Source: Flavobacterium frigidarium DSM 17623
GTDB lineage: Bacteria; Bacteroidota; Bacteroidia; Flavobacteriales; Flavobacteriaceae
NCBI RefSeq assembly: GCF_000425505.1
Contig: NZ_AUDO01000007.1
Location: 186,001-250,000 of the forward strand
Direction: 5' to 3'
Length of the DNA stretch: 64,000 bases
Below the pieces are notes generated by a model. That model was given only the letters and a program-made list of their open reading frames with translations, did not search any database and was not told the DNA's origin. Every line of letters starts with the position of its first letter. Positions within the stretch are counted from its first letter, which is position 1. Both the position numbers and the translations under genes were made by a program. This document shows, piece after piece, positions 1 through 64,000 of the stretch.

Positions 1-166
1 GGTATAACAGTAAAACAACTATTTAATTTACAAGATGTGCAATTATTAATAATACAGTTTTTTTTGAATTAAAGTGCTGAAAGTATCAGTAGCTTTAAAA
101 AAGTATGCTTTTACAACTACATTTTAAAACATATAATTTTGCTAAAACAAAGCTTTATATTTTCAT

Positions 167-194
167 AAAAAAAGAGCCCCAATTGGAGCTCTTT
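167..194 (-). terminator. Intrinsic terminator of the hybrid regulator gene
   Basis: Read on the minus strand, a 10-bp stem (AAAGAGCTCC / GGGGCTCTTT, one G-U pair) with an AATT loop is followed by seven T residues. It lies just downstream of the hybrid regulator stop codon and fits a Rho-independent terminator for that transcript. Confidence 0.8.
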
Positions 195-217
195 CTATAC
201 ATAAAACTGTTTTTTAT

Positions 218-3200
218 TTAACTTTCATCTTTATTTAGCTGCGTTGGCAAGTGACCAAATTTTGCTTTATAACATTTAGTAAAGTAGGAAGGCGACGCAA
301 ATCCCACCTTATAACTTATTTCATTTATATTATTGTCTCCTAACTGAATCAATTCTTTTGCTTTTTCTAGTCGAACATTTCGAATAAATTCATTTACAGA
401 AACTCCTGTCAAAGTTTTAATTTTACGATAAAGTTGACTACGACTTAAAAATACCTTCGAAGCTAAAATTTCCACGCTCAAATCACTTTCGTTAATATTC
501 TCGTGTATAAAATTCAGTGTTTTTTGAATAAATTCATTGTCTAGCGTGGTCGTTTTTTCTTTTGCATTTTTTGTGATGCCTTTGTAAAACTTATCAAACA
601 TAATTTGTCTACTGTTGATCAACTGTCCCAAACTGGATTTAAGAATATCCATATCAAATGGCTTACTCATATACATATCAGCACCTGAGTCAATTCCTTC
701 TAATTTATCCTGAACCAATGCCTTTGCAGAAAGCATTAACAACGGAATATGACTTGTCTTTAAATCAGCTTTTATCTTCTTACATAATTCTAATCCATTC
801 ATTATAGGCATGATGACATCGGTTAAAATTAAGTCAGGTAGTTTTTGCTGGGCTAATTCATATCCTTTCGAACCATTTTCAGCTACTATAATTTTATAAC
901 TTTTTTTAAGCTCATCCTTTAAGTAATTTCTTAACTCTGCATTATCCTCAACAATAAGTATGGTATGAACAATATCATTTTTAGGCTCCTCAGCTATTAC
1001 TGGAGATTGAGTTGCTGTGATTTTTCTAATAGATTCTCCTACCGTAACTTGATGTTCCTCGTCTAAAATTTCAGCTTCACTAAAAAATTCATGTCCCAAT
1101 GGAAAGATAACTGTAAATGTCGTACCGACACCCAAAGTGCTGTCGACTTCAATTTTTCCTTTGTGCAATTCGACAAAACCACGCACTACCTCTAGCCCAA
1201 TCCCGGTGCTACCGTAATAAGTTTTATTCAAATTATTTACTTGATAAAAACGATCAAATATTCGCTTAATGTCTTTCTTGCTTAAACCTGAACCAGTGTC
1301 TTCGATAATGATTTCGAAAGTTTCTATTTTATTATTTTCATTTGCCAGAGGCAGAAAAATCATTTTCTGTGTCGCATTGATTTTTACCTTAATTTTTCCA
1401 TGATCTGCAGTTACTTTGAATGCATTCGAAATAATATTAAAAATTATTTTCTCTAGCATTTTGGGGTCTAACCAATCTTGCAGCGATTCGACAGTAGATT
1501 CAAACTGTAAATCGATGGAGCGACTGATGGCTTCTTCTTCAAAATAACTGACAATATTTTTAGTGAAATTAACCACTTCTAATGGCTGAACATGTAGGGC
1601 CATCTTATTGAATTGTAGTTTATTAAAATCCATTAACTCATTGATTAATCGTGATAATCGATCTGAACTTTTATGAATAACATGTAATTTATTAAGTACT
1701 TCAGCTGGTAAATCAAATTTTCCGCTTTTTATAATATCTTCAAGTGGATTGATTATTAGTGTAAGTGGCGTTCTAAATTCGTGAGAAATATTGGTAAAGA
1801 ACTGTAATTTTTTAGCATTCAATTTTTCTATTTGTGTGGCTTTATCTCTTTCAAATTGGATTGCTTGCTTTTCATGAAAACGTCTTTGTAAAAATTTCTT
1901 TAGATAAATCGAAACTAATACTATTGCTAGAGCATACAAGAAGTAAGCTAGATTAGTACGCCAGAATGGAGGTAATATTTCGATATGTAATTGTAGCGGT
2001 TTAGCACTCCACACACCACCTCTTTTAGCAGCTTTTACATTCAAAACATATTTTCCAGCAGCTAAATTTGTGTACGTTGCTGCTCTTTTCCCTCCCACGT
2101 AGTTCCATTCCTTTTCGAAACCTTCTAAGTAGTATGCGTATTCGTTTTTTCCAGGATGTGCATAATTTAACCCTACATATTCCACCGTAAAAACGGATTG
2201 ATCATAAGTCAAAATTAGGCTGCCCGTCTCAGAAATTACCTTAGTCAAAGGAGAATCAACATCACCAGGACTTACGGATTTATTGAATAATTTGAAATCA
2301 CTAAAGTATAAAAGAGGCTGCTTCTTACTTTTTAAAATTTTACTGGGATTGAAAAAATTTATTCCCTCATAACTCCCAAAATACAAGTCACCATTCGAAT
2401 CTCTTAACACTGAATTATAATTGAAGTCATTATCTAGTAGTCCGTCATCCTTAGTAAAATTTATAGCTTCTTTTTTCTTTAAATCTAGCTTTGTTATTCC
2501 TGCTTTTCCACTAACCCAAATTGCTCCAGTGTTATCCTCAACTATTGCAGCAATCGATTTTTCTAATAAACCTTTGAAGTCATAATAGTGATCGAATTTA
2601 CCTGAAGTAGGATTATAACTAAATAATCCAGCGCCGTCTGTACCTATCCAAATTGTTTTATTTCTAGACTCATACAAAGACAATACAGATTGGTTTTTCT
2701 GCATTTTTTTATCTTTCATCATCTGATTTTTCAATGCTATGATCGAAAAGTTGAAATTTTTATCATGTGTGATTAGAAAGAGTCCTAAAGTCGAACCAAC
2801 CCAAACCCTATCTTTCGAATCAACCATGACTTTTCTAACATCTCCATTTACTAATTCATTAGAAGCAAACGATGTAGATCCACAATGATAAAACTTGTTT
2901 TCTGAAGGTACATAGTAGTGAAGCCCGCGTAAATAGGTACCAATCCAAATAATTCCTTTAGAGTCCTCAGAAAAACTCATCATCCTGTTTGATGTAATTC
3001 CTACAGTATTATTTGTATTGTAGTTTACAAAATTATTAGAACCTTTTTTTAAAAAATAGATACCACCATTCCAACTACCCAACCATACATTCTCTTTACT
3101 GTCAATAAAAACTGTCTGGATATCATCACTTTTTAAACCCGTTAAAAAAGAGGCGTTTTTACTATTTATGTGTTTGCTTAAACTGGTCGAAGGATCATAT

Positions 3201-4429
3201 AAGTCAACACCTCCACCTTCTAAACTAATCCAGAATTTACCTTCCTTATTTTTTACGATGCTCGTAACTGACTTTGCTTGTAACGAACTCTCATTATTAT
3301 ATTTGCTAGGTTCAATAGCGTTGAATTTACTGTACAACTTATCAAATACATCTACACCTTGATTATAGTATCCCAACCAAATGCGTTTTTCTTTATCAGC
3401 AAATAAACTCCATACAGAATTTGATTTTAAACTATTATTGTCATTTTTATTATTAATATATTGCTTTAAAATTTTTCCTTCGTTATCAACTAGTAGTATT
3501 CCATCATTTTCTGTGGCACAAAAAATTGTGTTGCTTGCTGTTTGCAATAGCGCCATTACTCTTTTTTTAGTAATGGGAAAAGATTGTGAAGAGAAACCTG
3601 CTTTTTCACGGGTTACTTTTATTAAACCATTGTAAAATGTTCCTAACCAAATATTTTGCTTACTGTCAATTAAAATAGATTCAATGTTTTGATCTACCAG
3701 TGACTTCCCTGTATTATCCTTGACCGTTTTTATATAATTGCCATTTGCTTGCAATGATTTTAAACCAAAACTAGTTCCCAAATAGATAGTCCCGTCTTTA
3801 GCTTTTTTAAAACAATTAACCTGATAATTCGTATACGTACTAACATCAGATTTAATGAAGGATACAATTTTTGTTTTTAAATTAACCTTAAAAATCCCTT
3901 TACCATAAGTACCTATAATCAAATTATTATAATTGTCTTGAATGATGCTCTTTACTGCTATGTCAATTTTATCTTTCTTAGAATTGGTGCTCAGTAATTC
4001 TAATTTTTCAAATTTGTTAAGTTCCCTATTATAAAAACAAATTCCTTGATCAGTTCCCACCCACAAAGTATTGTACTTATCAATAAAAGTACTGTACACC
4101 ATATTACTTATCAAGGATTCTTCTTGTTGCCAATTACTCTCAAATATTGTGTAGCTTAAACCATTGTATTTATATAAACCGGCACCATAAGTTCCTATCC
4201 ACATGTAGCCATATTGATCTTGGGTGATGCAAGACACAGCTCTTTTAGAAATTCCTTCATTTATGTTTATAAATTGATATCCTTCATATAATTTTTGAGA
4301 ATGTACTACATTACAAAAAATACTCATCATGATAAACATAATAAGTATTTTAAAAACTAGGAACCCTTTAATCATTTTCAAAATAGATGGTGGTTTAAAC
4401 ATTTTAAAGTTATTCTTGAACTTGTCCAA
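218..4429 (-). CDS. Hybrid two-component system sensor/AraC-type regulator (HTCS)
   Basis: This is a one-polypeptide two-component system of the kind Bacteroidota use to sense carbohydrates. A signal-peptide-like hydrophobic stretch (residues ~20-45) is followed by a long periplasmic array of two-component-regulator propeller repeats with recurrent W-I/V-G-T/S motifs (~45-750). Then come a Y_Y_Y domain (~755-818), a membrane helix (~826-845), a histidine kinase core with His883 in ISHEFRTPL and GxG ATP-binding motifs, a receiver domain (~1155-1270, phospho-acceptor near Asp1204) and a C-terminal AraC helix-turn-helix (~1315-1398). The length of 1403 aa is normal for the family. Translation may start at the internal ATG at 4375, which gives a cleaner signal peptide. 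It is the last minus-strand gene after the xylose genes, so a pentose or xylan-derived ligand is likely; the ligand itself is inferred. Confidence 0.93.
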   Translation of the reverse strand: MDKFKNNFKMFKPPSILKMIKGFLVFKILIMFIMMSIFCNVVHSQKLYEGYQFININEGISKRAVSCITQDQYGYMWIGTYGAGLYKYNGLSYTIFESNWQQEESLISNMVYSTFIDKYNTLWVGTDQGICFYNRELNKFEKLELLSTNSKKDKIDIAVKSIIQDNYNNLIIGTYGKGIFKVNLKTKIVSFIKSDVSTYTNYQVNCFKKAKDGTIYLGTSFGLKSLQANGNYIKTVKDNTGKSLVDQNIESILIDSKQNIWLGTFYNGLIKVTREKAGFSSQSFPITKKRVMALLQTASNTIFCATENDGILLVDNEGKILKQYINNKNDNNSLKSNSVWSLFADKEKRIWLGYYNQGVDVFDKLYSKFNAIEPSKYNNESSLQAKSVTSIVKNKEGKFWISLEGGGVDLYDPSTSLSKHINSKNASFLTGLKSDDIQTVFIDSKENVWLGSWNGGIYFLKKGSNNFVNYNTNNTVGITSNRMMSFSEDSKGIIWIGTYLRGLHYYVPSENKFYHCGSTSFASNELVNGDVRKVMVDSKDRVWVGSTLGLFLITHDKNFNFSIIALKNQMMKDKKMQKNQSVLSLYESRNKTIWIGTDGAGLFSYNPTSGKFDHYYDFKGLLEKSIAAIVEDNTGAIWVSGKAGITKLDLKKKEAINFTKDDGLLDNDFNYNSVLRDSNGDLYFGSYEGINFFNPSKILKSKKQPLLYFSDFKLFNKSVSPGDVDSPLTKVISETGSLILTYDQSVFTVEYVGLNYAHPGKNEYAYYLEGFEKEWNYVGGKRAATYTNLAAGKYVLNVKAAKRGGVWSAKPLQLHIEILPPFWRTNLAYFLYALAIVLVSIYLKKFLQRRFHEKQAIQFERDKATQIEKLNAKKLQFFTNISHEFRTPLTLIINPLEDIIKSGKFDLPAEVLNKLHVIHKSSDRLSRLINELMDFNKLQFNKMALHVQPLEVVNFTKNIVSYFEEEAISRSIDLQFESTVESLQDWLDPKMLEKIIFNIISNAFKVTADHGKIKVKINATQKMIFLPLANENNKIETFEIIIEDTGSGLSKKDIKRIFDRFYQVNNLNKTYYGSTGIGLEVVRGFVELHKGKIEVDSTLGVGTTFTVIFPLGHEFFSEAEILDEEHQVTVGESIRKITATQSPVIAEEPKNDIVHTILIVEDNAELRNYLKDELKKSYKIIVAENGSKGYELAQQKLPDLILTDVIMPIMNGLELCKKIKADLKTSHIPLLMLSAKALVQDKLEGIDSGADMYMSKPFDMDILKSSLGQLINSRQIMFDKFYKGITKNAKEKTTTLDNEFIQKTLNFIHENINESDLSVEILASKVFLSRSQLYRKIKTLTGVSVNEFIRNVRLEKAKELIQLGDNNINEISYKVGFASPSYFTKCYKAKFGHLPTQLNKDES

Positions 4430-4666
4430 ACGATTTTGGCAATGCGCTTGAAATGGTAAATATCAAATAACTGAAATTAAAAAGCAACATTAGCGCAATC
4501 TTATTTTAAGTTAATTTTAACATTTTAGGAATTATTTTACTGAATCTTTAAAATCAGATAGTAATAAAAGTGGTATCTCCTAAATTGGGTAAAATAGATT
4601 ACATAAAATAGTTTGAATAAAACTGTAACAAATTTGCAAACCGAAATTTTACTCGCTAATCCTTAT

Positions 4667-5641
4667 TTATACTATTGTTAAAAATTCAAATTTTATTTCG
4701 TTATGATATGTTTCATTTGCTTGCAAAATTGAATTTGGAAAATGACTATTATTAGGCGCATCGGGAAAATTTTGAGGCTCAAAGCAAATAGCTGGAAAAC
4801 TTCCTTCTCCCAATTTGTTTTTGAATTTTAGCTCTGGAAATTGCTTAGGAGTATAAATTACCATCGCTGGTTGCGAGTGATAAACATTCATTTTAATTCC
4901 AGATTGCGATGAATATAAAGCGGCCTTTAAATTCCCCTCGCCCATCACAAATGTATCGTCAAATCCTTCAAATTCAGGTTTACTAACTTTTGAAGAGCTA
5001 CTGTAATCGAAAGCGGTGTTAGCTGATTCTAAAATTTGACCAGTCGGAATTAATTGGGAATCAACTTCTAAATGTTGTGCACTATTAATCCACAATTCTT
5101 GATCTAAAACAGAAGCCGAACCGTTAAGATTAATATATGGGTGAATAGTTAAGTTAACTGGTGTAGATTGATCTGTAGTAGCCGAATAATTAACTATTAA
5201 ACAATTGTTTTCGGTGATTTCAAACAAAGCTTCTACTTTTAATTCTCCAGGATATCCATTTTCTAAGTGCGGACTCACATGCGTTAAAACAACTTTAGAA
5301 TCAGTCTGCGATTTTAGGCTCCAATATTTTTTATCAAATCCTTCCCCTCCATGCAAGTGCACTCCATCATTATGTTCTAAAGGATATACTTTGCCATCAA
5401 TTTTAAATTTTCCCTTTGATATTCGCCCTGCATAACGACCTATTGAACTTCCTAAAAACAGAGTAACATCAGTATAAGGTGGTTGGATATAATCCTGAGC
5501 TTCTTCAAGTCCTACAATTACATTTGTAAAGCTTCCTGATTTATTGGGAACTTTTAAACTGATAACTGTTGCGCCAAAATTTGAAACTTGAAGTTCCATT
5601 CCGTTGCTGTTTTTTAAAGTGTATACCGTCAGTTTGCTCAT
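4667..5641 (-). CDS. galM: Aldose 1-epimerase
   Basis: Interconverts alpha and beta anomers of free aldoses, here probably D-xylose before isomerisation. The 324-aa cytoplasmic protein shows the mutarotase hallmarks: GRYAGRI near residue 70, HLHGG near 97, a second catalytic His in the HPY motif in the middle, and the C-terminal acidic motif FEPQNFPDAPNN that supplies the catalytic Glu. No signal peptide is visible, unlike secreted family members. It follows the oxidoreductase gene by 78 bp and is the last enzyme gene of the minus-strand xylose series. The family is certain; substrate preference is inferred from context. Confidence 0.9.
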   Translation of the reverse strand: MSKLTVYTLKNSNGMELQVSNFGATVISLKVPNKSGSFTNVIVGLEEAQDYIQPPYTDVTLFLGSSIGRYAGRISKGKFKIDGKVYPLEHNDGVHLHGGEGFDKKYWSLKSQTDSKVVLTHVSPHLENGYPGELKVEALFEITENNCLIVNYSATTDQSTPVNLTIHPYINLNGSASVLDQELWINSAQHLEVDSQLIPTGQILESANTAFDYSSSSKVSKPEFEGFDDTFVMGEGNLKAALYSSQSGIKMNVYHSQPAMVIYTPKQFPELKFKNKLGEGSFPAICFEPQNFPDAPNNSHFPNSILQANETYHNEIKFEFLTIV

Positions 5642-5719
5642 ATAGTGCTTTTTCGTGGTGAGTTTTATTATTCGAAATATTATTTTCAGTCTTAAAAATA
5701 TGCGTGAATTAGGGAGAAG

Positions 5720-6703
5720 CTAAATAGTGTCAACAGGATAAACAATACCTGCTTCTTTTCTTACTTTATCCACAATAGTTATAAGGTCTAAACTATTTTG
5801 GTGTGACCACATTTCGCTTTCTATTTTATTTGCGGCGATACATTTATGACATTCTTCAATTTCATAAGTAAATCCTTTTCCTTTTGTAGGTAAATCATAC
5901 TTGGTTTCTATGTCATCTTGAAACAACGAATAACTTTGGGATTCATGCCAATTGGGATCAATGACAATGCGTCCTTTTTCTCCGCTTATCGTAGCATGCA
6001 TATTGGTTCTAGCAATAAAACTACTATGTAAAACCGCTTGAGCGCTTGGATAATTTAAAAGCATGGTGGTTTGTTTATCTGCTCCACCTTCGTAAAATAA
6101 TGAAGAAGCCTGTACATTCTCGGGTTTCCCCAAAATCATATAGGATAAAAATAAAGGATATACGCCCATATCTAGTAATGATCCGCCGCCAAGATTCACA
6201 TCTTCAAGACGGCTTTGACCATTATTTACTATAAAGCCAAAATCGGCATTTATGTATTGTATTTTCCCTAATACGCCCGCCCTTACTTTTGATAAGATAG
6301 CGGTAAAAGAAGGATTAAATCGTGTCCAAAAAGCTTCCATAAAAAAACGATTGTTTTCTCTAGAAGCGGCAATCATTTGCGAAGCTTGTGCATAATTAAT
6401 CGCTATTGGTTTTTCGCAAAGCACATGCTTTTTGGCATTCAATGCTTGTACACTCAAACTAGCATGGGAATTATGTGGCGTCGCGATATAAATAATATCA
6501 ACTTGATCATCATTAATGAGTGAATCGTAATCTCCGTAACTTTTAGTAGCACTAAATGTAGCACCAAATTCATTCGCTTTTTCTAGCGATCGAGAAGCTA
6601 CAGCATATAATTGAGCCTCTGGAATCAAAGCCAAATCACGTGCAAATTGCTCCGCAATATTCCCTAATCCTATAATCCCCCATTTGATTTTATTTTCACT
6701 CAT
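5720..6703 (-). CDS. Gfo/Idh/MocA family oxidoreductase, D-xylose dehydrogenase-like
   Basis: A 327-aa NAD(P)-dependent sugar dehydrogenase. The N-terminal Rossmann fold carries GLGNIAEQFA (residues ~11-20), the family Lys sits in CEKPIA (~97-102), and the segment MEAFWTRFNP (~122-131) is typical of the dihydrodiol/D-xylose dehydrogenase branch. It lies 32 bp after the transketolase C subunit inside the xylose series, so oxidation of xylose or another pentose is plausible. It could instead act on a substituted or oligomeric sugar, since the isomerase route encoded here makes an oxidative entry unnecessary. The family call is firm; the substrate is inferred. Confidence 0.85.
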   Translation of the reverse strand: MSENKIKWGIIGLGNIAEQFARDLALIPEAQLYAVASRSLEKANEFGATFSATKSYGDYDSLINDDQVDIIYIATPHNSHASLSVQALNAKKHVLCEKPIAINYAQASQMIAASRENNRFFMEAFWTRFNPSFTAILSKVRAGVLGKIQYINADFGFIVNNGQSRLEDVNLGGGSLLDMGVYPLFLSYMILGKPENVQASSLFYEGGADKQTTMLLNYPSAQAVLHSSFIARTNMHATISGEKGRIVIDPNWHESQSYSLFQDDIETKYDLPTKGKGFTYEIEECHKCIAANKIESEMWSHQNSLDLITIVDKVRKEAGIVYPVDTI

Positions 6704-6735
6704 GTTGATTTTTTAAATGTTGATTTGTAACCCTC

Positions 6736-7689
6736 TTATTTTCGGCTAATCACTTTTTGAACAGCTTTGATAATGGCTGCACTATTCAAACCGTATTTCT
6801 CCATTAATTGTGCTGGAGTTCCGCTTTCGCCAAAGGTATCTTTAGTAGCAATATACTCCTGCGGTGTAGGTGTATTCAATGATAATAATCCCGCAATACT
6901 TTCACCTAAACCACCTAGATAATTGTGCTCTTCACAAGTCACAACGCAACCCGTTTTGGCAACCGATTTTAAAATAGCTTCATCGTCTAATGGTTTAATC
7001 GTGTGAATGTTGATAATTTCGGCATTGATACCTAATTTTTCCAACTCCTCACCCGCAAGGATTGCTTCCCAAACCAAATGTCCTGTAGCTACAATAGTAA
7101 CATCGGTACCTTCATTGATCATTACTGCTTTACCGATTTCAAATTTTTGATCGGCTGGGGTAAATACTGGAAGTACAGGGCGTCCAAAACGCAAATAAAC
7201 CGGTCCTTCATAATCAGCAATTGCAATGGTAGCCGCCTTTGTTTGATTATAATCACAGGTATTGATTACTGTCATTCCTGGCAACATTTTCATTAAACCA
7301 ATGTCTTCTAATATTTGGTGTGTTGCGCCATCTTCACCCAATGTTAACCCGGCATGCGAAGCACATATTTTCACATTTTTATCAGAGTAAGCAATGGATT
7401 GACGAATTTGGTCGTACACCCTTCCTGTAGAAAAGTTAGCAAAAGTTCCTGTAAACGGAATCTTTCCTCCAATAGTCATTCCGGCAGCGATACACATCAT
7501 GTTTGCTTCGGCAATTCCTACTTGAACAAAACGTTCTGGGTTTTCTTCGATAAATTTCTCCATTTTAAGCGAACCAATAAGATCCGCGCAAAGTGCCACA
7601 ACATTAGGATTCGTTCTTCCTAATTCGGCAAGACCTGCTCCAAAACCAGAACGAGTATCTTTTGATTCGGTATATGTATATTTTTTCAT
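6736..7689 (-). CDS. Transketolase, C-terminal subunit (pyrimidine-binding and C domains)
   Basis: The second half of a split transketolase (317 aa). It starts at the pyrimidine-binding domain (RSGFGAGLAELGRTNPNVV), has the Glu-containing core FVQVGIAEANM that activates thiamine diphosphate, and ends in a transketolase C domain. It pairs with the separately encoded N subunit directly upstream to transfer two-carbon units in the non-oxidative pentose phosphate pathway, which xylulose 5-phosphate enters. Split transketolases are known in archaea and various bacteria, so this is not a frameshift: both pieces have their own start and stop and are separated by 94 bp. Confidence 0.92.
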   Translation of the reverse strand: MKKYTYTESKDTRSGFGAGLAELGRTNPNVVALCADLIGSLKMEKFIEENPERFVQVGIAEANMMCIAAGMTIGGKIPFTGTFANFSTGRVYDQIRQSIAYSDKNVKICASHAGLTLGEDGATHQILEDIGLMKMLPGMTVINTCDYNQTKAATIAIADYEGPVYLRFGRPVLPVFTPADQKFEIGKAVMINEGTDVTIVATGHLVWEAILAGEELEKLGINAEIINIHTIKPLDDEAILKSVAKTGCVVTCEEHNYLGGLGESIAGLLSLNTPTPQEYIATKDTFGESGTPAQLMEKYGLNSAAIIKAVQKVISRK

Positions 7690-7729
7690 TATTGTAAATT
7701 CAAAGATTTAAAAATTGAATAATAGAATG

Positions 7730-7752
7730 GTTTTCAGTTCCAATCTGAAAAC
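7730..7752. repeat. Intercistronic hairpin between the transketolase subunit genes
   Basis: An 8-bp perfect inverted repeat (GTTTTCAG / CTGAAAAC) with a 7-nt loop lies in the 94-bp gap between the two subunit genes. It is followed by near-repeats of an AAACTGATNACT motif (to about 7780). There is no T-run, so it is unlikely to be a terminator. It may be a small dispersed repeat or an RNA stability element. Confidence 0.45.
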
Positions 7753-7783
7753 TGATTACTACAAACTGATCACTGTAAACTTT

Positions 7784-8626
7784 CTAATAATCCCCTAAAG
7801 TTTCTGGATTTTGGCCCAAAGCATTAGCCAATTGGTCATTGTTTGGAGCCTTACCATGCCAAGCGTGCGTGTACATCATGAAGTCTACTCCATGCCCCAT
7901 AATAGTATGTAGCAATACACAAACTGGTTTCCCTTTTCCTGTTCTTTCTTTAGCCTCTTTTAACCCTGCAATAACAGCTTCCAGATTATTTCCTTCTTTG
8001 ATTTCGATAACATCCCAATCAAAAGCTTCAAACTTAGCCTTAAGGCTACCCATATTTAAAACAGTGTCAGTCGATCCGTCAATTTGTTGCCCGTTGAAGT
8101 CAATGGTAGCAATATAGTTATCAATTTTTTTAGCAGAGGCAAACATGATTGCTTCCCAGTTTTGACCTTCTTGCAACTCACCATCACCATGTAAACTGTA
8201 TACTAAATTAGTATCCTTGTTCAGCTTTTTAGTCAAAGCAGTACCAATAGCAACAGACATTCCTTGACCTAAAGAGCCAGATGCAATTCTAATTCCTTCT
8301 AAACCTTCGTGCGTAGTTGGATGTCCTTGCAGTCTTGAGTTCAACAACCTAAAAGTGTTTAATTCTTCTACCGGGAAATAGCCTTTTCTGGCTAAAACAC
8401 TATAAAAAACAGGTGATATATGACCATTCGATAAAAAGAAAACATCTTCGTTCAAACCATTCATATCAAAACCTTCTTTCAGTTCCATTATTTCATTGTA
8501 CAAAGCTACCATGAACTCTGTACACCCCAAAGACCCTCCAGGATGACCTGAATTTACTTTGTGTACCATTTTTAAAATATCTCTCCTAGTTTGAGATACA
8601 TTATCTTGCAATTTTGAAATTTCCAT
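7784..8626 (-). CDS. Transketolase, N-terminal subunit (TPP-binding)
   Basis: The first half of the split transketolase (280 aa). It carries the family start NSGHPGGSLG, the active-site-lid residues around LQGHPT, and the thiamine-diphosphate/Mg2+ motif beginning GDGELQEGQNWEA and ending in N. It ends naturally after HAWHGKAPN, the point where the N and C halves separate in split enzymes. Its start is 2 bp from the transaldolase stop, so the two are translationally linked. Together with the C subunit it feeds xylulose 5-phosphate into glycolytic intermediates. Confidence 0.92.
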   Translation of the reverse strand: MEISKLQDNVSQTRRDILKMVHKVNSGHPGGSLGCTEFMVALYNEIMELKEGFDMNGLNEDVFFLSNGHISPVFYSVLARKGYFPVEELNTFRLLNSRLQGHPTTHEGLEGIRIASGSLGQGMSVAIGTALTKKLNKDTNLVYSLHGDGELQEGQNWEAIMFASAKKIDNYIATIDFNGQQIDGSTDTVLNMGSLKAKFEAFDWDVIEIKEGNNLEAVIAGLKEAKERTGKGKPVCVLLHTIMGHGVDFMMYTHAWHGKAPNNDQLANALGQNPETLGDY

Positions 8627-8628
8627 AA

Positions 8629-9282
8629 TTAGTTTCCTTTTTGGTAATCGGCTAAAAATTGTGCTAATCCGCTATCTGTTAATGGATGCTTTAACAATCC
8701 TGTAATTGAAGACAAAGGACCTGTCATCACATCTGAACCAACTTTGGCACAATTGATCACATGCATGGTGTTACGAACAGAAGCAGAAAGAATTTGCGTT
8801 CCAAAATCGTAATTGTCATACACTTGTCTGATTTCGGCAATTAAACCCATACCATCTGTACAAATATCATCTAGTCTTCCTAAGAATGGTGAAACATAAG
8901 TAGCACCTGCTTTGGCCGCTAGTAAGGCTTGACCCACTGAAAACACAAGAGTTACATTCGTTCTAATTCCTTTATCAGAAAAATATTTACACGCTTTTAC
9001 ACCTGCTGCAATCATTGGTAATTTTACCACGATTTGGGGGTGTAAAGCAGCCAATTCTTCACCTTGTTTTACCATTCCGTCGTAATCTGTAGCGATAACT
9101 TCAGCAGAAACGTCTCCATCAACAATTTCGCAAATTTTTACATAATGCTTCAAGATATTTTCTGCACCAGTAATGCCTTCTTTTGCCATTAATGATGGAT
9201 TCGTTGTTACTCCGTCTAAAACCCCTAAGGCTTGTGCTTCGGCAATCTCACTTAAATTTGCTGTGTCTATAAAAAATTTCAT
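8629..9282 (-). CDS. talC: Transaldolase, short TalC/fructose-6-phosphate aldolase type
   Basis: A 217-aa class I aldolase of the short transaldolase family. Conserved segments are [10 protein letters not shown] at the N-terminus, [19 protein letters not shown] with the Schiff-base Lys region, TLVFS and [11 protein letters not shown]. It catalyses dihydroxyacetone transfer between sedoheptulose 7-phosphate and glyceraldehyde 3-phosphate, complementing the split transketolase. Members of this family can also be fructose-6-phosphate aldolases; the operon context favours transaldolase. It sits between the transporter gene (28 bp) and the transketolase N subunit (2 bp). Confidence 0.9.
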
Positions 9283-9310
9283 TTGTAGTTTATTTTAGTT
9301 TGTTTTTAGT

Positions 9311-10741
9311 TTAAATATTGTTGTCTTTTTTATCCCATAATTGGTTCATTTCCTCTAAAGTTTTGCCTTTGGTCTCTGGTATAAATTTCCACACAAAAAG
9401 CATGGCTAAAAGTCCCATAAATCCATAAACCCAGTAAGCGAATCCATGATTAAACTGTTGGATCAAATAGCTGTTCTTATCCATGATAGGAAAAGTCCAT
9501 GACACTAAATAATTCGAAACCCATTGCGCAGCTACGGCTACAGCCAATGCTTTACCACGGATATTATTTGGGAAAATTTCTGCTAATAAAACCCATGCCA
9601 CCGGTCCCCAACTCATTGCAAATCCCGCTACATATACTAACATGCATATTAGCGAGAACATACCCAATGAATTTGTAAAAAAGGAGGTTCCTAATGCAAA
9701 CATGGCAATTGACATGCTTAAAGCACCAATGATCATTAAAGGTTTACGACCTATTCTATCGACTGTTTGAATAGCCAATACTGTAAAAATTAAGTTGATC
9801 GCACCTACAATTATAGTTTGCAATAAAGCAGTATCTGTTCCTGATCCCATACTTTTAAAAATTTCTGGAGCATAATACAATACTACATTGATACCCACAA
9901 ATTGTTGAAAAATCGAAATTAAAACACCTATAATTATTACAGGTAAACCATAAGAAAATAATTTTCCTGAGTGCGTTGTTACTGTATTTTTTATATCGGC
10001 AAGGATATGTTGTGCAACTTCTGCTCCGTTAACTTTTATTAGTACATCTAAGGCTTTATCTTCTTTAGATTGCAGAACTAATGATCTAGGCGTATCTGGT
10101 ACCGAGAATAAAAACAACAGGAATAAAGTTGCTGGAATAATTTCTGAAGCAAACATCCATCTCCAACCGATTGTGTTTAGCCAATTAGCATCACCATTTT
10201 TAGCTATAAAATAATTCACAAAGTATACTACTAACATTCCGAAAATGATTGCAAACTGATTCATTGAGACCAATTTCCCCCTACTTTTAGCAGGCGCAAT
10301 TTCGGCAATGTATAAAGGAGATAACATAGAAGCCAGTCCTACGCCAATCCCTCCGATTATTCTATAGATGATAAAAAGAGTGTAAAAAGTATGGTCACCC
10401 TCACCTATAGGTCTTACAAACATCTCGGGCATGGCAGATCCAATAGCAGATACTAAAAATAAGCAGGCTGCTAGCACCAATCCTTTTTTTCTACCGTATT
10501 TTTTGCTAATCAAACCACCAAAAATACCTCCAACAATACATCCAATTAGTGCACTTGAAACTAAAAATCCAAGTCGTGCATTTGATGCCGCTTCTGATAG
10601 TCCGAAGGGTTGGACAAAGAATTTTTCAAGCGAACTCACAGTCCCTGATATTACCGCAGTATCGTAACCAAAAAGAAGTCCTCCTAGCGTTGCAACTAGG
10701 GTAAGTCTCCATAAATAGGCCGAATTAGATGATGTTGACAT
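9311..10741 (-). CDS. xylE: D-xylose/H+ symporter-type MFS sugar transporter
   Basis: A 476-aa inner-membrane protein with the signatures of the sugar porter family: GYDTAVISG in helix 1, the GRKKG loop after helix 2, the R-x-x-GG-x-G-x-G segment with PLYIAEIAP, PDTPRSL before the central loop, QQFVGINVV in helix 7, GRKP, and C-terminal PETKGKTLEEM. Twelve hydrophobic segments can be seen. Its position between xylA and the transaldolase gene supports D-xylose uptake. A related pentose or hexose cannot be excluded from sequence alone. Confidence 0.88.
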   Translation of the reverse strand: MSTSSNSAYLWRLTLVATLGGLLFGYDTAVISGTVSSLEKFFVQPFGLSEAASNARLGFLVSSALIGCIVGGIFGGLISKKYGRKKGLVLAACLFLVSAIGSAMPEMFVRPIGEGDHTFYTLFIIYRIIGGIGVGLASMLSPLYIAEIAPAKSRGKLVSMNQFAIIFGMLVVYFVNYFIAKNGDANWLNTIGWRWMFASEIIPATLFLLFLFSVPDTPRSLVLQSKEDKALDVLIKVNGAEVAQHILADIKNTVTTHSGKLFSYGLPVIIIGVLISIFQQFVGINVVLYYAPEIFKSMGSGTDTALLQTIIVGAINLIFTVLAIQTVDRIGRKPLMIIGALSMSIAMFALGTSFFTNSLGMFSLICMLVYVAGFAMSWGPVAWVLLAEIFPNNIRGKALAVAVAAQWVSNYLVSWTFPIMDKNSYLIQQFNHGFAYWVYGFMGLLAMLFVWKFIPETKGKTLEEMNQLWDKKDNNI

Positions 10742-10814
10742 AAGTTTAATTTGTATAATGGTTCATTTAAAACAGTGGTTTACTTCTTTTTCGATTTTGA
10801 TATAAAACAGTAAC

Positions 10815-10840
10815 GAGAAGTAGTAAACAAACTACTTCTC
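10815..10840. repeat. Perfect 10-bp hairpin between xylA and the transporter gene
   Basis: GAGAAGTAGT and ACTACTTCTC form a perfect 10-bp stem around an AAACAA loop in the 138-bp gap between xylA and the transporter gene. No T-run follows on the minus strand, so termination is unlikely. A role in mRNA processing or in differential expression of xylAB versus downstream genes is possible. Confidence 0.5.
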
Positions 10841-10879
10841 TCTACTGATTACTACTAATCGAAAAAATAAAAAGGTTGA

Positions 10880-12205
10880 TTAAATATATTGGTTGATTAT
10901 GTTTTCAAACAATTCTTGCTTACCGCTCTGTAAATTAAGCTCTCCATTTTCATGTGCAATTTTGTATAAATCTTGCATAGATAATTTTCCATCTTCAAAA
11001 GCTTTTCCATTTCCAGTATCGAATGAACTGTATCGATCTGCTCTTAATTTATCATAAGCCGATGATGTGATAATTTTGTCAGCAGTTAATAATGCTCTTG
11101 CAAACGTATCTGCTCCTCCAATGTGTGCATGGAAAGCATCGTCCATGTCTGTTGAGTTTCTTCTGATTTTTGCATCAAAATTAACTCCACCACCTTGAAG
11201 ACCACCTGCTTTTAAGAAAACTAACATAGCCTCTGTTGTTTCTTGAATGTTGTTAGGAAATTGATCTGTATCCCATCCGTTTTGGTAATCACCACGATTC
11301 GCATCTAAACTTCCTAACATTCCCGCTTGAGCAGCAACATCAATTTCATGTTGAAAAGTATGTTGCGCTAATGTCGCGTGATTTACTTCTATATTGATTT
11401 TGAAGTCTTTTTCTAATCCTTGAGCACGTAAAAATCCTATTGCAGTTGCAGTATCAAAATCATATTGATGCTTTGTAGGCTCCATTGGTTTTGGTTCAAT
11501 CAAGAAATTCCCTTTAAAACCTTGTGCACGACCGTAGTCACGTGCCGTTCTTAAAAATTGTCCCATGTGGTCCAATTCTCTACCCATATCAGTATTCAAC
11601 AAAGACATATATCCTTCACGACCACCCCAGAATACGTAGTTTTCACCACCTAAAGCAATCGTTGCATCCATAGCCAATTTTATTTGTCCACCAGCTCTAG
11701 CCAATACGTTAAAGTCTGGATTAGTTGCTGCACCATTCATGTAACGAGGGTTAGAAAAAGCATTTGCAGTTCCCCAAAGCAATTTAACTCCTGAAGCAGC
11801 TTGTTTTTCTTTCAAATACTCTGTGATCGCAGCTAATCTGCTTTCTGATTCTCCAAAAGTCGCTCCTTCTTGAATCAAATCGTAATCATGGAAACAGTAG
11901 TATCCAAATCCCATTTTTGTAGTAAATTCAAAAGCTGCATCTGCTTTTTCTTTTGCAGCAGCAAGCGCATCTGAAGGTTGATCCCAAGGAAAATTTTGTG
12001 TTCCTGGTCCAAAAGGGTCAGAACCTTGTCCACAGAATGTATGCCAGTATGCGATAGAAAATTTGAAATGATCACGCATAGTTTTTCCAGCTACTACTTG
12101 GTCTGGATTGTAATATTTGAATGCTAACGGATTGTCAGATTCTTTTCCTTCAAACTTAATATCTCCAATTCCTTTGAAGTATTCTTTATTTCCTAAAGTT
12201 GCCAT
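10880..12205 (-). CDS. xylA: D-xylose isomerase
   Basis: Converts D-xylose to D-xylulose using two divalent metals. The 441-aa length and the order of motifs match the longer (class II) isomerases: WHTFCG near residue 54, FCFHD-like YCFHDYD with the catalytic His near 106, FWGGREGY near 195, [13 protein letters not shown] with metal-binding Glu near 240, and [17 protein letters not shown] with metal-binding Asp/His residues near 305-320. It starts 7 bp after the xylB stop, so the two are cotranscribed. Nothing is truncated and the active site looks complete. Confidence 0.96.
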
Positions 12206-12212
12206 GTTTATG

Positions 12213-13694
12213 TTATTTATTAATTATTAATTCAAGTTCATTTTTCCAAAGTTGGTATGCTGCCAGGTAAGGTGCTTTGTCCTTAAATGGCATGTAGGTC
12301 ATTACGTGGTCATTTTCCATGATCAGTTTGCCGTACTTCTCAAAGTTACCTTCGTGAAGTCCTGAAGCTCTTGCAGCGCCAATAGCTCCCGTAGTATTGT
12401 AAATCTCTATTTCGTGGCCAATTAAAGTCGCTACTGTATTCGAGAAAATCTCAGAACGGAACAAATTATCATTCCCCGCTCTCATTACATTTACTTCGCT
12501 ACCATCTGCTTTTAAAATATCCATTCCGTATACAAATGAAAACGCAATTCCTTCTAAGGCTGCTCTGCATACATGTGCTTTGTTGTGATTATTCAAGTTA
12601 ATATTCACTAACCGCGTTCCTATGTCCTTGTTGTTTAACATTCTTTCGGCACCGTTTCCAAAAGGTAACATGCAAACTCCATCTGAACCTACTGGAACTT
12701 CTGAAGCCAAATTATTCATCTCCTCATAAGAACTCACTGCTAAGTTGTTTAACAACCATCTGTACTGAATTCCAGCGCCATTGATATTCAACAACTTTCC
12801 TATTCTAGGATTACTTTTTGTATAATTAACGTGTGCAAAATTATTAACACGGGTGCTTTCTTTCCCTGATAAATTATCGGTAACGGCATATACAACACCA
12901 GAAGTTCCGCCTGTAGCCGCCACTTCACCTGGATTAAATACATTTAATGATAAAGCATTATTAGGCTGATCACCTGCTCTATAAAAAATAGGCGTTCCTG
13001 CTGCTAGTCCAATTTCTAATTCTCCTTTATCATCCACTGTAGATTGCAAACCGAAAGTGTCTACGATGTCCGGAACCAAGGTTGCGTCAATACCATAATG
13101 GTCCAATAGGAAATCAGCAACGGTATCGTTCTTAAAATCCCACATAATCCCTTCAGACAATCCAGAAATAGTTGTATTGATTACATTCGAAAGTTTATAA
13201 GCGATATAATCACCAGGCAACATGAATTTATAGATTTGACTGTAAATCTCAGGTTCATTCTCTTTAACCCACTTCAATTTTGAAGCAGTGAAGTTAGCTG
13301 GAGAATTTAGTAAATGCGAAACACATTTTTCTTCCCCAATAGATTGAAACGCTTCGTTACCAATGGCTACTGCGCGACTATCACACCAGATGATAGATTT
13401 ACGTAAAGGCGCACCGTTTTTATCCACCAAAACAAGACCATGCATTTGGTACGAAATCCCAATTCCTTTGATTTGAGTTCTCGAAATAGCATATTTCTTT
13501 TTCAATTTGGCAACCGCGTTACAGCAGTGCATCCACCACTCTTCAGGCTTTTGTTCTGCCCAACCGTTTTTTAAGGCTAGCATTTCCATTTCTGTTTCCG
13601 GTTCCTGGACGACACCTATGCTTTTTCCGGTGGCTATTTCAACAATAGCTGCTTTTACTGACGAACTTCCTATGTCAAATCCTATGTAATACAT
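12213..13694 (-). CDS. xylB: Xylulokinase
   Basis: Phosphorylates D-xylulose to xylulose 5-phosphate. The 493-aa protein has the FGGY-kinase ATPase fold: phosphate-1 motif [12 protein letters not shown] at residues ~5-16, [13 protein letters not shown] near 85-97 (substrate region), the invariant catalytic Asp in [12 protein letters not shown] near 243, and the ATP-binding [12 protein letters not shown] near 260. It is the first gene of the minus-strand xylose series and lies divergent to the LacI-type regulator, the usual arrangement for a repressor-controlled sugar operon. Confidence 0.95.
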
Positions 13695-14037
13695 ATTATT
13701 TGTTATTATATTATTTAATTGAACTATTTAGTCAAGTAAAAATATATTATTCATTATTATTTAAGCTTAAAAATAGTATATCAACAATTATAAGCTTTGT
13801 GTTATACGGAATTCCAAATTTCACTAAAATATTTGTAAACAGTTGATTTCATTACAAATACAAGACATTTAGCACTGCAGAAATCCTTCATAAAAGCTTA
13901 CGTAAAGGTTTAAGTAACTTTTTGTTTTTGAAGTAACGAAAACGAAAATAGTGTGTACAAAAACATATTATTAAAATTGAAAATGATTATAATTTATCCT
14001 AAATTAGCACAGCTTTTAAAATCCACAACAAACCGAA
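13695..14037. promoter_or_regulatory. Divergent xylB / lacI-type regulator control region
   Basis: This 343-bp non-coding region must carry both divergent promoters. A weak minus-strand -7 element (TATTTTTA, 13744 to 13737) would start the xylB transcript about 38 nt before its ATG. A perfect 12-bp palindrome TTTAAGCTTAAA (13760-13771) lies just upstream of it, and a second palindrome TTACGTAA with the central CG usual for LacI operators lies at 13898-13905. Both are candidate operators for the adjacent LacI-type protein. Nothing here proves binding. Confidence 0.4.
13977..14007 (+). promoter_or_regulatory. Candidate promoter of the LacI-type regulator gene
   Basis: A TTG at 13977-13979 and TAAATTAG at 14000-14007 are separated by 20 nt and match the Bacteroidota promoter form TTG/TAnnTTTG except for one base. 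The inferred start site is about 26 nt before the ATG at 14038. Confidence 0.5.
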
Positions 14038-15057
14038 ATGATATCAAAAATTACATTAAAACAAATTGCAGCAGAATTTAATGTATCCATTGCAACCGTT
14101 TCTAAAGCTCTAAATGACAGCCACGACATCAGTGTAAAAACAAAGCAAAAAATTCAAGAATTTGCAAAAGCGCACCACTACAAACCCAATAAAGTAGCAT
14201 TGAGCCTTTTGAATAAAAAAACAAAAACATTAGGCGTTATTATTCCTAATATCATGAATAGCTTTTTTACAGAAGTCTTTGTAGGTATCGAAGAAAAAGC
14301 GTCCGAGCTGGGCTACAGTTTAATTTCTTGTATTTCGAATGAATCATTTGAAAAAGAAGTCAATACTGTCGAATTATTAAAAAGCGGTACTATCGACGGC
14401 TTTATCATTTCGATCGCCGAAGAAACGCAGATTAATCAAAATTTTACCCATTTAATAGATGCCGTAAATCAAGGTGTCCCTATCGTGCTTTTTGACCGCG
14501 TTACTGATGCTATTGAGTGCGACAAAGTAATTGTTAATGATTTTGAAGGAGCCCGCCACGCCACAGATCACCTCATTAAGACAGGCTGCAAAAAAATTGC
14601 AGTGGTTTCGGTTATTGATAATTTGAGTGTGGGGAAATTGAGAGTCGAAGGTTATAAGAAAGCATTGACCGACAATAATCTTCCTATTAATGAAAAAATT
14701 ATTGTGCGTCTTTCGAAAAACGAAGATTTAGAAACAGCTATGAAAATCGTCCTTGCCGATAAAACGATCGATGGTTTATTATGTCTTGAAGAAAGTTCGG
14801 CCATAACATCATTAGACCTTATAAAAGCAATGAAGTACAAAATTCCTGAAGAAATGGCGATGATTTGTTTCACCAATGGAAAACTAACACAGCACGTAAC
14901 TCCTACAATTACAACTATTAGCCAACACGGAAAATTCATTGGCGAAACCGCAACTACCATGTTGGTGAATAGGTTAGAAAATAAATCTGAAGCAGAATTT
15001 TCGACCAAAATAATTAAGACAAGTTTGATTCAAAGAGGCACCACCTTGCCAATTTAA
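14038..15057 (+). CDS. LacI family transcriptional regulator, probable xylose-operon repressor
   Basis: A 339-aa protein with an N-terminal LacI helix-turn-helix (TLKQIAAEFNVSIATVSKALN, residues ~5-26), the hinge region ending ALSLLNKKTKTLGVIIP, and a periplasmic-binding-protein-like sensor domain to the C-terminus. It is divergent from xylBA, with candidate operators between them. The natural inducer is unknown; xylose or a phosphorylated intermediate is the obvious guess. The locus therefore has two unrelated regulators, this one and the hybrid sensor at the far end. Confidence 0.88.
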   Translation: MISKITLKQIAAEFNVSIATVSKALNDSHDISVKTKQKIQEFAKAHHYKPNKVALSLLNKKTKTLGVIIPNIMNSFFTEVFVGIEEKASELGYSLISCISNESFEKEVNTVELLKSGTIDGFIISIAEETQINQNFTHLIDAVNQGVPIVLFDRVTDAIECDKVIVNDFEGARHATDHLIKTGCKKIAVVSVIDNLSVGKLRVEGYKKALTDNNLPINEKIIVRLSKNEDLETAMKIVLADKTIDGLLCLEESSAITSLDLIKAMKYKIPEEMAMICFTNGKLTQHVTPTITTISQHGKFIGETATTMLVNRLENKSEAEFSTKIIKTSLIQRGTTLPI

Positions 15058-15184
15058 TTTAATGGCACTCTTTATTGCATCAAGAAACCAACATTTTTTA
15101 CTTTTAAATACTTTCTATAATCTACTATAATACAAAAATCTTTGTTTTTAGTTGGAGCACAATATTAGGTTTTTAAAAGAAACA

Positions 15185-15257
15185 GTCGTCCTGCTGTTCA
15201 CTATATCTCTTGCATTTGCTATCGCAATTCAAGAGGATGCCGTTGCCATCAGGGCTA
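15185..15257 (-). repeat. Dispersed flavobacterial intergenic repeat, copy 1
   Basis: Read on the minus strand it runs TTAGCCCTGATGGCA...GGCATC, an internal hairpin (CTCTTG / CAAGAG arms around a non-conserved loop), then GATATAGTGAACAGCAGGAC. The same ends, with a different middle, occur in the opposite orientation at 49378-49470. This marks a repeat family with conserved ends and a variable core. Confidence 0.65.
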
Positions 15258-15806
15258 ATAAATACGATTAACTTACAAGAAATTATATATACTTTGCAAA
15301 TATTTCTTCAGGTTAAATATCCCGTATTAATAACTTTATTGTAATAAAAAAAGCATCTTTTAATAGCTAATCATACGATAAAACTAAATCGCGCTTTTAC
15401 GCATTTTGAAGAATCTCAAATCAAACTTTGACGAAGAATGCTTAACATACGTTCTCTAATGAAAGACGTCTAAATTTAACAACCCCCTAAATAAAGATAA
15501 AGCATTGTTCATTATAAAAATTGATAGAATTAATACTAATTTAATTTAATAATCAACCAATTGTAAATTATAACCATTAACTTTATTCTATAAGCAAGAT
15601 AATAAGATTATGTAGCTGGCATTTTTAATTAATCACTCTTAATTTTACTCATTCGATTTACTTTTAGTAGCCTTTCATAAGACCATTACTTTCAGTAAAA
15701 GCATATGAAATTTTAATATAGAGAAAAAGAGAACTTACACAACATTCACTATGTGATTTATCAATAGTTAATTAAGCAATCATAGAAAACACTTATACTC
15801 TAATAA

Positions 15807-18176
<2,370 letters not shown>

Positions 18177-18207
18177 TCACATAAACATTTCTTTCTTTAT
18201 AAATGTA

Positions 18208-18245
18208 ATTGCGGTCCTGACTCAATGTTGGGACCGCAATTTTTA
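18208..18245 (+). terminator. katG terminator
   Basis: A perfect 10-bp stem (ATTGCGGTCC / GGACCGCAAT) is followed by TTTTATTTTT, a clear intrinsic terminator 32 bp after the katG stop. Confidence 0.9.
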
Positions 18246-18279
18246 TTTTTGAACACTTAATTGTAAAAGTTTAGCTAAC

Positions 18280-18747
18280 TTAAATAGTCACATTTGGAAA
18301 ATGTACGATTGGAAAATTGCAAGAGTTAGCAATAAAGCACAATTCATTCGCTGCTTTATGCAATTGTAACGCCTTCGCGAAATGGCAGTCGTCACGAACT
18401 ACAACTTTTGGATACAAGCGAACTTCAATAAATCTTCCGCTGCCATTTTCTAAAACTTCTAAAGTGGCTTCAGCATCATCGGAATAAGACAGCACTTCAA
18501 TATCATTTTTTGCACAAACATACAAGTAAGACATCATGTGGCAAGAAACAATACTTGCTAGTAATAAATCTTCTGGATTGTATTTGCTGGGATCACCCTT
18601 AAATACCTTGGCTGCAGAAACCTCTAATTGTTCTTTACCTTCAAAAGAAACCGAATGGTTTTTGAAATATCTAGCAGGAGTAGCTTTTACCATTTGACCT
18701 TGAGATTCCCATTTTAAGTTCGCTTTAAAAAGGTGTTTGCTTTGCAT
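18280..18747 (-). CDS. OsmC family protein (thiol-dependent peroxidase-like)
   Basis: A 155-aa OsmC/Ohr-fold protein. The two redox cysteines of the family are visible: one in LASIVSCHMMSYL (near residue 88) and one in the C-terminal ANSCNFPIVH (near 144). Family members reduce organic or fatty-acid hydroperoxides with reduced thiols. It is convergent with katG, so the pair forms a small peroxide-defence neighbourhood on separate transcripts. Whether it is OsmC, Ohr or the YhfA-like branch cannot be decided by eye. Confidence 0.85.
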   Translation of the reverse strand: MQSKHLFKANLKWESQGQMVKATPARYFKNHSVSFEGKEQLEVSAAKVFKGDPSKYNPEDLLLASIVSCHMMSYLYVCAKNDIEVLSYSDDAEATLEVLENGSGRFIEVRLYPKVVVRDDCHFAKALQLHKAANELCFIANSCNFPIVHFPNVTI

Positions 18748-18886
18748 TTTTTTTAGTTCAAAAGTAATAAAAATATGCTATGTACTATTAGACACAGATA
18801 GTAAAGTATATTTCAATAATATGACTGTAATAAATTTTACTTTTAATTTCTCAATCAATTTATTGTAGCTTTACACGCAACCACAA

Positions 18887-19753
18887 TTGAGCAAAGTGAA
18901 AAACAAAATAGTCAATATCCCTCCTATTCCTGCTGTATTACTAGCAATCATTAGTGTGCAATCTGGTGCAGCAATCGCTAAAACATTGTTCCCTATTTTA
19001 GGAGCAACAGCAACGGCTTCTTTACGCATAGGGATTTCTGCTTTTATATTACTTTGCGTATACCGACCAAAAATTAAATTATTTAGTGCGCCACAATGGA
19101 AACTCGTTATTCCCTATGGATTGTCATTGGGTGCAATGAATTTAATCTTTTATTTGGCTATAGAAAGGATCCCCATTGGTTTGGCTGTTACATTAGAATT
19201 TATTGGTCCTTTAGTTGTTGCGGTTTTGGGATCCAAGAAAATCATAGATTACCTCTGGGTTTTATTGGCTGCAGCCGGAATCATGATAATCGCTCCTTGG
19301 AAGAGCGATACAGTAGATTTACTAGGAGTAATTTTTGCTTTGACGGCTGGTGCATTTTGGGCGGCATATATTGTCCTAGGTGGCAAAGTTTCTAAGATTA
19401 TGAAAGGTGGCGATGCTGTATCGGTAGGAATGGTTTTTGCTTCAATTTTAATATTGCCTTTTGGATTTGCAGGTCAAGGATTTCAATTCATTACAGTAAA
19501 TTACCTCTATATGGGAATAGCTCTAGCGCTACTATCTAGCGCCATACCATTTAGTTTAGAGATGAAAGCACTGAGTCAGCTATCGTCGCAAACTTTCAGT
19601 ATTTTAATGAGTTTAGAACCTGCTGTTGCTTCCTTGTGTGCTCTTCTTTTCCTTCATGAGGTTTTGAATACCAATGAAATTCTTGCTGTAATTTTTGTGG
19701 TAATTGCATCAGCAGGTGCTACATTGACCGCTAAACAGAAAACGGTACTCTAA
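18887..19753 (+). CDS. EamA/DMT transporter, RhtA-like amino-acid exporter
   Basis: A 288-aa inner-membrane protein with about ten hydrophobic helices made of two EamA repeats. Stretches such as LEFIGPLVVA, ALTAGAFWAAYI, SSAIPFSLEM and MSLEPAVA closely follow E. coli RhtA (threonine/homoserine exporter) as I remember it. No ATG is available: translation begins at TTG (18887) or, more conservatively, GTG (18896). A -7-like TAGCTTTA (18866-18873) upstream fits both. It stands alone as a single gene. The substrate is inferred. Confidence 0.8.
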   Translation: MSKVKNKIVNIPPIPAVLLAIISVQSGAAIAKTLFPILGATATASLRIGISAFILLCVYRPKIKLFSAPQWKLVIPYGLSLGAMNLIFYLAIERIPIGLAVTLEFIGPLVVAVLGSKKIIDYLWVLLAAAGIMIIAPWKSDTVDLLGVIFALTAGAFWAAYIVLGGKVSKIMKGGDAVSVGMVFASILILPFGFAGQGFQFITVNYLYMGIALALLSSAIPFSLEMKALSQLSSQTFSILMSLEPAVASLCALLFLHEVLNTNEILAVIFVVIASAGATLTAKQKTVL

Positions 19754-19867
19754 CCTAGTTTAGTATTTTAATTTTCAGCTGATGGCGCCTGCGTTTGAGC
19801 CTTAAAGTCTTTTTACGATCAGACATTTATTCGAAAATTAAAATGTATCATATATTTAAAATAGCTA

Positions 19868-20443
19868 TTATAGTGTGATTGTTGCTCCCATAATTTTTAA
19901 AAATTCTCTTATAAAACTAGGATGCGCTGGCCATGCTGGGGAAGTGACCAAATTTCCATCTACAAAAACTCCATCAGCAGCTATAGACTGAAAAACTCCT
20001 CCTGCTAGTGTCACTTCAGGACCTACAGCAGGATAGGCTGTTAGTTTTCTACCTTTGACAACATTTGCTGCAGTTAATATTTGTATTCCGTGGCATATTG
20101 CGGCAACCGGCTTATTCACTGTAAAAAAATACTCAACGTGCTCAAGCAACTTTTTGTTTAATCTTAAATATTCGGGTGCTCTTCCTCCTGCAATAACCAG
20201 TCCATCATAATCTTCAACATTTATCTTGTCAAAACTATAGTTTAAAACAAAATTGTGCCCAGGCTTTTCAGAGTAGGTTTGGTCTCCCTCAAAATCATGA
20301 ATAGCAGTTTTAATTGAGTCTCCTTCTTTTTTGTCTGGGCACACAGTATGCACTTCATAACCTACCATTTCCAACATTTGAAATGGCACCATTGTCTCGT
20401 AATCTTCTGTATAATCACCAGTTAAAAATAATATTTTTTTCAT
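19868..20443 (-). CDS. DJ-1/PfpI family protein
   Basis: A 191-aa protein with the class I glutamine amidotransferase-like fold. The nucleophile elbow [10 protein letters not shown] (Cys near residue 115) and the Glu-containing N-terminus ([10 protein letters not shown]) place it in the DJ-1/PfpI superfamily. Members include glyoxalase III/deglycase-type and stress-protection enzymes; which activity applies cannot be told from sequence. It is monocistronic or followed by a small membrane-protein gene 66 bp before in minus-strand order. Confidence 0.87.
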
Positions 20444-20509
20444 CTTGTTTTTTGTTAATTTCAGTAGTTAGTAATTCTATAAACAGCACCCATTAGGGAG
20501 GATTAGATT

Positions 20510-20698
20510 TTAATAATATTGATAAAATCGATTTGCGATAAACCGAATCAGAAAATAAACTAGTATTGAAATAGTGGCTATGGCTACAATTAAAGTAATT
20601 AAATTGATTATGATGTTAGGAATAAAATGTAGTCTGGCGTGATTATAATAAGGCGCACGATGCAGCCTCTCGTGTACGGCACTTTTTGTTATTTTCAC
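20510..20698 (-). CDS. Small putative membrane protein (62 aa)
   Basis: A short frame with a basic, His-rich N-terminal half and one long hydrophobic helix (residues ~29-55), ending in a basic/aromatic tail. It has an ATG and a plausible position after its neighbours, but no family I recognise. It could be a genuine small membrane protein or a chance open frame. No function is proposed. Confidence 0.4.
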   Translation of the reverse strand: MKITKSAVHERLHRAPYYNHARLHFIPNIIINLITLIVAIATISILVYFLIRFIANRFYQYY

Positions 20699-20806
20699 TT
20701 TCTTTTTAATATTAGAGTATTAAATTACACTGATCTCAAATGATCTAATAAAAATACGTAATTATTTAGTAATAAAATAGTTAAATAATACTTATTACTG
20801 ATTAAC

Positions 20807-21175
20807 TCATTTTTCTTTATTTCTTATTTGAGACATTACCCATTCGGAGATTGCGGTAATCGATAACGACGGATTCACTCTTGGATTTGCTGATATCATA
20901 GCCCCGTCTATAACCAACATGTTTTTATACCGAAAAACCTCATTGTTTTTACTAATTACTTTTTTACTCCTGTCTGCGCCCATCACAGCACCTCTTTGCA
21001 CCTGAGCTGTAGACGGAATTCCGGCAATAGACTCTAAAACAAATGAGGTGGGCTTCCCTCCTATTATTTCGCTATATTTTTTTTTTAACGAAATAGATTC
21101 CGGTATATCTGAAGTTGGTTTTACACCTGAGCATACCTTAGCGGACATACCGCCAAAATAGTTTTTTTTAAAATT
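20807..21175 (-). pseudogene. C-terminal remnant of a GMC (cholesterol-oxidase-like) oxidoreductase
   Basis: About 115 codons correspond only to the end of a GMC flavoprotein that is normally well over 500 aa. The tail VIDGAMISANPRVNPSLSIT and the preceding IPST...GAVMG region are recognisable. The FAD-binding N-terminus is absent and an in-frame TAA lies just upstream (21176-21178). The residues after IPST read AQVQRGAVMG where, from memory, the family has AH(I)LGGAVMG, so the catalytic-region His is lost. An ATG at 21148 is present by chance; the fragment is very unlikely to be functional. Confidence 0.8.
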
Positions 21176-21206
21176 TTAAAGTACTATCGATCGACTGCAT
21201 CAAATT

Positions 21207-21243
21207 AAAAAAGCCTTCTCTATTTTAAAATGGAGAAGGCTTT
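21207..21243 (-). terminator. Terminator of the GapN-like gene
   Basis: On the minus strand AAAGCCTTCTCCATTTT pairs with AAAATAGAGAAGGCTTT (one mismatch) and is followed by a T-run. It lies 19 bp after the dehydrogenase stop and also separates it from the GMC remnant. Confidence 0.85.
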
Positions 21244-21262
21244 ACAATATATGTTTTACTGT

Positions 21263-22843
21263 TTATAGAATGTAATCAGTAGTAATAAAATTTGATTCAT
21301 CGCTATTTAATAAGGCTTGTAAAATTTCATTGTTGTATTCATTATCTTTTGAAGCAACAAAAGTTCTAATAGAGAACGAACGCAAGGCATCATGAATACT
21401 TAATGTTCCTACAGCAGAATCTTTACGACCTGTAAATGGATAAATGTCTGGCCCTCTTTGACAAGAACTATTTAAATTCACACGACAAACTAAGTTTACT
21501 AATGTATCAATAAGTGGTGCCAATGTTTTAATATCTTTACCGAACAAACTCACTTGTTGGCCGTAATTAGACTCAGCCATATCATTCAATGGCTCTTGAA
21601 TATCATCAAAAGTCAATATAGGAATTACTGGTCCAAACTGTTCTTCGTGATAAATACGCATCTCTTTATTTACGGGGTATAATACCGCTGGAAAAATATA
21701 ATTAGGAGCATGTTGCCCACCTTTTTCATTAATAACTTTTGCTCCTTTGCTAGTGGCATCATCAATTAATTCTTGAATGTATGCTGGTTTTTCTTTTTCA
21801 GGAAGTGGTGTTAATGAAACACCTTTTTCCCAGGGGTTTCCAAACTTTAATTCGTCAACCTTAGCAGCGAATCGTTTGTTGAATTCTACTGCGATATTTT
21901 CATGAACATAAAGCACTTTTAAAGCAGTACAGCGTTGTCCGTTGAAAGATAATGTTCCAGCTAAACATTCTTGTATTGCCAAGTCTAAATCGGCATCCGG
22001 AAGTATAATCGCAGGATTTTTGGCTTCAAGCCCTAGAATTAAGCGCAGTCTGTTTTTATTAGGATGTTGGTCTTGCAACGCAATAGCAGATTTACTGTTC
22101 CCAATCAAAGCAAGAACCGTCACTTTACCCGAAGCCATGATAGGCGATGCAACTTCGCGACCTCTACCGTAGACAATATTAATAACACCTGCTGGAAAAC
22201 TGTTTTTAAACGCTTCTAATAACGGTGAAATAACCAATATTCCGTGCTTAGCTGGTTTGAAAACTACGGTATTACCCATTATTAAAGCAGGTATTAGTAA
22301 CGCAAAAGTTTCGTTTAATGGGTAATTGTACGGTCCTAGACACAATACAACTCCTAGCGGTCCACGACGAACCATGGCATTTACTCCTTGACTTTTAGTA
22401 AACTTGGCATTATCACGGTCTAATTTTTTATAATCTTCAATGGTATCATAGATGTATTCAACTGTTCTATCAAATTCTTTTTGAGAATCTCCTAAGGTTT
22501 TTCCTATTTCCCACATTAAGTATTTTACAACCTCGTCGCGTGTTGCCTCCATTTGTACCACAAAGCGCGTCATACATTTTATACGATCTTTTACCTTCAT
22601 GGTAGGCCACAAACCTTGTCCGTTATTATAGGCTTTATCTGCTGCATCTACAGCCGCTAATCCTTCCGTTTCTCCCATTGCAGGAACTGAACCTAAGATG
22701 GTAGGCAAATATTCTTCGGTTGAAGAAATTGTAGAGAAAACAGGAGCTGTTTGCCCCTCCCACTGTATTAATTCTCCATTTAATAGATAAGTATCTTGGT
22801 TTAATAAACCTTTGATTTGATATTCTTCTGGTATCGTATTCAT
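21263..22843 (-). CDS. gapN: NADP-dependent glyceraldehyde-3-phosphate dehydrogenase (GapN-like ALDH)
   Basis: A 526-aa aldehyde dehydrogenase superfamily enzyme, probably oxidising glyceraldehyde 3-phosphate to 3-phosphoglycerate without ATP formation. Visible landmarks are the coenzyme-binding [11 protein letters not shown] and FKPAKHG, the general-base Glu in [12 protein letters not shown], and the catalytic Cys in [10 protein letters not shown]. The Glu motif reads GLEAKN rather than the usual ELGGKN form, as I expect for this branch. The long C-terminus with [23 protein letters not shown] is also characteristic. It is cytosolic and lies downstream of the rhodanese gene on the same strand, but a terminator between them suggests a separate promoter. 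Confidence 0.85.
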
Positions 22844-22865
22844 AGTTTTGTTTTTAGTTATAATA

Positions 22866-22891
22866 ATAAAAAAAGAGGCCTTAGCCCCTTT
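22866..22891 (-). terminator. Terminator of the rhodanese gene
   Basis: On the minus strand AAAGGGGC and GCCTCTTT form an 8-bp stem (one G-U pair) followed by a T-rich run, 5 bp after the rhodanese stop codon. Confidence 0.75.
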
Positions 22892-22895
22892 GTTG

Positions 22896-23207
22896 TTATG
22901 GTGCTACTACGTCACCATTCCAAGCTAAAATGCCTCCAGCTAAATTGTAGGCATTTTTAAATCCTAATTCGTTCATCACTTCACAAGCTTTTCCGCTACG
23001 AGCTCCTGAACGGCAGTAAACGTAATAATTTTTATCCTTGTCTAAGGCTTCAATTTCTGCAATAAAACCTTGTCCTTTATGTATGTCAATATTGATCGCG
23101 TTTTCAATGATTCCATCATTAAATTCATCTTCTGTACGTACATCTAATATTACTGCTTTTTCATCAGCTTCTAACTGAGATATCCAGTCTTGTTGTGTTA
23201 AATCCAT
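22896..23207 (-). CDS. Single-domain rhodanese (sulfurtransferase)
   Basis: A 103-aa rhodanese domain with the substrate Asp-Arg-type start [14 protein letters not shown] and the active-site loop [15 protein letters not shown], Cys near residue 65. It would carry sulfane sulfur as a Cys persulfide and pass it to acceptors. It is divergent from the Crp/Fnr gene and close to the sulfite exporter and persulfide dioxygenase genes, so a role in sulfane-sulfur handling is likely. A weak CRP-like half-palindrome (TGTGA, N6, TAATA at 23252-23267) lies upstream of a -7-like TATTTTTA (23229 to 23222). Confidence 0.92.
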
Positions 23208-23502
23208 AATGTTCTTTTTTGTAAAAATACGATGTTTTTTGCTAACTTAAAACTAACAAATTGTGAATTAAATAATAATGTCTAGAAAACGATTTCGCTT
23301 CTAATTAAAAATCAGCCAATTAGAATTTAGACTGATAATTATTCAAAAATACCTACTAAATCCATAGGCGAACCGACAATGAAAAGCATATGTAGTCCTT
23401 ATTATTTATACTGTGAAGCTTGTTGTAAAATAAGCTTTCGAAAAAAATTATTGCCGTATATTTACCATAATACCGCTATTTAGAATTAAAAATCAAGATT
23501 AT

Positions 23503-24126
23503 ATGGAAGAGGAAATAAAAAAAATATTCCCCAATTTCTCTAAAGAATTAATTAAAGAGATTGTCGCAAATGCCATACAGCAATCCAGCACATCTGGTGA
23601 TGTATTGATGCGCACTGGCCAATATATTAATCACACCATGCTACTTACTAAAGGACAGATAAAAATTTATCGCGAAGGAGAAAATGGTGGTGAATTTTTC
23701 ATGTATTACATTCAACCTGGTGAAGCCTGTGCGGTCTCTATGATTTGTGCTACAAAAAGTCAAACGAGCCAAATCATGGCTAAAGTAGTCGAAGATGCTG
23801 AGTTAATAATGGTTCCGCTTGCGCTCATGGATAAGTGGATGATGGAACACCGCAGCTGGTATGAATTTGTGATTTTTACCTACCGAACTAGATTTGAAGA
23901 AGTACTTGAAGTCGTTGATAATATCGCTTTTAGAGCAATGGATGAACGCCTAGAATTTTATCTAAAAAGACATGCTGAAGCTTGTGGCTGTAAGGATTTA
24001 AAACTGTCACATCAAGAAATTGCAACCGAATTGAATACCTCCAGAGAAGTGATTTCTAGATTGCTAAAAAAAATGGAGCAACGTGGCTTGGTTAGTTTGC
24101 ACCGCAATCACATTGCTTTACTCTAA
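23503..24126 (+). CDS. Crp/Fnr family transcriptional regulator
   Basis: A 207-aa regulator with an N-terminal cyclic-nucleotide-binding-type beta barrel (residues ~20-120), a long dimer helix and a C-terminal winged helix (LSHQEIATELNTSREVISRLLKKMEQRGLVSL, ~168-200). The recognition helix TSREVISRLL is Crp-like. It lacks an N-terminal Cys cluster, so it is not a classical Fe-S FNR. It is the only Crp/Fnr gene in the window and sits between genes whose promoters carry CRP-type boxes at a fixed position, making it the likely activator of this sulfur/oxygen block. Its ligand is unknown. Confidence 0.9.
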   Translation: MEEEIKKIFPNFSKELIKEIVANAIQQSSTSGDVLMRTGQYINHTMLLTKGQIKIYREGENGGEFFMYYIQPGEACAVSMICATKSQTSQIMAKVVEDAELIMVPLALMDKWMMEHRSWYEFVIFTYRTRFEEVLEVVDNIAFRAMDERLEFYLKRHAEACGCKDLKLSHQEIATELNTSREVISRLLKKMEQRGLVSLHRNHIALL

Positions 24127-24138
24127 AATATTTCATTA

Positions 24139-24183
24139 TGTGATAAATGTTACTGTGGATTTTTAATTATCAACTAACCTTTG
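24139..24183 (+). promoter_or_regulatory. tauE promoter with CRP/FNR-type box
   Basis: The box TGTGA-N6-TTACT (24139-24154) matches the CRP-type TGTGA-N6-TCACA at 8 of 10 positions. Its centre is 36.5 bp from the last base of AACCTTTG (24176-24183), a -7 element one base off TAnnTTTG. With a start site about 5 bp further on, the box is near -41.5. The same spacing occurs at the cydA and dioxygenase promoters. Confidence 0.65.
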
Positions 24184-24199
24184 TAATAAAATTTTATAA

Positions 24200-24985
24200 A
24201 TGGAAATTCTTGGTTATTTAGCTTCAATAATTATTGGTCTATCATTAGGATTAATAGGTGGCGGTGGATCTATACTTGCTGTACCCATTTTAGTATATCT
24301 CTTTAATGTTCACCCAGAACAGGCCACAAGTTATTCCTTATTTATTGTAGGTTTCACGGCAATGATAGGGTCTTACAGTCATTATAAATTAGGGAATTTA
24401 AAAATTAAATCAGCCCTAGTATTTGCAATCCCTTCTATCATTTCGCTACTGTTTGTTAGAAAAATGGTGCTTCATTTAATTCCCGATACTTTATTTTTCA
24501 TAGAATCTTTTGAAGTCACAAAGAATTTATTAATCATGGTCGTCTTTGCCTTTTTAATGATTGCAACGTCAATATCAATGATTAAAAAAAATAAAAGCAT
24601 TAAAGAGTGTACCGAGGTCAATTATAAAATGCTTGCTATAGTTGGTTTTTTAGTAGGTTTAATTATTGGTTTTTTAGGTGCAGGTGGCGGTTTTTTAATC
24701 ATTCCAGCACTTTTATTCTTTGCTGACCTACCTATGAAACAAGCAGTAGGAACTTCGCTTTTTATCATATTCATCAACTCTCTAATTGGTTTTGGAGGAG
24801 ATGTCTTAGGAGGTGTCCCATTAGATTACAAATTACTTTTTATTATTTCGATTATGGCGATTGTAGGTTTGTTGATAGGAACCCAATTATCTAAAAAAAT
24901 TGATGGCGCTAAGCTAAAGCCTGCTTTTGGATGGTTTGTATTAGTTATGGGGATTTATATCATCACAAAAGAAATTTTCTTTTAA
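24200..24985 (+). CDS. TauE/SafE family sulfite/sulfonate exporter
   Basis: A 261-aa membrane protein with about eight helices and two copies of the family repeat: GLIGGGGSILAVPIL with HPEQATSYSLFIVGF in the first half and GFLGAGGGFLIIPALL with MKQAVGTSLFIIFINS in the second. The family moves sulfite, sulfoacetate or other organosulfur anions. It lies 73 bp after the Crp/Fnr gene, with its own box-containing promoter. Export of sulfite made by the persulfide dioxygenase nearby is the natural inference. Confidence 0.88.
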   Translation: MEILGYLASIIIGLSLGLIGGGGSILAVPILVYLFNVHPEQATSYSLFIVGFTAMIGSYSHYKLGNLKIKSALVFAIPSIISLLFVRKMVLHLIPDTLFFIESFEVTKNLLIMVVFAFLMIATSISMIKKNKSIKECTEVNYKMLAIVGFLVGLIIGFLGAGGGFLIIPALLFFADLPMKQAVGTSLFIIFINSLIGFGGDVLGGVPLDYKLLFIISIMAIVGLLIGTQLSKKIDGAKLKPAFGWFVLVMGIYIITKEIFF

Positions 24986-25037
24986 ACCGCAATAATTAAC
25001 GCATACAAAACCACCACTCTTATAGTTTGAAAGACGT

Positions 25038-25066
25038 TTGCTTTGGCTTTGAGCCAAAAAAAAAGT
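25038..25066. repeat. 29-bp repeat with TTTGGCT/AGCCAAA stem, copy 1
   Basis: TTGCTTTGGCTTT, one variable base, then AGCC followed by nine A and GT. The second copy, differing at a single base, is at 53683-53711. Both copies abut the distal side of a terminator that serves a minus-strand gene. Confidence 0.6.
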
Positions 25067-25067
25067 A

Positions 25068-25105
25068 AAAATGCCCTTGATTTCTTTATGATTCAAGGGC
25101 ATTTT
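25068..25105. terminator. Bidirectional terminator between tauE and cydB
   Basis: A 13-bp perfect stem (AAAATGCCCTTGA / TCAAGGGCATTTT) with U-rich tails in both directions separates the convergent tauE and cydB genes. Confidence 0.88.
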
Positions 25106-25142
25106 ATTTATATGAAGTCAAAATATGAAACAATAATCTATA

Positions 25143-26219
25143 TCAGTGTTCCCCGTAGCCTACATCATCCATTTTTCCGCTGAAAACTTTGTATTGGATA
25201 ATGAAATATGTGATTACTAACACAAGCGCTATTGCAAACCAATAGACGCCAACTGATAAGCCATAATCATCAGCAGCGACATTGTAGATTGTCAATGAAG
25301 GATTTACATTATTTGTAGAAGGTAAAACATTAGGAAATATAGATGCTGCCGTAGATGTAAAACCGCCTAGTAAAAACAAGCTGGAGAATAAAAACCCGGC
25401 ACCGTCATGCTGATAAGTCTTAACTTTTAATAAACCAAACATACCTGCAAAACACATCAAAGGAAAAACACATAATAACGGATTGTCTAAAAAGTTGTGA
25501 AAGGGTTCCGGTTCAATTTTGTGCCAAATTGATAATGAAATAACAACCAGTGCCATTAGTACAAAATTAAGCTTAAAAACTACCTCCCTTAACTTTGTAT
25601 TCATATCTGAATTTGTTTTATAAATAATCCAGTTAGCGCCATGAATCATCAAGGCAACTACACTTACAATTCCTAAAAACAAGGTGAACCAATCAATAAT
25701 TCCCAATTGATCAGCTTGCGGACTAAAAGTAGGATTCCATAAAGGCAAAAAGAAAAAGTGAGCCTCTTGAGTAGAAACACCATTAGTTACCATACCTAAA
25801 TTAACACCGCGAACCACATTACCTAAAGCAACACCAAAAAACAATGCTAATAGTAGACTCGCGATTCCAAATGCTTTATCCCAAACTGCCTCCCACATAG
25901 GATTATGAATTTGTCCGCGTAGTTCTAAACCAATTGCACGAAAGATAAGCAACCACAAAATCATCATAAGCGGCAAGTAGAAGCCACTAAAAGATGATGC
26001 ATACAAAGTTGGAAAAGCAAAAAACAAGACACCTCCTGCAGCGATTAGCCACACCTCATTTGCATCCCAAAACGGACCTATAGCATTTGTAATTGCTTTT
26101 TTGTCTTTTTCTGTCTTTGCAAAAAATAAGTGAATAATTCCTGCTCCAAAATCATAACCGTCTAAGATGACATAGACAGCTAAAATCCCCATTAAAACAA
26201 CATACCAAAAGAATTCCAT
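25143..26219 (-). CDS. cydB: Cytochrome bd ubiquinol oxidase subunit II
   Basis: A 358-aa multi-helix membrane protein, partner of CydA in the cytochrome bd oxidase. The family N-terminus appears as YVILDGYDFGAGIIHLF and the conserved loop as IGPFWDANEVWLIAAGGVLFFAFP, with RAIGLELRGQ after helix 3. It starts 5 bp after cydA ends, so both are one operon. I found no CydX-type small frame after it. The complex reduces oxygen with high affinity and tolerates sulfide, which fits its sulfur-gene neighbours. Confidence 0.94.
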   Translation of the reverse strand: MEFFWYVVLMGILAVYVILDGYDFGAGIIHLFFAKTEKDKKAITNAIGPFWDANEVWLIAAGGVLFFAFPTLYASSFSGFYLPLMMILWLLIFRAIGLELRGQIHNPMWEAVWDKAFGIASLLLALFFGVALGNVVRGVNLGMVTNGVSTQEAHFFFLPLWNPTFSPQADQLGIIDWFTLFLGIVSVVALMIHGANWIIYKTNSDMNTKLREVVFKLNFVLMALVVISLSIWHKIEPEPFHNFLDNPLLCVFPLMCFAGMFGLLKVKTYQHDGAGFLFSSLFLLGGFTSTAASIFPNVLPSTNNVNPSLTIYNVAADDYGLSVGVYWFAIALVLVITYFIIQYKVFSGKMDDVGYGEH

Positions 26220-26224
26220 AATCT

Positions 26225-27556
26225 TTATTTTTTTACAGTTTCTGGACCATTTTTAATTATTTTACCCACTAATAGCAGGAACAACAAACCTAACAACATA
26301 TACAGTCCCACGAAGCCCAACAAAGTAAACAGCGTGTTACCAGATGAAACTGTAGGTGATGCTCCTGCAGATGTACGCAGTAAATTGTAAACCAACCAAG
26401 GTTGCCTTCCTAACTCTGAAGTGTACCAGCCAGTTGTATTTGCAATATAAGGGAAAGGCATCATAAAGAATAAGGCCCACAAAATCCACTTAGTTTCAAA
26501 GAGTTTTTTTCTAATTAATTGCAAAACTGCTAAGGACATCAAACCTATAAAAAGCGTTCCTAATCCTACCATAATATGATAGGCATAATAAAGTCCGGAT
26601 ATATTAGTAGGATGGATGGTCTCATCAAATTGATCTAGTCCTTTTACCGTAGTATCCCAACTCCCATAAGTCAAAAAGCTCAATACATTAGGAACCGCAA
26701 TTTTATTATCTAATTTTTTATCTTTCACGTCAGGTTGCCCTATTAAGACAATTTCGGCCCCTTTTTCTTCCGTATGGAAAATTCCTTCCATTGCTGCAAA
26801 AGTTACTGGTTGGTATTTCACCACATTTTTAGCCAATAAATCTCCCGTAGGTACTGCCACAATAAGACTCGAAATCAAACCAAATATCACTCCTGTTTTT
26901 AGAAATAATTTACCGTATGTTATATTTCGCTTACTCAAAATGTACAGTGCTCCAATTCCTGCTACTACAAACGAACTCGTTACTAATGAGGCTGCTTGAT
27001 TGTGCAAATAAGAAGGCCACAGCCAAGGATTTGTAAATAAAGCACTAAAGTTGTTAAGAACAAATCTTCCGTTGGCAAGAATCTCATACCCCACCGGGTT
27101 TTGCATCCAGGAGTGTGTCGCTATGATTAAAAAACCACTTGCCCATGAACCTGTAAATATGAGCAGTCCAGTGACAAAATGCCATTTATGTCCTATGATT
27201 TTTTCTCCAAAAAGAAACATTCCTAAAAATGAGGATTCGAGAAAAAAGGAGAACATTCCTTCCATGGCTAGAGTTTGCCCAATGATCCCACCTGTTAACT
27301 CCGAAAATTTAGCCCAATTGGTTCCAAATTGAAATTCCATTGGGATTCCTGTCACTACACCCATTGCAAAATTCAATGCAAATATTTTCATCCAGAAATG
27401 AGTCGCTTTATTGTATGTTATGTCATCGGTTTTTAAAAATTTCCATTTAAAATAAACAATGATTAATGACAAGCCCATTGTTAATTGCGGAAAGAGGTAG
27501 TGAAAAGTAATCGTGAATGCAAACTGCATTCTATCGTAAAAAAGCATTTCTTCCAT
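26225..27556 (-). CDS. cydA: Cytochrome bd ubiquinol oxidase subunit I
   Basis: A 443-aa subunit that holds the three haems and the quinol site. The haem ligand region FHYLFPQLTMG (His near residue 19), the Glu-containing helix around EGMFSFFLESSFLG, and the signature GRQPWLVYNLLRT (~380) are all present. At 443 aa it is shorter than the long-Q-loop E. coli enzyme and looks like a short-Q-loop type. Its promoter has a CRP-type box near -41.5, which suggests activation by the neighbouring Crp/Fnr protein. Confidence 0.94.
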   Translation of the reverse strand: MEEMLFYDRMQFAFTITFHYLFPQLTMGLSLIIVYFKWKFLKTDDITYNKATHFWMKIFALNFAMGVVTGIPMEFQFGTNWAKFSELTGGIIGQTLAMEGMFSFFLESSFLGMFLFGEKIIGHKWHFVTGLLIFTGSWASGFLIIATHSWMQNPVGYEILANGRFVLNNFSALFTNPWLWPSYLHNQAASLVTSSFVVAGIGALYILSKRNITYGKLFLKTGVIFGLISSLIVAVPTGDLLAKNVVKYQPVTFAAMEGIFHTEEKGAEIVLIGQPDVKDKKLDNKIAVPNVLSFLTYGSWDTTVKGLDQFDETIHPTNISGLYYAYHIMVGLGTLFIGLMSLAVLQLIRKKLFETKWILWALFFMMPFPYIANTTGWYTSELGRQPWLVYNLLRTSAGASPTVSSGNTLFTLLGFVGLYMLLGLLFLLLVGKIIKNGPETVKK

Positions 27557-27574
27557 ACTGCTATATTTTTTTTG

Positions 27575-27619
27575 TAAAGCTACCCGTAAATTTAACCAAT
27601 TAATGTAACTCAGGTCACA
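27575..27619 (-). promoter_or_regulatory. cydAB promoter with CRP/FNR-type box
   Basis: The box TGTAA-N6-TCACA (27604-27619; symmetric core ATGTAAC-N4-GTCACAT) matches the CRP consensus at 9 of 10 positions. On the minus strand the -7-like TAGCTTTA runs from 27582 to 27575. Box centre to -7 end is 36.5 bp, giving about -41.5 for an inferred start near 27570, 14 nt before the cydA ATG. Confidence 0.68.
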
Positions 27620-27714
27620 TAAAAGCTAGTTTTAACCTTGATAATTATCATGGTTTGTTATATAAAATTGTAATAGCTTTGTATTAAGCAATTTCTATAA
27701 TAAACTGTTATTAA

Positions 27715-27759
27715 TGTAACATTAGTCACGCTCCATTAAAAAGACAACAATTACCTTTG
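27715..27759 (+). promoter_or_regulatory. Persulfide dioxygenase promoter with CRP/FNR-type box
   Basis: The box TGTAA-N6-TCACG (27715-27730) is followed by a perfect -7 element TACCTTTG (27752-27759). Centre-to-element distance is 36.5 bp, identical to the cydA and tauE promoters. No TTG -33 element is present at the proper spacing, which is what an activator-dependent class II promoter would show. Confidence 0.68.
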
Positions 27760-27785
27760 CTATATAATAATTAAAAAAAACTATC

Positions 27786-29198
27786 ATGAAAATAGAACAA
27801 ATATATACAGGATGTTTAGCACAAGGTGCATACTATATCACATCAAACGATGAAGCAGTAATTATTGACCCGCTTCGTGAAGTGCAACCTTATCTTGATA
27901 GATTAGAAAGAGATAATGTTAAACTAAAATATATTTTTGAAACTCATTTTCATGCTGATTTTGTTTCGGGCCATGTCGATTTAAGTAAAGAAACAGGCGC
28001 TCCAATTGTTTATGGACCAACAGCAAATCCGGAATTTGAAGCCATTATTGCCACTGACGGACAAGAATTTACTATTGGAAAAATCAAGATAAAAGCGTTG
28101 CATACTCCCGGTCATACAATGGAAAGCACCACGTATTTACTGATTGACGAAGATGGTAAAGATCACGCTATTTTCTCTGGAGATACTTTATTTATAGGTG
28201 ACGTAGGTAGACCTGATTTAGCTCAAAAAGCAGCACACATGACTCAAGAGCAATTAGCTGCCACATTGTACCATTCTTTAAGAGACAAAATAATGACACT
28301 TGCTGACGATGTGATTGTTTATCCTGCTCATGGTGCTGGTAGCGCTTGCGGGAAAAACATGAGCAAAGAAACAGTGGGAACTATTGGGAACCAAAAAGAA
28401 ACCAACTATGCTTTAAGAGCCAATATGACCGAAGCCGAATTCATTAAAGAAGTAACGGATGGATTATTGCCACCTCCTGCTTATTTTGGAATGAATGTAG
28501 CAATGAACAAACAAGGATATGAAAGCTTTGAAACGGTTTTAAACAATGGTATGAGAGCCATTGCTGTAAATGAATTTGAGGCTGTCGCCGAAGATAGTGG
28601 TGCATTAATTCTCGATACTCGTAAAAATGGTGTTTTTGCCACAGGATTTATTCCACAATCAATAAATATTGGTATCGAAGGTGATTTTGCTCCTTGGGTA
28701 GGTGCTTTAATTGCTGATGTAAAACAGCCGATTATTCTTGTAGCTGAAATAGGTCAAGAAGAAGAATCAGTAACGCGATTGAGCCGAGTAGGCTTTGATA
28801 ATTTAATTGGTCACCTTGATGGCGGATTTGAGGCTTGGGCCAAAGCTGGAAAAGAAACGGATACTGTAAATAGAATCACTGTTGAAGAATTCAAAAACGA
28901 AGTGAAAATTGGTGAAAGTAAAGTAATAGATATTCGTAAAGAATCAGAATACGCAGCTGAACATGTTGACGAAGCATACAGTAAGCCATTATCAAATATC
29001 AATGACTGGGTTAAAGATATCGATCCTAAGGAACCGTTCTTTTTACATTGTGCCGGTGGATATCGCAGCATGATTGCGGCCTCTATTTTACAAGCTAGAG
29101 GTTTTAGAAACTTTAAAGAGATTGAAGGTGGTTTTAATGCTATTGCACAAACAACAATACCAAAAACTGATTTCGTTTGTCAGAGTAAAACATTGTAA
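27786..29198 (+). CDS. ETHE1-like persulfide dioxygenase fused to two rhodanese domains
   Basis: A 470-aa cytosolic fusion. Residues ~1-250 are a metallo-beta-lactamase fold with the metal motif THFHADFVSGH, then LHTPGHTMEST and FSGDTLFIGDVGRPDL, typical of persulfide dioxygenases. The first rhodanese domain (~260-350) has no Cys at the active-site position (LVAEIGQEEES) and is probably structural. The second (~365-460) has HCAGGYRSM with the catalytic Cys. It should oxidise glutathione-type or protein persulfide to sulfite while moving sulfane sulfur. The divergent cydAB and nearby sulfite exporter share its promoter architecture. Confidence 0.9.
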   Translation: MKIEQIYTGCLAQGAYYITSNDEAVIIDPLREVQPYLDRLERDNVKLKYIFETHFHADFVSGHVDLSKETGAPIVYGPTANPEFEAIIATDGQEFTIGKIKIKALHTPGHTMESTTYLLIDEDGKDHAIFSGDTLFIGDVGRPDLAQKAAHMTQEQLAATLYHSLRDKIMTLADDVIVYPAHGAGSACGKNMSKETVGTIGNQKETNYALRANMTEAEFIKEVTDGLLPPPAYFGMNVAMNKQGYESFETVLNNGMRAIAVNEFEAVAEDSGALILDTRKNGVFATGFIPQSINIGIEGDFAPWVGALIADVKQPIILVAEIGQEEESVTRLSRVGFDNLIGHLDGGFEAWAKAGKETDTVNRITVEEFKNEVKIGESKVIDIRKESEYAAEHVDEAYSKPLSNINDWVKDIDPKEPFFLHCAGGYRSMIAASILQARGFRNFKEIEGGFNAIAQTTIPKTDFVCQSKTL

Positions 29199-29363
29199 TC
29201 AAATTGAAGAACCAATCCAATTTAATTTTATAATTTTATTGGTACAAAAAAAACGTATCGCTAGCTGGTAAATAATTACAGGTAACTTTATAAATTTTTG
29301 TCCATTATAAACAGCTTTCGAAATAAGCAGCTAAAAAGGCTCGAAATACTATTAAATTAAAAT

Positions 29364-29663
29364 ATGAATGACCAAATAGATAAAAAATTAATTTTAAGGG
29401 AAAGCTTAGCTTTACAAAGAACCACTCTGGCTAATCAAACCACCATTCTAGCATTTTTACGCACCGCAATGTACTTTGCTGTAGCGGGTCTAAGCACGAG
29501 AAATGTGTTGCAAATTGAAAATAGTTTTTTAATTGAACTGGCTTTTTATGCTATTTCATTTTTAATTTTGATATCAGGCATTGTCAATTTTGTCAAGCAT
29601 CGAAAAAAAATTCAAGAAAACAAGAAGCACATTGGTGATTATAAATTAGCATACTATGAGTAA
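29364..29663 (+). CDS. DUF202 family membrane protein
   Basis: A 99-aa protein with a cytoplasmic N-terminus carrying the DUF202 signature RTTLANQTTILAFLRTA and then two to three hydrophobic helices, ending in a basic Lys-rich tail. No biochemical role is established for the family. Its stop overlaps the start of the methyltransferase gene by 8 bp, so it is the first gene of a tightly coupled four-gene chain. Confidence 0.82.
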   Translation: MNDQIDKKLILRESLALQRTTLANQTTILAFLRTAMYFAVAGLSTRNVLQIENSFLIELAFYAISFLILISGIVNFVKHRKKIQENKKHIGDYKLAYYE

Positions 29664-30444
29664 CGAAATGTTAGATCAAAATTTTTGGGATGATCATTAT
29701 AAAAACAATACCACTGCCTGGGATCTTGGTACAATTTCACCTCCTTTAAAAGATTTTTTCGATGCAATTGAAGATAAAGATATCGCTATTTTAATACCTG
29801 GCTGTGGCAATACTTATGAAGCTACTTATTTATTAGATCAAGGTTTTACAAATATTACTGTGATCGATATTGCGCCTACGCTTATTAAGATTATTCAAAA
29901 TAAATTTGCAACCAATTTGCATATCGAAGTCATCTTAGGAGATTTTTTCAAACACCAGGGTGAATATGATTTGATCGTTGAGCAAACATTTTTCTGTGCC
30001 CTACCGCCAGAAGTGCGTCAGCAATATGTCGCTAAAACCCATCAACTTTTGAAAAAAAACGGGCTGCTAGCAGGCTTATTATTCGATCGAACATTTGATG
30101 GCGGACCACCCTTTGGAGGGGATGAAGCATTTTACAAATCGTTATTTGAAGGGGCTTTCGAAATTTTGACGTTAGAAACAGCAAAAAACTCTGTATTACC
30201 GCGCGCTGATAAAGAAGTTTTTATTAAGTTCAAGAAAAATAGTGCTGTTTATGCTACAGTGATAATGGTCGAAAATCAAAATTTAGTTTTAACAGATTAT
30301 GTGACGACAATTACTACTGGTTTAGAGATCATAAATATTAGTGTAAACACTTTATCTAATGAAGTTCTCATAGTAAGTACAGAAGAAGTAAACCTATCTA
30401 ATGCATTTGATTTAAACGGAGTACAATTTAAAACAGTCGTATGA
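29656..30444 (+). CDS. TPMT-like S-adenosylmethionine-dependent methyltransferase
   Basis: A 262-aa methyltransferase. The first ~195 residues show the thiopurine methyltransferase-type layout: FWDDHYKNNTTAWDLG at the N-terminus, the SAM-binding LIPGCGNTYEATYL (residues ~43-56) and VEQTFFCALPPE in the active-site region. About 65 extra C-terminal residues have no recognisable domain. Family members methylate small thiols, including hydrosulfide in some plant and bacterial enzymes, so thiol or sulfide methylation fits the neighbourhood. That substrate is an inference. It overlaps its neighbours by 8 bp and 4 bp. Confidence 0.8.
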   Translation: MSNEMLDQNFWDDHYKNNTTAWDLGTISPPLKDFFDAIEDKDIAILIPGCGNTYEATYLLDQGFTNITVIDIAPTLIKIIQNKFATNLHIEVILGDFFKHQGEYDLIVEQTFFCALPPEVRQQYVAKTHQLLKKNGLLAGLLFDRTFDGGPPFGGDEAFYKSLFEGAFEILTLETAKNSVLPRADKEVFIKFKKNSAVYATVIMVENQNLVLTDYVTTITTGLEIINISVNTLSNEVLIVSTEEVNLSNAFDLNGVQFKTVV

Positions 30445-30659
30445 AACTAACGTCAGTAAAACAGCTACTATTTACAAATTGGCACAGCATGCGCTGGATC
30501 CGTTTGCTAATCGCAATTTTCTTCATACAACAAGCAATTTATTATCAATTAGCTACGTTTGCTTTTATAGCTGCTTTCTTTTTATTTCAAGTGGTATTTA
30601 ATACGGGATGTAAAACAAATAGCTGCCAAGTAGACTATGCTAAAAAAAGACAATTATGA
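30441..30659 (+). CDS. Small two-helix membrane protein with a C-terminal cysteine pair
   Basis: A 72-aa protein with two hydrophobic helices (~19-35 and ~40-53) and a tail FNTGCKTNSCQ that presents two Cys five residues apart. It resembles the small DUF2892-like membrane proteins often found beside sulfur-transfer genes, but I cannot assign a family with certainty. Start and stop overlap the flanking genes by 4 bp each (ATGA), so it is translationally coupled to the methyltransferase and thioredoxin. A thiol or sulfur-relay role is only a suggestion. Confidence 0.72.
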   Translation: MKLTSVKQLLFTNWHSMRWIRLLIAIFFIQQAIYYQLATFAFIAAFFLFQVVFNTGCKTNSCQVDYAKKRQL

Positions 30660-30961
30660 GTACAAATTTCAATACAATAATCAATTCTGACAAGCCTGTC
30701 TTAATTGATTTTTTCGCCACGTGGTGCGGACCATGTAAAATATTAGGCCCAATTCTTAAAGAAGTCAAAGACGATTTAGGAGATCGCATTTCTATCATTA
30801 AAATTGATGTAGATACTAATAAACAATTAGCTGCTCATTATCAAGTAAAAGGAGTGCCCACAATGATATTATTCCAAAACGGAAAACAATTATGGAGACA
30901 ATCTGGGGTTATTCAAAAAAGTGACATACTTAAAATTATTTTAGAAAAAAGCAACTCTTAG
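30656..30961 (+). CDS. Thioredoxin
   Basis: A 101-aa classical thioredoxin with the redox motif ATWCGPCKILGP (Cys near residues 23 and 26) and the cis-Pro segment VKGVPTMILF. It lacks a signal peptide, so it is cytosolic. It is the last gene of the overlapping DUF202-methyltransferase-membrane-protein chain and is probably a dedicated thiol reductant for that module rather than the housekeeping thioredoxin. Confidence 0.92.
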   Translation: MSTNFNTIINSDKPVLIDFFATWCGPCKILGPILKEVKDDLGDRISIIKIDVDTNKQLAAHYQVKGVPTMILFQNGKQLWRQSGVIQKSDILKIILEKSNS

Positions 30962-30976
30962 AATTGTACTATTATT

Positions 30977-31019
30977 AAATTAGCCCTACAAGAACAAATG
31001 CTTCTTGTAGGGCTAATTT
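30977..31019. terminator. Strong bidirectional terminator after the thioredoxin gene
   Basis: An 18-bp perfect stem with arms starting AAATTAGCCCTACAAGAA and a 7-nt loop lies between the convergent thioredoxin and histidine-kinase genes. The arms are A/T-rich at the base, so either strand can terminate. Confidence 0.88.
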
Positions 31020-31045
31020 ATATTATATAGCAGTCCTAATGTTTA

Positions 31046-34000
31046 TTATTTAAGCCATTTAACGATCATTTTTTCAAGATCAGATACGTTTATGGGTTTT
31101 GGTAAATAATCATTCATACCGGCTTCATAACATTTTTCCTTCTCACCTACAAGTATTCCAGCTGTAATGGCAATTATAGGAATATTCCTGTCTCCTTGAA
31201 TAGCTCTAATTTCCTCTGTTGCTTCGTACCCATTTTTATTAGGCATTTGCACATCCATAAAAATAATATCTAAGTTGGTTTCTTGATTGTAAATAGCGAC
31301 AGCCTCGTGACCGTCCCGTGCTTTAAAAATTGTAGCATGAGGTACTACTCGTTTAATCAACGTTTGTGCGAGCAACATATTGATTTTATTGTCCTCTACT
31401 ATTAAAATGTTTTTACTTGTTATAATCTTCTCTGAAAATAGTGGAAAATCAAGACTCTCTTTCTTATCAGTTTCTCCAAAAGGTAGTTGTTGTACTTTTT
31501 CAAAGTTGATCTTAAAATTAAAATCGCTACCAATGCCATAGCCGCTCTCTAATTCAAGCGTGCTTCCCATTAAGGCTAACAATTGGTTCGAAATGGCGAG
31601 ACCAAGCCCCGTACCTCCAAACTTTCTGCTCGTTGAAGTGTCTTCTTGAACAAAAGATCTAAATATTTTATTTCTATTATCATTTTTAATTCCGATACCC
31701 GTATCTTTTACAGAAAATTTAATCAGGCTATGATTATCTCGTCCCTCTTCTAAAACTGTGATATCAACAGCTATTGAACCTTCATCTGTAAATTTTAAGG
31801 CGTTACTTAGTAAGTTCACTAAAATTTGTTTCAAGCGAACTGCATCGGCCATTACTAGAGCAGGAATGCGACTATCCACATTTAATTGTAATGCAATATG
31901 CTTGTGTTGTGCTTGATGTTTAAACAAGTCAACCACTTGCTGATTGAGTTGCAATAAGCTTACCGCGTCGCTGTCAAGTTCAAACTTACCCGATTCAATT
32001 TTGGAGAAATCCAAAACATCATTTACAATTTGCATCAATGTCTTTGCAGACTCATTTACTGTTGACATATATTCAAACTGGTTCACATCTAAATTGGATT
32101 GCATGAGCAGGTGTGTAAAACCTATAATTCCATTAAGCGGTGTTCGTATTTCATGACTCATATTAGCTAAAAACTCTGTCTTGGCTCTATTTGCAGCCTC
32201 TGCCTGCTCTTTAGATTTGGTTATTTCCATCTCCATCTGGCGCCTCACAGTTATGTCGATAAAACTAATTACAACCTCAGCGACCTCATCGTTTTCACCA
32301 TACATTGGAAAACCATTTACCAGAACCCATTTGTTCTCAACAGTATTTTCATTACGTATACCTAAAACAAAATTTTTAATAGCTTTTTTATTTGTTAAGA
32401 TTTGGTTGATTGGGTAATCCTCTTTCATCATGACCGATTCGTCTTCATTTAAAAAGTCCCAAAACTTACTTTTTACTGTGGCTCCATGCAATTGCTCTAA
32501 ATCTAAACCCAATAATGTAGAAGCTTTTATATTACTCATCACGATTGAAGTGCGCGCATCATGAACAATAATTCCGGCATCGAGATTATTTAGTAAACCT
32601 CTATATCGCTCTTCACTTTTTTCTAAGGCAAAATCACCTTTTTTGGCCACAGTGATGTCTCTAGACAAACAAATAAAATGCATTTGATCTGTAAGGTCAT
32701 TTTTCATAGGTGCAACTGACAATTCAAACCAGTGTTGCTCGCCATCTGGCAAAACCATACTATATTGTTTTCCTGTAGAAAATCCTACTTCAGCTGCTTC
32801 TTTTAACGCAGCAAAGGATACTGCAGCAACATCAGGAGGTAGAAAATCTGTGAAATAACTACCAATAATCTCCTTTTCAGGTATTGCCAACATACTAGTA
32901 TGATGCGAATGGAAGCTGTACATAAACCCATCTTCTCCTACTTCAAACAATAAGTCAGGAACTGCATTTAAGATACTTTCTAATTTTTTATTGATGACTT
33001 TAAAATTTTCTTCCGCTGTTTTTAATGTAGTGATATCCAGCATTGAACCAATAAAACGCATAGGTTTGCCATTAGCAGTTCGTATAATTATGGCTCGTTC
33101 ATAAAAATGGCCATAAGTACCATCAGGTCTCATAAAACGAAACTCATCAGACCATGTACTAGCTGTGCCTTTATAACATGCTTCAATATGATTAATAACG
33201 CGCTGTTTATCTTCGGGATGCAGTCTCGATCGCCATAGTGCTTTATTCTCTTTGGTGGTTAACTCTGCTCCTTCGTTGCCAATATTGTCAAGAGAAACTT
33301 TATTATGCCAACTCACATTATTTTCAAAGTCTAATTCGAATATGGCATCGTTTGTTGCAGCAGCAATGATTTCGAATCGAGAATTTATTTTCAGTAACTC
33401 TTCCTCTACTAATTTGCGCTCTGATATGTCTGTAATTGTTCCTACATAACCTATAATCTCATTATTTTCATCGCGTTCAGGAGTAGCTTGTCCTAAAACC
33501 CAAGTAACGGTTCCATCTGGCCTTATAAAGCGGTATTCAGTTGTAGAATTTTGTTGGTTGTCTGTTGCTTCTTCCCAATCGGAAAATGTATTTAATCGAT
33601 CATCTGGATGAAGCGCATTTAACCAGCCATTTCCTAACGCCTGCTCATATGGCATTCCTGTTATTCGAGTCCAACTAGGATTTACATAAGTCGTATAACC
33701 CGAAGCATTGGTTCTAAAAAGTCCTACTGGAGAAGCCTCGGTTAAGGCATGATAGCGACGTTCGCTTTGAAAAATGGCTTCCTCTGCCATTTTACTTTTG
33801 ATGTCCCTTTCAATTACTTCAAGTGCAAATGACACATCGCCAGTTGCTTCTTGTAAAAGTTTAATCTCTTGAGAATCAAAAAATGCTCTCTCATTCGAAT
33901 AAAAATTAAACGCTCCTACAACTTGACCAAATTTAGTAATGGGCACAGAAATCATCGAATGAAATCCACTCGCAACTGCGGCCTCTTTCCAAGGTTGCAT

Positions 34001-36664
34001 GACCGCATCATTTTCGATATCGTTACAAACTACGTATTCGTTTGTATTGATTGCTTTCCAAACTGGTCCATAGATGATTTTTTCATTGTCAGTAAATATA
34101 TCTAGTAACACATTTAAATAGCCATCGTCTTGACCAAAAACCCTAACGGGCTCAATTGTTCCTCTTTCGGGATTAATCTTAGCAATCCATGCCATTTTAA
34201 ACTGCCCATATTCTACAGCTATTTTACAAGCTTCTTCAAAAAGAAACTTTTCATCAGTAGTTCGCACAATCATTTGATTAATCTGACTAATAAATGAAAA
34301 CAACCTATTCCCTTTCAGTAATTGCTCTTCTGAAATTATTCGATCCGTGATATCTGTAACAATACCGTGGTAAGTAACAGAATCATCTGGATTAGCAACT
34401 GCTAATGAATTAAGTTCATGCCATACTAAGCCTTTTTGAGGGTGATTGTAACGGTATTTACCTTTTAATGGTTTTAAAGCAGCTTTACTATCGGCAATAT
34501 TTTGTCTTACAAATTGTAAATCATTAGGATGTATAGCTTCAAAAATTTTAGTAGCATCCCCTTTTATACTCTTAAAGTTGTATCCATAAATGGATTGTAT
34601 GGCTTCACTGGCGTATGGAAGGCTTACAACATTTTCTTTATCGATACGCATAGAATAGATTAAACCTGGTGATGTAGCCGCTATTTTAGCAAAAATGTCA
34701 CGCTCGTTTTTTAAAGTAATATTAAACTCTATTTTCTCTGTAACATCTCTAAAATTGGCTATAACACCTTGAATACTTTCATCGTGAAGACGATTTGTTA
34801 TCATTCCTTCCAGCCAGATATAATGTCCTTTTAGATGCTTGACTTTGAATAAGGCAGGGAATGATTTCCCAGGATTTAAAAGTGATTCTTGGATAAGATT
34901 TAAAATATAGTCTAGATAATCAGGATGAAAATAATCTTCATCAGCTATTTCATTGAACTGTTCGTCACTATATCCTGTAACTCTTTGTGAAGACGGGCTT
35001 CTAAATAATACTTTTCTATCTTTATCTATTACGGTAATGATTCCTTCATTATTTTCTACTAATGCTCTAAAACGTTTTTCACTGTATTCTAACTCATATT
35101 CGTATTGCTTTTTAACGCTTATATCTCTAAAAAATAGTGAGAATCCATCTTCTGAAGGATAAATATGAATTTCTAGCCACTTATCATCGTGCAAATGATT
35201 ATCAATATAAGCATATTCTTGACTGTCACCACAATGTCGAATAGCTTCCTCAAATGCAGTTCCTAAACATTGCGGAAACTGTTTCCATAAATTTTTTCCA
35301 AGGACTTTAGTAGGGTCACTATCTAATATTTCCCCAGCACGAGCATTCATATAGGTATAATTCCAGTTTTTATCTAATGCAATAAATGCATCTGTGATAC
35401 GGTCAAAAATTGTATTTACTAAGGCGATGTTATTCTTACTTTCGGTAATGTCCTTTGCAAAACCTAATATCCTGTTTTCAGATATTCTAACAGCTTCTAT
35501 TGCTCGCCAGCGATGCTCGCCATTCTTGTGAAATCCTTTTACCTCAATCTTTGCAATTCCTTTTTTATTCAAGGTCTTCAAAAAGGCTTTTATCTCCTCT
35601 TCTTGACCTTCAGGATTAGACATATCTCCAAAACGTTTTTGAAGCATCTCTTCTTTAGAAAGGCCAGTCATCGTTGTAGCTGCTTTGTTTACCTCAATAT
35701 AATAGCCTTTATCATTTATGACAAATACGGCATCAGGAGCGCTCTCTATATATTCCTTAAATTTTGAATTGCCTTCTTCCTCAGCTAATCGAAGTTTTAA
35801 AGCAGTTTCCTCTTTAGTTTTCTCGTCAAGTTGTTTTTTAATTAGATATGTTTCGGTTACATCTTGACTGTTTCCTCTTATTGCTATTAAATTTCCTTCT
35901 TGATCTACAATTGCTTCTGCCTTGACGTTAATATATTTGCTTTTATTCGAAAAAAGCAATTCATATTCTATTTCAAAAGGTTGGTGATCTTTAATTATTA
36001 GATTAATATGATGTGTAAAAAGACTGAGTTGCTCCTCACTTAAATGTTTTTCGTAAACAGCTACCAAGTCTATACCAGCACTCTTTTCTATTCCGTAAAT
36101 TGCATACAACTCATCAGACCAAAACAATTCATTTGCCTCAAAATTAAATTCCCACGACCCTATCTTGGCCATTTTTTGAGCGTCATTTAAGATCTTTTGC
36201 CCTCGCTCAAGTTTATCCTTAGCATCTACTAGAAAACTAATATCCCGCCCTATACCATAAAAAATATCTTGAGCATGAGTAGCATAGGTAGACCATTGCA
36301 CAGTTATCGTTCTTCCATCTTTTGCAATTAACCTATTGTGGAAATCTTGGAGAATCCCACCTTTATACAATCCGTTGAGCACCTTTTCAGATTTTACTAC
36401 ATCATCAGGATGGATAAAATCTGTAATAAATTTATTTTCAATCTCTTCTTTACTATAACCTAGTGCTTTTATAAACGCTGGATTTACCACTTTGTAAAAA
36501 CCATCAACGCCTGCAACGCAAATTAGATCAATAGATTTATCAAAATAACCTTCAAAATTATTTCGCATCCTACTTACTACTTGCAATCGCTCAAGTTCTT
36601 CTTCTTGATTTCTAGCAATTACTAAAAGTTCATCATAATTATATTTGGTAAAATCCCTACTCAT
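31046..36664 (-). CDS. Giant multi-PAS/GAF hybrid histidine kinase
   Basis: A 1872-aa, apparently cytoplasmic sensor kinase. After a short coiled-coil start it carries a run of roughly ten PAS/PAC blocks, recognisable by repeated motifs such as GSWEF, HPDD, EYRFIRPDGT and DITERK-like ends. These are interrupted by one GAF domain (~795-945). Then follow a coiled coil, HisKA with His1504 in ANMSHEIRTPLNG, an ATPase domain (NALKF, DTGIGI, GTGLGL) and a C-terminal receiver (IIFMDVQMPNKNG, ~1750-1870). No transmembrane segment, HPt or output domain is visible, so a partner must relay the signal. Adjacent genes do not identify a target. Confidence 0.9.
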   Translation of the reverse strand: MSRDFTKYNYDELLVIARNQEEELERLQVVSRMRNNFEGYFDKSIDLICVAGVDGFYKVVNPAFIKALGYSKEEIENKFITDFIHPDDVVKSEKVLNGLYKGGILQDFHNRLIAKDGRTITVQWSTYATHAQDIFYGIGRDISFLVDAKDKLERGQKILNDAQKMAKIGSWEFNFEANELFWSDELYAIYGIEKSAGIDLVAVYEKHLSEEQLSLFTHHINLIIKDHQPFEIEYELLFSNKSKYINVKAEAIVDQEGNLIAIRGNSQDVTETYLIKKQLDEKTKEETALKLRLAEEEGNSKFKEYIESAPDAVFVINDKGYYIEVNKAATTMTGLSKEEMLQKRFGDMSNPEGQEEEIKAFLKTLNKKGIAKIEVKGFHKNGEHRWRAIEAVRISENRILGFAKDITESKNNIALVNTIFDRITDAFIALDKNWNYTYMNARAGEILDSDPTKVLGKNLWKQFPQCLGTAFEEAIRHCGDSQEYAYIDNHLHDDKWLEIHIYPSEDGFSLFFRDISVKKQYEYELEYSEKRFRALVENNEGIITVIDKDRKVLFRSPSSQRVTGYSDEQFNEIADEDYFHPDYLDYILNLIQESLLNPGKSFPALFKVKHLKGHYIWLEGMITNRLHDESIQGVIANFRDVTEKIEFNITLKNERDIFAKIAATSPGLIYSMRIDKENVVSLPYASEAIQSIYGYNFKSIKGDATKIFEAIHPNDLQFVRQNIADSKAALKPLKGKYRYNHPQKGLVWHELNSLAVANPDDSVTYHGIVTDITDRIISEEQLLKGNRLFSFISQINQMIVRTTDEKFLFEEACKIAVEYGQFKMAWIAKINPERGTIEPVRVFGQDDGYLNVLLDIFTDNEKIIYGPVWKAINTNEYVVCNDIENDAVMQPWKEAAVASGFHSMISVPITKFGQVVGAFNFYSNERAFFDSQEIKLLQEATGDVSFALEVIERDIKSKMAEEAIFQSERRYHALTEASPVGLFRTNASGYTTYVNPSWTRITGMPYEQALGNGWLNALHPDDRLNTFSDWEEATDNQQNSTTEYRFIRPDGTVTWVLGQATPERDENNEIIGYVGTITDISERKLVEEELLKINSRFEIIAAATNDAIFELDFENNVSWHNKVSLDNIGNEGAELTTKENKALWRSRLHPEDKQRVINHIEACYKGTASTWSDEFRFMRPDGTYGHFYERAIIIRTANGKPMRFIGSMLDITTLKTAEENFKVINKKLESILNAVPDLLFEVGEDGFMYSFHSHHTSMLAIPEKEIIGSYFTDFLPPDVAAVSFAALKEAAEVGFSTGKQYSMVLPDGEQHWFELSVAPMKNDLTDQMHFICLSRDITVAKKGDFALEKSEERYRGLLNNLDAGIIVHDARTSIVMSNIKASTLLGLDLEQLHGATVKSKFWDFLNEDESVMMKEDYPINQILTNKKAIKNFVLGIRNENTVENKWVLVNGFPMYGENDEVAEVVISFIDITVRRQMEMEITKSKEQAEAANRAKTEFLANMSHEIRTPLNGIIGFTHLLMQSNLDVNQFEYMSTVNESAKTLMQIVNDVLDFSKIESGKFELDSDAVSLLQLNQQVVDLFKHQAQHKHIALQLNVDSRIPALVMADAVRLKQILVNLLSNALKFTDEGSIAVDITVLEEGRDNHSLIKFSVKDTGIGIKNDNRNKIFRSFVQEDTSTSRKFGGTGLGLAISNQLLALMGSTLELESGYGIGSDFNFKINFEKVQQLPFGETDKKESLDFPLFSEKIITSKNILIVEDNKINMLLAQTLIKRVVPHATIFKARDGHEAVAIYNQETNLDIIFMDVQMPNKNGYEATEEIRAIQGDRNIPIIAITAGILVGEKEKCYEAGMNDYLPKPINVSDLEKMIVKWLK

Positions 36665-36865
36665 AAACTATTTTTTTATCTCGCATTCATTACATAAACC
36701 GCGAGCTACTAACCTGCTATAAGCAATTGAACGTAAAAGTTTTTACGTATAAAATTGCTACACTTTAAAGTACACTAAAGTACTACTAAAAAAAATTAAG
36801 ATGCTAATTACGTGCTACATTTTTTAAACCTTAAGTAATTTATTTTATGGTATTGTTTTCACTTT

Positions 36866-36971
36866 GGCGTGCCCTTTATTCCACTGCGTTACACAAGGTC
36901 AGGCTATACGCTACAATCTTTTAATTTTTAAGAAAAAATAAAAAGGATTTCCACTACTATCCTTCACGCAG
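36866..36971. repeat. Dispersed flavobacterial intergenic repeat, second family, copy 1
   Basis: Left end GGCGTGCCCT, then GGTCAGGCTATACGCTA, an AT-rich stem (TCTTTT...AAAAGGAT arms) and right end ACTATCCTTCACGCAG. The layout and end sequences match the copy at 45317-45450 despite a different core. Confidence 0.65.
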
Positions 36972-37197
36972 CTTACTACTAAGAATTCAATCTCAATAAC
37001 AATACAGCTTGGTGTAATCACATGTACTACGCTACGTGTAAATCATCCATTTTGTACTTGTCGAATCTCAGTTATAGTATTAGAATCAATTGCATCCATA
37101 TATAGTTTGTCTTTCATCAAAAAAGCCTACCCCATAACTAATCAACAAATAACTTACAATCAGACACTTAAAAAATAAATCAAAAATAAATGTTAAC

Positions 37198-37243
37198 ATT
37201 TGTATATACAAATAACAAAAGCGTTACATTTGTATCAACAAAT
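37198..37243 (+). promoter_or_regulatory. marR promoter with paired operators
   Basis: A perfect 16-bp palindrome ATTTGTATATACAAAT (37198-37213) covers the TTG -33 element (37200-37202). A second site ATTTGT-ATCA-ACAAAT (37228-37243) covers the end of the -7 element TACATTTG (37225-37232) and the inferred start site. Centres are 30 bp apart. This is the layout expected for autorepression by the MarR protein. Confidence 0.75.
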
Positions 37244-37258
37244 AAAGCATACTTTAAA

Positions 37259-37714
37259 ATGACAATTGAAGAAATTATAAAAACAAATACATCTTTAACA
37301 AACGCTAAGCGTATTATGTTAAATGTATTGTATGCACAAAACATTATTTCCGAGAAATTCAGTGAGGTTTTAAAGCCTTATGATTTGTCGAGTGAGCAAT
37401 ATAATGTTTTAAGAATATTAAGAGGACAAAAAGGAGTTGCAGCAAATATGTTTGCTATTCAAGAGCGCATGATTGCAAAGACAAGCAATACAACTAGACT
37501 AGTAGATAAATTACTATTAAAGGATTTAGTTACCCGTAACGTTTGCCCTGACAATCGCCGTAAAATTGAGGTAGCGATCACAGCTAAGGGACTAGAAGTT
37601 CTAAAAAAATTAGATCCGCAAGTTATCCATCATGAAGATTCCTTCGCAGCAAATTTAGACGCTACTGAGCTGGAAACTTTAAATAAATTACTAGAAAAAT
37701 ATAGAAATCAATAA
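37259..37714 (+). CDS. MarR family transcriptional regulator
   Basis: A 151-aa winged-helix repressor. The DNA-binding region runs EQYNVLRILRGQ...TSNTTRLVDKLLLKDLVTRNVCPDNRRKIEVAIT, residues ~45-110, with the usual Asp-x-Arg wing (PDNRRK). The start at 37259 replaces an ATG 23 codons upstream, because that segment contains the promoter and both operators. It is followed after 10 bp by a nitroreductase gene and then a YceI gene, which it presumably controls with itself in response to a quinone-, nitro- or oxidant-type signal. Confidence 0.9.
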   Translation: MTIEEIIKTNTSLTNAKRIMLNVLYAQNIISEKFSEVLKPYDLSSEQYNVLRILRGQKGVAANMFAIQERMIAKTSNTTRLVDKLLLKDLVTRNVCPDNRRKIEVAITAKGLEVLKKLDPQVIHHEDSFAANLDATELETLNKLLEKYRNQ

Positions 37715-37724
37715 ACCAACAACA

Positions 37725-38357
37725 ATGAGTACATTTTTAGAAAATCAAAATTGGCGTTATGCCACAAAAAAATACGATAGTAGCAAGAAAATTTCTGTAG
37801 AAGATTTGGATTTTCTTAAAGAGGCTGTTCGTTTAAGCGCCTCTTCTTATGGATTGCAATTGTACAAAGTAATTGTGGTTGAAAGTGACGAAATGAAAGC
37901 ACAATTAATAAAGGCTGCTTTTGGTCAAACACAAATTACTGATGCTTCTCATATTTTTATATTTGCTGCACAAACAAATGTCGGAGCTATAGAAGTAGAT
38001 GCTTACATCAAGAACATTAGCGAAACTAGAGGTATTCCAACGGAAGCGTTAAATGGCTTTTCTGAATTGATGAATGGTGCCATCAAAGGAATGAGCGACG
38101 AAGCACAAACAGTTTGGACTGCAAAACAAACCTACCTTGCACTTGGTAATCTACTAAATGCAGCAGCAGAATTGAATATTGACACAACTCCTATGGAGGG
38201 CTTCAATGCAGCTAAGTTCAATGAAATATTAGGTTTAGATCAATTAAACTTAAATGCTACAGTAATTGCTCCGGTAGGATACCGCCACACTGAGGATGAT
38301 ACACAGCATTACGTAAAAGTTAGAAAGTCTCATGAAGACCTTTTTATAACAATATAA
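37725..38357 (+). CDS. NAD(P)H-dependent nitroreductase, NfsB-like
   Basis: A 210-aa FMN oxidoreductase. Typical elements are WRYATKKYD at the start, SASSYGLQLYKVIVV, and the C-terminal VGYRHTEDDTQHYVKVRKS. Members reduce nitroaromatics, quinones or flavins. It lies 10 bp after marR and 44 bp before the YceI gene, so all three form one stress-responsive operon. A 210-aa relative lies at 54984-55616 under a TetR-type regulator. Confidence 0.87.
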   Translation: MSTFLENQNWRYATKKYDSSKKISVEDLDFLKEAVRLSASSYGLQLYKVIVVESDEMKAQLIKAAFGQTQITDASHIFIFAAQTNVGAIEVDAYIKNISETRGIPTEALNGFSELMNGAIKGMSDEAQTVWTAKQTYLALGNLLNAAAELNIDTTPMEGFNAAKFNEILGLDQLNLNATVIAPVGYRHTEDDTQHYVKVRKSHEDLFITI

Positions 38358-38401
38358 TTCCAATACAAATCAATTAAATACCAACAAAAAAAATTAAACA
38401 A

Positions 38402-38968
38402 ATGAAAAATTTAAAAGCAATTGCATTAGCATTAGTAGTCGTTTTATCGACAGCAACAGTATCAGCACAAACAAAGAAAGTTGACGTAAAAGCAAGTACA
38501 ATCAACTGGAATGGTAAAAAAGTAACTGGAGAACACAGCGGAACTGTAAACTTAAAAGATGGTACTTTATTATTTAAAGGAACTAAATTAGTAGGTGGTA
38601 CTTTCACAGTAGACATGACGACATTGACTGCAACTGATTTAACTGGTGAATACCAAACTAAATTAAACGGACATTTAAAGTCTGAAGACTTTTTTGGAAC
38701 TGAAAAATTCCCTACTGCAATTCTTGTTTTCAAGAAAATAGGAATGTCTTCTAAAGACATGTATGCTGTAACTGCTGATTTGACTATTAAAGGAATTACT
38801 AAGCCAGTTTCTTTTAATATGGCTGTAAAAGGTGATACTGCTTCTACTAAATTTATGGTTGATAGAACTAAATATGATATCAAGTTCGGTTCAGGAAGTA
38901 TTTTTGATAATTTAGGTGACAAAGCAATCTCTGATGAGTTTGAACTAACTGTAGTTTTAAAGTTTTAA
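38402..38968 (+). CDS. YceI family periplasmic lipid/quinone-binding protein
   Basis: A 188-aa protein with a classical signal peptide (MKNLKAIALALVVVLSTATVSAQ, cleaved after residue ~23) and a YceI lipocalin-like barrel: STINWNGKKVTGEHSG, GGTFTVDMTTL, LNGHLKSEDFFG and FPTAILVFKK. The family binds isoprenoid lipids in the periplasm. The MarR-nitroreductase-YceI order suggests a response to quinone-type compounds. A terminator follows 25 bp after the stop. Confidence 0.9.
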   Translation: MKNLKAIALALVVVLSTATVSAQTKKVDVKASTINWNGKKVTGEHSGTVNLKDGTLLFKGTKLVGGTFTVDMTTLTATDLTGEYQTKLNGHLKSEDFFGTEKFPTAILVFKKIGMSSKDMYAVTADLTIKGITKPVSFNMAVKGDTASTKFMVDRTKYDIKFGSGSIFDNLGDKAISDEFELTVVLKF

Positions 38969-38993
38969 TACTTTTTTCATCAAGTATATTAGT

Positions 38994-39022
38994 AAACCCA
39001 GCAAGCAATTGTTGGGTTTTTT
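38994..39022 (+). terminator. Terminator of the marR-nitroreductase-yceI operon
   Basis: AAACCCA and TGGGTTT arms, extended by CAA/TTG with a one-base bulge, form a stem followed by six T. It isolates this operon from the trp operon. Confidence 0.8.
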
Positions 39023-39085
39023 ATTTCCTCCCTAGGCGGTATATTATTTTTTTCAAAAAATATACATTTTTTTGTTTTAATGTGA

Positions 39086-39115
39086 TTGTCATATAAATAT
39101 ATATTTCTATCTTTG
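39086..39115 (+). promoter_or_regulatory. trp operon promoter
   Basis: TTG at 39086-39088 and a perfect TATCTTTG -7 element at 39108-39115 are separated by 19 nt, a near-ideal Bacteroidota promoter. The start site is expected about 5 nt after the -7 element, i.e. at or within a base or two of 39120, the first base of the leader-peptide ATG. Confidence 0.75.
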
Positions 39116-39119
39116 ACTC

Positions 39120-39176
39120 ATGAAAACAATTACAAACAATACTTGGTGGTGGAACAATTTACGTCAAACGTCGTGA
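39120..39176 (+). CDS. trpL: trp leader peptide (18 aa, three tandem Trp codons)
   Basis: ATG...TGA encodes MKTITNNTWWWNNLRQTS. Three consecutive TGG codons at 39144-39152 act as the tryptophan sensor. A ribosome stalled there leaves the last codons (39170-39176) free for antiterminator pairing, while one that reaches the stop covers them. The promoter places the transcript start at the ATG itself, so the peptide would be translated from leaderless mRNA. It lies 121 bp upstream of trpE. The call rests on codon content and the overlapping RNA structure. Confidence 0.88.
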   Translation: MKTITNNTWWWNNLRQTS

Positions 39177-39243
39177 ACTAAGCTCCCATGGTATTTTTTG
39201 AATACAAATATAAAAGGCTTGTCATCACGACAAGCCTTTTTCT
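39170..39243 (+). promoter_or_regulatory. trp attenuator (terminator/antiterminator switch)
   Basis: The terminator is a perfect 12-bp stem (39212-39223 with 39229-39240, 5-nt loop) ending in T residues. The alternative structure pairs GTCGTGA at 39170-39176, which includes the leader stop codon, with TCACGAC at 39225-39231, and AAGC at 39180-39183 with GCTT at 39217-39220. This breaks both arms of the terminator. The geometry fits ribosome-mediated attenuation: low Trp stalls at the TGG triplet and permits readthrough. Confidence 0.82.
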
Positions 39244-39297
39244 GTTTTTATACTTTTTGAATTAAAATAAATTACAAATCATAAAAATTTATTACCA

Positions 39298-40701
39298 TTG
39301 AAATCATTTAAATTAAATACAAAATACAAACAAATACTAGCAGACACCATTACGCCTGTGAGTATTTATTTAAAAATTCGTGATAAATTCCCTAATAGTC
39401 TTTTATTAGAGAGCAGTGATTATCATGGAGGTGACAATAGTTTCTCATACATTTGTTGTAATCCTATCGCTTCTATTAAAATAGAAAATGAAACCATTTT
39501 AAAGTCGTATCCTGATGGGACTTCTGAAAAAATGTTCATTAATGAGCATACATCTGTGCCTGAAATCATTCAAGAATTCTCTCATGAATTTACTTCTGAG
39601 AAAAATGATTTTAAATTCATCAATAATGGTTTATTTGGATACCTATCCTATGATGCTGTTCGTTATTTCGAAAAAGTAACAATCGCAAAAAAAGAAAATA
39701 GTAATACGATTCCTGATGTATATTATGCTGTTTACCAAAACATCATTGCTATCAATCACTTTAAAAATGAAGCATACTTATTTTGCCACAGCTTAGATGA
39801 AGAGACTAATAACCTTGCTGAAATTGAGCAATTATTACAATCGCGCAATATAGCTTCCTATAAATTTACAAAAGACGGTGAAGGTTTTTCAAATCTAACT
39901 GATGAGGAGTTTAAACACAATGTGGCTTTAGCCAAAAAACATTGTTTCCGTGGAGACGTTTTTCAATTGGTTTTATCACGTCGTTTCACGCAAGGATTTA
40001 AAGGTGACGAATTCAATGTGTATAGAGCATTGCGAAGCATCAATCCTTCTCCTTACCTCTTTTTCTTCGATTATGGAGATTTCAAAATTTTTGGGTCTTC
40101 GCCCGAGGCACAAATTATCGTAAAAGATCGTAAAGCCGAAATCCATCCTATTGCTGGAACTTTTAAACGTACAGGTGACGATGAGAAAGATGCTGTATTA
40201 GCAAAACAATTATCGGAAGATAAAAAAGAAAATAGCGAGCATGTCATGTTGGTAGATTTGGCTCGAAACGATTTAAGTCGCAACGGACATCATGTAAATG
40301 TAGAGCGTTATAGAGAAGTACAATTTTTTTCTCATGTTATTCACCTAGTTTCAAAAGTAACTGGACAGTTACACGAGAAAGCAACGACAATGCAAGTTGT
40401 AGCTGATACTTTTCCCGCAGGAACGTTAAGCGGAGCTCCTAAACATAGAGCAATGCAATTGATAGAAGATTACGAGAAAACAAATCGTAATTTTTATGGA
40501 GGCGCTATCGGTTTTATGGACTTCGAAGGCAATTTCAATCATGCCATTATGATTCGTACGTTCCTTAGTAAAAATCACCAACTGCATTCTCAGGCTGGTG
40601 CAGGGATTGTAGCAAGCTCTGACGAGGAAAGCGAAATGCAAGAAGTGTACAACAAGTTAAGAGCATTGAATACCGCACTGGATTTAGCTGAAACCATTTA
40701 A
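39298..40701 (+). CDS. trpE: Anthranilate synthase component I
   Basis: Converts chorismate to anthranilate with ammonia delivered by TrpG. The 467-aa protein has the N-terminal Trp-feedback region containing LLESSDYHG and the chorismate-binding C-terminal domain with LSRRFTQGF, SPSPYLFFFDYGD, GSSPEAQI, HPIAGTFKR, GTLSGAPKHRAM and SQAGAGIVASSDEESE. No ATG precedes the conserved start; translation begins at TTG (39298). Expression is controlled by the upstream attenuator. Confidence 0.95.
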   Translation: MKSFKLNTKYKQILADTITPVSIYLKIRDKFPNSLLLESSDYHGGDNSFSYICCNPIASIKIENETILKSYPDGTSEKMFINEHTSVPEIIQEFSHEFTSEKNDFKFINNGLFGYLSYDAVRYFEKVTIAKKENSNTIPDVYYAVYQNIIAINHFKNEAYLFCHSLDEETNNLAEIEQLLQSRNIASYKFTKDGEGFSNLTDEEFKHNVALAKKHCFRGDVFQLVLSRRFTQGFKGDEFNVYRALRSINPSPYLFFFDYGDFKIFGSSPEAQIIVKDRKAEIHPIAGTFKRTGDDEKDAVLAKQLSEDKKENSEHVMLVDLARNDLSRNGHHVNVERYREVQFFSHVIHLVSKVTGQLHEKATTMQVVADTFPAGTLSGAPKHRAMQLIEDYEKTNRNFYGGAIGFMDFEGNFNHAIMIRTFLSKNHQLHSQAGAGIVASSDEESEMQEVYNKLRALNTALDLAETI

Positions 40702-40795
40702 AAATAATTAAAAGATTTAATAATTTAAGTATTTAAAGATTACTCAGAACGAGCTTTTTTCAATCTTTAAATCTTTCAATTTTCAATAAAAAAAA

Positions 40796-41359
40796 ATGAA
40801 AATACTAGTTATAGATAATTACGATAGTTTCACTTACAATCTAGTGCACTACTTAGAGGATTTAGATTGCGAAGTGACGGTATATAGAAACGACGAATTT
40901 GCTATTGATGATATCGCTCACTTTGACAAGATTTTACTTTCTCCAGGTCCAGGAATTCCTGAAGAAGCAGGATTGTTAAAAGCTGTTATAGAAAAGTATG
41001 GCCCTACAAAAAGTATTTTCGGGGTGTGTTTAGGTCAACAAGCCATTGGAGAAGTATATGGCGGAACACTTTCAAACCTAGATAAAGTGTATCACGGGAT
41101 TGCTACTAATGTAAAAACGGTGGTTGATGACGAACTTTTATTCGAAGGCTTAGGCAAAGAGTTTGAAGTGGGACGTTACCATTCATGGGTAGTAAACACT
41201 GATTTGCCAGATGTGCTAGAAGCCACATCATTTGATGATAATGGTCAAATAATGTCTTTACGTCATAAAACATATGATGTACGTGGCGTACAATTTCACC
41301 CTGAAAGTGTGTTGACACCCAACGGAAAAAGAATGTTAGAAAATTGGGTAAAAGCATAA
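40796..41359 (+). CDS. trpG: Anthranilate synthase component II (glutamine amidotransferase)
   Basis: A 187-aa class I amidotransferase subunit. The oxyanion loop LSPGPGIPEEAG, the nucleophile GVCLGQQAIGE (Cys near residue 79) and the catalytic HPESVLTPNG near the C-terminus are complete. It is separate from trpE and not fused to trpD. The 94-bp gap after trpE contains an AT-rich inverted array of ATTTAAAG-like heptamers. Confidence 0.95.
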   Translation: MKILVIDNYDSFTYNLVHYLEDLDCEVTVYRNDEFAIDDIAHFDKILLSPGPGIPEEAGLLKAVIEKYGPTKSIFGVCLGQQAIGEVYGGTLSNLDKVYHGIATNVKTVVDDELLFEGLGKEFEVGRYHSWVVNTDLPDVLEATSFDDNGQIMSLRHKTYDVRGVQFHPESVLTPNGKRMLENWVKA

Positions 41360-41409
41360 TGTTCAATTTTAGAACTTGAAACTTTAAACCTGAAACTTTA
41401 AACAACAAA

Positions 41410-42405
41410 ATGAAAAACATATTAAACAGACTAATCAATCACGAAACGCTTTCAAAAGAAGAAGCAAAAAATGTATTGGTTAATATATCAAACGGAAGTT
41501 ACAATCCTAGTCAAATTTCAGCTTTCGTAACAGTTTACATGATGCGTAGTGTGAGTATTGAAGAACTTGCAGGTTTTCGCGAGGCCTTATTAGATCTGTG
41601 CATTCGAGTGGATTTATCGCAGTACAATGCTATTGATTTATGCGGTACAGGTGGAGACGGAAAAGACACTTTTAACATCTCAACTTTGGCATCGTTTATT
41701 ACCGCAGGCGCAGGTGTAAAAGTGGCAAAGCATGGGAACTACGGACTATCATCAATCTCTGGTTCAAGTAATGTGATGGAAAGTCTAGGAATCAAATTCA
41801 GTAATGATGCTGACTTCCTTGAAAAATCTATCGATCAAGCAGGAATTTGTATTTTACACGCTCCTTTGTTTCATCCTGCCATGAAAAACGTGGGGCCTAT
41901 TCGAAAAGAACTCGCCGTAAAAACATTCTTCAATATGTTAGGACCGATGGTAAATCCTTCGTTTCCAAAACATCAATTGGTTGGGGTTTTCAATTTAGAG
42001 TTGGCTCGAATGTACGCCTACTTATATCAAAACACTGATGTGAATTTCACGATTCTGCACTCGCTTGATGGCTATGATGAAATTTCATTAACAAGTCCTA
42101 CCAAAATTATTACTAGTAAAATGGAAGGAATGCTATCTCACGAGACTTTCAATTTAGATAAATTGAAGCAAAGCGAAATCGAAGGTGGAAAAACGATCGC
42201 CGAATCGGCACAAATGTTTATCGATATACTTTCAGGTAAAGGAACCGAAGCACAAAATAACGTTGTTAGCGCTAATGCTGCCATGGCAATCGCAACAGTA
42301 ACAGCTTGTACGCCATTAGAAGGTTTCGCTAAAGCCAAAGAAAGCTTACTATCAGGAAAAGGATTGAAAGCATTGACAAAATTGCAGGAGTTAAGTAAAA
42401 GTTAG
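41410..42405 (+). CDS. trpD: Anthranilate phosphoribosyltransferase
   Basis: Transfers phosphoribose from PRPP to anthranilate. The 331-aa protein carries the PRPP loop LCGTGGDGKDTFNIST (residues ~78-93), KHGNYGLSSISGSSNVME and the substrate-binding stretch containing FHPAMKNVGPIRKELAVKT as HPAMKNVGPIR. It is not fused to TrpG. The gene lies 50 bp after trpG in the operon. Confidence 0.95.
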   Translation: MKNILNRLINHETLSKEEAKNVLVNISNGSYNPSQISAFVTVYMMRSVSIEELAGFREALLDLCIRVDLSQYNAIDLCGTGGDGKDTFNISTLASFITAGAGVKVAKHGNYGLSSISGSSNVMESLGIKFSNDADFLEKSIDQAGICILHAPLFHPAMKNVGPIRKELAVKTFFNMLGPMVNPSFPKHQLVGVFNLELARMYAYLYQNTDVNFTILHSLDGYDEISLTSPTKIITSKMEGMLSHETFNLDKLKQSEIEGGKTIAESAQMFIDILSGKGTEAQNNVVSANAAMAIATVTACTPLEGFAKAKESLLSGKGLKALTKLQELSKS

Positions 42406-42493
42406 TTTCAAGTTTTTTTTGTTTCAAGTTTCAAGTTACACAAACTGGGAACCTGAAACTTTAAACTTTAAACTTTAAACAAATAATATAATC

Positions 42494-43279
42494 ATGAACA
42501 TACTCGATAAAATAATAGTTGATAAAAAACGAGAAGTCATTCTCAAAAAGAGCATTATTCCAATTTCACAATTAGAAGCTTCAGTTTTTTTCTCGAAAGA
42601 AACGATTTCTTTAAGTCAAAATTTAAAGGAAAGCAATACCGGAATTATCGCAGAACACAAACGCCGTTCTCCTTCTAAGTCGGTTATTAATCACAACTTT
42701 ACGGTTGAAGAAGTGGTCAAAGGTTATGAAAGTGCGGGTGCATGTGGAATTTCAGTTTTAACCGATGGAAAATATTTTGGTGGATCATTAGACGATTTAC
42801 TATTGGCAAGAGCCTCGGTGAATATCCCGTTATTGCGAAAAGAATTTATCGTAGACGAATACCAAATAGTAGAAGCAAAAGCACATGGTGCAGATTTAAT
42901 TTTGCTAATCGCAGCGGTACTAACGCGTGACGAAATCAGATACTTATCTGAATTTGCTAAAAGTTTAGGATTAGAAGTACTACTGGAAGTACACAATCAA
43001 GAAGAGTTGGAAAAATCGATTATGCCAACATTAGACATGATTGGTGTCAACAATAGAAACTTGAAAACCTTCGAAGTGAGTTTGGATTTTAGTAAGCAAT
43101 TAGCAGACATGATTCCGAATGATTTTGTAAAAGTTTCTGAAAGCGGTATCAGTTCGATCGAAGCCATAACCGAATTAAAACCCTACGGATACAAAGGGTT
43201 TTTAATAGGGGAAAACTTTATGAAAACCGATAATGCTGGTCAAGCAGCAACGGAATTTATAAAGCAACTAGCCCTCTAG
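42494..43279 (+). CDS. trpC: Indole-3-glycerol phosphate synthase
   Basis: A 261-aa TIM-barrel enzyme that closes the indole ring. The catalytic Glu/Lys region IIAEHKRRSPSK (residues ~51-62), LRKEFIVDEYQI and the final phosphate site VSESGISSIEAI / GFLIGENFM are present. It is monofunctional, with trpF as a separate gene. The 88-bp gap before it contains repeated CTTTAAA / TTTCAAG heptamers in inverted orientation. Confidence 0.95.
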   Translation: MNILDKIIVDKKREVILKKSIIPISQLEASVFFSKETISLSQNLKESNTGIIAEHKRRSPSKSVINHNFTVEEVVKGYESAGACGISVLTDGKYFGGSLDDLLLARASVNIPLLRKEFIVDEYQIVEAKAHGADLILLIAAVLTRDEIRYLSEFAKSLGLEVLLEVHNQEELEKSIMPTLDMIGVNNRNLKTFEVSLDFSKQLADMIPNDFVKVSESGISSIEAITELKPYGYKGFLIGENFMKTDNAGQAATEFIKQLAL

Positions 43280-43412
43280 CATTCGAAAGTGAAACTCCCC
43301 TTTTGCGGGAAAAAATTTAAGAAGGGAGAATCAAGAAGAAAGAGGCAAGAAAATAGAGTAGAAAGAGCATTTTGTTTTTCTGTCGAAAAATAGAATGCTA
43401 AATTAAAATGCA

Positions 43413-44105
43413 ATGAACGACACAATCAAACATAACACAACGTCAGCTCTCCGCCGCGGCGGAAGGGCCGGGGTGGGGATAAAGATCTGTGGTATGAAAT
43501 ACCCCGACAACATAGTCGAGCTAGGTGCACTCCTACCCGATTATATGGGATTTATATTTTGGGAGAAATCGTCTCGCTATTTTGATGGACAAATTCCTGA
43601 ATTACCAAAATCCATAAAAAAAACAGGAGTCTTCGTCAATGAAACGGTAGAGAAAATTGTTCAAAAAGCACTTCAATACGATTTACAAGCAGTACAGTTG
43701 CACGGTAAAGAATCGGTTGCATTTTGTACTGAATTACGTAAATCATTGTTAAAGAATATCGAAATCATAAAAGTGTTTTCAATTTTGGATACCTTTGATT
43801 TTGCGGTGCTTGAACCTTTCGAATCGGTTTGTGATTACTTTTTATTTGACACCAAAGGAAAATTGCCTGGTGGCAACGGAACCACATTTGACTGGAAAGT
43901 TTTGCAACAATACCCATCTTCAAAACCCTTCTTTTTAAGTGGTGGCATAGGACTTGAAGAATTAGAAGCTGTTAACGAAATTTTAAAAACTAATTTACCT
44001 GTTCACGCCATTGACGTCAACAGCAAATTTGAAATAGAACCTGGATTAAAAAACATAACATTATGTAACAATGCGATTCATCACGTCGCCACAATTAAAC
44101 AATAA
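43413..44105 (+). CDS. trpF: Phosphoribosylanthranilate isomerase with altered N-terminus
   Basis: A TIM-barrel isomerase (230 aa as annotated). The core starts at IKICGMKYPDNI with the catalytic Cys, continues through GFIFWEKSSRY and VGVFVN-like KTGVFVN, and ends with LSGGIGLEE and DVNSKFEIEPGLK. The first ~20 residues (MNDTIKHNTTSALRRGGRAG) do not belong to the family. They are encoded partly by a GC-rich palindromic insert at 43445-43478. Translation may start at the ATG 43413 or at GTG 43473, which would give a normal-length protein. Confidence 0.9.
   Translation: MNDTIKHNTTSALRRGGRAGVGIKICGMKYPDNIVELGALLPDYMGFIFWEKSSRYFDGQIPELPKSIKKTGVFVNETVEKIVQKALQYDLQAVQLHGKESVAFCTELRKSLLKNIEIIKVFSILDTFDFAVLEPFESVCDYFLFDTKGKLPGGNGTTFDWKVLQQYPSSKPFFLSGGIGLEELEAVNEILKTNLPVHAIDVNSKFEIEPGLKNITLCNNAIHHVATIKQ
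43445..43478. repeat. GC-rich palindromic insert at the 5' end of trpF
   Basis: A G+C-rich block centred on the perfect 12-bp palindrome CCGCCGCGGCGG (43451-43462) and followed by GGGCCGGGGTGGGG stands out sharply from the AT-rich operon. It resembles a REP-type element and encodes most of the non-family N-terminus of TrpF. Confidence 0.65.
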
Positions 44106-44109
44106 AAAG

Positions 44110-45291
44110 ATGTCATACAACGTAAACGAAAAAGGCTATTATGGCGAATTTGGAGGTGCCTACATTCCTGAAATGTTATATCCAAATGTAGAGGAATTGC
44201 GTCAAAATTATTTAAAAATTACAGCCGAACCAGAATTTCAAGCTGAATTTGATGCGTTACTTAAAGATTATGTAGGTCGCCCTACTCCATTGTATTTTGC
44301 AGAGCGTTTGTCTGCGATGTACAATACTAAAGTGTATTTAAAAAGAGAAGATCTGTGTCATACGGGTGCGCACAAGGTTAACAACACTATTGGCCAAATC
44401 TTATTAGCCAAGAGACTGGGTAAAAAGCGCATCATCGCTGAAACTGGAGCGGGACAACACGGTGTGGCGACGGCTACCGTATGTGCCTTGATGGGGATGG
44501 AATGTATCGTATACATGGGAGAAATTGACATCAAGCGTCAAGCGCCAAATGTGGCTCGTATGAAAATGCTAGGCGCTGAGGTACGTCCTGCTCTTTCGGG
44601 TTCAAAAACTTTGAAAGATGCTACAAACGAGGCCATTCGTGACTGGATTAACAACCCGGTAGATACCTATTATATTATTGGTTCTGTAGTGGGACCACAT
44701 CCATATCCTGATATGGTGGCACGTTTTCAATCGGTTATTTCAAAGGAAATAAAGTCACAATTACTTGAAAAAGAAGGACGTGAAAATCCTGATTACGTGA
44801 TTGCTTGTGTAGGTGGTGGTTCTAATGCAGCTGGTGCTTACTATCACTTCTTAGATGAAGAAGACGTAAATATAATTGCTGTAGAAGCGGCAGGATTAGG
44901 AGTACATTCTGGCGAAAGCGCCGCAACTTCAGCTCTGGGGAAAGTAGGTGTTATTCACGGAAGTAAAACGCTATTGATGCAAACTAATGACGGACAAATT
45001 ACTGAACCATACTCAATCTCAGCTGGACTAGACTATCCAGGTGTGGGTCCTATACACGCACATTTATTTGCTTCAAAACGTGCACAATTTATTTCGATTA
45101 CAGATGTTCAAGCAATGGATTGGGGATTAAAATTGTCAAAATTAGAAGGTTTGATTCCAGCAATAGAGAGTGCACATGCTTTTGCCGTTTTAGACGAAAT
45201 GAAATTCAAAGAAGACGATATTGTGGTAATCAATTTATCTGGACGTGGCGATAAAGATTTGAGTACTTACATTGATTATTTCAAATTGTAG
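44110..45291 (+). CDS. trpB: Tryptophan synthase beta chain
   Basis: A 393-aa PLP enzyme that joins indole and serine. The PLP lysine lies in THKVNNTIGQ as HKVNNTIGQ (~residue 85), followed by AETGAGQHGVATA and the phosphate-cradle CVGGGSNAAGAYY. The longest frame begins 13 codons upstream inside trpF, but the ATG at 44110 gives the usual start MSYNVNEKGYYGEFGG and lies 4 bp after the trpF stop. TrpA is not adjacent: a small gene and a repeat intervene. Confidence 0.96.
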   Translation: MSYNVNEKGYYGEFGGAYIPEMLYPNVEELRQNYLKITAEPEFQAEFDALLKDYVGRPTPLYFAERLSAMYNTKVYLKREDLCHTGAHKVNNTIGQILLAKRLGKKRIIAETGAGQHGVATATVCALMGMECIVYMGEIDIKRQAPNVARMKMLGAEVRPALSGSKTLKDATNEAIRDWINNPVDTYYIIGSVVGPHPYPDMVARFQSVISKEIKSQLLEKEGRENPDYVIACVGGGSNAAGAYYHFLDEEDVNIIAVEAAGLGVHSGESAATSALGKVGVIHGSKTLLMQTNDGQITEPYSISAGLDYPGVGPIHAHLFASKRAQFISITDVQAMDWGLKLSKLEGLIPAIESAHAFAVLDEMKFKEDDIVVINLSGRGDKDLSTYIDYFKL

Positions 45292-45316
45292 GCAACTTTT
45301 CACTAATTTTACATTT

Positions 45317-45450
45317 GGGCGTTCCCTTTTTTCCTCTGATAAAAATCAGAAAAAAAAGGTCGGGCTATTCGCTAAATTCCCAATAAGAATACTAACGGTC
45401 TAAGGACCTTGTATTCTAAATTGGGCGATATCGCTGCTATCCCTAACGCG
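45317..45450. repeat. Dispersed flavobacterial intergenic repeat, second family, copy 2
   Basis: Left end GGGCGTTCCC, then a hairpin (CCTTTTTTCCTCTGAT / ATCAGAAAAAAAAGG), GTCGGGCTATTCGCTA, a variable core containing AATTCCCAATAAGAATAC / GTATTCTAAATTGGG-type arms and right end GCTATCCCTAACGCG. It occupies the trpB to small-gene gap and is homologous in ends to 36866-36971. Confidence 0.7.
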
Positions 45451-45501
45451 ATAAAAAATATGAAAATATATTTTTCATAGAATAATTTCAAAAAAGAAAA
45501 G

Positions 45502-45822
45502 ATGGAAAAATTATTTGCTTACGGATCGTTAAAAGAAAAAGAAGTTCAGGAAACTGTTTTTGGAAGATTTTTAGAAGGAACTTCTGAAACATTGAGAGGA
45601 TATGAAGTAAAAGAAATCAAGATCGAAGAGGAATTTGGTATGGAAACCTATCCTATTATCGCTCCTACTGAAAACACAAATGATATTATCGAAGGGATGG
45701 TTTATGATCTTTCAGTTCATGAGTTAGAACTCGCAGATACTTACGAAGGAAAACAGTATAAGAGAATTGAAGTTCGTTTACAATCAAATGAAGTAGCATG
45801 GGCATTTAGTGCCAAAACGTAA
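45502..45822 (+). CDS. Gamma-glutamylcyclotransferase-like (AIG2-type) protein inside the trp operon
   Basis: A 106-aa protein with the AIG2/GGCT fold signature LFAYGSLKEKEVQ at residues 4-16 and a catalytic-type Glu in ADTYEGKQYKR near residue 81. Enzymes of this fold cyclise gamma-glutamyl amides. It lies between trpB and trpA on the same strand and is likely cotranscribed, although it has no known role in Trp synthesis. It may act on gamma-glutamyl amines or be a passenger gene. Confidence 0.78.
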   Translation: MEKLFAYGSLKEKEVQETVFGRFLEGTSETLRGYEVKEIKIEEEFGMETYPIIAPTENTNDIIEGMVYDLSVHELELADTYEGKQYKRIEVRLQSNEVAWAFSAKT

Positions 45823-45866
45823 AAAATTATAGTACACAGATCAGGCATCTGTTAATTAGTATAGCA

Positions 45867-46628
45867 ATGAATAGAATAAAACAAAAACTGCAAGAAGATA
45901 AAAAGATATTCTCTGTTTATTTCTCTGCCGGATACCCTAGTTTGAATGATACGGTTCAAATTATGCAAGACCTGGAAAAAAATGGTGTAGACATGATCGA
46001 AATTGGTTTGCCGTTTAGCGATCCTCTTGCTGATGGTCCTACAATTCAAGCAAGTTCTACCCAAGCGCTGCATAACGGAATGACTACACAAGTGTTATTC
46101 GATCAATTAAAAGAGGTTAGAAAAACAGTTTCTATCCCCTTAGTGATAATGGGTTATTTTAATCCCATGCTACAATACGGAATCGAAAATTTCTGTAAAA
46201 AATGCCAAGAGGTAGGTGTTGATGGATTAATTATTCCGGATCTTCCTGTTGATGTTTACGCTGATGAATACAAAGCTATTTTCGAAAAATATGGTTTGAT
46301 AAATGTATTCTTGATAACACCACAAACATCTGATGAGCGCATTCACTTTATTGATAGTGTTTCTGATGGGTTTATCTATATGGTGAGTTCGGCAAGTGTG
46401 ACTGGATCTCAATCTGGTTTTGGAAGCACGCAAGAAGATTATTTCAAGCGTATTGCCAGCATGAATTTGAAAAACCCACAAGTAATTGGTTTCGGAATCA
46501 ATAATGCGGAAACTTTTAATCAAGCAACGAAATTTGCAAAAGGTGCAATTATTGGTAGCGCATTTATTCAGCATCTTACTGAAAATGGTACTGGAAAGAT
46601 TGCTGATTTTGCTAAAGCAATTAGATAG
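45867..46628 (+). CDS. trpA: Tryptophan synthase alpha chain
   Basis: A 253-aa TIM barrel that cleaves indole-3-glycerol phosphate. The catalytic Glu and Asp occur in MIEIGLPFSDPLADGPTIQ as IEIGLPFSDPLADGP (~46-60), followed by MGYFNPMLQYG, GLIIPDLPV and GFGINNAET. It is complete and is the last gene of the operon, followed at 25 bp by a strong terminator. Confidence 0.95.
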   Translation: MNRIKQKLQEDKKIFSVYFSAGYPSLNDTVQIMQDLEKNGVDMIEIGLPFSDPLADGPTIQASSTQALHNGMTTQVLFDQLKEVRKTVSIPLVIMGYFNPMLQYGIENFCKKCQEVGVDGLIIPDLPVDVYADEYKAIFEKYGLINVFLITPQTSDERIHFIDSVSDGFIYMVSSASVTGSQSGFGSTQEDYFKRIASMNLKNPQVIGFGINNAETFNQATKFAKGAIIGSAFIQHLTENGTGKIADFAKAIR

Positions 46629-46652
46629 CGATTTAGTTATTTTATAAAGTAC

Positions 46653-46686
46653 AACGGCACTTAATTAATTTAAGTGCCGTTTTTTT
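46653..46686 (+). terminator. trp operon terminator
   Basis: AACGGCACTTAA and TTAAGTGCCGTT form a 12-bp stem followed by a T-run, 24 bp after trpA. Confidence 0.9.
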
Positions 46687-46927
46687 ATATCTCATTGTCA
46701 AAGAATTCCCCTTTATTAGCAATTAGGGGTATAAATTGAAACAAAAAATACTATATATTTGAATACAGAAATTAACTACAAATTAAATTTTAATAGATGC
46801 ACACACACTGTATTGTAATTTGCAATGATGATGAATCTATGTGACCGCAAGTAAATGTAATGCTATTAGAGAATTTCAACCAAATTTAAATACAGATAAA
46901 CCATACAATTAACCAATAACCAAAACA

Positions 46928-47392
46928 ATGAATATTACGACTTTAAAAAGCAGGCAAAACCTACCCAAGGAAACAAGAGCTGGTAAAATGTATGATCAAT
47001 TTGAAAAATTATTATCAGAATTGCGGAAGAAACAGTTGTCAGACAAAGAGATTATTACAATTAATGAAAATATTAACGCTATCAATGCCTCTACTCTAGA
47101 AGGAAGTGATTTTGCTAAATTTATCAAGACAAGTCAGATTCAAATACTTAAATGTATTCAAAAAGAGTCTAAAATTGTACCACAGCAATACTATATAACA
47201 TTAGGTACGATTATAGGAATGACTGGTATTGGTCTGCCGGTAGGAGTGGCATTTGGCTATGCATTAGGAAATATGGGACTATTGGGACTTGGACTACCCA
47301 TTGGTTTAGCTCTAGGCGCAGCTGTCGGGAGGTCTTTAGATAAAAAAACATTAGAAAATAATAAACAACTTGGCTTAGCAATTAAGTATTAA
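46928..47392 (+). CDS. Hypothetical protein with Gly-rich membrane segment (154 aa)
   Basis: I do not recognise a family. The N-terminal ~90 residues are charged and predicted helical (DQFEKLLSELRKKQLSDKEI). The C-terminal part has two hydrophobic, glycine-rich stretches (GTIIGMTGIGLPVGVAFGYALG and GLGLPIGLALGAAVG, ~100-140) of the glycine-zipper type, suggesting membrane insertion or oligomerisation. It stands alone between two gaps of about 240 bp. No function is proposed. Confidence 0.65.
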   Translation: MNITTLKSRQNLPKETRAGKMYDQFEKLLSELRKKQLSDKEIITINENINAINASTLEGSDFAKFIKTSQIQILKCIQKESKIVPQQYYITLGTIIGMTGIGLPVGVAFGYALGNMGLLGLGLPIGLALGAAVGRSLDKKTLENNKQLGLAIKY

Positions 47393-47628
47393 TTGAAACA
47401 CTACTGACTTTAATTCAATAGATTTGGCTTGGAAAATTGAAAGTCTGCTAGTTTATAGGACAATAAAAAGTAAGGTGATCCACAGATCAATTCATTTTTA
47501 CAGATTAGCACCTTTTAATCAAGTTATAATACACCTTAATTTTCTTAGAGACTAAAGCGAGCTAGATTTAACATGCATTGTTTTAAGTTCAACTTCACTA
47601 GAATAAACCAAACACCAAAACACAACAA

Positions 47629-47880
47629 ATGACCAATACTGATATTCCTAATTTAAGTGATGCCGAACTAAAAGAAGAAGCTAAAAAATTAAAATCATTT
47701 TCCATTCAAAATAGCATATTCATAGGATTTTTAATGGGAATTATATTTTATAGTTTCGCAAAAAACACTTGGGGATTATTTACTTTAATTCCGTTATATT
47801 TTATTTATAAACTGATTAATAGCCCAAAAAGCAAAAGGCTAAAAGAGATCGAACTAACCATGAAAGAACGCAGTTTATAG
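47629..47880 (+). CDS. Small two-helix membrane protein (83 aa)
   Basis: An unrecognised protein with a charged amphipathic N-terminus (LSDAELKEEAKKLKSF), two adjacent hydrophobic helices (~28-45 and ~50-63) and a basic C-terminus. It is followed after 15 bp by a secreted protein gene, so the two are probably one operon. Confidence 0.7.
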   Translation: MTNTDIPNLSDAELKEEAKKLKSFSIQNSIFIGFLMGIIFYSFAKNTWGLFTLIPLYFIYKLINSPKSKRLKEIELTMKERSL

Positions 47881-47895
47881 GCACTATATCTAATT

Positions 47896-48693
47896 ATGAA
47901 AAGAAAATTACTAACATTATTTGTATTGGCATCGATTAGTTGTTTTGCACAACAATATGATGGTGTTCACTTTGAGAAATCAAACATCGATAAAAATAAT
48001 TTGATTTATAAATTAGGAAAAGAATTTATCTATACTTTCAAAATCGTAGAGAACGACACAATTGTCTATTTAAAAAATAACGACACCAATATTTTTGAGC
48101 TCACTAAAAATAGTGATTCATTCCCGCTATCTGAAATTTATATGACGGTGCTCAAACCAAAAATATTTAAAAGAGTCAATAAAAATCAAACGCAAATACT
48201 ATACAGTTTGGAGCCACATTCCAACTCAATTTCTACAACTGGTATTTCTGAAAACGAGCAAAATGTATGGCTACATCCTACTAGAATGGGCTTTTTTCAA
48301 TCATTAGAAACTTGTCCGTATTCTTATATTAAATTAGGCAAAGCCATAGGATATAAATGGAGAGATAGTATGAGCATTGGCAGTCATTGGTCAAATAAAA
48401 AATGGGGAGAATGGGAAAACAGACTGCTTTTAAATTACGAGTATGAAATTATTGCTAGAGAAAATGTAGTGACAAAATTGGGTAAAATAGATTGTGTAAA
48501 GGTGCGAGCGACTGCGACCTCAGCAATAGGTTCCTCAGAATTAATCATTTATTTTTCGGAGAAATATGGTTTTGTGAAATTAGAGTACACTCTATTTACC
48601 GGAATAAAAATAGAGATGAATCTTGATCAAATAATAGATGGACCAATTTTAAGAGATGCAAAAGAATTTTACCAATATAAAAGTAAACAGTAA
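47896..48693 (+). CDS. Secreted protein of unknown function (265 aa)
   Basis: The protein begins with a signal peptide (MKRKLLTLFVLASISCFAQQ). The mature part is beta-rich with conserved-looking aromatic motifs such as NVWLHPTRMGFF and KWGEWENRLLLNYEYEI and ends without a sorting domain. I recognise no family. It is probably periplasmic or outer-membrane associated and cotranscribed with the small membrane protein upstream. Confidence 0.72.
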   Translation: MKRKLLTLFVLASISCFAQQYDGVHFEKSNIDKNNLIYKLGKEFIYTFKIVENDTIVYLKNNDTNIFELTKNSDSFPLSEIYMTVLKPKIFKRVNKNQTQILYSLEPHSNSISTTGISENEQNVWLHPTRMGFFQSLETCPYSYIKLGKAIGYKWRDSMSIGSHWSNKKWGEWENRLLLNYEYEIIARENVVTKLGKIDCVKVRATATSAIGSSELIIYFSEKYGFVKLEYTLFTGIKIEMNLDQIIDGPILRDAKEFYQYKSKQ

Positions 48694-48796
48694 TCGTTGG
48701 TATCGATTTTGAAATACCACTAGCAGCAAAAAGCGTTGAGTATACCATCTATTGCTACCCCTTGAAAACTATTTTTATAAAATTAAAACTGTAACC

Positions 48797-49222
48797 ATGA
48801 AATCAATTAAATTATTATCATTCCTAACATTGACAATTATCTTTAGTTCTTGTTCTTCTACTCAAAAGAATACCACCGATGCAATTTATGGTAGCACATG
48901 GGAATTAGAATTTTTATCAGGACCCCGAATTGCCTTCAATGGATTATTTCCTGATAAAAAGCCTCAAATCACATTTAATTTAGAAACTAAAAAAGTTGAA
49001 GGTACTACCAGTTGTAATGGCTATAATGCGCCGTATGAGTTGGGAGTCAATACGATCAGCTTTGGAGAACAAGGACCAACAACGATGATGTATTGTGGGG
49101 AGGGAGAAAAATTCTTTGTAAACACAATAAAAAAGGTGAATCATTACAAAATAGACGCAGATGGCAAATTGAACTTAATGATCGATGATGTTCCAATGAT
49201 GCGCTTTATAAAAATAAATTAA
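48797..49222 (+). CDS. META-domain lipoprotein (HslJ-like)
   Basis: A 141-aa lipoprotein. The start at ATG 48797 gives a proper lipoprotein signal (MKSIKLLSFLTLTIIFSSC, lipobox Cys at residue 19); the longer frame from 48752 would destroy it. The mature domain has the META/HslJ pattern with STWELEFLSG, a central TSCNGYNAPYELG and TTMMYCGEGEKFF. The family is linked to envelope stress and heat-shock or novobiocin tolerance in other bacteria; the function here is unproven. Confidence 0.8.
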   Translation: MKSIKLLSFLTLTIIFSSCSSTQKNTTDAIYGSTWELEFLSGPRIAFNGLFPDKKPQITFNLETKKVEGTTSCNGYNAPYELGVNTISFGEQGPTTMMYCGEGEKFFVNTIKKVNHYKIDADGKLNLMIDDVPMMRFIKIN

Positions 49223-49312
49223 ATACTTTAGCGATACTATTTATGCACAAAGAATCTCAATGATCTTTAGCATGCACTATATTGCGTATTACCCTTTGCT
49301 ATCACACTCATT

Positions 49313-49350
49313 AAAAAAACGCGAAGTTACATGACTTTGCGTTTTTTTTT
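49313..49350 (+). terminator. Intrinsic terminator after the META lipoprotein gene
   Basis: AAAAAAACGCGAAGT and ACTTTGCGTTTTTTT form a stem with one G-U pair and a 6-nt loop, ending in a long T-run. It probably ends the transcript of the upstream lipoprotein gene. Confidence 0.8.
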
Positions 49351-49377
49351 GATCTTTTAAGAACAAAACATTGTTAA

Positions 49378-49470
49378 TAGCCCTGATGGCAGTGGCATCT
49401 CGTCATTTAGAAAAACAAGGCACTTTTGCCGTAGTTTTACTTAATGAGGAATATAACGAACAGCAGGACC
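49378..49470 (+). repeat. Dispersed flavobacterial intergenic repeat, copy 2
   Basis: Starts TAGCCCTGATGGCAGTGGCATC, has a variable core, and ends ATATAACGAACAGCAGGACC. The two ends are the same as in the copy at 15185-15257 read on the opposite strand. Confidence 0.68.
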
Positions 49471-49744
49471 TTACATTAATTAAAAAATCAAATTGTTCTG
49501 CTCCTTAAAAAACAACTATTATACTTTATTTATGCCATTGCAATCTATGAATTTGTTAGACAGCAAAGTAGACGTGTGGAAGAATCACCCCTATCTATAA
49601 AATATGATAGCTTGTAGCGTAAATATCCCTAATCGTCTAATTACTTTTTATATCATTTGACATAATTGTATCTTTAACCAAATAAGCAAAATATTTATTT
49701 TGTAAAATAGTATTCCATTTATCATTCATAATATTCAGACTTCA

Positions 49745-50359
49745 ATGCAAAAATATAAATCTTATTTACTGTTAATCTTAGTGGTAATAGTTGTCATTTT
49801 AAATACTTCTTGTCAAAATAATAAACAGCCTATTTATCAAAAATTTGATAATTTCAAGACAATAAATACTAATTTCAAAATTACAAGTGAAGCTGTTGTA
49901 AATGGCCAATTATTAGCCAAATACCAGTGTGAGGAAAAAATAAATGGTGTTGAAAATTCGATTCCGTTATCATGGACAAATGTTCCTTCTGGCACAAAAT
50001 CATTAGCCGTTGTAATGTACCACTACCCGAAAAAGGATGACAAATTAGAGGTCAACTCCTATTTATTGTTATGGAATATAGATCCATCCATTTCACAAAT
50101 TCCGTACAAGATGGCCAATAATCCTAGCTGGGCGATGGGAGCAAATAAAGATGGAAATACCGTATCGTATACTTCTCCATGTTCTCAAGGTCCGGGAAAG
50201 CATGAATATACTATTGCTCTTTTTGCTTTAGGAGAAAATATAAAATCATTACCAAAATCAAGTTCTGTAAAAGTAAATTATGGGCTATTCATGAAAGCGA
50301 TTAGTGAAACTAAATTAATTGATCGAACGACTCTAACGTTTACAGCTTCTCATGAATAA
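49745..50359 (+). CDS. PEBP (YbhB/YbcL) family lipoprotein
   Basis: A 204-aa lipoprotein: hydrophobic signal with lipobox LNTSC (Cys near residue 23). The mature part is a phosphatidylethanolamine-binding-protein fold, recognised by IPLSWTNVPSGTKSLAVVMY and the ligand-site segment TSPCSQGPGKHEYTIALFAL. Bacterial members have no settled function. It stands alone with long flanking gaps. Confidence 0.8.
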   Translation: MQKYKSYLLLILVVIVVILNTSCQNNKQPIYQKFDNFKTINTNFKITSEAVVNGQLLAKYQCEEKINGVENSIPLSWTNVPSGTKSLAVVMYHYPKKDDKLEVNSYLLLWNIDPSISQIPYKMANNPSWAMGANKDGNTVSYTSPCSQGPGKHEYTIALFALGENIKSLPKSSSVKVNYGLFMKAISETKLIDRTTLTFTASHE

Positions 50360-50733
50360 GTGGAATAGTCATTTGAGGTGAACTATTAAAAAAATATAAA
50401 TCCTTCTTGGTTGTTTTATCGTTTAAAAACATTTTATATAGATTAACGACGTAATCTAAATTATTTAACAAGAATTAACCTATAATTTACACAAAGTTAA
50501 TATTAAAAATACAAGAAACTTTGTTAAAATTTCGATTTTATGAATCGAATCCTTAATTATAGAATTTTTTATCTAAGATCCTGATAGTACATTAAATAAA
50601 CGTCTTTACCTCAATTATATAATTAATAACCAATTTTTAAATTTAAGTAAATAATCGCAGTAAATTTTTTGATTTGTTAAGAATATCACAATATTTTATA
50701 CATTTACTTTTTAACAAACCCAAATTATTTAGA
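50360..50733. other. AT-rich intergenic region with two inverted repeats
   Basis: About 370 bp. It holds TTCGATT / AATCGAA (50531-50549, 5-nt loop) and ACAAAGTT / AACTTTGT (50491-50498 and 50517-50524). The promoter of the next gene lies at its right end: TTG 50674-50676 and -7-like TACATTTA 50699-50706, 22 nt apart. Confidence 0.5.
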
Positions 50734-51648
50734 ATGAAAAAATTAAAATTTAGCAGGTACAACACCATGTTCTGCACAGTGGCCTCTTTGGCACTATTAG
50801 CTAGTTGTTCTAGCAATGATGAAGCACAAATGGACGAATCTGGACTAGCAGTTTCTGAAGGATTTGCATTGAGTGGAGATGATCTAATCTTCAACGACTT
50901 TACAGCACAATGTAGCTATGTTGATGGTAACTGGAGTTCTACAGCCTACTTGAACACCACCATGATCAACACTACGCAAACAAACTTTATTTATGCTCAA
51001 AACACTAAAATCGCAAACGTATTTGGACAAGCTGCTGTGACCCTTAAAATGGTACACGACAACTCAAATGTAAACTCAACTTACAATGCCATTTCGTATT
51101 CGAATCCCAAGAAAATTTATTTTGGAGAAGCAATTTACGTTGCGGCTTTAGCAAAGGGACAAATTGTGCCAGCTATGATTCTTGCACATGAATTTGGTCA
51201 CCAGTTACAATACACTTATAATTTGCCTTCTAAGAAAGAAAGCACTGCTAGACCAAACGAACTAGAAGCTGACGGTTTTGCTGGATACTATATGAGAAAA
51301 CCAACAGGTTATAATGCTACGTGGGAGCAAGCAGGTCCTGGATTTGAATTTGCTTACGCAATTGGAGACAACAATACTACGAGTGCGGGACACCACGGTA
51401 CTCCTCCTCAAAGAAGATCAGCGGCACGTTTAGGTTGGTACCTAGGGAATTATGACCTATCAGCTAGTGACTTTGATTATAACTTTTTCTACTACTATGA
51501 TAATGTACTGTCTGGAAGTTACCGTACTACAACTCCTGAAAGAATCGATCCAAAAATTGATGCTTTCATCAAATCTAAAATGAGTGAATTACGTAAAATT
51601 CAGTCTGGAGAAATATCAGCTGAAGAGTTTATCAATTTAGGAAACTAA
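50734..51648 (+). CDS. Zincin-type metallopeptidase lipoprotein
   Basis: A 304-aa protein. The ATG at 50734 gives a lipoprotein signal ending LALLASC (Cys near residue 25); the frame from 50674 contains the promoter and was rejected. The zinc motif HEFGHQLQY (~150) and a downstream third-ligand motif NELEADGFAGYYM (~180) resemble neutral zinc metallopeptidases of the YpfJ type. It would act on the cell surface or in the periplasm. The substrate is unknown. A palindromic terminator follows. Confidence 0.8.
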   Translation: MKKLKFSRYNTMFCTVASLALLASCSSNDEAQMDESGLAVSEGFALSGDDLIFNDFTAQCSYVDGNWSSTAYLNTTMINTTQTNFIYAQNTKIANVFGQAAVTLKMVHDNSNVNSTYNAISYSNPKKIYFGEAIYVAALAKGQIVPAMILAHEFGHQLQYTYNLPSKKESTARPNELEADGFAGYYMRKPTGYNATWEQAGPGFEFAYAIGDNNTTSAGHHGTPPQRRSAARLGWYLGNYDLSASDFDYNFFYYYDNVLSGSYRTTTPERIDPKIDAFIKSKMSELRKIQSGEISAEEFINLGN

Positions 51649-51664
51649 TCAGTTTATAATAAAA

Positions 51665-51690
51665 AAAAGAGGACTATATAGTCCTCTTTT
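51665..51690. terminator. Palindromic bidirectional terminator
   Basis: A perfect 26-bp palindrome with AAAAGAGGACT / AGTCCTCTTTT arms separates the convergent metallopeptidase and DUF4494 genes. Confidence 0.85.
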
Positions 51691-51712
51691 ATATATGTAG
51701 TAGTTAATGATT

Positions 51713-52270
51713 TTAAACGGCTTGCTCTTCTTCTTCAACCTCAGCAAATTCCATGTGGTCTTCGCCTTCAGCAATCACTTCAGGTTTTGAAGCTTTTAAA
51801 ACATTAAAGCGTTCAATTTTTTCTAAATCTCCTTCTTCGCCTGAGAAGTAAGGAAATACATCCATAATTGGAGACTCTGTAATAGCAGGAATACTATAAT
51901 CTCCCATCGTACCTTTCATAACAGCTGTTGTATTGTCAAAAGCCTCTTTGACATCATTAGCTTGTAAAAGAATATACATATTTGTTTTTCTTTCTTTACC
52001 ACTTTCTTCATCATAAGCAAGTAAAGAAACTTTTGATTTAAACCAGCGATCGCTATTTTCAAAAGGATGAATTTCTGAATAATTAGCTACCTTAATGTTG
52101 GTAATTTTGAATTCTTCACTAATGTATGCCGACATTTCTTCATTGATCCTGCTTTCTGCTTCTGTATATGATAGCGCATCTACTAAGTAAGGCTCTGTTG
52201 TAACCTTTTGTACTCCAGTGTCATCTGTTTTTCTATATTTTACTTTGCATTCGTACCAAGTTGTGCTCAT
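51713..52270 (-). CDS. DUF4494 family protein
   Basis: A 185-aa cytoplasmic protein. The start at 52270 gives MSTTWYECKVKYRKTD, the usual family N-terminus; an ATG eight codons upstream is less likely. It is mostly beta with an acidic C-terminal tail (EFAEVEEEEQAV). DUF4494 is a Bacteroidota-specific family with no assigned function. It is followed in the same direction by no close gene. Confidence 0.82.
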   Translation of the reverse strand: MSTTWYECKVKYRKTDDTGVQKVTTEPYLVDALSYTEAESRINEEMSAYISEEFKITNIKVANYSEIHPFENSDRWFKSKVSLLAYDEESGKERKTNMYILLQANDVKEAFDNTTAVMKGTMGDYSIPAITESPIMDVFPYFSGEEGDLEKIERFNVLKASKPEVIAEGEDHMEFAEVEEEEQAV

Positions 52271-52409
52271 AATATTATTTTTTAAGGATGTCAAAGATAG
52301 ATTTTAAAGGAAAAAAAAGCGACAATAATAAAAATAGATATTCACAATTTTGAACAAATGAATTGAAAGCAGCTACAACTAATTATGAGACAAGGAATAG
52401 CACTACAAA

Positions 52410-52862
52410 CTAATATAGATCTTCAATTACGTAATTCGTTTCATTAAATTGAAAAGCGTCTCCTATTTTTAATTCTCGCATTTTTTCATAGATTGGCGCT
52501 CTTGTCGAAATCCCAACGATGGTAGCTCCATCCTTCTCCATTTTATCGCTAGAAATTGCAATAAAAAAAGTAAGCTTATCAGTAACTACTACAGCTCCCA
52601 ACTCTACACTATCATTTTGTAAATTTCCATCGATAGTTTCTAAAAATGTGAGTTCCTTTTGAGCAAATGCTAGTTCGTCGCCAATAGCCTTAAGTAATTC
52701 GTATTTGCTAGCGCTACGATCTTCGGTTTGACTTGCTGAAGCATTTTTTGTAAAAGCAGCTTCATTTATCTCAGCTTCCCGATTTTTAAAGTTATCAATT
52801 AGCTCATTTTGATTTTCGACACAAGCCGCTATTATCCAATTTTTATCTAGTTTATTTTTCAT
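52410..52862 (-). CDS. GreA/GreB C-terminal domain-like protein
   Basis: A 150-aa protein. The N-terminal ~75 residues are helical and the C-terminal ~70 resemble the FKBP-like C domain of GreA/GreB (VELGAVVVTDKLTFFIAIS, ISTRAPIYEKMRELKIGDAFQF). The coiled-coil residues needed for transcript cleavage are not evident. It probably binds RNA polymerase or acts like Rnk-type anti-Gre proteins. The role is inferred from fold alone. Confidence 0.65.
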   Translation of the reverse strand: MKNKLDKNWIIAACVENQNELIDNFKNREAEINEAAFTKNASASQTEDRSASKYELLKAIGDELAFAQKELTFLETIDGNLQNDSVELGAVVVTDKLTFFIAISSDKMEKDGATIVGISTRAPIYEKMRELKIGDAFQFNETNYVIEDLY

Positions 52863-52994
52863 GTTATCAGTTATTTATAGAAATAGTAAGATATACTATT
52901 TTTTCTACAAAAACACTTACAATAGCGAGAAAGCCAGGATAAATAATAATAGAAGTCTTTTCTAAACCTTTTTCATGCTTGTGCAAAAGAGAGT

Positions 52995-53558
52995 TTACTG
53001 CAACACACGAATTGCTTTAACAAAACGTCGTGTGTATGACTTATGACTTAAGTTAGAAATCATTACTTGCATTTGCTTTCCCGATGACGAATGGATAAAT
53101 TTACTTTGCATTCCGTCTGCATTTGAAACAATACCTATATGCCCAATCACATTGCGAGTCGGACTTAAAAAAAGCAAAATATCACCTTTTTTTACTTCGT
53201 CAATAGCGATTTCTTTTCCAAAATTTTTGAACTGGGATGTACTTCTAGGAACGTTAATATTAAAATTTTTATAAACAAAATATACGAAGCCAGAACAGTC
53301 AAATCCTTTTTTACTAGTACCGCCGTAAATATATCTTGTCCCTAAAAGACTTTTTCCAAAATTTAAAAGCGCAGTGCGCAAGTCCTCTTCGATAGGGTCT
53401 GCACTATGATTTATAGTAAGAACGGTTTCAATATTATTTTTTGGTAAGCCTGTATTCTCAATCTTTACTTTTCTGGAATCAGTGAAACTACTTAGTAAAA
53501 ATAGTGTAACACCTGATACTATAACTGATTTGAAAAAAGAGGAGTTTGATGCTATCAT
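52995..53558 (-). CDS. NlpC/P60 (C40) family cell-wall peptidase
   Basis: A 187-aa secreted peptidase with a hydrophobic N-terminal signal. The catalytic Cys lies in GFDCSGFVYFVY (~residue 89), the His in VIGHIGIVSNADG (~140) and the third residue in the following FIHSSSG. It should cleave peptide stems of peptidoglycan. It stands alone between the Gre-like gene and the oxidoreductase gene. A long unstructured segment separates signal and catalytic domain. Confidence 0.87.
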   Translation of the reverse strand: MIASNSSFFKSVIVSGVTLFLLSSFTDSRKVKIENTGLPKNNIETVLTINHSADPIEEDLRTALLNFGKSLLGTRYIYGGTSKKGFDCSGFVYFVYKNFNINVPRSTSQFKNFGKEIAIDEVKKGDILLFLSPTRNVIGHIGIVSNADGMQSKFIHSSSGKQMQVMISNLSHKSYTRRFVKAIRVLQ

Positions 53559-53682
53559 AAAATAATTGAAGTTAATATTGTTATATGGAACTTAAAAGAA
53601 ATACCGCCTCATTTTGAGGACATTGGTTCGCAAAAATAACTAAATATATCAAAAACACATAATCATAGGTTTTTAATTTTTG

Positions 53683-53711
53683 TTGCTTTGGCTTTAAGCC
53701 AAAAAAAAAGT
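53683..53711. repeat. 29-bp repeat with TTTGGCT/AGCCAAA stem, copy 2
   Basis: Same sequence as 25038-25066 except for one base in the loop (A instead of G). It again lies immediately beyond a terminator stem of a minus-strand gene. Confidence 0.6.
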
Positions 53712-53735
53712 GCCTCAAAATAAATTGAAGCACTT
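53708..53735 (-). terminator. Terminator of the MDR oxidoreductase gene
   Basis: On the minus strand AAGTGCTTCAA and TTGAGGCACTT form a stem with one mismatch, followed by a run of nine T. Confidence 0.82.
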
Positions 53736-53764
53736 CTATGTCTTTAATTGGAATAGGTGTATCG

Positions 53765-54760
53765 TTATGCTTTAACAACCATTTTTCCTTTATTTTTTCC
53801 ATCAAAAAGATCGATGAACGCTTGTGGAATATTTTCAAATCCTTCCACCACTGTTTCTTCTGATTTAATTTTTCTGTCTTTAAACCACTCTAATAATTGA
53901 GAAGTTGCTTCTGGGAATTTTTCAGCATAGTTGCCTAAAATAAAACCTTGCATTAAGGCACTATTTTTTACTAAGAATGGTTGTACGCTCAAGCCTTTTA
54001 CCGTTTCTGTTTCATTGTAAGATGATATCGCACCACAAATAATCATTCGAGCAAAACGATTGATACTATATAAAACAGCATCAGAAATCTCACCCCCTAC
54101 ATTGTCAAAATATACATCTACTCCATCGGGGCAAGCCTTTTTTATTGCCTCTGCCATATTTTCTGTAGTATTGTAATTAATCCCTTCATCAAAACCAAAT
54201 TGAGATTTAAGCATGTTCACCTTTTCATCTGAACCCGCTATTCCCACTACTCTACAGCCTAATATTTTTCCTATTTGTCCCACGATACTTCCTACTGCAC
54301 CTGCAGCTCCAGAGACAATAATCGTTTCTCCTTTTTTAGGTTTTCCTATTTCTGTCAATCCAAGAAAAGCGGTCATACCTGTCATTCCTAATGCTCCTAG
54401 ATATACTGATTCTCCTACTTCTGAAGTATCAACGACGCGCAGTCCTTCACCTGAACTTTTTTGGAATTCCTTCCAGGCTAACATTCCCGAAACAAATTGA
54501 CCCACCTTGTATTTCTCGTTCTTTGATTCTACTATTTCTGCAATTATTCCAGAAACCATAGCCTCGTTTAGTTCAAAAGGTTCTGCATAAGATTTAGCAT
54601 CGCTCATGCGACCTCTTAAATAAGGATCTACCGATATATAGCTAGTTTTTAATAAAATTTCGCCCGAATTGATGACAGGTTTATCTTCAGTAATTGTTTT
54701 AAAATCTGATAATTGTGGACGACCTACCGGTCTTTTATTTAATAAAATAGTATGACTCAT
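53765..54760 (-). CDS. NADP-dependent MDR oxidoreductase (CurA/PTGR-like)
   Basis: A 331-aa medium-chain reductase without the catalytic zinc ligands. Family marks are the N-terminal LLNKRPVGRP, the cofactor-binding SGAAGAVGSIVGQIGK (~155-170) and GVDVYFDNVGGEISDAVL (~210). Related proteins reduce alpha,beta-unsaturated carbonyls and leukotriene-type substrates with NADPH. It lies 223 bp after the nitroreductase gene in the same direction, so the two may share stress regulation. Confidence 0.88.
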   Translation of the reverse strand: MSHTILLNKRPVGRPQLSDFKTITEDKPVINSGEILLKTSYISVDPYLRGRMSDAKSYAEPFELNEAMVSGIIAEIVESKNEKYKVGQFVSGMLAWKEFQKSSGEGLRVVDTSEVGESVYLGALGMTGMTAFLGLTEIGKPKKGETIIVSGAAGAVGSIVGQIGKILGCRVVGIAGSDEKVNMLKSQFGFDEGINYNTTENMAEAIKKACPDGVDVYFDNVGGEISDAVLYSINRFARMIICGAISSYNETETVKGLSVQPFLVKNSALMQGFILGNYAEKFPEATSQLLEWFKDRKIKSEETVVEGFENIPQAFIDLFDGKNKGKMVVKA

Positions 54761-54983
54761 GTTCTCTCTTTTTAAATTAATATTAATAGTACTACTACTA
54801 ATGACTATTTGAAAGCCTTAAATTACAAAAACCATAGAAAACAATAGATTAGATTACAGCACTTTAACAAACTATTGTGCTATCATAAAATGAAAAAACT
54901 GCCGCCCAACAAATAGTTGACTGTCTCTATAGAAACACTTAACAATTTATTAAACAGCAGTTTGAACTGTACTTAAAATAAAA

Positions 54984-55616
54984 TTAAATCACAGTAACAA
55001 GATCTTCTTTGCTTTTTCTCACTTTAACTAAATTAACAAGCCAATCCTTTGGTGCATCTCTATAACCTAATGGTAAAACAACACAACTTCTTAAACCTTT
55101 CTCTCTTAAGTTTAAGATTTTGTCTAACTCATCTGGGTCAAAACCTTCGATAGGTGTTGCATCAACTTCTTCAAAAGCAGCTTGCGCTATTGCCATAGAA
55201 AATGCAATGTAAGCTTGTCTAGCAGCATGCTGAAAATTTTCCTCTTCGTCTTTTTGAGGGTAAGTGCTTAACAACATTTGTCGGTAGTTTTCCCATCCTT
55301 CATTTGTAAATCCTCTTTTCTCGTTTGTAAGGTCAAACATGGTGTTAATACGCTCGGCTGTGTACGTATCCCAAGCAGCAAAAACTAATAAATGCGAACA
55401 GTCTGTAATCATTGATTGATTCCAAGCTATAGGTCTAATTTGCTCTTTTACTTCTTGATTTGTTACCACAAAAATTTCAAACGGTTGTAATCCGCTTGAC
55501 GTAGGCGCTAGGATTGCAGCCTCTAGAATACGGTCTACTTTTTCTTGAGCTACTTTCTCTCCGTTCATTGCCTTTGCAGCATAACGCCAGTTTAATCTAT
55601 CTAATAATGCTTCCAT
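54984..55616 (-). CDS. NAD(P)H-dependent nitroreductase (second NfsB-like copy)
   Basis: A 210-aa FMN enzyme with LNWRYAAKAMNG at the start, LAPTSSGLQPFEIFVV, and a C-terminal GYRDAPKDWLVNLVKVRKSKED. It aligns along its length with the nitroreductase at 37725-38357, though the two differ a good deal in sequence. It follows the TetR gene by 80 bp and is probably part of the doxX-tetR-nitroreductase operon. Confidence 0.86.
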   Translation of the reverse strand: MEALLDRLNWRYAAKAMNGEKVAQEKVDRILEAAILAPTSSGLQPFEIFVVTNQEVKEQIRPIAWNQSMITDCSHLLVFAAWDTYTAERINTMFDLTNEKRGFTNEGWENYRQMLLSTYPQKDEEENFQHAARQAYIAFSMAIAQAAFEEVDATPIEGFDPDELDKILNLREKGLRSCVVLPLGYRDAPKDWLVNLVKVRKSKEDLVTVI

Positions 55617-55696
55617 GTGTATATTTATATTAATTTATTTATTTGTGTATTTGACTTGTACTATTTATTTTCGAAAATTAAAATAATTCGTTTCAA

Positions 55697-56284
55697 TTAT
55701 GATTTGCTTACACTAATACTATCCCAAGCTGCTTGAAAAGCTTCCTCTAAGACATCATCATTTAAAGGGTTGATTCCTCTACTCTCCATATTCATTAAAA
55801 AGGCCATAGGATAAATACCGTAAGCATACAGTAAGTATGGTGAAAAATCTTTGAGTATAGCTTGTTTTTGTCCCATCACCCATAAGTCAAATAAGGGATC
55901 AAGTGCTCTTAAACCTTCTTGCCTAGTAGCTTCATCAATCATAGGACTATTATCACATTGTGATAAAAACGAAGCTTCTTCTTTATATTTCAGCTTATAA
56001 GCAGCCATTGCAAACCATATTTTCTTGAAAGTGATGTATACACCTTCCTCAGGAGTGTGATTTTCGAATGCAGCATTAGCAAAAGCCGTCTTGACATTGA
56101 GGTAGAGTTGGTTTACTAAATCTTGCTTACTCTCAAAATACAAGTATATCGTGGCTGGAGATACCGAAGCTATTTTTGCAACCTTAGCCATAGATGCTCC
56201 TTGAATGCCACCGTTAATTACTAAACTCAGTGTCGCTCTTAGCAGTGCCTCTCGTTTTTCTATACTTTTTTGCAGTAGTGCCAT
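55697..56284 (-). CDS. TetR family transcriptional regulator
   Basis: A 195-aa regulator with the N-terminal helix-turn-helix MAKVAKIASVSPATIYLYFESKQDLV (~33-58) and a helical ligand domain. It starts 9 bp after the doxX stop and precedes the nitroreductase gene, so it likely represses the whole operon. A perfect 12-bp palindrome ATGAACGTTCAT (56716-56727) lies just upstream of the doxX -7 element and is the best operator candidate. Confidence 0.88.
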   Translation of the reverse strand: MALLQKSIEKREALLRATLSLVINGGIQGASMAKVAKIASVSPATIYLYFESKQDLVNQLYLNVKTAFANAAFENHTPEEGVYITFKKIWFAMAAYKLKYKEEASFLSQCDNSPMIDEATRQEGLRALDPLFDLWVMGQKQAILKDFSPYLLYAYGIYPMAFLMNMESRGINPLNDDVLEEAFQAAWDSISVSKS

Positions 56285-56293
56285 GTCATGTAT

Positions 56294-56674
56294 TTATTTA
56301 TAAAAAACATTTTTTAGTTTCCAACTTATAGCAATAAATAGCAACTGAATTGGTAATCGTATTAAAGCAGCTTCATGACTTCCTATCGCTGGTGTATTAG
56401 AAAAAACATCCCAAATATGAATGGGTAAAAAAACCAGCATAAGTAGTAATAGCAATAGCGAACCCAATCCTGCCGTATTTTTTATTACCAATAATACTCC
56501 TATCGCTATTTCGATAATTCCTGAAACGTAAATGATAGCAGATTTAAATGGTAAAAAATTTGGAACAAACGGATTATAGAAATCTGTATTTACAAAATGT
56601 TGCACGCCTCCGTACACCATAAATGTAGCCATCAGATATCTTATAACCGTCCAAAACAATTGCGCTTTACCCAT
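56294..56674 (-). CDS. DoxX family membrane protein
   Basis: A 126-aa protein with four hydrophobic helices and the DoxX-type segment GGVQHFVNTDFY. The frame starts at 56698, but a perfect -7 element (TATTTTTG on the minus strand, 56703 to 56696) would place the transcript start near 56691. The ATG at 56674 (MGKAQLFW) is therefore used. It heads the doxX-tetR-nitroreductase operon. DoxX-like proteins are linked to redox and thiol stress, without a defined reaction. Confidence 0.8.
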   Translation of the reverse strand: MGKAQLFWTVIRYLMATFMVYGGVQHFVNTDFYNPFVPNFLPFKSAIIYVSGIIEIAIGVLLVIKNTAGLGSLLLLLLMLVFLPIHIWDVFSNTPAIGSHEAALIRLPIQLLFIAISWKLKNVFYK

Positions 56675-57039
56675 TTCCTTTCTATTTTTAAGAGACAAAA
56701 ATACAATAAAAAAGAATGAACGTTCATAAATTTAACGTTTGTTAACCATTAATGATGACTTGCCAATATGGTACAAGTTCCCAATTTTAAATAAATACCC
56801 AATGTAATTAGTACAATACACTCTTAAAGCCAGTGATTACTGCTGGTACCACTATCAGTTTACTATTCAAATAAAGATTAATAATTGCAGATATAAAAAT
56901 CGTAATCGATTAATAAAGTTGTTCAAATCATAAAATAAAAGGCTAAGAATAAAAAACATAAGTTAATATTGTGTTAATTTTAAATTAAACAACCGTTTAA
57001 TTTAAACAGTTGTTTAATTTTGTATAGTAAATTAATACT
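56675..57039. promoter_or_regulatory. Divergent doxX / efflux-tetR control region
   Basis: A 365-bp region with both promoters. The doxX side has the -7 element at 56703-56696 and palindrome ATGAACGTTCAT at 56716-56727. The middle ~250 bp shows no clear feature. The tetR side is described separately. Confidence 0.6.
56985..57022 (+). promoter_or_regulatory. Efflux-operon promoter with tandem TetR operators
   Basis: Two 16-bp palindromes of the form TTAAAC-N4-GTTTAA (AACC at 56985-57000, AGTT at 57002-57017) are 17 bp apart centre to centre. They form a 35-bp near-perfect dyad. The second overlaps the perfect -7 element TAATTTTG (57015-57022). The adjacent TetR protein should bind here as two dimers and repress its own operon. 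Confidence 0.78.
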
Positions 57040-57672
57040 ATGTCTAATACAACTGATTTAAACGATAAGCAAATTCAAATTCTCCATGTAGCAGAAACGC
57101 TATTTGCAGATAAGGGTTTTGACGGAACATCAATTAGAACAATTGCAAAGGAAGCCAAGATTAATATTGCTATGGTTTCTTACTATTTTGGATCTAAAGA
57201 GCGTTTATTAGAATCGTTGATTCTATATCGCACCAAGGATTTAAAAGAATCAATTGGTAGCCTTGTTACTGATGATAGTCCCCCATTAGAAAAAATAAAT
57301 AAGCTTATTACGATCTACATCCATCAAATTAATGCTAACAAAGGTATTTACCGAATCTTGCACTTTGAGATCGCTACCAAGAAAAGAGATTTGAACCTAA
57401 AAGCATTTACTGAATTAAGAAGAGGGAATTTAAAAACCTTAGCATTAATTATAGAAGAGGGACAAAAAGCGGGCGTTTTTCAAAAAGAAATTGCTGTTGA
57501 TTTATTGACACCAACAATCTTGGGCACCTTTTTCCATTTTCACATGAACAAGGCGTACTTCGTAGACCTACTAAAGCTACATACTGATGAATTATACGAG
57601 AATTATATATTAACCAACCTTACAAAACACATTCAACAAACAATAAAAGCACTTCTTATATATGAAAGTTAG
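57040..57672 (+). CDS. TetR family regulator of the efflux operon
   Basis: A 210-aa regulator whose DNA-binding domain is TSIRTIAKEAKINIAMVSYYFGSKERLL (~29-56), preceded by a DKGFDGTSI segment typical of the AcrR branch. The C-terminal domain (DUF-type TetR_C) is helical. Its stop overlaps the outer-membrane factor gene by 11 bp, so it is the first gene of the tetR-tolC-emrA-emrB operon and probably its repressor. Confidence 0.92.
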   Translation: MSNTTDLNDKQIQILHVAETLFADKGFDGTSIRTIAKEAKINIAMVSYYFGSKERLLESLILYRTKDLKESIGSLVTDDSPPLEKINKLITIYIHQINANKGIYRILHFEIATKKRDLNLKAFTELRRGNLKTLALIIEEGQKAGVFQKEIAVDLLTPTILGTFFHFHMNKAYFVDLLKLHTDELYENYILTNLTKHIQQTIKALLIYES

Positions 57673-58996
57673 TCAATTAATGCTTTTCGGAGTATTCCTT
57701 ATGGGAGCCTCCGCAGTACAAGCACAAGAAAAATCTAGTTTAACATTGAACGAGGCAATACATTTAGCTTGGGAACAAAGTGCCCAAGTTTCTTTAGCAG
57801 AGAGCAAAGTAGTAACTAAGAAACAAGAGTTAAGAACGGTAAAGAACAATAGCTACCCTGATTTCAAAATCTCAGGGCAGTACCAACGTCTTACTGATGC
57901 CGATATCAATTTTAAACTCAACAACAGCGATGGAAGTACATCTATAACAGATGCTCCTAGTGTGAACCAATTAATGGTGGGACAAGTGAATGCTAGCCTA
58001 CCTTTATTTGCAGGTTTTAAAATACAAAATAGCATCAAAGCTTCTTCTAATTTATATGCTGCCGAAAGTGCAAATGCACTGCAAACTAAAGAGAATGTGG
58101 CGATGCAAGTGGTTGATTTATATGCAAGCATGTATAAAGCTGAAAAAACGGTAGAACTTTTAAAAGAAAATCAAAAGAGTGCAGAGCAACGTGTAACTGA
58201 TTTTATCGAATTAGAGAAAAACGGAATCATTCCTCGTAATGATTTACTTAAAGCACAACTGCAAGCTTCGAATGTAAAATTGTCTCTAGCCAAAGCGACT
58301 AAGGATCTTAATATTATCAATTATCAATTGATTACACTATTGAAATTAGACGATACAACAAAATTGACAATTAGAGAAAGTGATTTTGTTAATTTCCAAA
58401 TGAACAACATCCCTACATCTGATGAAGTAGCTGTTGCAAATAGACAAGATCTTGAGGCAGTGCGTTTGCAAGAAAAAGCAAGTTTAGATTATGTGAAGGT
58501 TGCAAAAAGTGGGTACTATCCAGCAATATCATTAGTAGGAGGTTATACTGCGATTGATCTTAAAAATGTGATTACAGTACAAAATGCAATGAATATAGGA
58601 GTGGGACTTTCATATGACTTAAGCGGAATTTTAAAAAATAACGCTACCGTAAAAGTTGCCGAAAGCAAAGCTGACGAATTAAAAAAGCATGAAGAGCTAC
58701 TTACAGAACAAATTAAAATTGAAGTTCAAAAAGCTATTGAAGATTATGACTTGGCTTTAAAACAAGATATTGTTTACAACCAAGCTGTGGAACAAGCATC
58801 AGAAAATTACCGAATTTTAAAAGATAAGTATGACAACGGACTGTCTGACACTAATGACTTATTAGAAGCAGATGTTGATCAATTAGAATCAAGCATTAAC
58901 AAAGCGCTGTCTAAAGCCAATGTTATTCAAAAATATTACGAATTGCTTACTGTAAGCGGACAATTAAATCAAACCTTCAACCTTTCAAAAATATAA
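57662..58996 (+). CDS. TolC family outer-membrane efflux protein
   Basis: A 444-aa protein with a signal peptide (MKVSQLMLFGVFLMGASAVQAQ). The rest has the TolC pattern of long amphipathic helices in two repeats, including LTLNEAIHLAWEQSAQV and VGGYTAI-type strands. It would form the outer-membrane duct. It overlaps the TetR gene and is followed at 11 bp by the adaptor gene, so the three parts of a tripartite pump are made together. Confidence 0.9.
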   Translation: MKVSQLMLFGVFLMGASAVQAQEKSSLTLNEAIHLAWEQSAQVSLAESKVVTKKQELRTVKNNSYPDFKISGQYQRLTDADINFKLNNSDGSTSITDAPSVNQLMVGQVNASLPLFAGFKIQNSIKASSNLYAAESANALQTKENVAMQVVDLYASMYKAEKTVELLKENQKSAEQRVTDFIELEKNGIIPRNDLLKAQLQASNVKLSLAKATKDLNIINYQLITLLKLDDTTKLTIRESDFVNFQMNNIPTSDEVAVANRQDLEAVRLQEKASLDYVKVAKSGYYPAISLVGGYTAIDLKNVITVQNAMNIGVGLSYDLSGILKNNATVKVAESKADELKKHEELLTEQIKIEVQKAIEDYDLALKQDIVYNQAVEQASENYRILKDKYDNGLSDTNDLLEADVDQLESSINKALSKANVIQKYYELLTVSGQLNQTFNLSKI

Positions 58997-59007
58997 TCAG
59001 CATTAAG

Positions 59008-60087
59008 ATGGAAAAGAAAAAAACAAATAAAAAATTTATCATAATCATTGTTTCCCTAGTGTTAGTAGGTGTAGTATATGGTTCATACAAATACATTCAC
59101 TCTTTATCACATGAAACTACTGATGATGCTCAAGTAGAAAAAAACATGAACCCTATTATTCCTAGAGTTTCAGGTTATGTTTCTAAAGTTTATATAAAAG
59201 ATAATGATTTTGTAAAAAAAGGAGATACTTTATTTACAATTGACAAACAAGATTACAAGTTAAAAATTGATGAGGCAAAAGCGGCATTGGCGGCAGCCGA
59301 AGGTAGTTATGAGGTTTCAAAAGCAGATGTAGCAAGCGTTTCTTCTAGCGTATCTGTATCTAATGCTAATGCTAGATCAGCATCAGGAAATATCGAAACG
59401 GCAAAAATTAGATTAGGAAGAGCAGCAAGTGATTTTGCACGCTACGAAAACCTATACAAATCACATACAATTACAAAACAACAATATGAACAAGCACTAG
59501 CTGCTAAGCAAGAGGCAGAAAGCCAAGTTCGTATTTTACAACAACAAGAAAAAGCAAGTAGTTACCAAACATCTGTAATCAAAGCAAAAGGTAATGTTAC
59601 TAGCAAACAAATTGATGTTGCTGCTGCAAATATTAAAAGAGCACAAGCCATGCTTGAAACTGCAGAACTTAATTTGTCATATACAGTGGTTACAGCTGCA
59701 ATTGACGGTCAAGTTTCAAAAATTGATATTCAGCCAGGTCAATTAGTACAATCAGGTCAATCTCTATTTTACATTATCAATAACAATGAAGCTTGGATTA
59801 TAGCCAATTTTAAAGAGACACAATTGAACAAAATGGTTGCAGGACAAGTAGTGACCATTAAAGTTGACGCTTACCCTGATTATGAATTTAAAGGAACACT
59901 TACTTCATTTTCTCCAGCGACAGGATCTCGTTTTTCAATCTTGCCTCCTGATAATGCTACTGGTAACTTCGTAAAAACAATACAACGTTTACCAGTGAAA
60001 ATTAGTATTGACGCTGACAATGATGTAGATAAAATAAAATTATTGCGTCCAGGTATGAATGTGGATGTCGATGTACATATAAAATAA
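59008..60087 (+). CDS. emrA: EmrA/HlyD family periplasmic adaptor
   Basis: A 359-aa membrane-fusion protein. An N-terminal membrane anchor (residues ~8-27) precedes the lipoyl half-motifs, a long coiled-coil hairpin rich in Ala/Ser/Gln (~85-215) and the barrel segment LNLSYTVVTAAIDGQVSKID followed by PGQLVQSGQSLFYI. It bridges TolC and EmrB. The spacing of 1 bp to emrB ensures cotranslation. Confidence 0.92.
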   Translation: MEKKKTNKKFIIIIVSLVLVGVVYGSYKYIHSLSHETTDDAQVEKNMNPIIPRVSGYVSKVYIKDNDFVKKGDTLFTIDKQDYKLKIDEAKAALAAAEGSYEVSKADVASVSSSVSVSNANARSASGNIETAKIRLGRAASDFARYENLYKSHTITKQQYEQALAAKQEAESQVRILQQQEKASSYQTSVIKAKGNVTSKQIDVAAANIKRAQAMLETAELNLSYTVVTAAIDGQVSKIDIQPGQLVQSGQSLFYIINNNEAWIIANFKETQLNKMVAGQVVTIKVDAYPDYEFKGTLTSFSPATGSRFSILPPDNATGNFVKTIQRLPVKISIDADNDVDKIKLLRPGMNVDVDVHIK

Positions 60088-60088
60088 A

Positions 60089-61675
60089 ATGGAACAAGCA
60101 CAAGGACAAGACGATTTAGTAGAATATGGCTTTAGAAGGGTTATTATTACAATTACTGCAGTACTTTGTGCACTGTTAGAAATTGTAGATACCACTATTG
60201 TCAATGTTGCGCTAACTAACATGAGAGGAAGTCTTGGGGCTACACTTACTGATGTTGCATGGGTTATTACTGCTTATGCTATTGCAAATGTAATTGTAAT
60301 CCCTATGACGAGCTGGTTGTCACAACAATTTGGTAGACGTAATTACTTCGCTGTTTCAATTATCATATTTACAGTAGCTTCCTTTTTATGTGGAAATGCT
60401 ACAAATATATGGGAGTTAGTCGCTTTTAGATTTATACAAGGATTAGGTGGTGGTGCCTTACTAGTTACTGCACAAACCATCATTACTGAGAGTTATCCTA
60501 TTGCAAAACGTGGTATGGCGCAAGCGATCTACGGTATGGGAGTAATTGTTGGACCTACATTGGGACCGCCGTTAGGAGGGTATCTAGTTGATAATTTCTC
60601 TTGGCCATACATTTTCTATATCAACATTCCTTTAGGAATTATTGCTACCCTTTTAACGCTAAGTTTTGTTAGAAGTCCAAAATACGGAGAGAAATTAAAA
60701 TCCAACCAAGTTGACTGGTACGGAATCATTTTATTAGCAACATTTATTGGTTCGTTACAATTCGTTTTAGAACACGGGCAGCAAGATGACTGGTTCAACA
60801 ACAGTACAATAGTTATTTTAAGTGTGATGTCCCTATTTGGATTTATCTTATTTATATGGAGGCAACTTGTTTACAAGTATCCTATTGTAAACTTAAGTGT
60901 GCTTAAAGATGGAAATCTTCGAATAGGAACCGTGATGAGTTTTATCTTAGGTTTTGGATTGTATGGATCAACATTAATTATCCCTATTTACACACAATCC
61001 ATTTTAGGATGGACCGCAACAGATGCTGGTTTACTATTAATTCCTGGTTCGATTACAACCGCTTTCATGATGCCAATTATTGGTAACTTAATTCAAAAAG
61101 GTGTTCCGCAAGGATACATGGTGGGTAGTGGTTTCTTAGTGTTTTTCATTTTTACCTACATGATGCGCGATGCGATGACACCCGATACTGGAGTAGAACA
61201 TTTATACTGGTCTCTAATTTTAAGAGGTGTTGGTCTAGGACTTTTATTTGTACCTATTACAACGCTGTCACTCTCTACCCTATCTGGTAAAAATATTGGT
61301 GAAGGTGCTGCCTTTACAGGAATGATGAGACAACTTGGAGGTTCATTTGGTATTGCAATTATTACTACTTTTATCACACGTTTTAGTCAAGAGCACCGTG
61401 TTAATCTAGTTGCTAATCTAAATGGAAGTAAGTTCCAAGTTCAAGAACGCATTCAGCAATTGCAACAGGGATTTATGTCTAAAGGTTTCACTACAAATGA
61501 AGCTTTAAAGAAAGCCTATCAAGCCCTTGATTATTCTGTAATGAAGCAAAGCACAGTGTTATCTTATATGGATATTTTCAGTTACTTAGGAATAATGTTT
61601 CTATGCTGTATTCCTATTGTTTTCTTCATTAAAAAAGGAAAAAACAAAGTTAATCCTGCTGATGCCATGCATTAA
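60089..61675 (+). CDS. emrB: EmrB-type MFS multidrug efflux transporter (DHA2, 14-TM)
   Basis: A 528-aa inner-membrane protein with about fourteen helices. DHA2 motifs are LEIVDTTIVNVALTNM in helix 1, DVAWVITAYAIANVIVIP, the motif-A loop WLSQQFGRRNYF, GLGGGALLVTAQTII and the motif-C segment GVIVGPTLGPPLGG. It exports hydrophobic compounds with protons through EmrA/TolC. The substrate is unknown. A terminator follows. Confidence 0.93.
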   Translation: MEQAQGQDDLVEYGFRRVIITITAVLCALLEIVDTTIVNVALTNMRGSLGATLTDVAWVITAYAIANVIVIPMTSWLSQQFGRRNYFAVSIIIFTVASFLCGNATNIWELVAFRFIQGLGGGALLVTAQTIITESYPIAKRGMAQAIYGMGVIVGPTLGPPLGGYLVDNFSWPYIFYINIPLGIIATLLTLSFVRSPKYGEKLKSNQVDWYGIILLATFIGSLQFVLEHGQQDDWFNNSTIVILSVMSLFGFILFIWRQLVYKYPIVNLSVLKDGNLRIGTVMSFILGFGLYGSTLIIPIYTQSILGWTATDAGLLLIPGSITTAFMMPIIGNLIQKGVPQGYMVGSGFLVFFIFTYMMRDAMTPDTGVEHLYWSLILRGVGLGLLFVPITTLSLSTLSGKNIGEGAAFTGMMRQLGGSFGIAIITTFITRFSQEHRVNLVANLNGSKFQVQERIQQLQQGFMSKGFTTNEALKKAYQALDYSVMKQSTVLSYMDIFSYLGIMFLCCIPIVFFIKKGKNKVNPADAMH

Positions 61676-61687
61676 TATAAAACTAAG

Positions 61688-61724
61688 AACGCCGACAAAC
61701 TTTAAAGTATGTCGGCGTTTTTAT
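61688..61724 (+). terminator. Efflux-operon terminator
   Basis: AACGCCGACA and TGTCGGCGTT form a 10-bp perfect stem followed by T-rich sequence, 12 bp after the emrB stop and 18 bp before the convergent yaaA stop. Confidence 0.88.
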
Positions 61725-61742
61725 TATGTTCACAGTTTTAAA

Positions 61743-62501
61743 TTATCTTGTAAAAACTAAATGGTTATCTTTAGATAAATTGGCGTCAAATTGATAACCA
61801 TCATAATTAAAACCTTTTAAATCATCGATTGTTTTAGCATTAGTATCAACGATATAACGCACCATCATTCCTCTTGCTTTCTTTGCATAAAAACTTATGA
61901 TTTTTAATTTCCCGTCTTTGTAATCTTTGAAATCTGGCGTGATTACTGGTACTTTTAATTTCTTTACATCTACTGCCGAGAAGTATTCATTACTCGCTAA
62001 ATTGACAAATAGTTCGTCGTCAGCTAATTCTTTATTCAAACTTTTGGTGATCGAATCCTTCCAAAATTCATATAAATTCCCCGCCTCCCCTATTGGTAAT
62101 TTTGTACCCATCTCTAAACGATATGCCTGCATCAAATCTAATGGTTTCAAAATACCGTACAAACCTGATAATATTCTTAATTGATCTTGTACTACATCAA
62201 TTTTAGAAACCGGAATCGTATAAGCGTCGAGCCCAGTGTAAACATCACCATCAAATGTATAAATTGCTGGTCGCGCATTATCAGTGGTAAAAGGCGTTTT
62301 CCAATCTTTATTTCGCTCCCAATTCAAATCAGCTAATTTATCAGAGATGTGCATTAATTTAGACAATTCTTTGGGAGATTTTTGCTTTAATTCCTTTTGA
62401 ATTTGTCTTGATTCTTTTAAAAATAACGCTTCTGTATGCTTTTTTGTTGGCAATTCTTTTTCAAATTCAAGGGATTTTGCTGGCGATATAACGATTTTCA
62501 T
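61743..62501 (-). CDS. yaaA: YaaA family peroxide-stress protein
   Basis: A 252-aa cytoplasmic protein. The N-terminus KIVISPAKSLEFE, the motif GDVYTGLDAY near residue 85 and the C-terminal ISFYAKKARGMMVRYIV are characteristic. In E. coli YaaA lowers intracellular free iron and limits DNA damage under peroxide stress. It stands alone, convergent with the efflux operon. A perfect -7 element on the minus strand (TATTTTTG, 62540 to 62533) lies about 30 bp upstream. Confidence 0.9.
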   Translation of the reverse strand: MKIVISPAKSLEFEKELPTKKHTEALFLKESRQIQKELKQKSPKELSKLMHISDKLADLNWERNKDWKTPFTTDNARPAIYTFDGDVYTGLDAYTIPVSKIDVVQDQLRILSGLYGILKPLDLMQAYRLEMGTKLPIGEAGNLYEFWKDSITKSLNKELADDELFVNLASNEYFSAVDVKKLKVPVITPDFKDYKDGKLKIISFYAKKARGMMVRYIVDTNAKTIDDLKGFNYDGYQFDANLSKDNHLVFTR

Positions 62502-62951
62502 AGTGATGATCTTTCTGGTTTCTTAATAATATCAAAAATACAAATTGTAAACTATAAATGATGGTAACCAAATTGAATTATGTGATGAACAAATAAGATT
62601 TCTATATTATTGTGTTTTCATAGTTCTCGCTTTCGCAAAAGATAATAAGACAAGATTGCAATTTCTATTATGTTGACTTTCCATTTTTTTTTCGAAAGAA
62701 CTAAAAAATTTAAAATTGAGATAAAAATCATTCAAATAAAACTATCGGTGAAGTCACTCAAGCTTCCGCAAAAGCAAGACTTAACAACCAAAAATGCGGT
62801 TTATATTAACAAACAATTAGGGATAAAAAAAACTGTGTTTCTTACCTTTGTACTATATAAATTCTCGAGACTTTTTAGCGTTTAATTTCCAATTTTAATT
62901 AGATTTTAAAATAAAAATGTTTTTGCAAATATTCACTTAGAATCAAGACTT
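62502..62951. other. Intergenic region between yaaA and the monooxygenase gene
   Basis: 450 bp. It holds the yaaA promoter (-7 at 62540-62533, minus strand) and a perfect plus-strand -7 element TACCTTTG at 62843-62850, which would give a ~97-nt leader for the monooxygenase gene. A 71-codon frame at 62670-62885 contains the latter promoter and is not credible as a gene. Confidence 0.6.
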
Positions 62952-63944
62952 ATGAAAAATAATTTCAATAATATACCCCTATCCATACTAGATTTAGCTG
63001 TCGTTTTAGCAGAAAAAACCCCTTTACAAACTTTCAAAAATAGTGTGGCCTTAGCACAAAAAGCAGAATCACTAGATTATAAAAGATTTTGGTTGTCAGA
63101 GCATCATAATATGCCACACATTGTGAGTTCGGCAACGTCAATTTTAATCGGCCACATAGCAGAACATACAAAAAAAATTAGGGTAGGATCTGGAGGCATT
63201 ATGCTTCCTAATCACGCTCCGTTAATTATTGCTGAGCAATTTGGAACATTAGCCACACTATTTCCAGGTCGTATCGATTTAGGCTTAGGAAGAGCGCCTG
63301 GAACAGATCAATTAACTGCTAAAGCACTGCAAAGAAACGATCAAGCTGCTTATGAATTTCCTAATACAGTATTAGAATTACAAGAATATTTATCAATAGA
63401 AAATAGCGACGCAGCAGTTCGAGCGATTCCGGGAGAAGGATTAGATATCCCAATCTGGATTTTAGGGTCAAGCACAGATAGTGCAAGACTTGCTGCATCA
63501 TTAGGATTACCGTATGCTTTTGCTAGTCATTTTGCTCCGCAGCAACTCATGCAAGCACTTGCTATTTACAGAGCTAATTTTAAACCTTCACAATATTTAA
63601 AGGAACCGTATGTTCTAGCATGTGTCAACGTGACTGCAGCAGAAACGAGTGAAGAGGCGAGCGCACTTGCAACCTCAATGGAAAAAGTGTTTTTAGGTAT
63701 TTTAACTAATAATAGAAAACCATTACAACCTGCAGATCCTAATTTTAGAGTTCCTGAAGAAGCAAAACAAGTAATGCAACAGTTTTTACACTACTCCTTT
63801 GTAGGTGATCCTTCAGAAATTAAATCTCAGTTAGAAGATTTTGTTGCAGAAACTAATGTGGACGAATTAATGGTAGTATCGCACATTTATGATTTTGATG
63901 CGCGTTTAAGATCTTACGAAATCATCAAGGAAGCTCAACAGTAA
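62952..63944 (+). CDS. LLM class flavin-dependent oxidoreductase (luciferase-like monooxygenase)
   Basis: A 330-aa bacterial-luciferase-fold protein of the YhbW/MsnO8-like branch. Typical segments are PLSILDLAVV, RFWLSEHHNMPHIVSSATSIL, KIRVGSGGIMLPNHAPLIIAEQFG and GRIDLGLGRAPGTDQ, with IWILGSSTDSARLAA in the second half. It should use reduced flavin and oxygen, or flavin with NAD(P)H. The substrate is not known. Its partner flavin reductase could be any of the nitroreductases. Confidence 0.88.
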   Translation: MKNNFNNIPLSILDLAVVLAEKTPLQTFKNSVALAQKAESLDYKRFWLSEHHNMPHIVSSATSILIGHIAEHTKKIRVGSGGIMLPNHAPLIIAEQFGTLATLFPGRIDLGLGRAPGTDQLTAKALQRNDQAAYEFPNTVLELQEYLSIENSDAAVRAIPGEGLDIPIWILGSSTDSARLAASLGLPYAFASHFAPQQLMQALAIYRANFKPSQYLKEPYVLACVNVTAAETSEEASALATSMEKVFLGILTNNRKPLQPADPNFRVPEEAKQVMQQFLHYSFVGDPSEIKSQLEDFVAETNVDELMVVSHIYDFDARLRSYEIIKEAQQ

Positions 63945-64000
63945 TAGTTTGCCAAAGTAGCACTATTTATCTTTTACTTGATGGCTATTTAAATTAAGCG

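Follow-up and report, generated by a model that had tools for sequence, protein, structure and literature searches.

A Bacteroid-trp attenuator before the trp genes of Flavobacterium frigidarium, very likely transcribed without a 5′ leader

The trp locus and its leader region

The sequence analyzed here, referred to throughout as the window, is a 64,000-nt stretch of Flavobacterium frigidarium DSM 17623 (GCF_000425505.1, contig NZ_AUDO01000007.1, positions 186,001-250,000 of the forward strand). It carries trpE, G, D, C, F, B and A, all assigned by Pfam and all lying 3′ of a compact leader region, upstream of which a Pfam scan identifies a YceI-like gene. The features of the region are as follows.

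38994-39019, + strand: intrinsic terminator 3′ of the YceI-like gene (38402-38968), expected to limit read-through into the trp leader
39086-39088, + strand: −33 element TTG, 19 nt before the −7 box (read from the sequence)
39108-39115, + strand: −7 element TATCTTTG, of the sigma-A type TAnnTTTG, followed by ACTC and ATG (read from the sequence)
39120, + strand: predicted transcription start, on the A of the leader ATG (based on box spacing, the initiator register and the context of the start codon)
39120-39176, + strand: leader peptide ORF MKTITNNTWWWNNLRQTS, 18 aa, including the stop codon at 39174-39176 (read from the sequence)
39138-39195, + strand: leader hairpin, holding the Trp codons against 39186-39195 and enclosing the antiterminator strand (fold, −12.9 kcal/mol)
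39144-39152, + strand: three Trp codons, the sensor (read from the sequence)
39170-39183, + strand: antiterminator 5′ strand GTCGTGA...AAGC, overlapping the leader stop codon (folding, pairing conservation)
39212-39240, + strand: intrinsic terminator with a 12-bp stem, the 5-nt loop ATCAC and a T-rich tail (terminator scan, pairing conservation)
39217-39231, + strand: antiterminator 3′ strand, overlapping the terminator 5′ arm, its loop and the start of its 3′ arm (folding, pairing conservation)
39298-40701, + strand: trpE (Pfam PF04715 and PF00425; TTG start as listed)
40796-41359, + strand: trpG (Pfam)
41410-42405, + strand: trpD (Pfam)
42494-43279, + strand: trpC (Pfam)
43413-44105, + strand: trpF (Pfam)
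44071-45291, + strand: trpB ORF (Pfam)
45502-45822, + strand: ORF listed without a gene name, between trpB and trpA
45867-46628, + strand: trpA (Pfam)

An initial annotation of this DNA had described the promoter (TTG, 19 nt, TATCTTTG), an 18-aa leader with three consecutive Trp codons, the 12-bp terminator and two competing pairings, and each of these is found where it was placed. The pairings are exact: GTCGTGA (39170-39176) is the full complement of TCACGAC (39225-39231), and AAGC (39180-39183) that of GCTT (39217-39220). The segment 39120-39250 folds with a z-score of −5.3, and none of 200 shuffles was equally stable. A sigma-70 style promoter scan was set aside, as such scans do not suit the promoters of Bacteroidota. 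As read, trpE starts with TTG at 39298 and likewise in six relatives (L063, L075, L015, L088, L109 and L247), and with ATG in L071 and L002. The window also holds three matches to the Flavo-1 RNA family (RF01705), at 36893-36977 (−), 15183-15260 (−) and 49375-49474 (+).

Competing structures and their conservation

The leader matches the full model (1-131) of the Rfam family Bacteroid-trp, RF01692, with 77.1 bits at 39100-39223 (gathering score 49); the attenuator as such is already catalogued under this name. RF01692 is a described Bacteroidetes family (Bacteroid-trp; PMC2864571), and the idea of attenuation has been restated for trp in Flavobacterium psychrophilum (PMC6414381). Within the genus, 97 of 150 genomes have a match; for the family the figure is 208 of 299, and for the phylum at large 42 of 395. 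We read 202 family matches, 115 from the same genus and 87 from other genera; the latter comprise 21 from the phylum-wide sample and 66 from the family-level sample, which are the higher-scoring part of the matches of the 208 matching genomes. In 194 of 201 homologues trpE is the next gene on the same strand, and in the other seven that gene reads as trpB (L102, L115, L117, L124, L129) or trpD (L134, L135), one of each having been Pfam-scanned.

The loss of Trp codons in relatives, which by the initial annotation would have spoken against the attenuator, was not seen: 201 of the 202 matches have at least two Trp codons side by side, and the exception, L123, is linked to lysC. Pairing conservation, the check proposed there for both structures, was counted over 193 distinct leaders, with duplicates and the trpB-linked L102, L115, L117 and L124 left out. 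For the terminator, 2262 of 2294 cells are paired (65% and 50% after a one-column slide; 32 double-change cells), and for the antiterminator core 1264 of 1344 (4% and 35% after the slide; four double-change cells). The second antiterminator segment is less well kept (750 of 965 cells). Within the leader hairpin, the outer stem pairs in 910 of 1140 cells and the middle stem in 608 of 695, and the inner pairs are 85% paired over the same leader set. Distant members such as L130 and L131 have quite different strands that are yet complementary; the per-leader antiterminator test was a lax one, accepting any helix of at least 5. Antiterminator and terminator are mutually exclusive and both are conserved, as established by sequence, covariation and folding together. 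Moreover, leaders of 16 or 15 aa (e.g. L077, L152) keep GTCGTGA or TCGTGA beyond their stop codon, which argues that the RNA itself is under selection.

Folds in which a ribosome was masked support the ribosome-mediated attenuation that had been proposed, as do the RF01692 match and the conserved pairings. For RNA to 39231, a ribosome on the Trp codons gives an antiterminator probability of 0.98, one at the stop codon gives a terminator probability of 0.97, and RNA without a ribosome already reaches 0.73 for the antiterminator. In this model, a ribosome on the Trp codons would free the antiterminator strand, and one at the stop codon would block it. The terminator is the more stable structure (−16.5 vs −13.0 kcal/mol) and prevails in masked folds of the full-length RNA despite a stalled ribosome; the decision must therefore be kinetic and fall during transcription.

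The proposed cycle would run as follows. RNA polymerase would start at the A of the leader ATG and, given that start, the ribosome must load on a 5′-terminal AUG. With ample charged tRNA-Trp, the ribosome would reach the stop codon inside GTCGTGA and cover the antiterminator strand, upon which the terminator at 39212-39240 would form. When tryptophan is short, it would stall on the three Trp codons and the leader hairpin would open; 39170-39183 would then pair with 39217-39231, and transcription would continue into trpE. The same conserved RNA could conceivably be switched otherwise than by stalling on Trp codons, for instance by an RNA-binding protein or by tryptophan itself. The Rfam entry says only that this is a peptide leader RNA, and a functional test of Bacteroid-trp was not found in the literature searched, so far as the sources consulted extend. 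Such a switch is nevertheless highly improbable given the Trp codon pairs or triplets kept in all but one of the 202 matches, the stop codon that lies inside the antiterminator in most leaders inspected, and the copies before lysC, described below, that carry Lys codons at the sensor place.

Promoter spacing and the predicted transcription start

In F. psychrophilum the promoter element TAnnTTTG lies at −12 to −5 (PMC9723704), and in F. johnsoniae 4-5 nt separate the box from the transcription start (PMC6847099). This published spacing places +1 of the trp transcript on the A of the leader ATG, as the initial annotation had proposed, and the distribution of gaps in homologues, the initiator register and the start context lend that position further support. 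Taking as start codon the ATG nearest to the ATG position of the covariance model, the gap between box and start codon among 201 leaders is 4 nt in 20, 5 nt in 17, 6-11 nt in 17, 12-24 nt in 135 and more than 24 nt in three, with nine lacking a perfect box and hence a gap value. An alternative rule (shortest ATG ORF, fewer loci) gave larger gaps for some of the leaders that have two ATGs. None of the 201 homologous leaders has a gap of 0-3 nt. A lower limit at exactly 4 nt is what one would predict if start codons can lie as close as the transcription start itself but never 5′ of it.

The spacing that puts +1 on the start codon is conserved in relatives: 17 leaders of the genus, the window's and 16 others, have a gap of 4 nt, none has 5 or 6, and the same 4-nt gap is found in the nearest relatives, L063, L075 and L247. 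Flavobacterium sp. 14A, F. frigoris and F. kayseriense are among the relatives with this gap, whereas the sister leader L015 is leadered. L164 has a gap of 4 by the rule but a second box at 18, and was left out of the leaderless group for the tree, context and initiator analyses. In 28 of 35 distinct promoters with gaps of 4 or 5, TTTG or TTG occupies the −33 place. Most sampled Flavobacterium trp leaders, 90 of 114, have gaps of 12-24 nt and are leadered, so the leaderless form is not needed for the switch.

The initiator register is shared between the two forms. Among leadered relatives (n = 135), the nucleotides after the box include C at the fourth position in 80 and A at the fifth in 94. 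In gap-4 leaders the fifth nucleotide coincides with the start codon's first position, where 18 of 19 have A and the remaining one G; a pyrimidine directly precedes the ATG in 14 of these 19, though not in all. In gap-5 leaders the fifth nucleotide is an A directly before the ATG in 13 of 17, which suggests that these transcripts may carry one extra nucleotide. The start context differs: the A fraction over the last four bases before the start codon is 0.65 in leadered vs 0.29 in gap-4/5 leaders, and an A at −3 is present in 87 of 135 vs 8 of 36. Bacteroidota mRNAs are reported to lack Shine-Dalgarno sequences, and in F. johnsoniae an A at −3 favours initiation (PMC6847099). TAHHTTTG has a frequency of 5.9e-4 per base and strand across the window, at which chance would put such a box 4-5 nt upstream of any one ATG in about 0.1% of cases. 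The window contains two further box-ATG pairs with such a gap (at 25556 and 2205 on the minus strand), and its long ORFs have a box within 80 nt in 7 of 50 and at 4-5 nt in none.

These data bear directly on whether the same attenuator might have an ordinary short 5′ leader. In that case the 4-nt gap would be incidental, and the transcript would begin further 5′, driven either by the imperfect box TATATTTC (39100-39107) or by a promoter that another sigma factor recognizes. Most relatives in the genus are leadered, a box matching at 5 of 6 positions does lie 12 nt before the ATG, and the leaderless start is predicted from sequence comparison. Yet a nearly invariant G of F. johnsoniae boxes (PMC6847099) is missing from TATATTTC, and that box is not kept in the close relative L075. 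The perfect box, by contrast, lies at exactly 4 nt in the 17 genus leaders, and the gap-4 promoters combine the initiator register of leadered ones with the absence of their A-rich start context. We therefore regard a short leader as unlikely. The trp mRNA very likely begins on the A of the leader ATG, at 39120, and would thus be leaderless.

The pattern TAHHTTTG-(4 or 5 nt)-ATG-21 nt-TGGTGGTGG was searched across 84,980 species, each represented by a single genome, giving at least 116 stretches. Among the 116 matches listed, 107 have trpE downstream, and 106 of those are filed as Bacteroidota; the trpE-linked matches listed include 99 Flavobacteriia (60 Flavobacteriaceae, 34 Weeksellaceae) and five Chitinophagaceae. 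Among the matches listed without trpE, three (L217, L277 and L311) end before the downstream gene, two (L245 and L249) precede an apparent trpB and trpD, as read, and four (L233, L251, L256 and L270) look like chance. The predicted leaderless layout recurs in many Flavobacteriia. Eight of 11 leaderless trp leaders of other genera that were tested, Chryseobacterium included, fall below the RF01692 threshold. The leaders of Chryseobacterium and Epilithonimonas (L205, L207, L235 and similar) are of leaderless type, with a peptide ending SNSSSGL... and another terminator sequence, below that threshold.

A His leader peptide, MFTNTVHHHHFHYCSQAMC, precedes hisG in the F. frigidarium genome (L137, contig C2 near 122000). 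His leaders were compared in 31 of 42 genomes with hisG (L137, L321-L350), and all 31 are leadered, with gaps of 18-39 nt; eight of these genomes have a leaderless trp leader. The leaderless start thus belongs to the trp leader and is no general feature of the strain or of attenuators, and the notion that attenuators of the genus are generally leaderless was ruled out. A search for runs of Ile, Leu or Val codons gave no leader at the ilvD locus of this genome. Before an 833-aa aspartokinase fusion (thrA-like) on contig C8 of the same genome (L394), a Thr-rich leader ORF, MINNSTTYQSSITTQIWVGTAMTFTFSTTTTTP, begins 9 nt after a −7 box; it may represent a threonine attenuator, not a leaderless one but with a 5′ leader that is very short.

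The distribution of the two states was mapped onto a FastTree tree of the N-terminal part of TrpE (258 rows, 235 with a leader state). At least 13 changes between leaderless and leadered are required over all branches, eight at support of at least 90 and four at 95 or above; within the genus the corresponding numbers are nine, six and two. For 166 loci not chosen by gap, shuffled labels needed at least 29 changes vs the 13 observed. The leaderless trait appears to be inherited in clades and yet gained or lost repeatedly, and the tree does not tell which.

Lys-coded copies and comparison with known systems

A pattern of the antiterminator-terminator core matched in 78 of 150 genomes of the genus, and of 30 places inspected, 28 have TGGTGG just upstream. 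The two without it (L369 and L379), like L123, precede an aspartokinase gene (PF00696 for L123); L123 scores 46.2 bits with RF01692, just under the threshold. A second pattern, two Lys codons plus the scaffold end with at most three mismatches and the downstream gene left unspecified, was found in 13 of 398 genus genomes (L381-L393), vs two for a backward control; the genome of the window gave no match to it. The protein 3′ of the Lys-coded leader begins MKVLKFGGTS (lysC) in 13 of 13, and an 18-aa leader, e.g. MFISIIKKGKKQYLRPTS, with two to four or more Lys codons is likewise readable in all 13. The terminators keep GTC, the loop ATCAC (11) or TTCAC (2), and GAC. Their gap of 18-22 nt marks the lysC leaders as leadered, with four having a second, upstream ATG at a gap of 10. 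None of 10 lysC loci tested reached the Rfam thresholds, and our literature search yielded no recognizable description of a Lys-coded trp scaffold before lysC. These data suggest that the same RNA chassis has been re-aimed at lysine by a change of sensor codons.

Overall, we put at roughly 0.83 the probability that the trp genes of the window are controlled by a ribosome-mediated attenuator of the Bacteroid-trp type whose transcript lacks a 5′ leader; its exact start site, its response to tryptophan and the mode of ribosome loading are what we infer. We also lean, with less assurance, towards a broader view in which RF01692 is one setting of a modular chassis. Its 5′ end would toggle between leaderless and leaders of about 8-20 nt with the switch retained, and in part of Flavobacterium Lys codons (KKGKK) would have replaced the Trp codons (WWW) of the sensor for control of lysC, with peptide length, stop position and the antiterminator and terminator cores kept; leaderless loading would be tied to the first nucleotides of the RNA. 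Attenuation depends on the timely arrival of the first ribosome, and sister species that have either a leaderless or a leadered form of an otherwise unchanged switch offer a natural experiment on how ribosome loading sets attenuation. The lysC copies, in turn, indicate that one RNA chassis may be re-aimed through its sensor codons.

Our literature search, mostly at the level of titles and abstracts and with thin coverage of subscription papers, recognized no leaderless trp attenuator in Bacteroidota. The closest known system is Bacteroid-trp itself, which the leader resembles in covariance score, phylum, downstream genes and leader peptide, and whose description is silent on the transcription start in the parts consulted (PMC2864571). 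The RF01692 model includes the promoter stretch and mixes leaderless and leadered members. In the trpL attenuator of E. coli, the position of the ribosome on the Trp codons picks antiterminator or terminator, as proposed here; unlike the present case, the trpL message carries a Shine-Dalgarno sequence within a 5′ leader, and its peptide has two Trp codons. The E. coli attenuator is catalogued as Rfam RF00513 (PMC4046766).

Leaderless Trp leaders have been published from two other lineages. In Sinorhizobium meliloti, the trpL transcript (rnTrpL) begins with the ATG of the leader ORF and attenuation precedes trpE(G), as here; it differs in its 14-aa leader, its alphaproteobacterial host, and a released RNA and peptide that act in trans (PMC7298713). 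The TrpL1 peptide of Streptomyces lividans is closer in layout, with 18 aa, WWW at codons 9-11, a leaderless start, a terminator and trpE downstream (PMC8079986), but it belongs to an unrelated phylum and has another promoter type, and the likeness to the Flavobacterium leader looks convergent. Leaderless transcripts make up 17% in S. lividans (PMC8079986) vs 5.5% of mapped mRNAs in F. psychrophilum (PMC9723704), where they are a minority mode of initiation but not a foreign one. The expectation of the initial annotation that such a switch would be unusual in Bacteroidota is not supported, since the family is a described one, leaderless Trp leaders are published elsewhere, and the layout is found in many Flavobacteriia. 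With leaderless Trp leaders already described in Streptomyces and Sinorhizobium, the F. frigidarium leader represents a variant of a known switch, and not a new mechanism.
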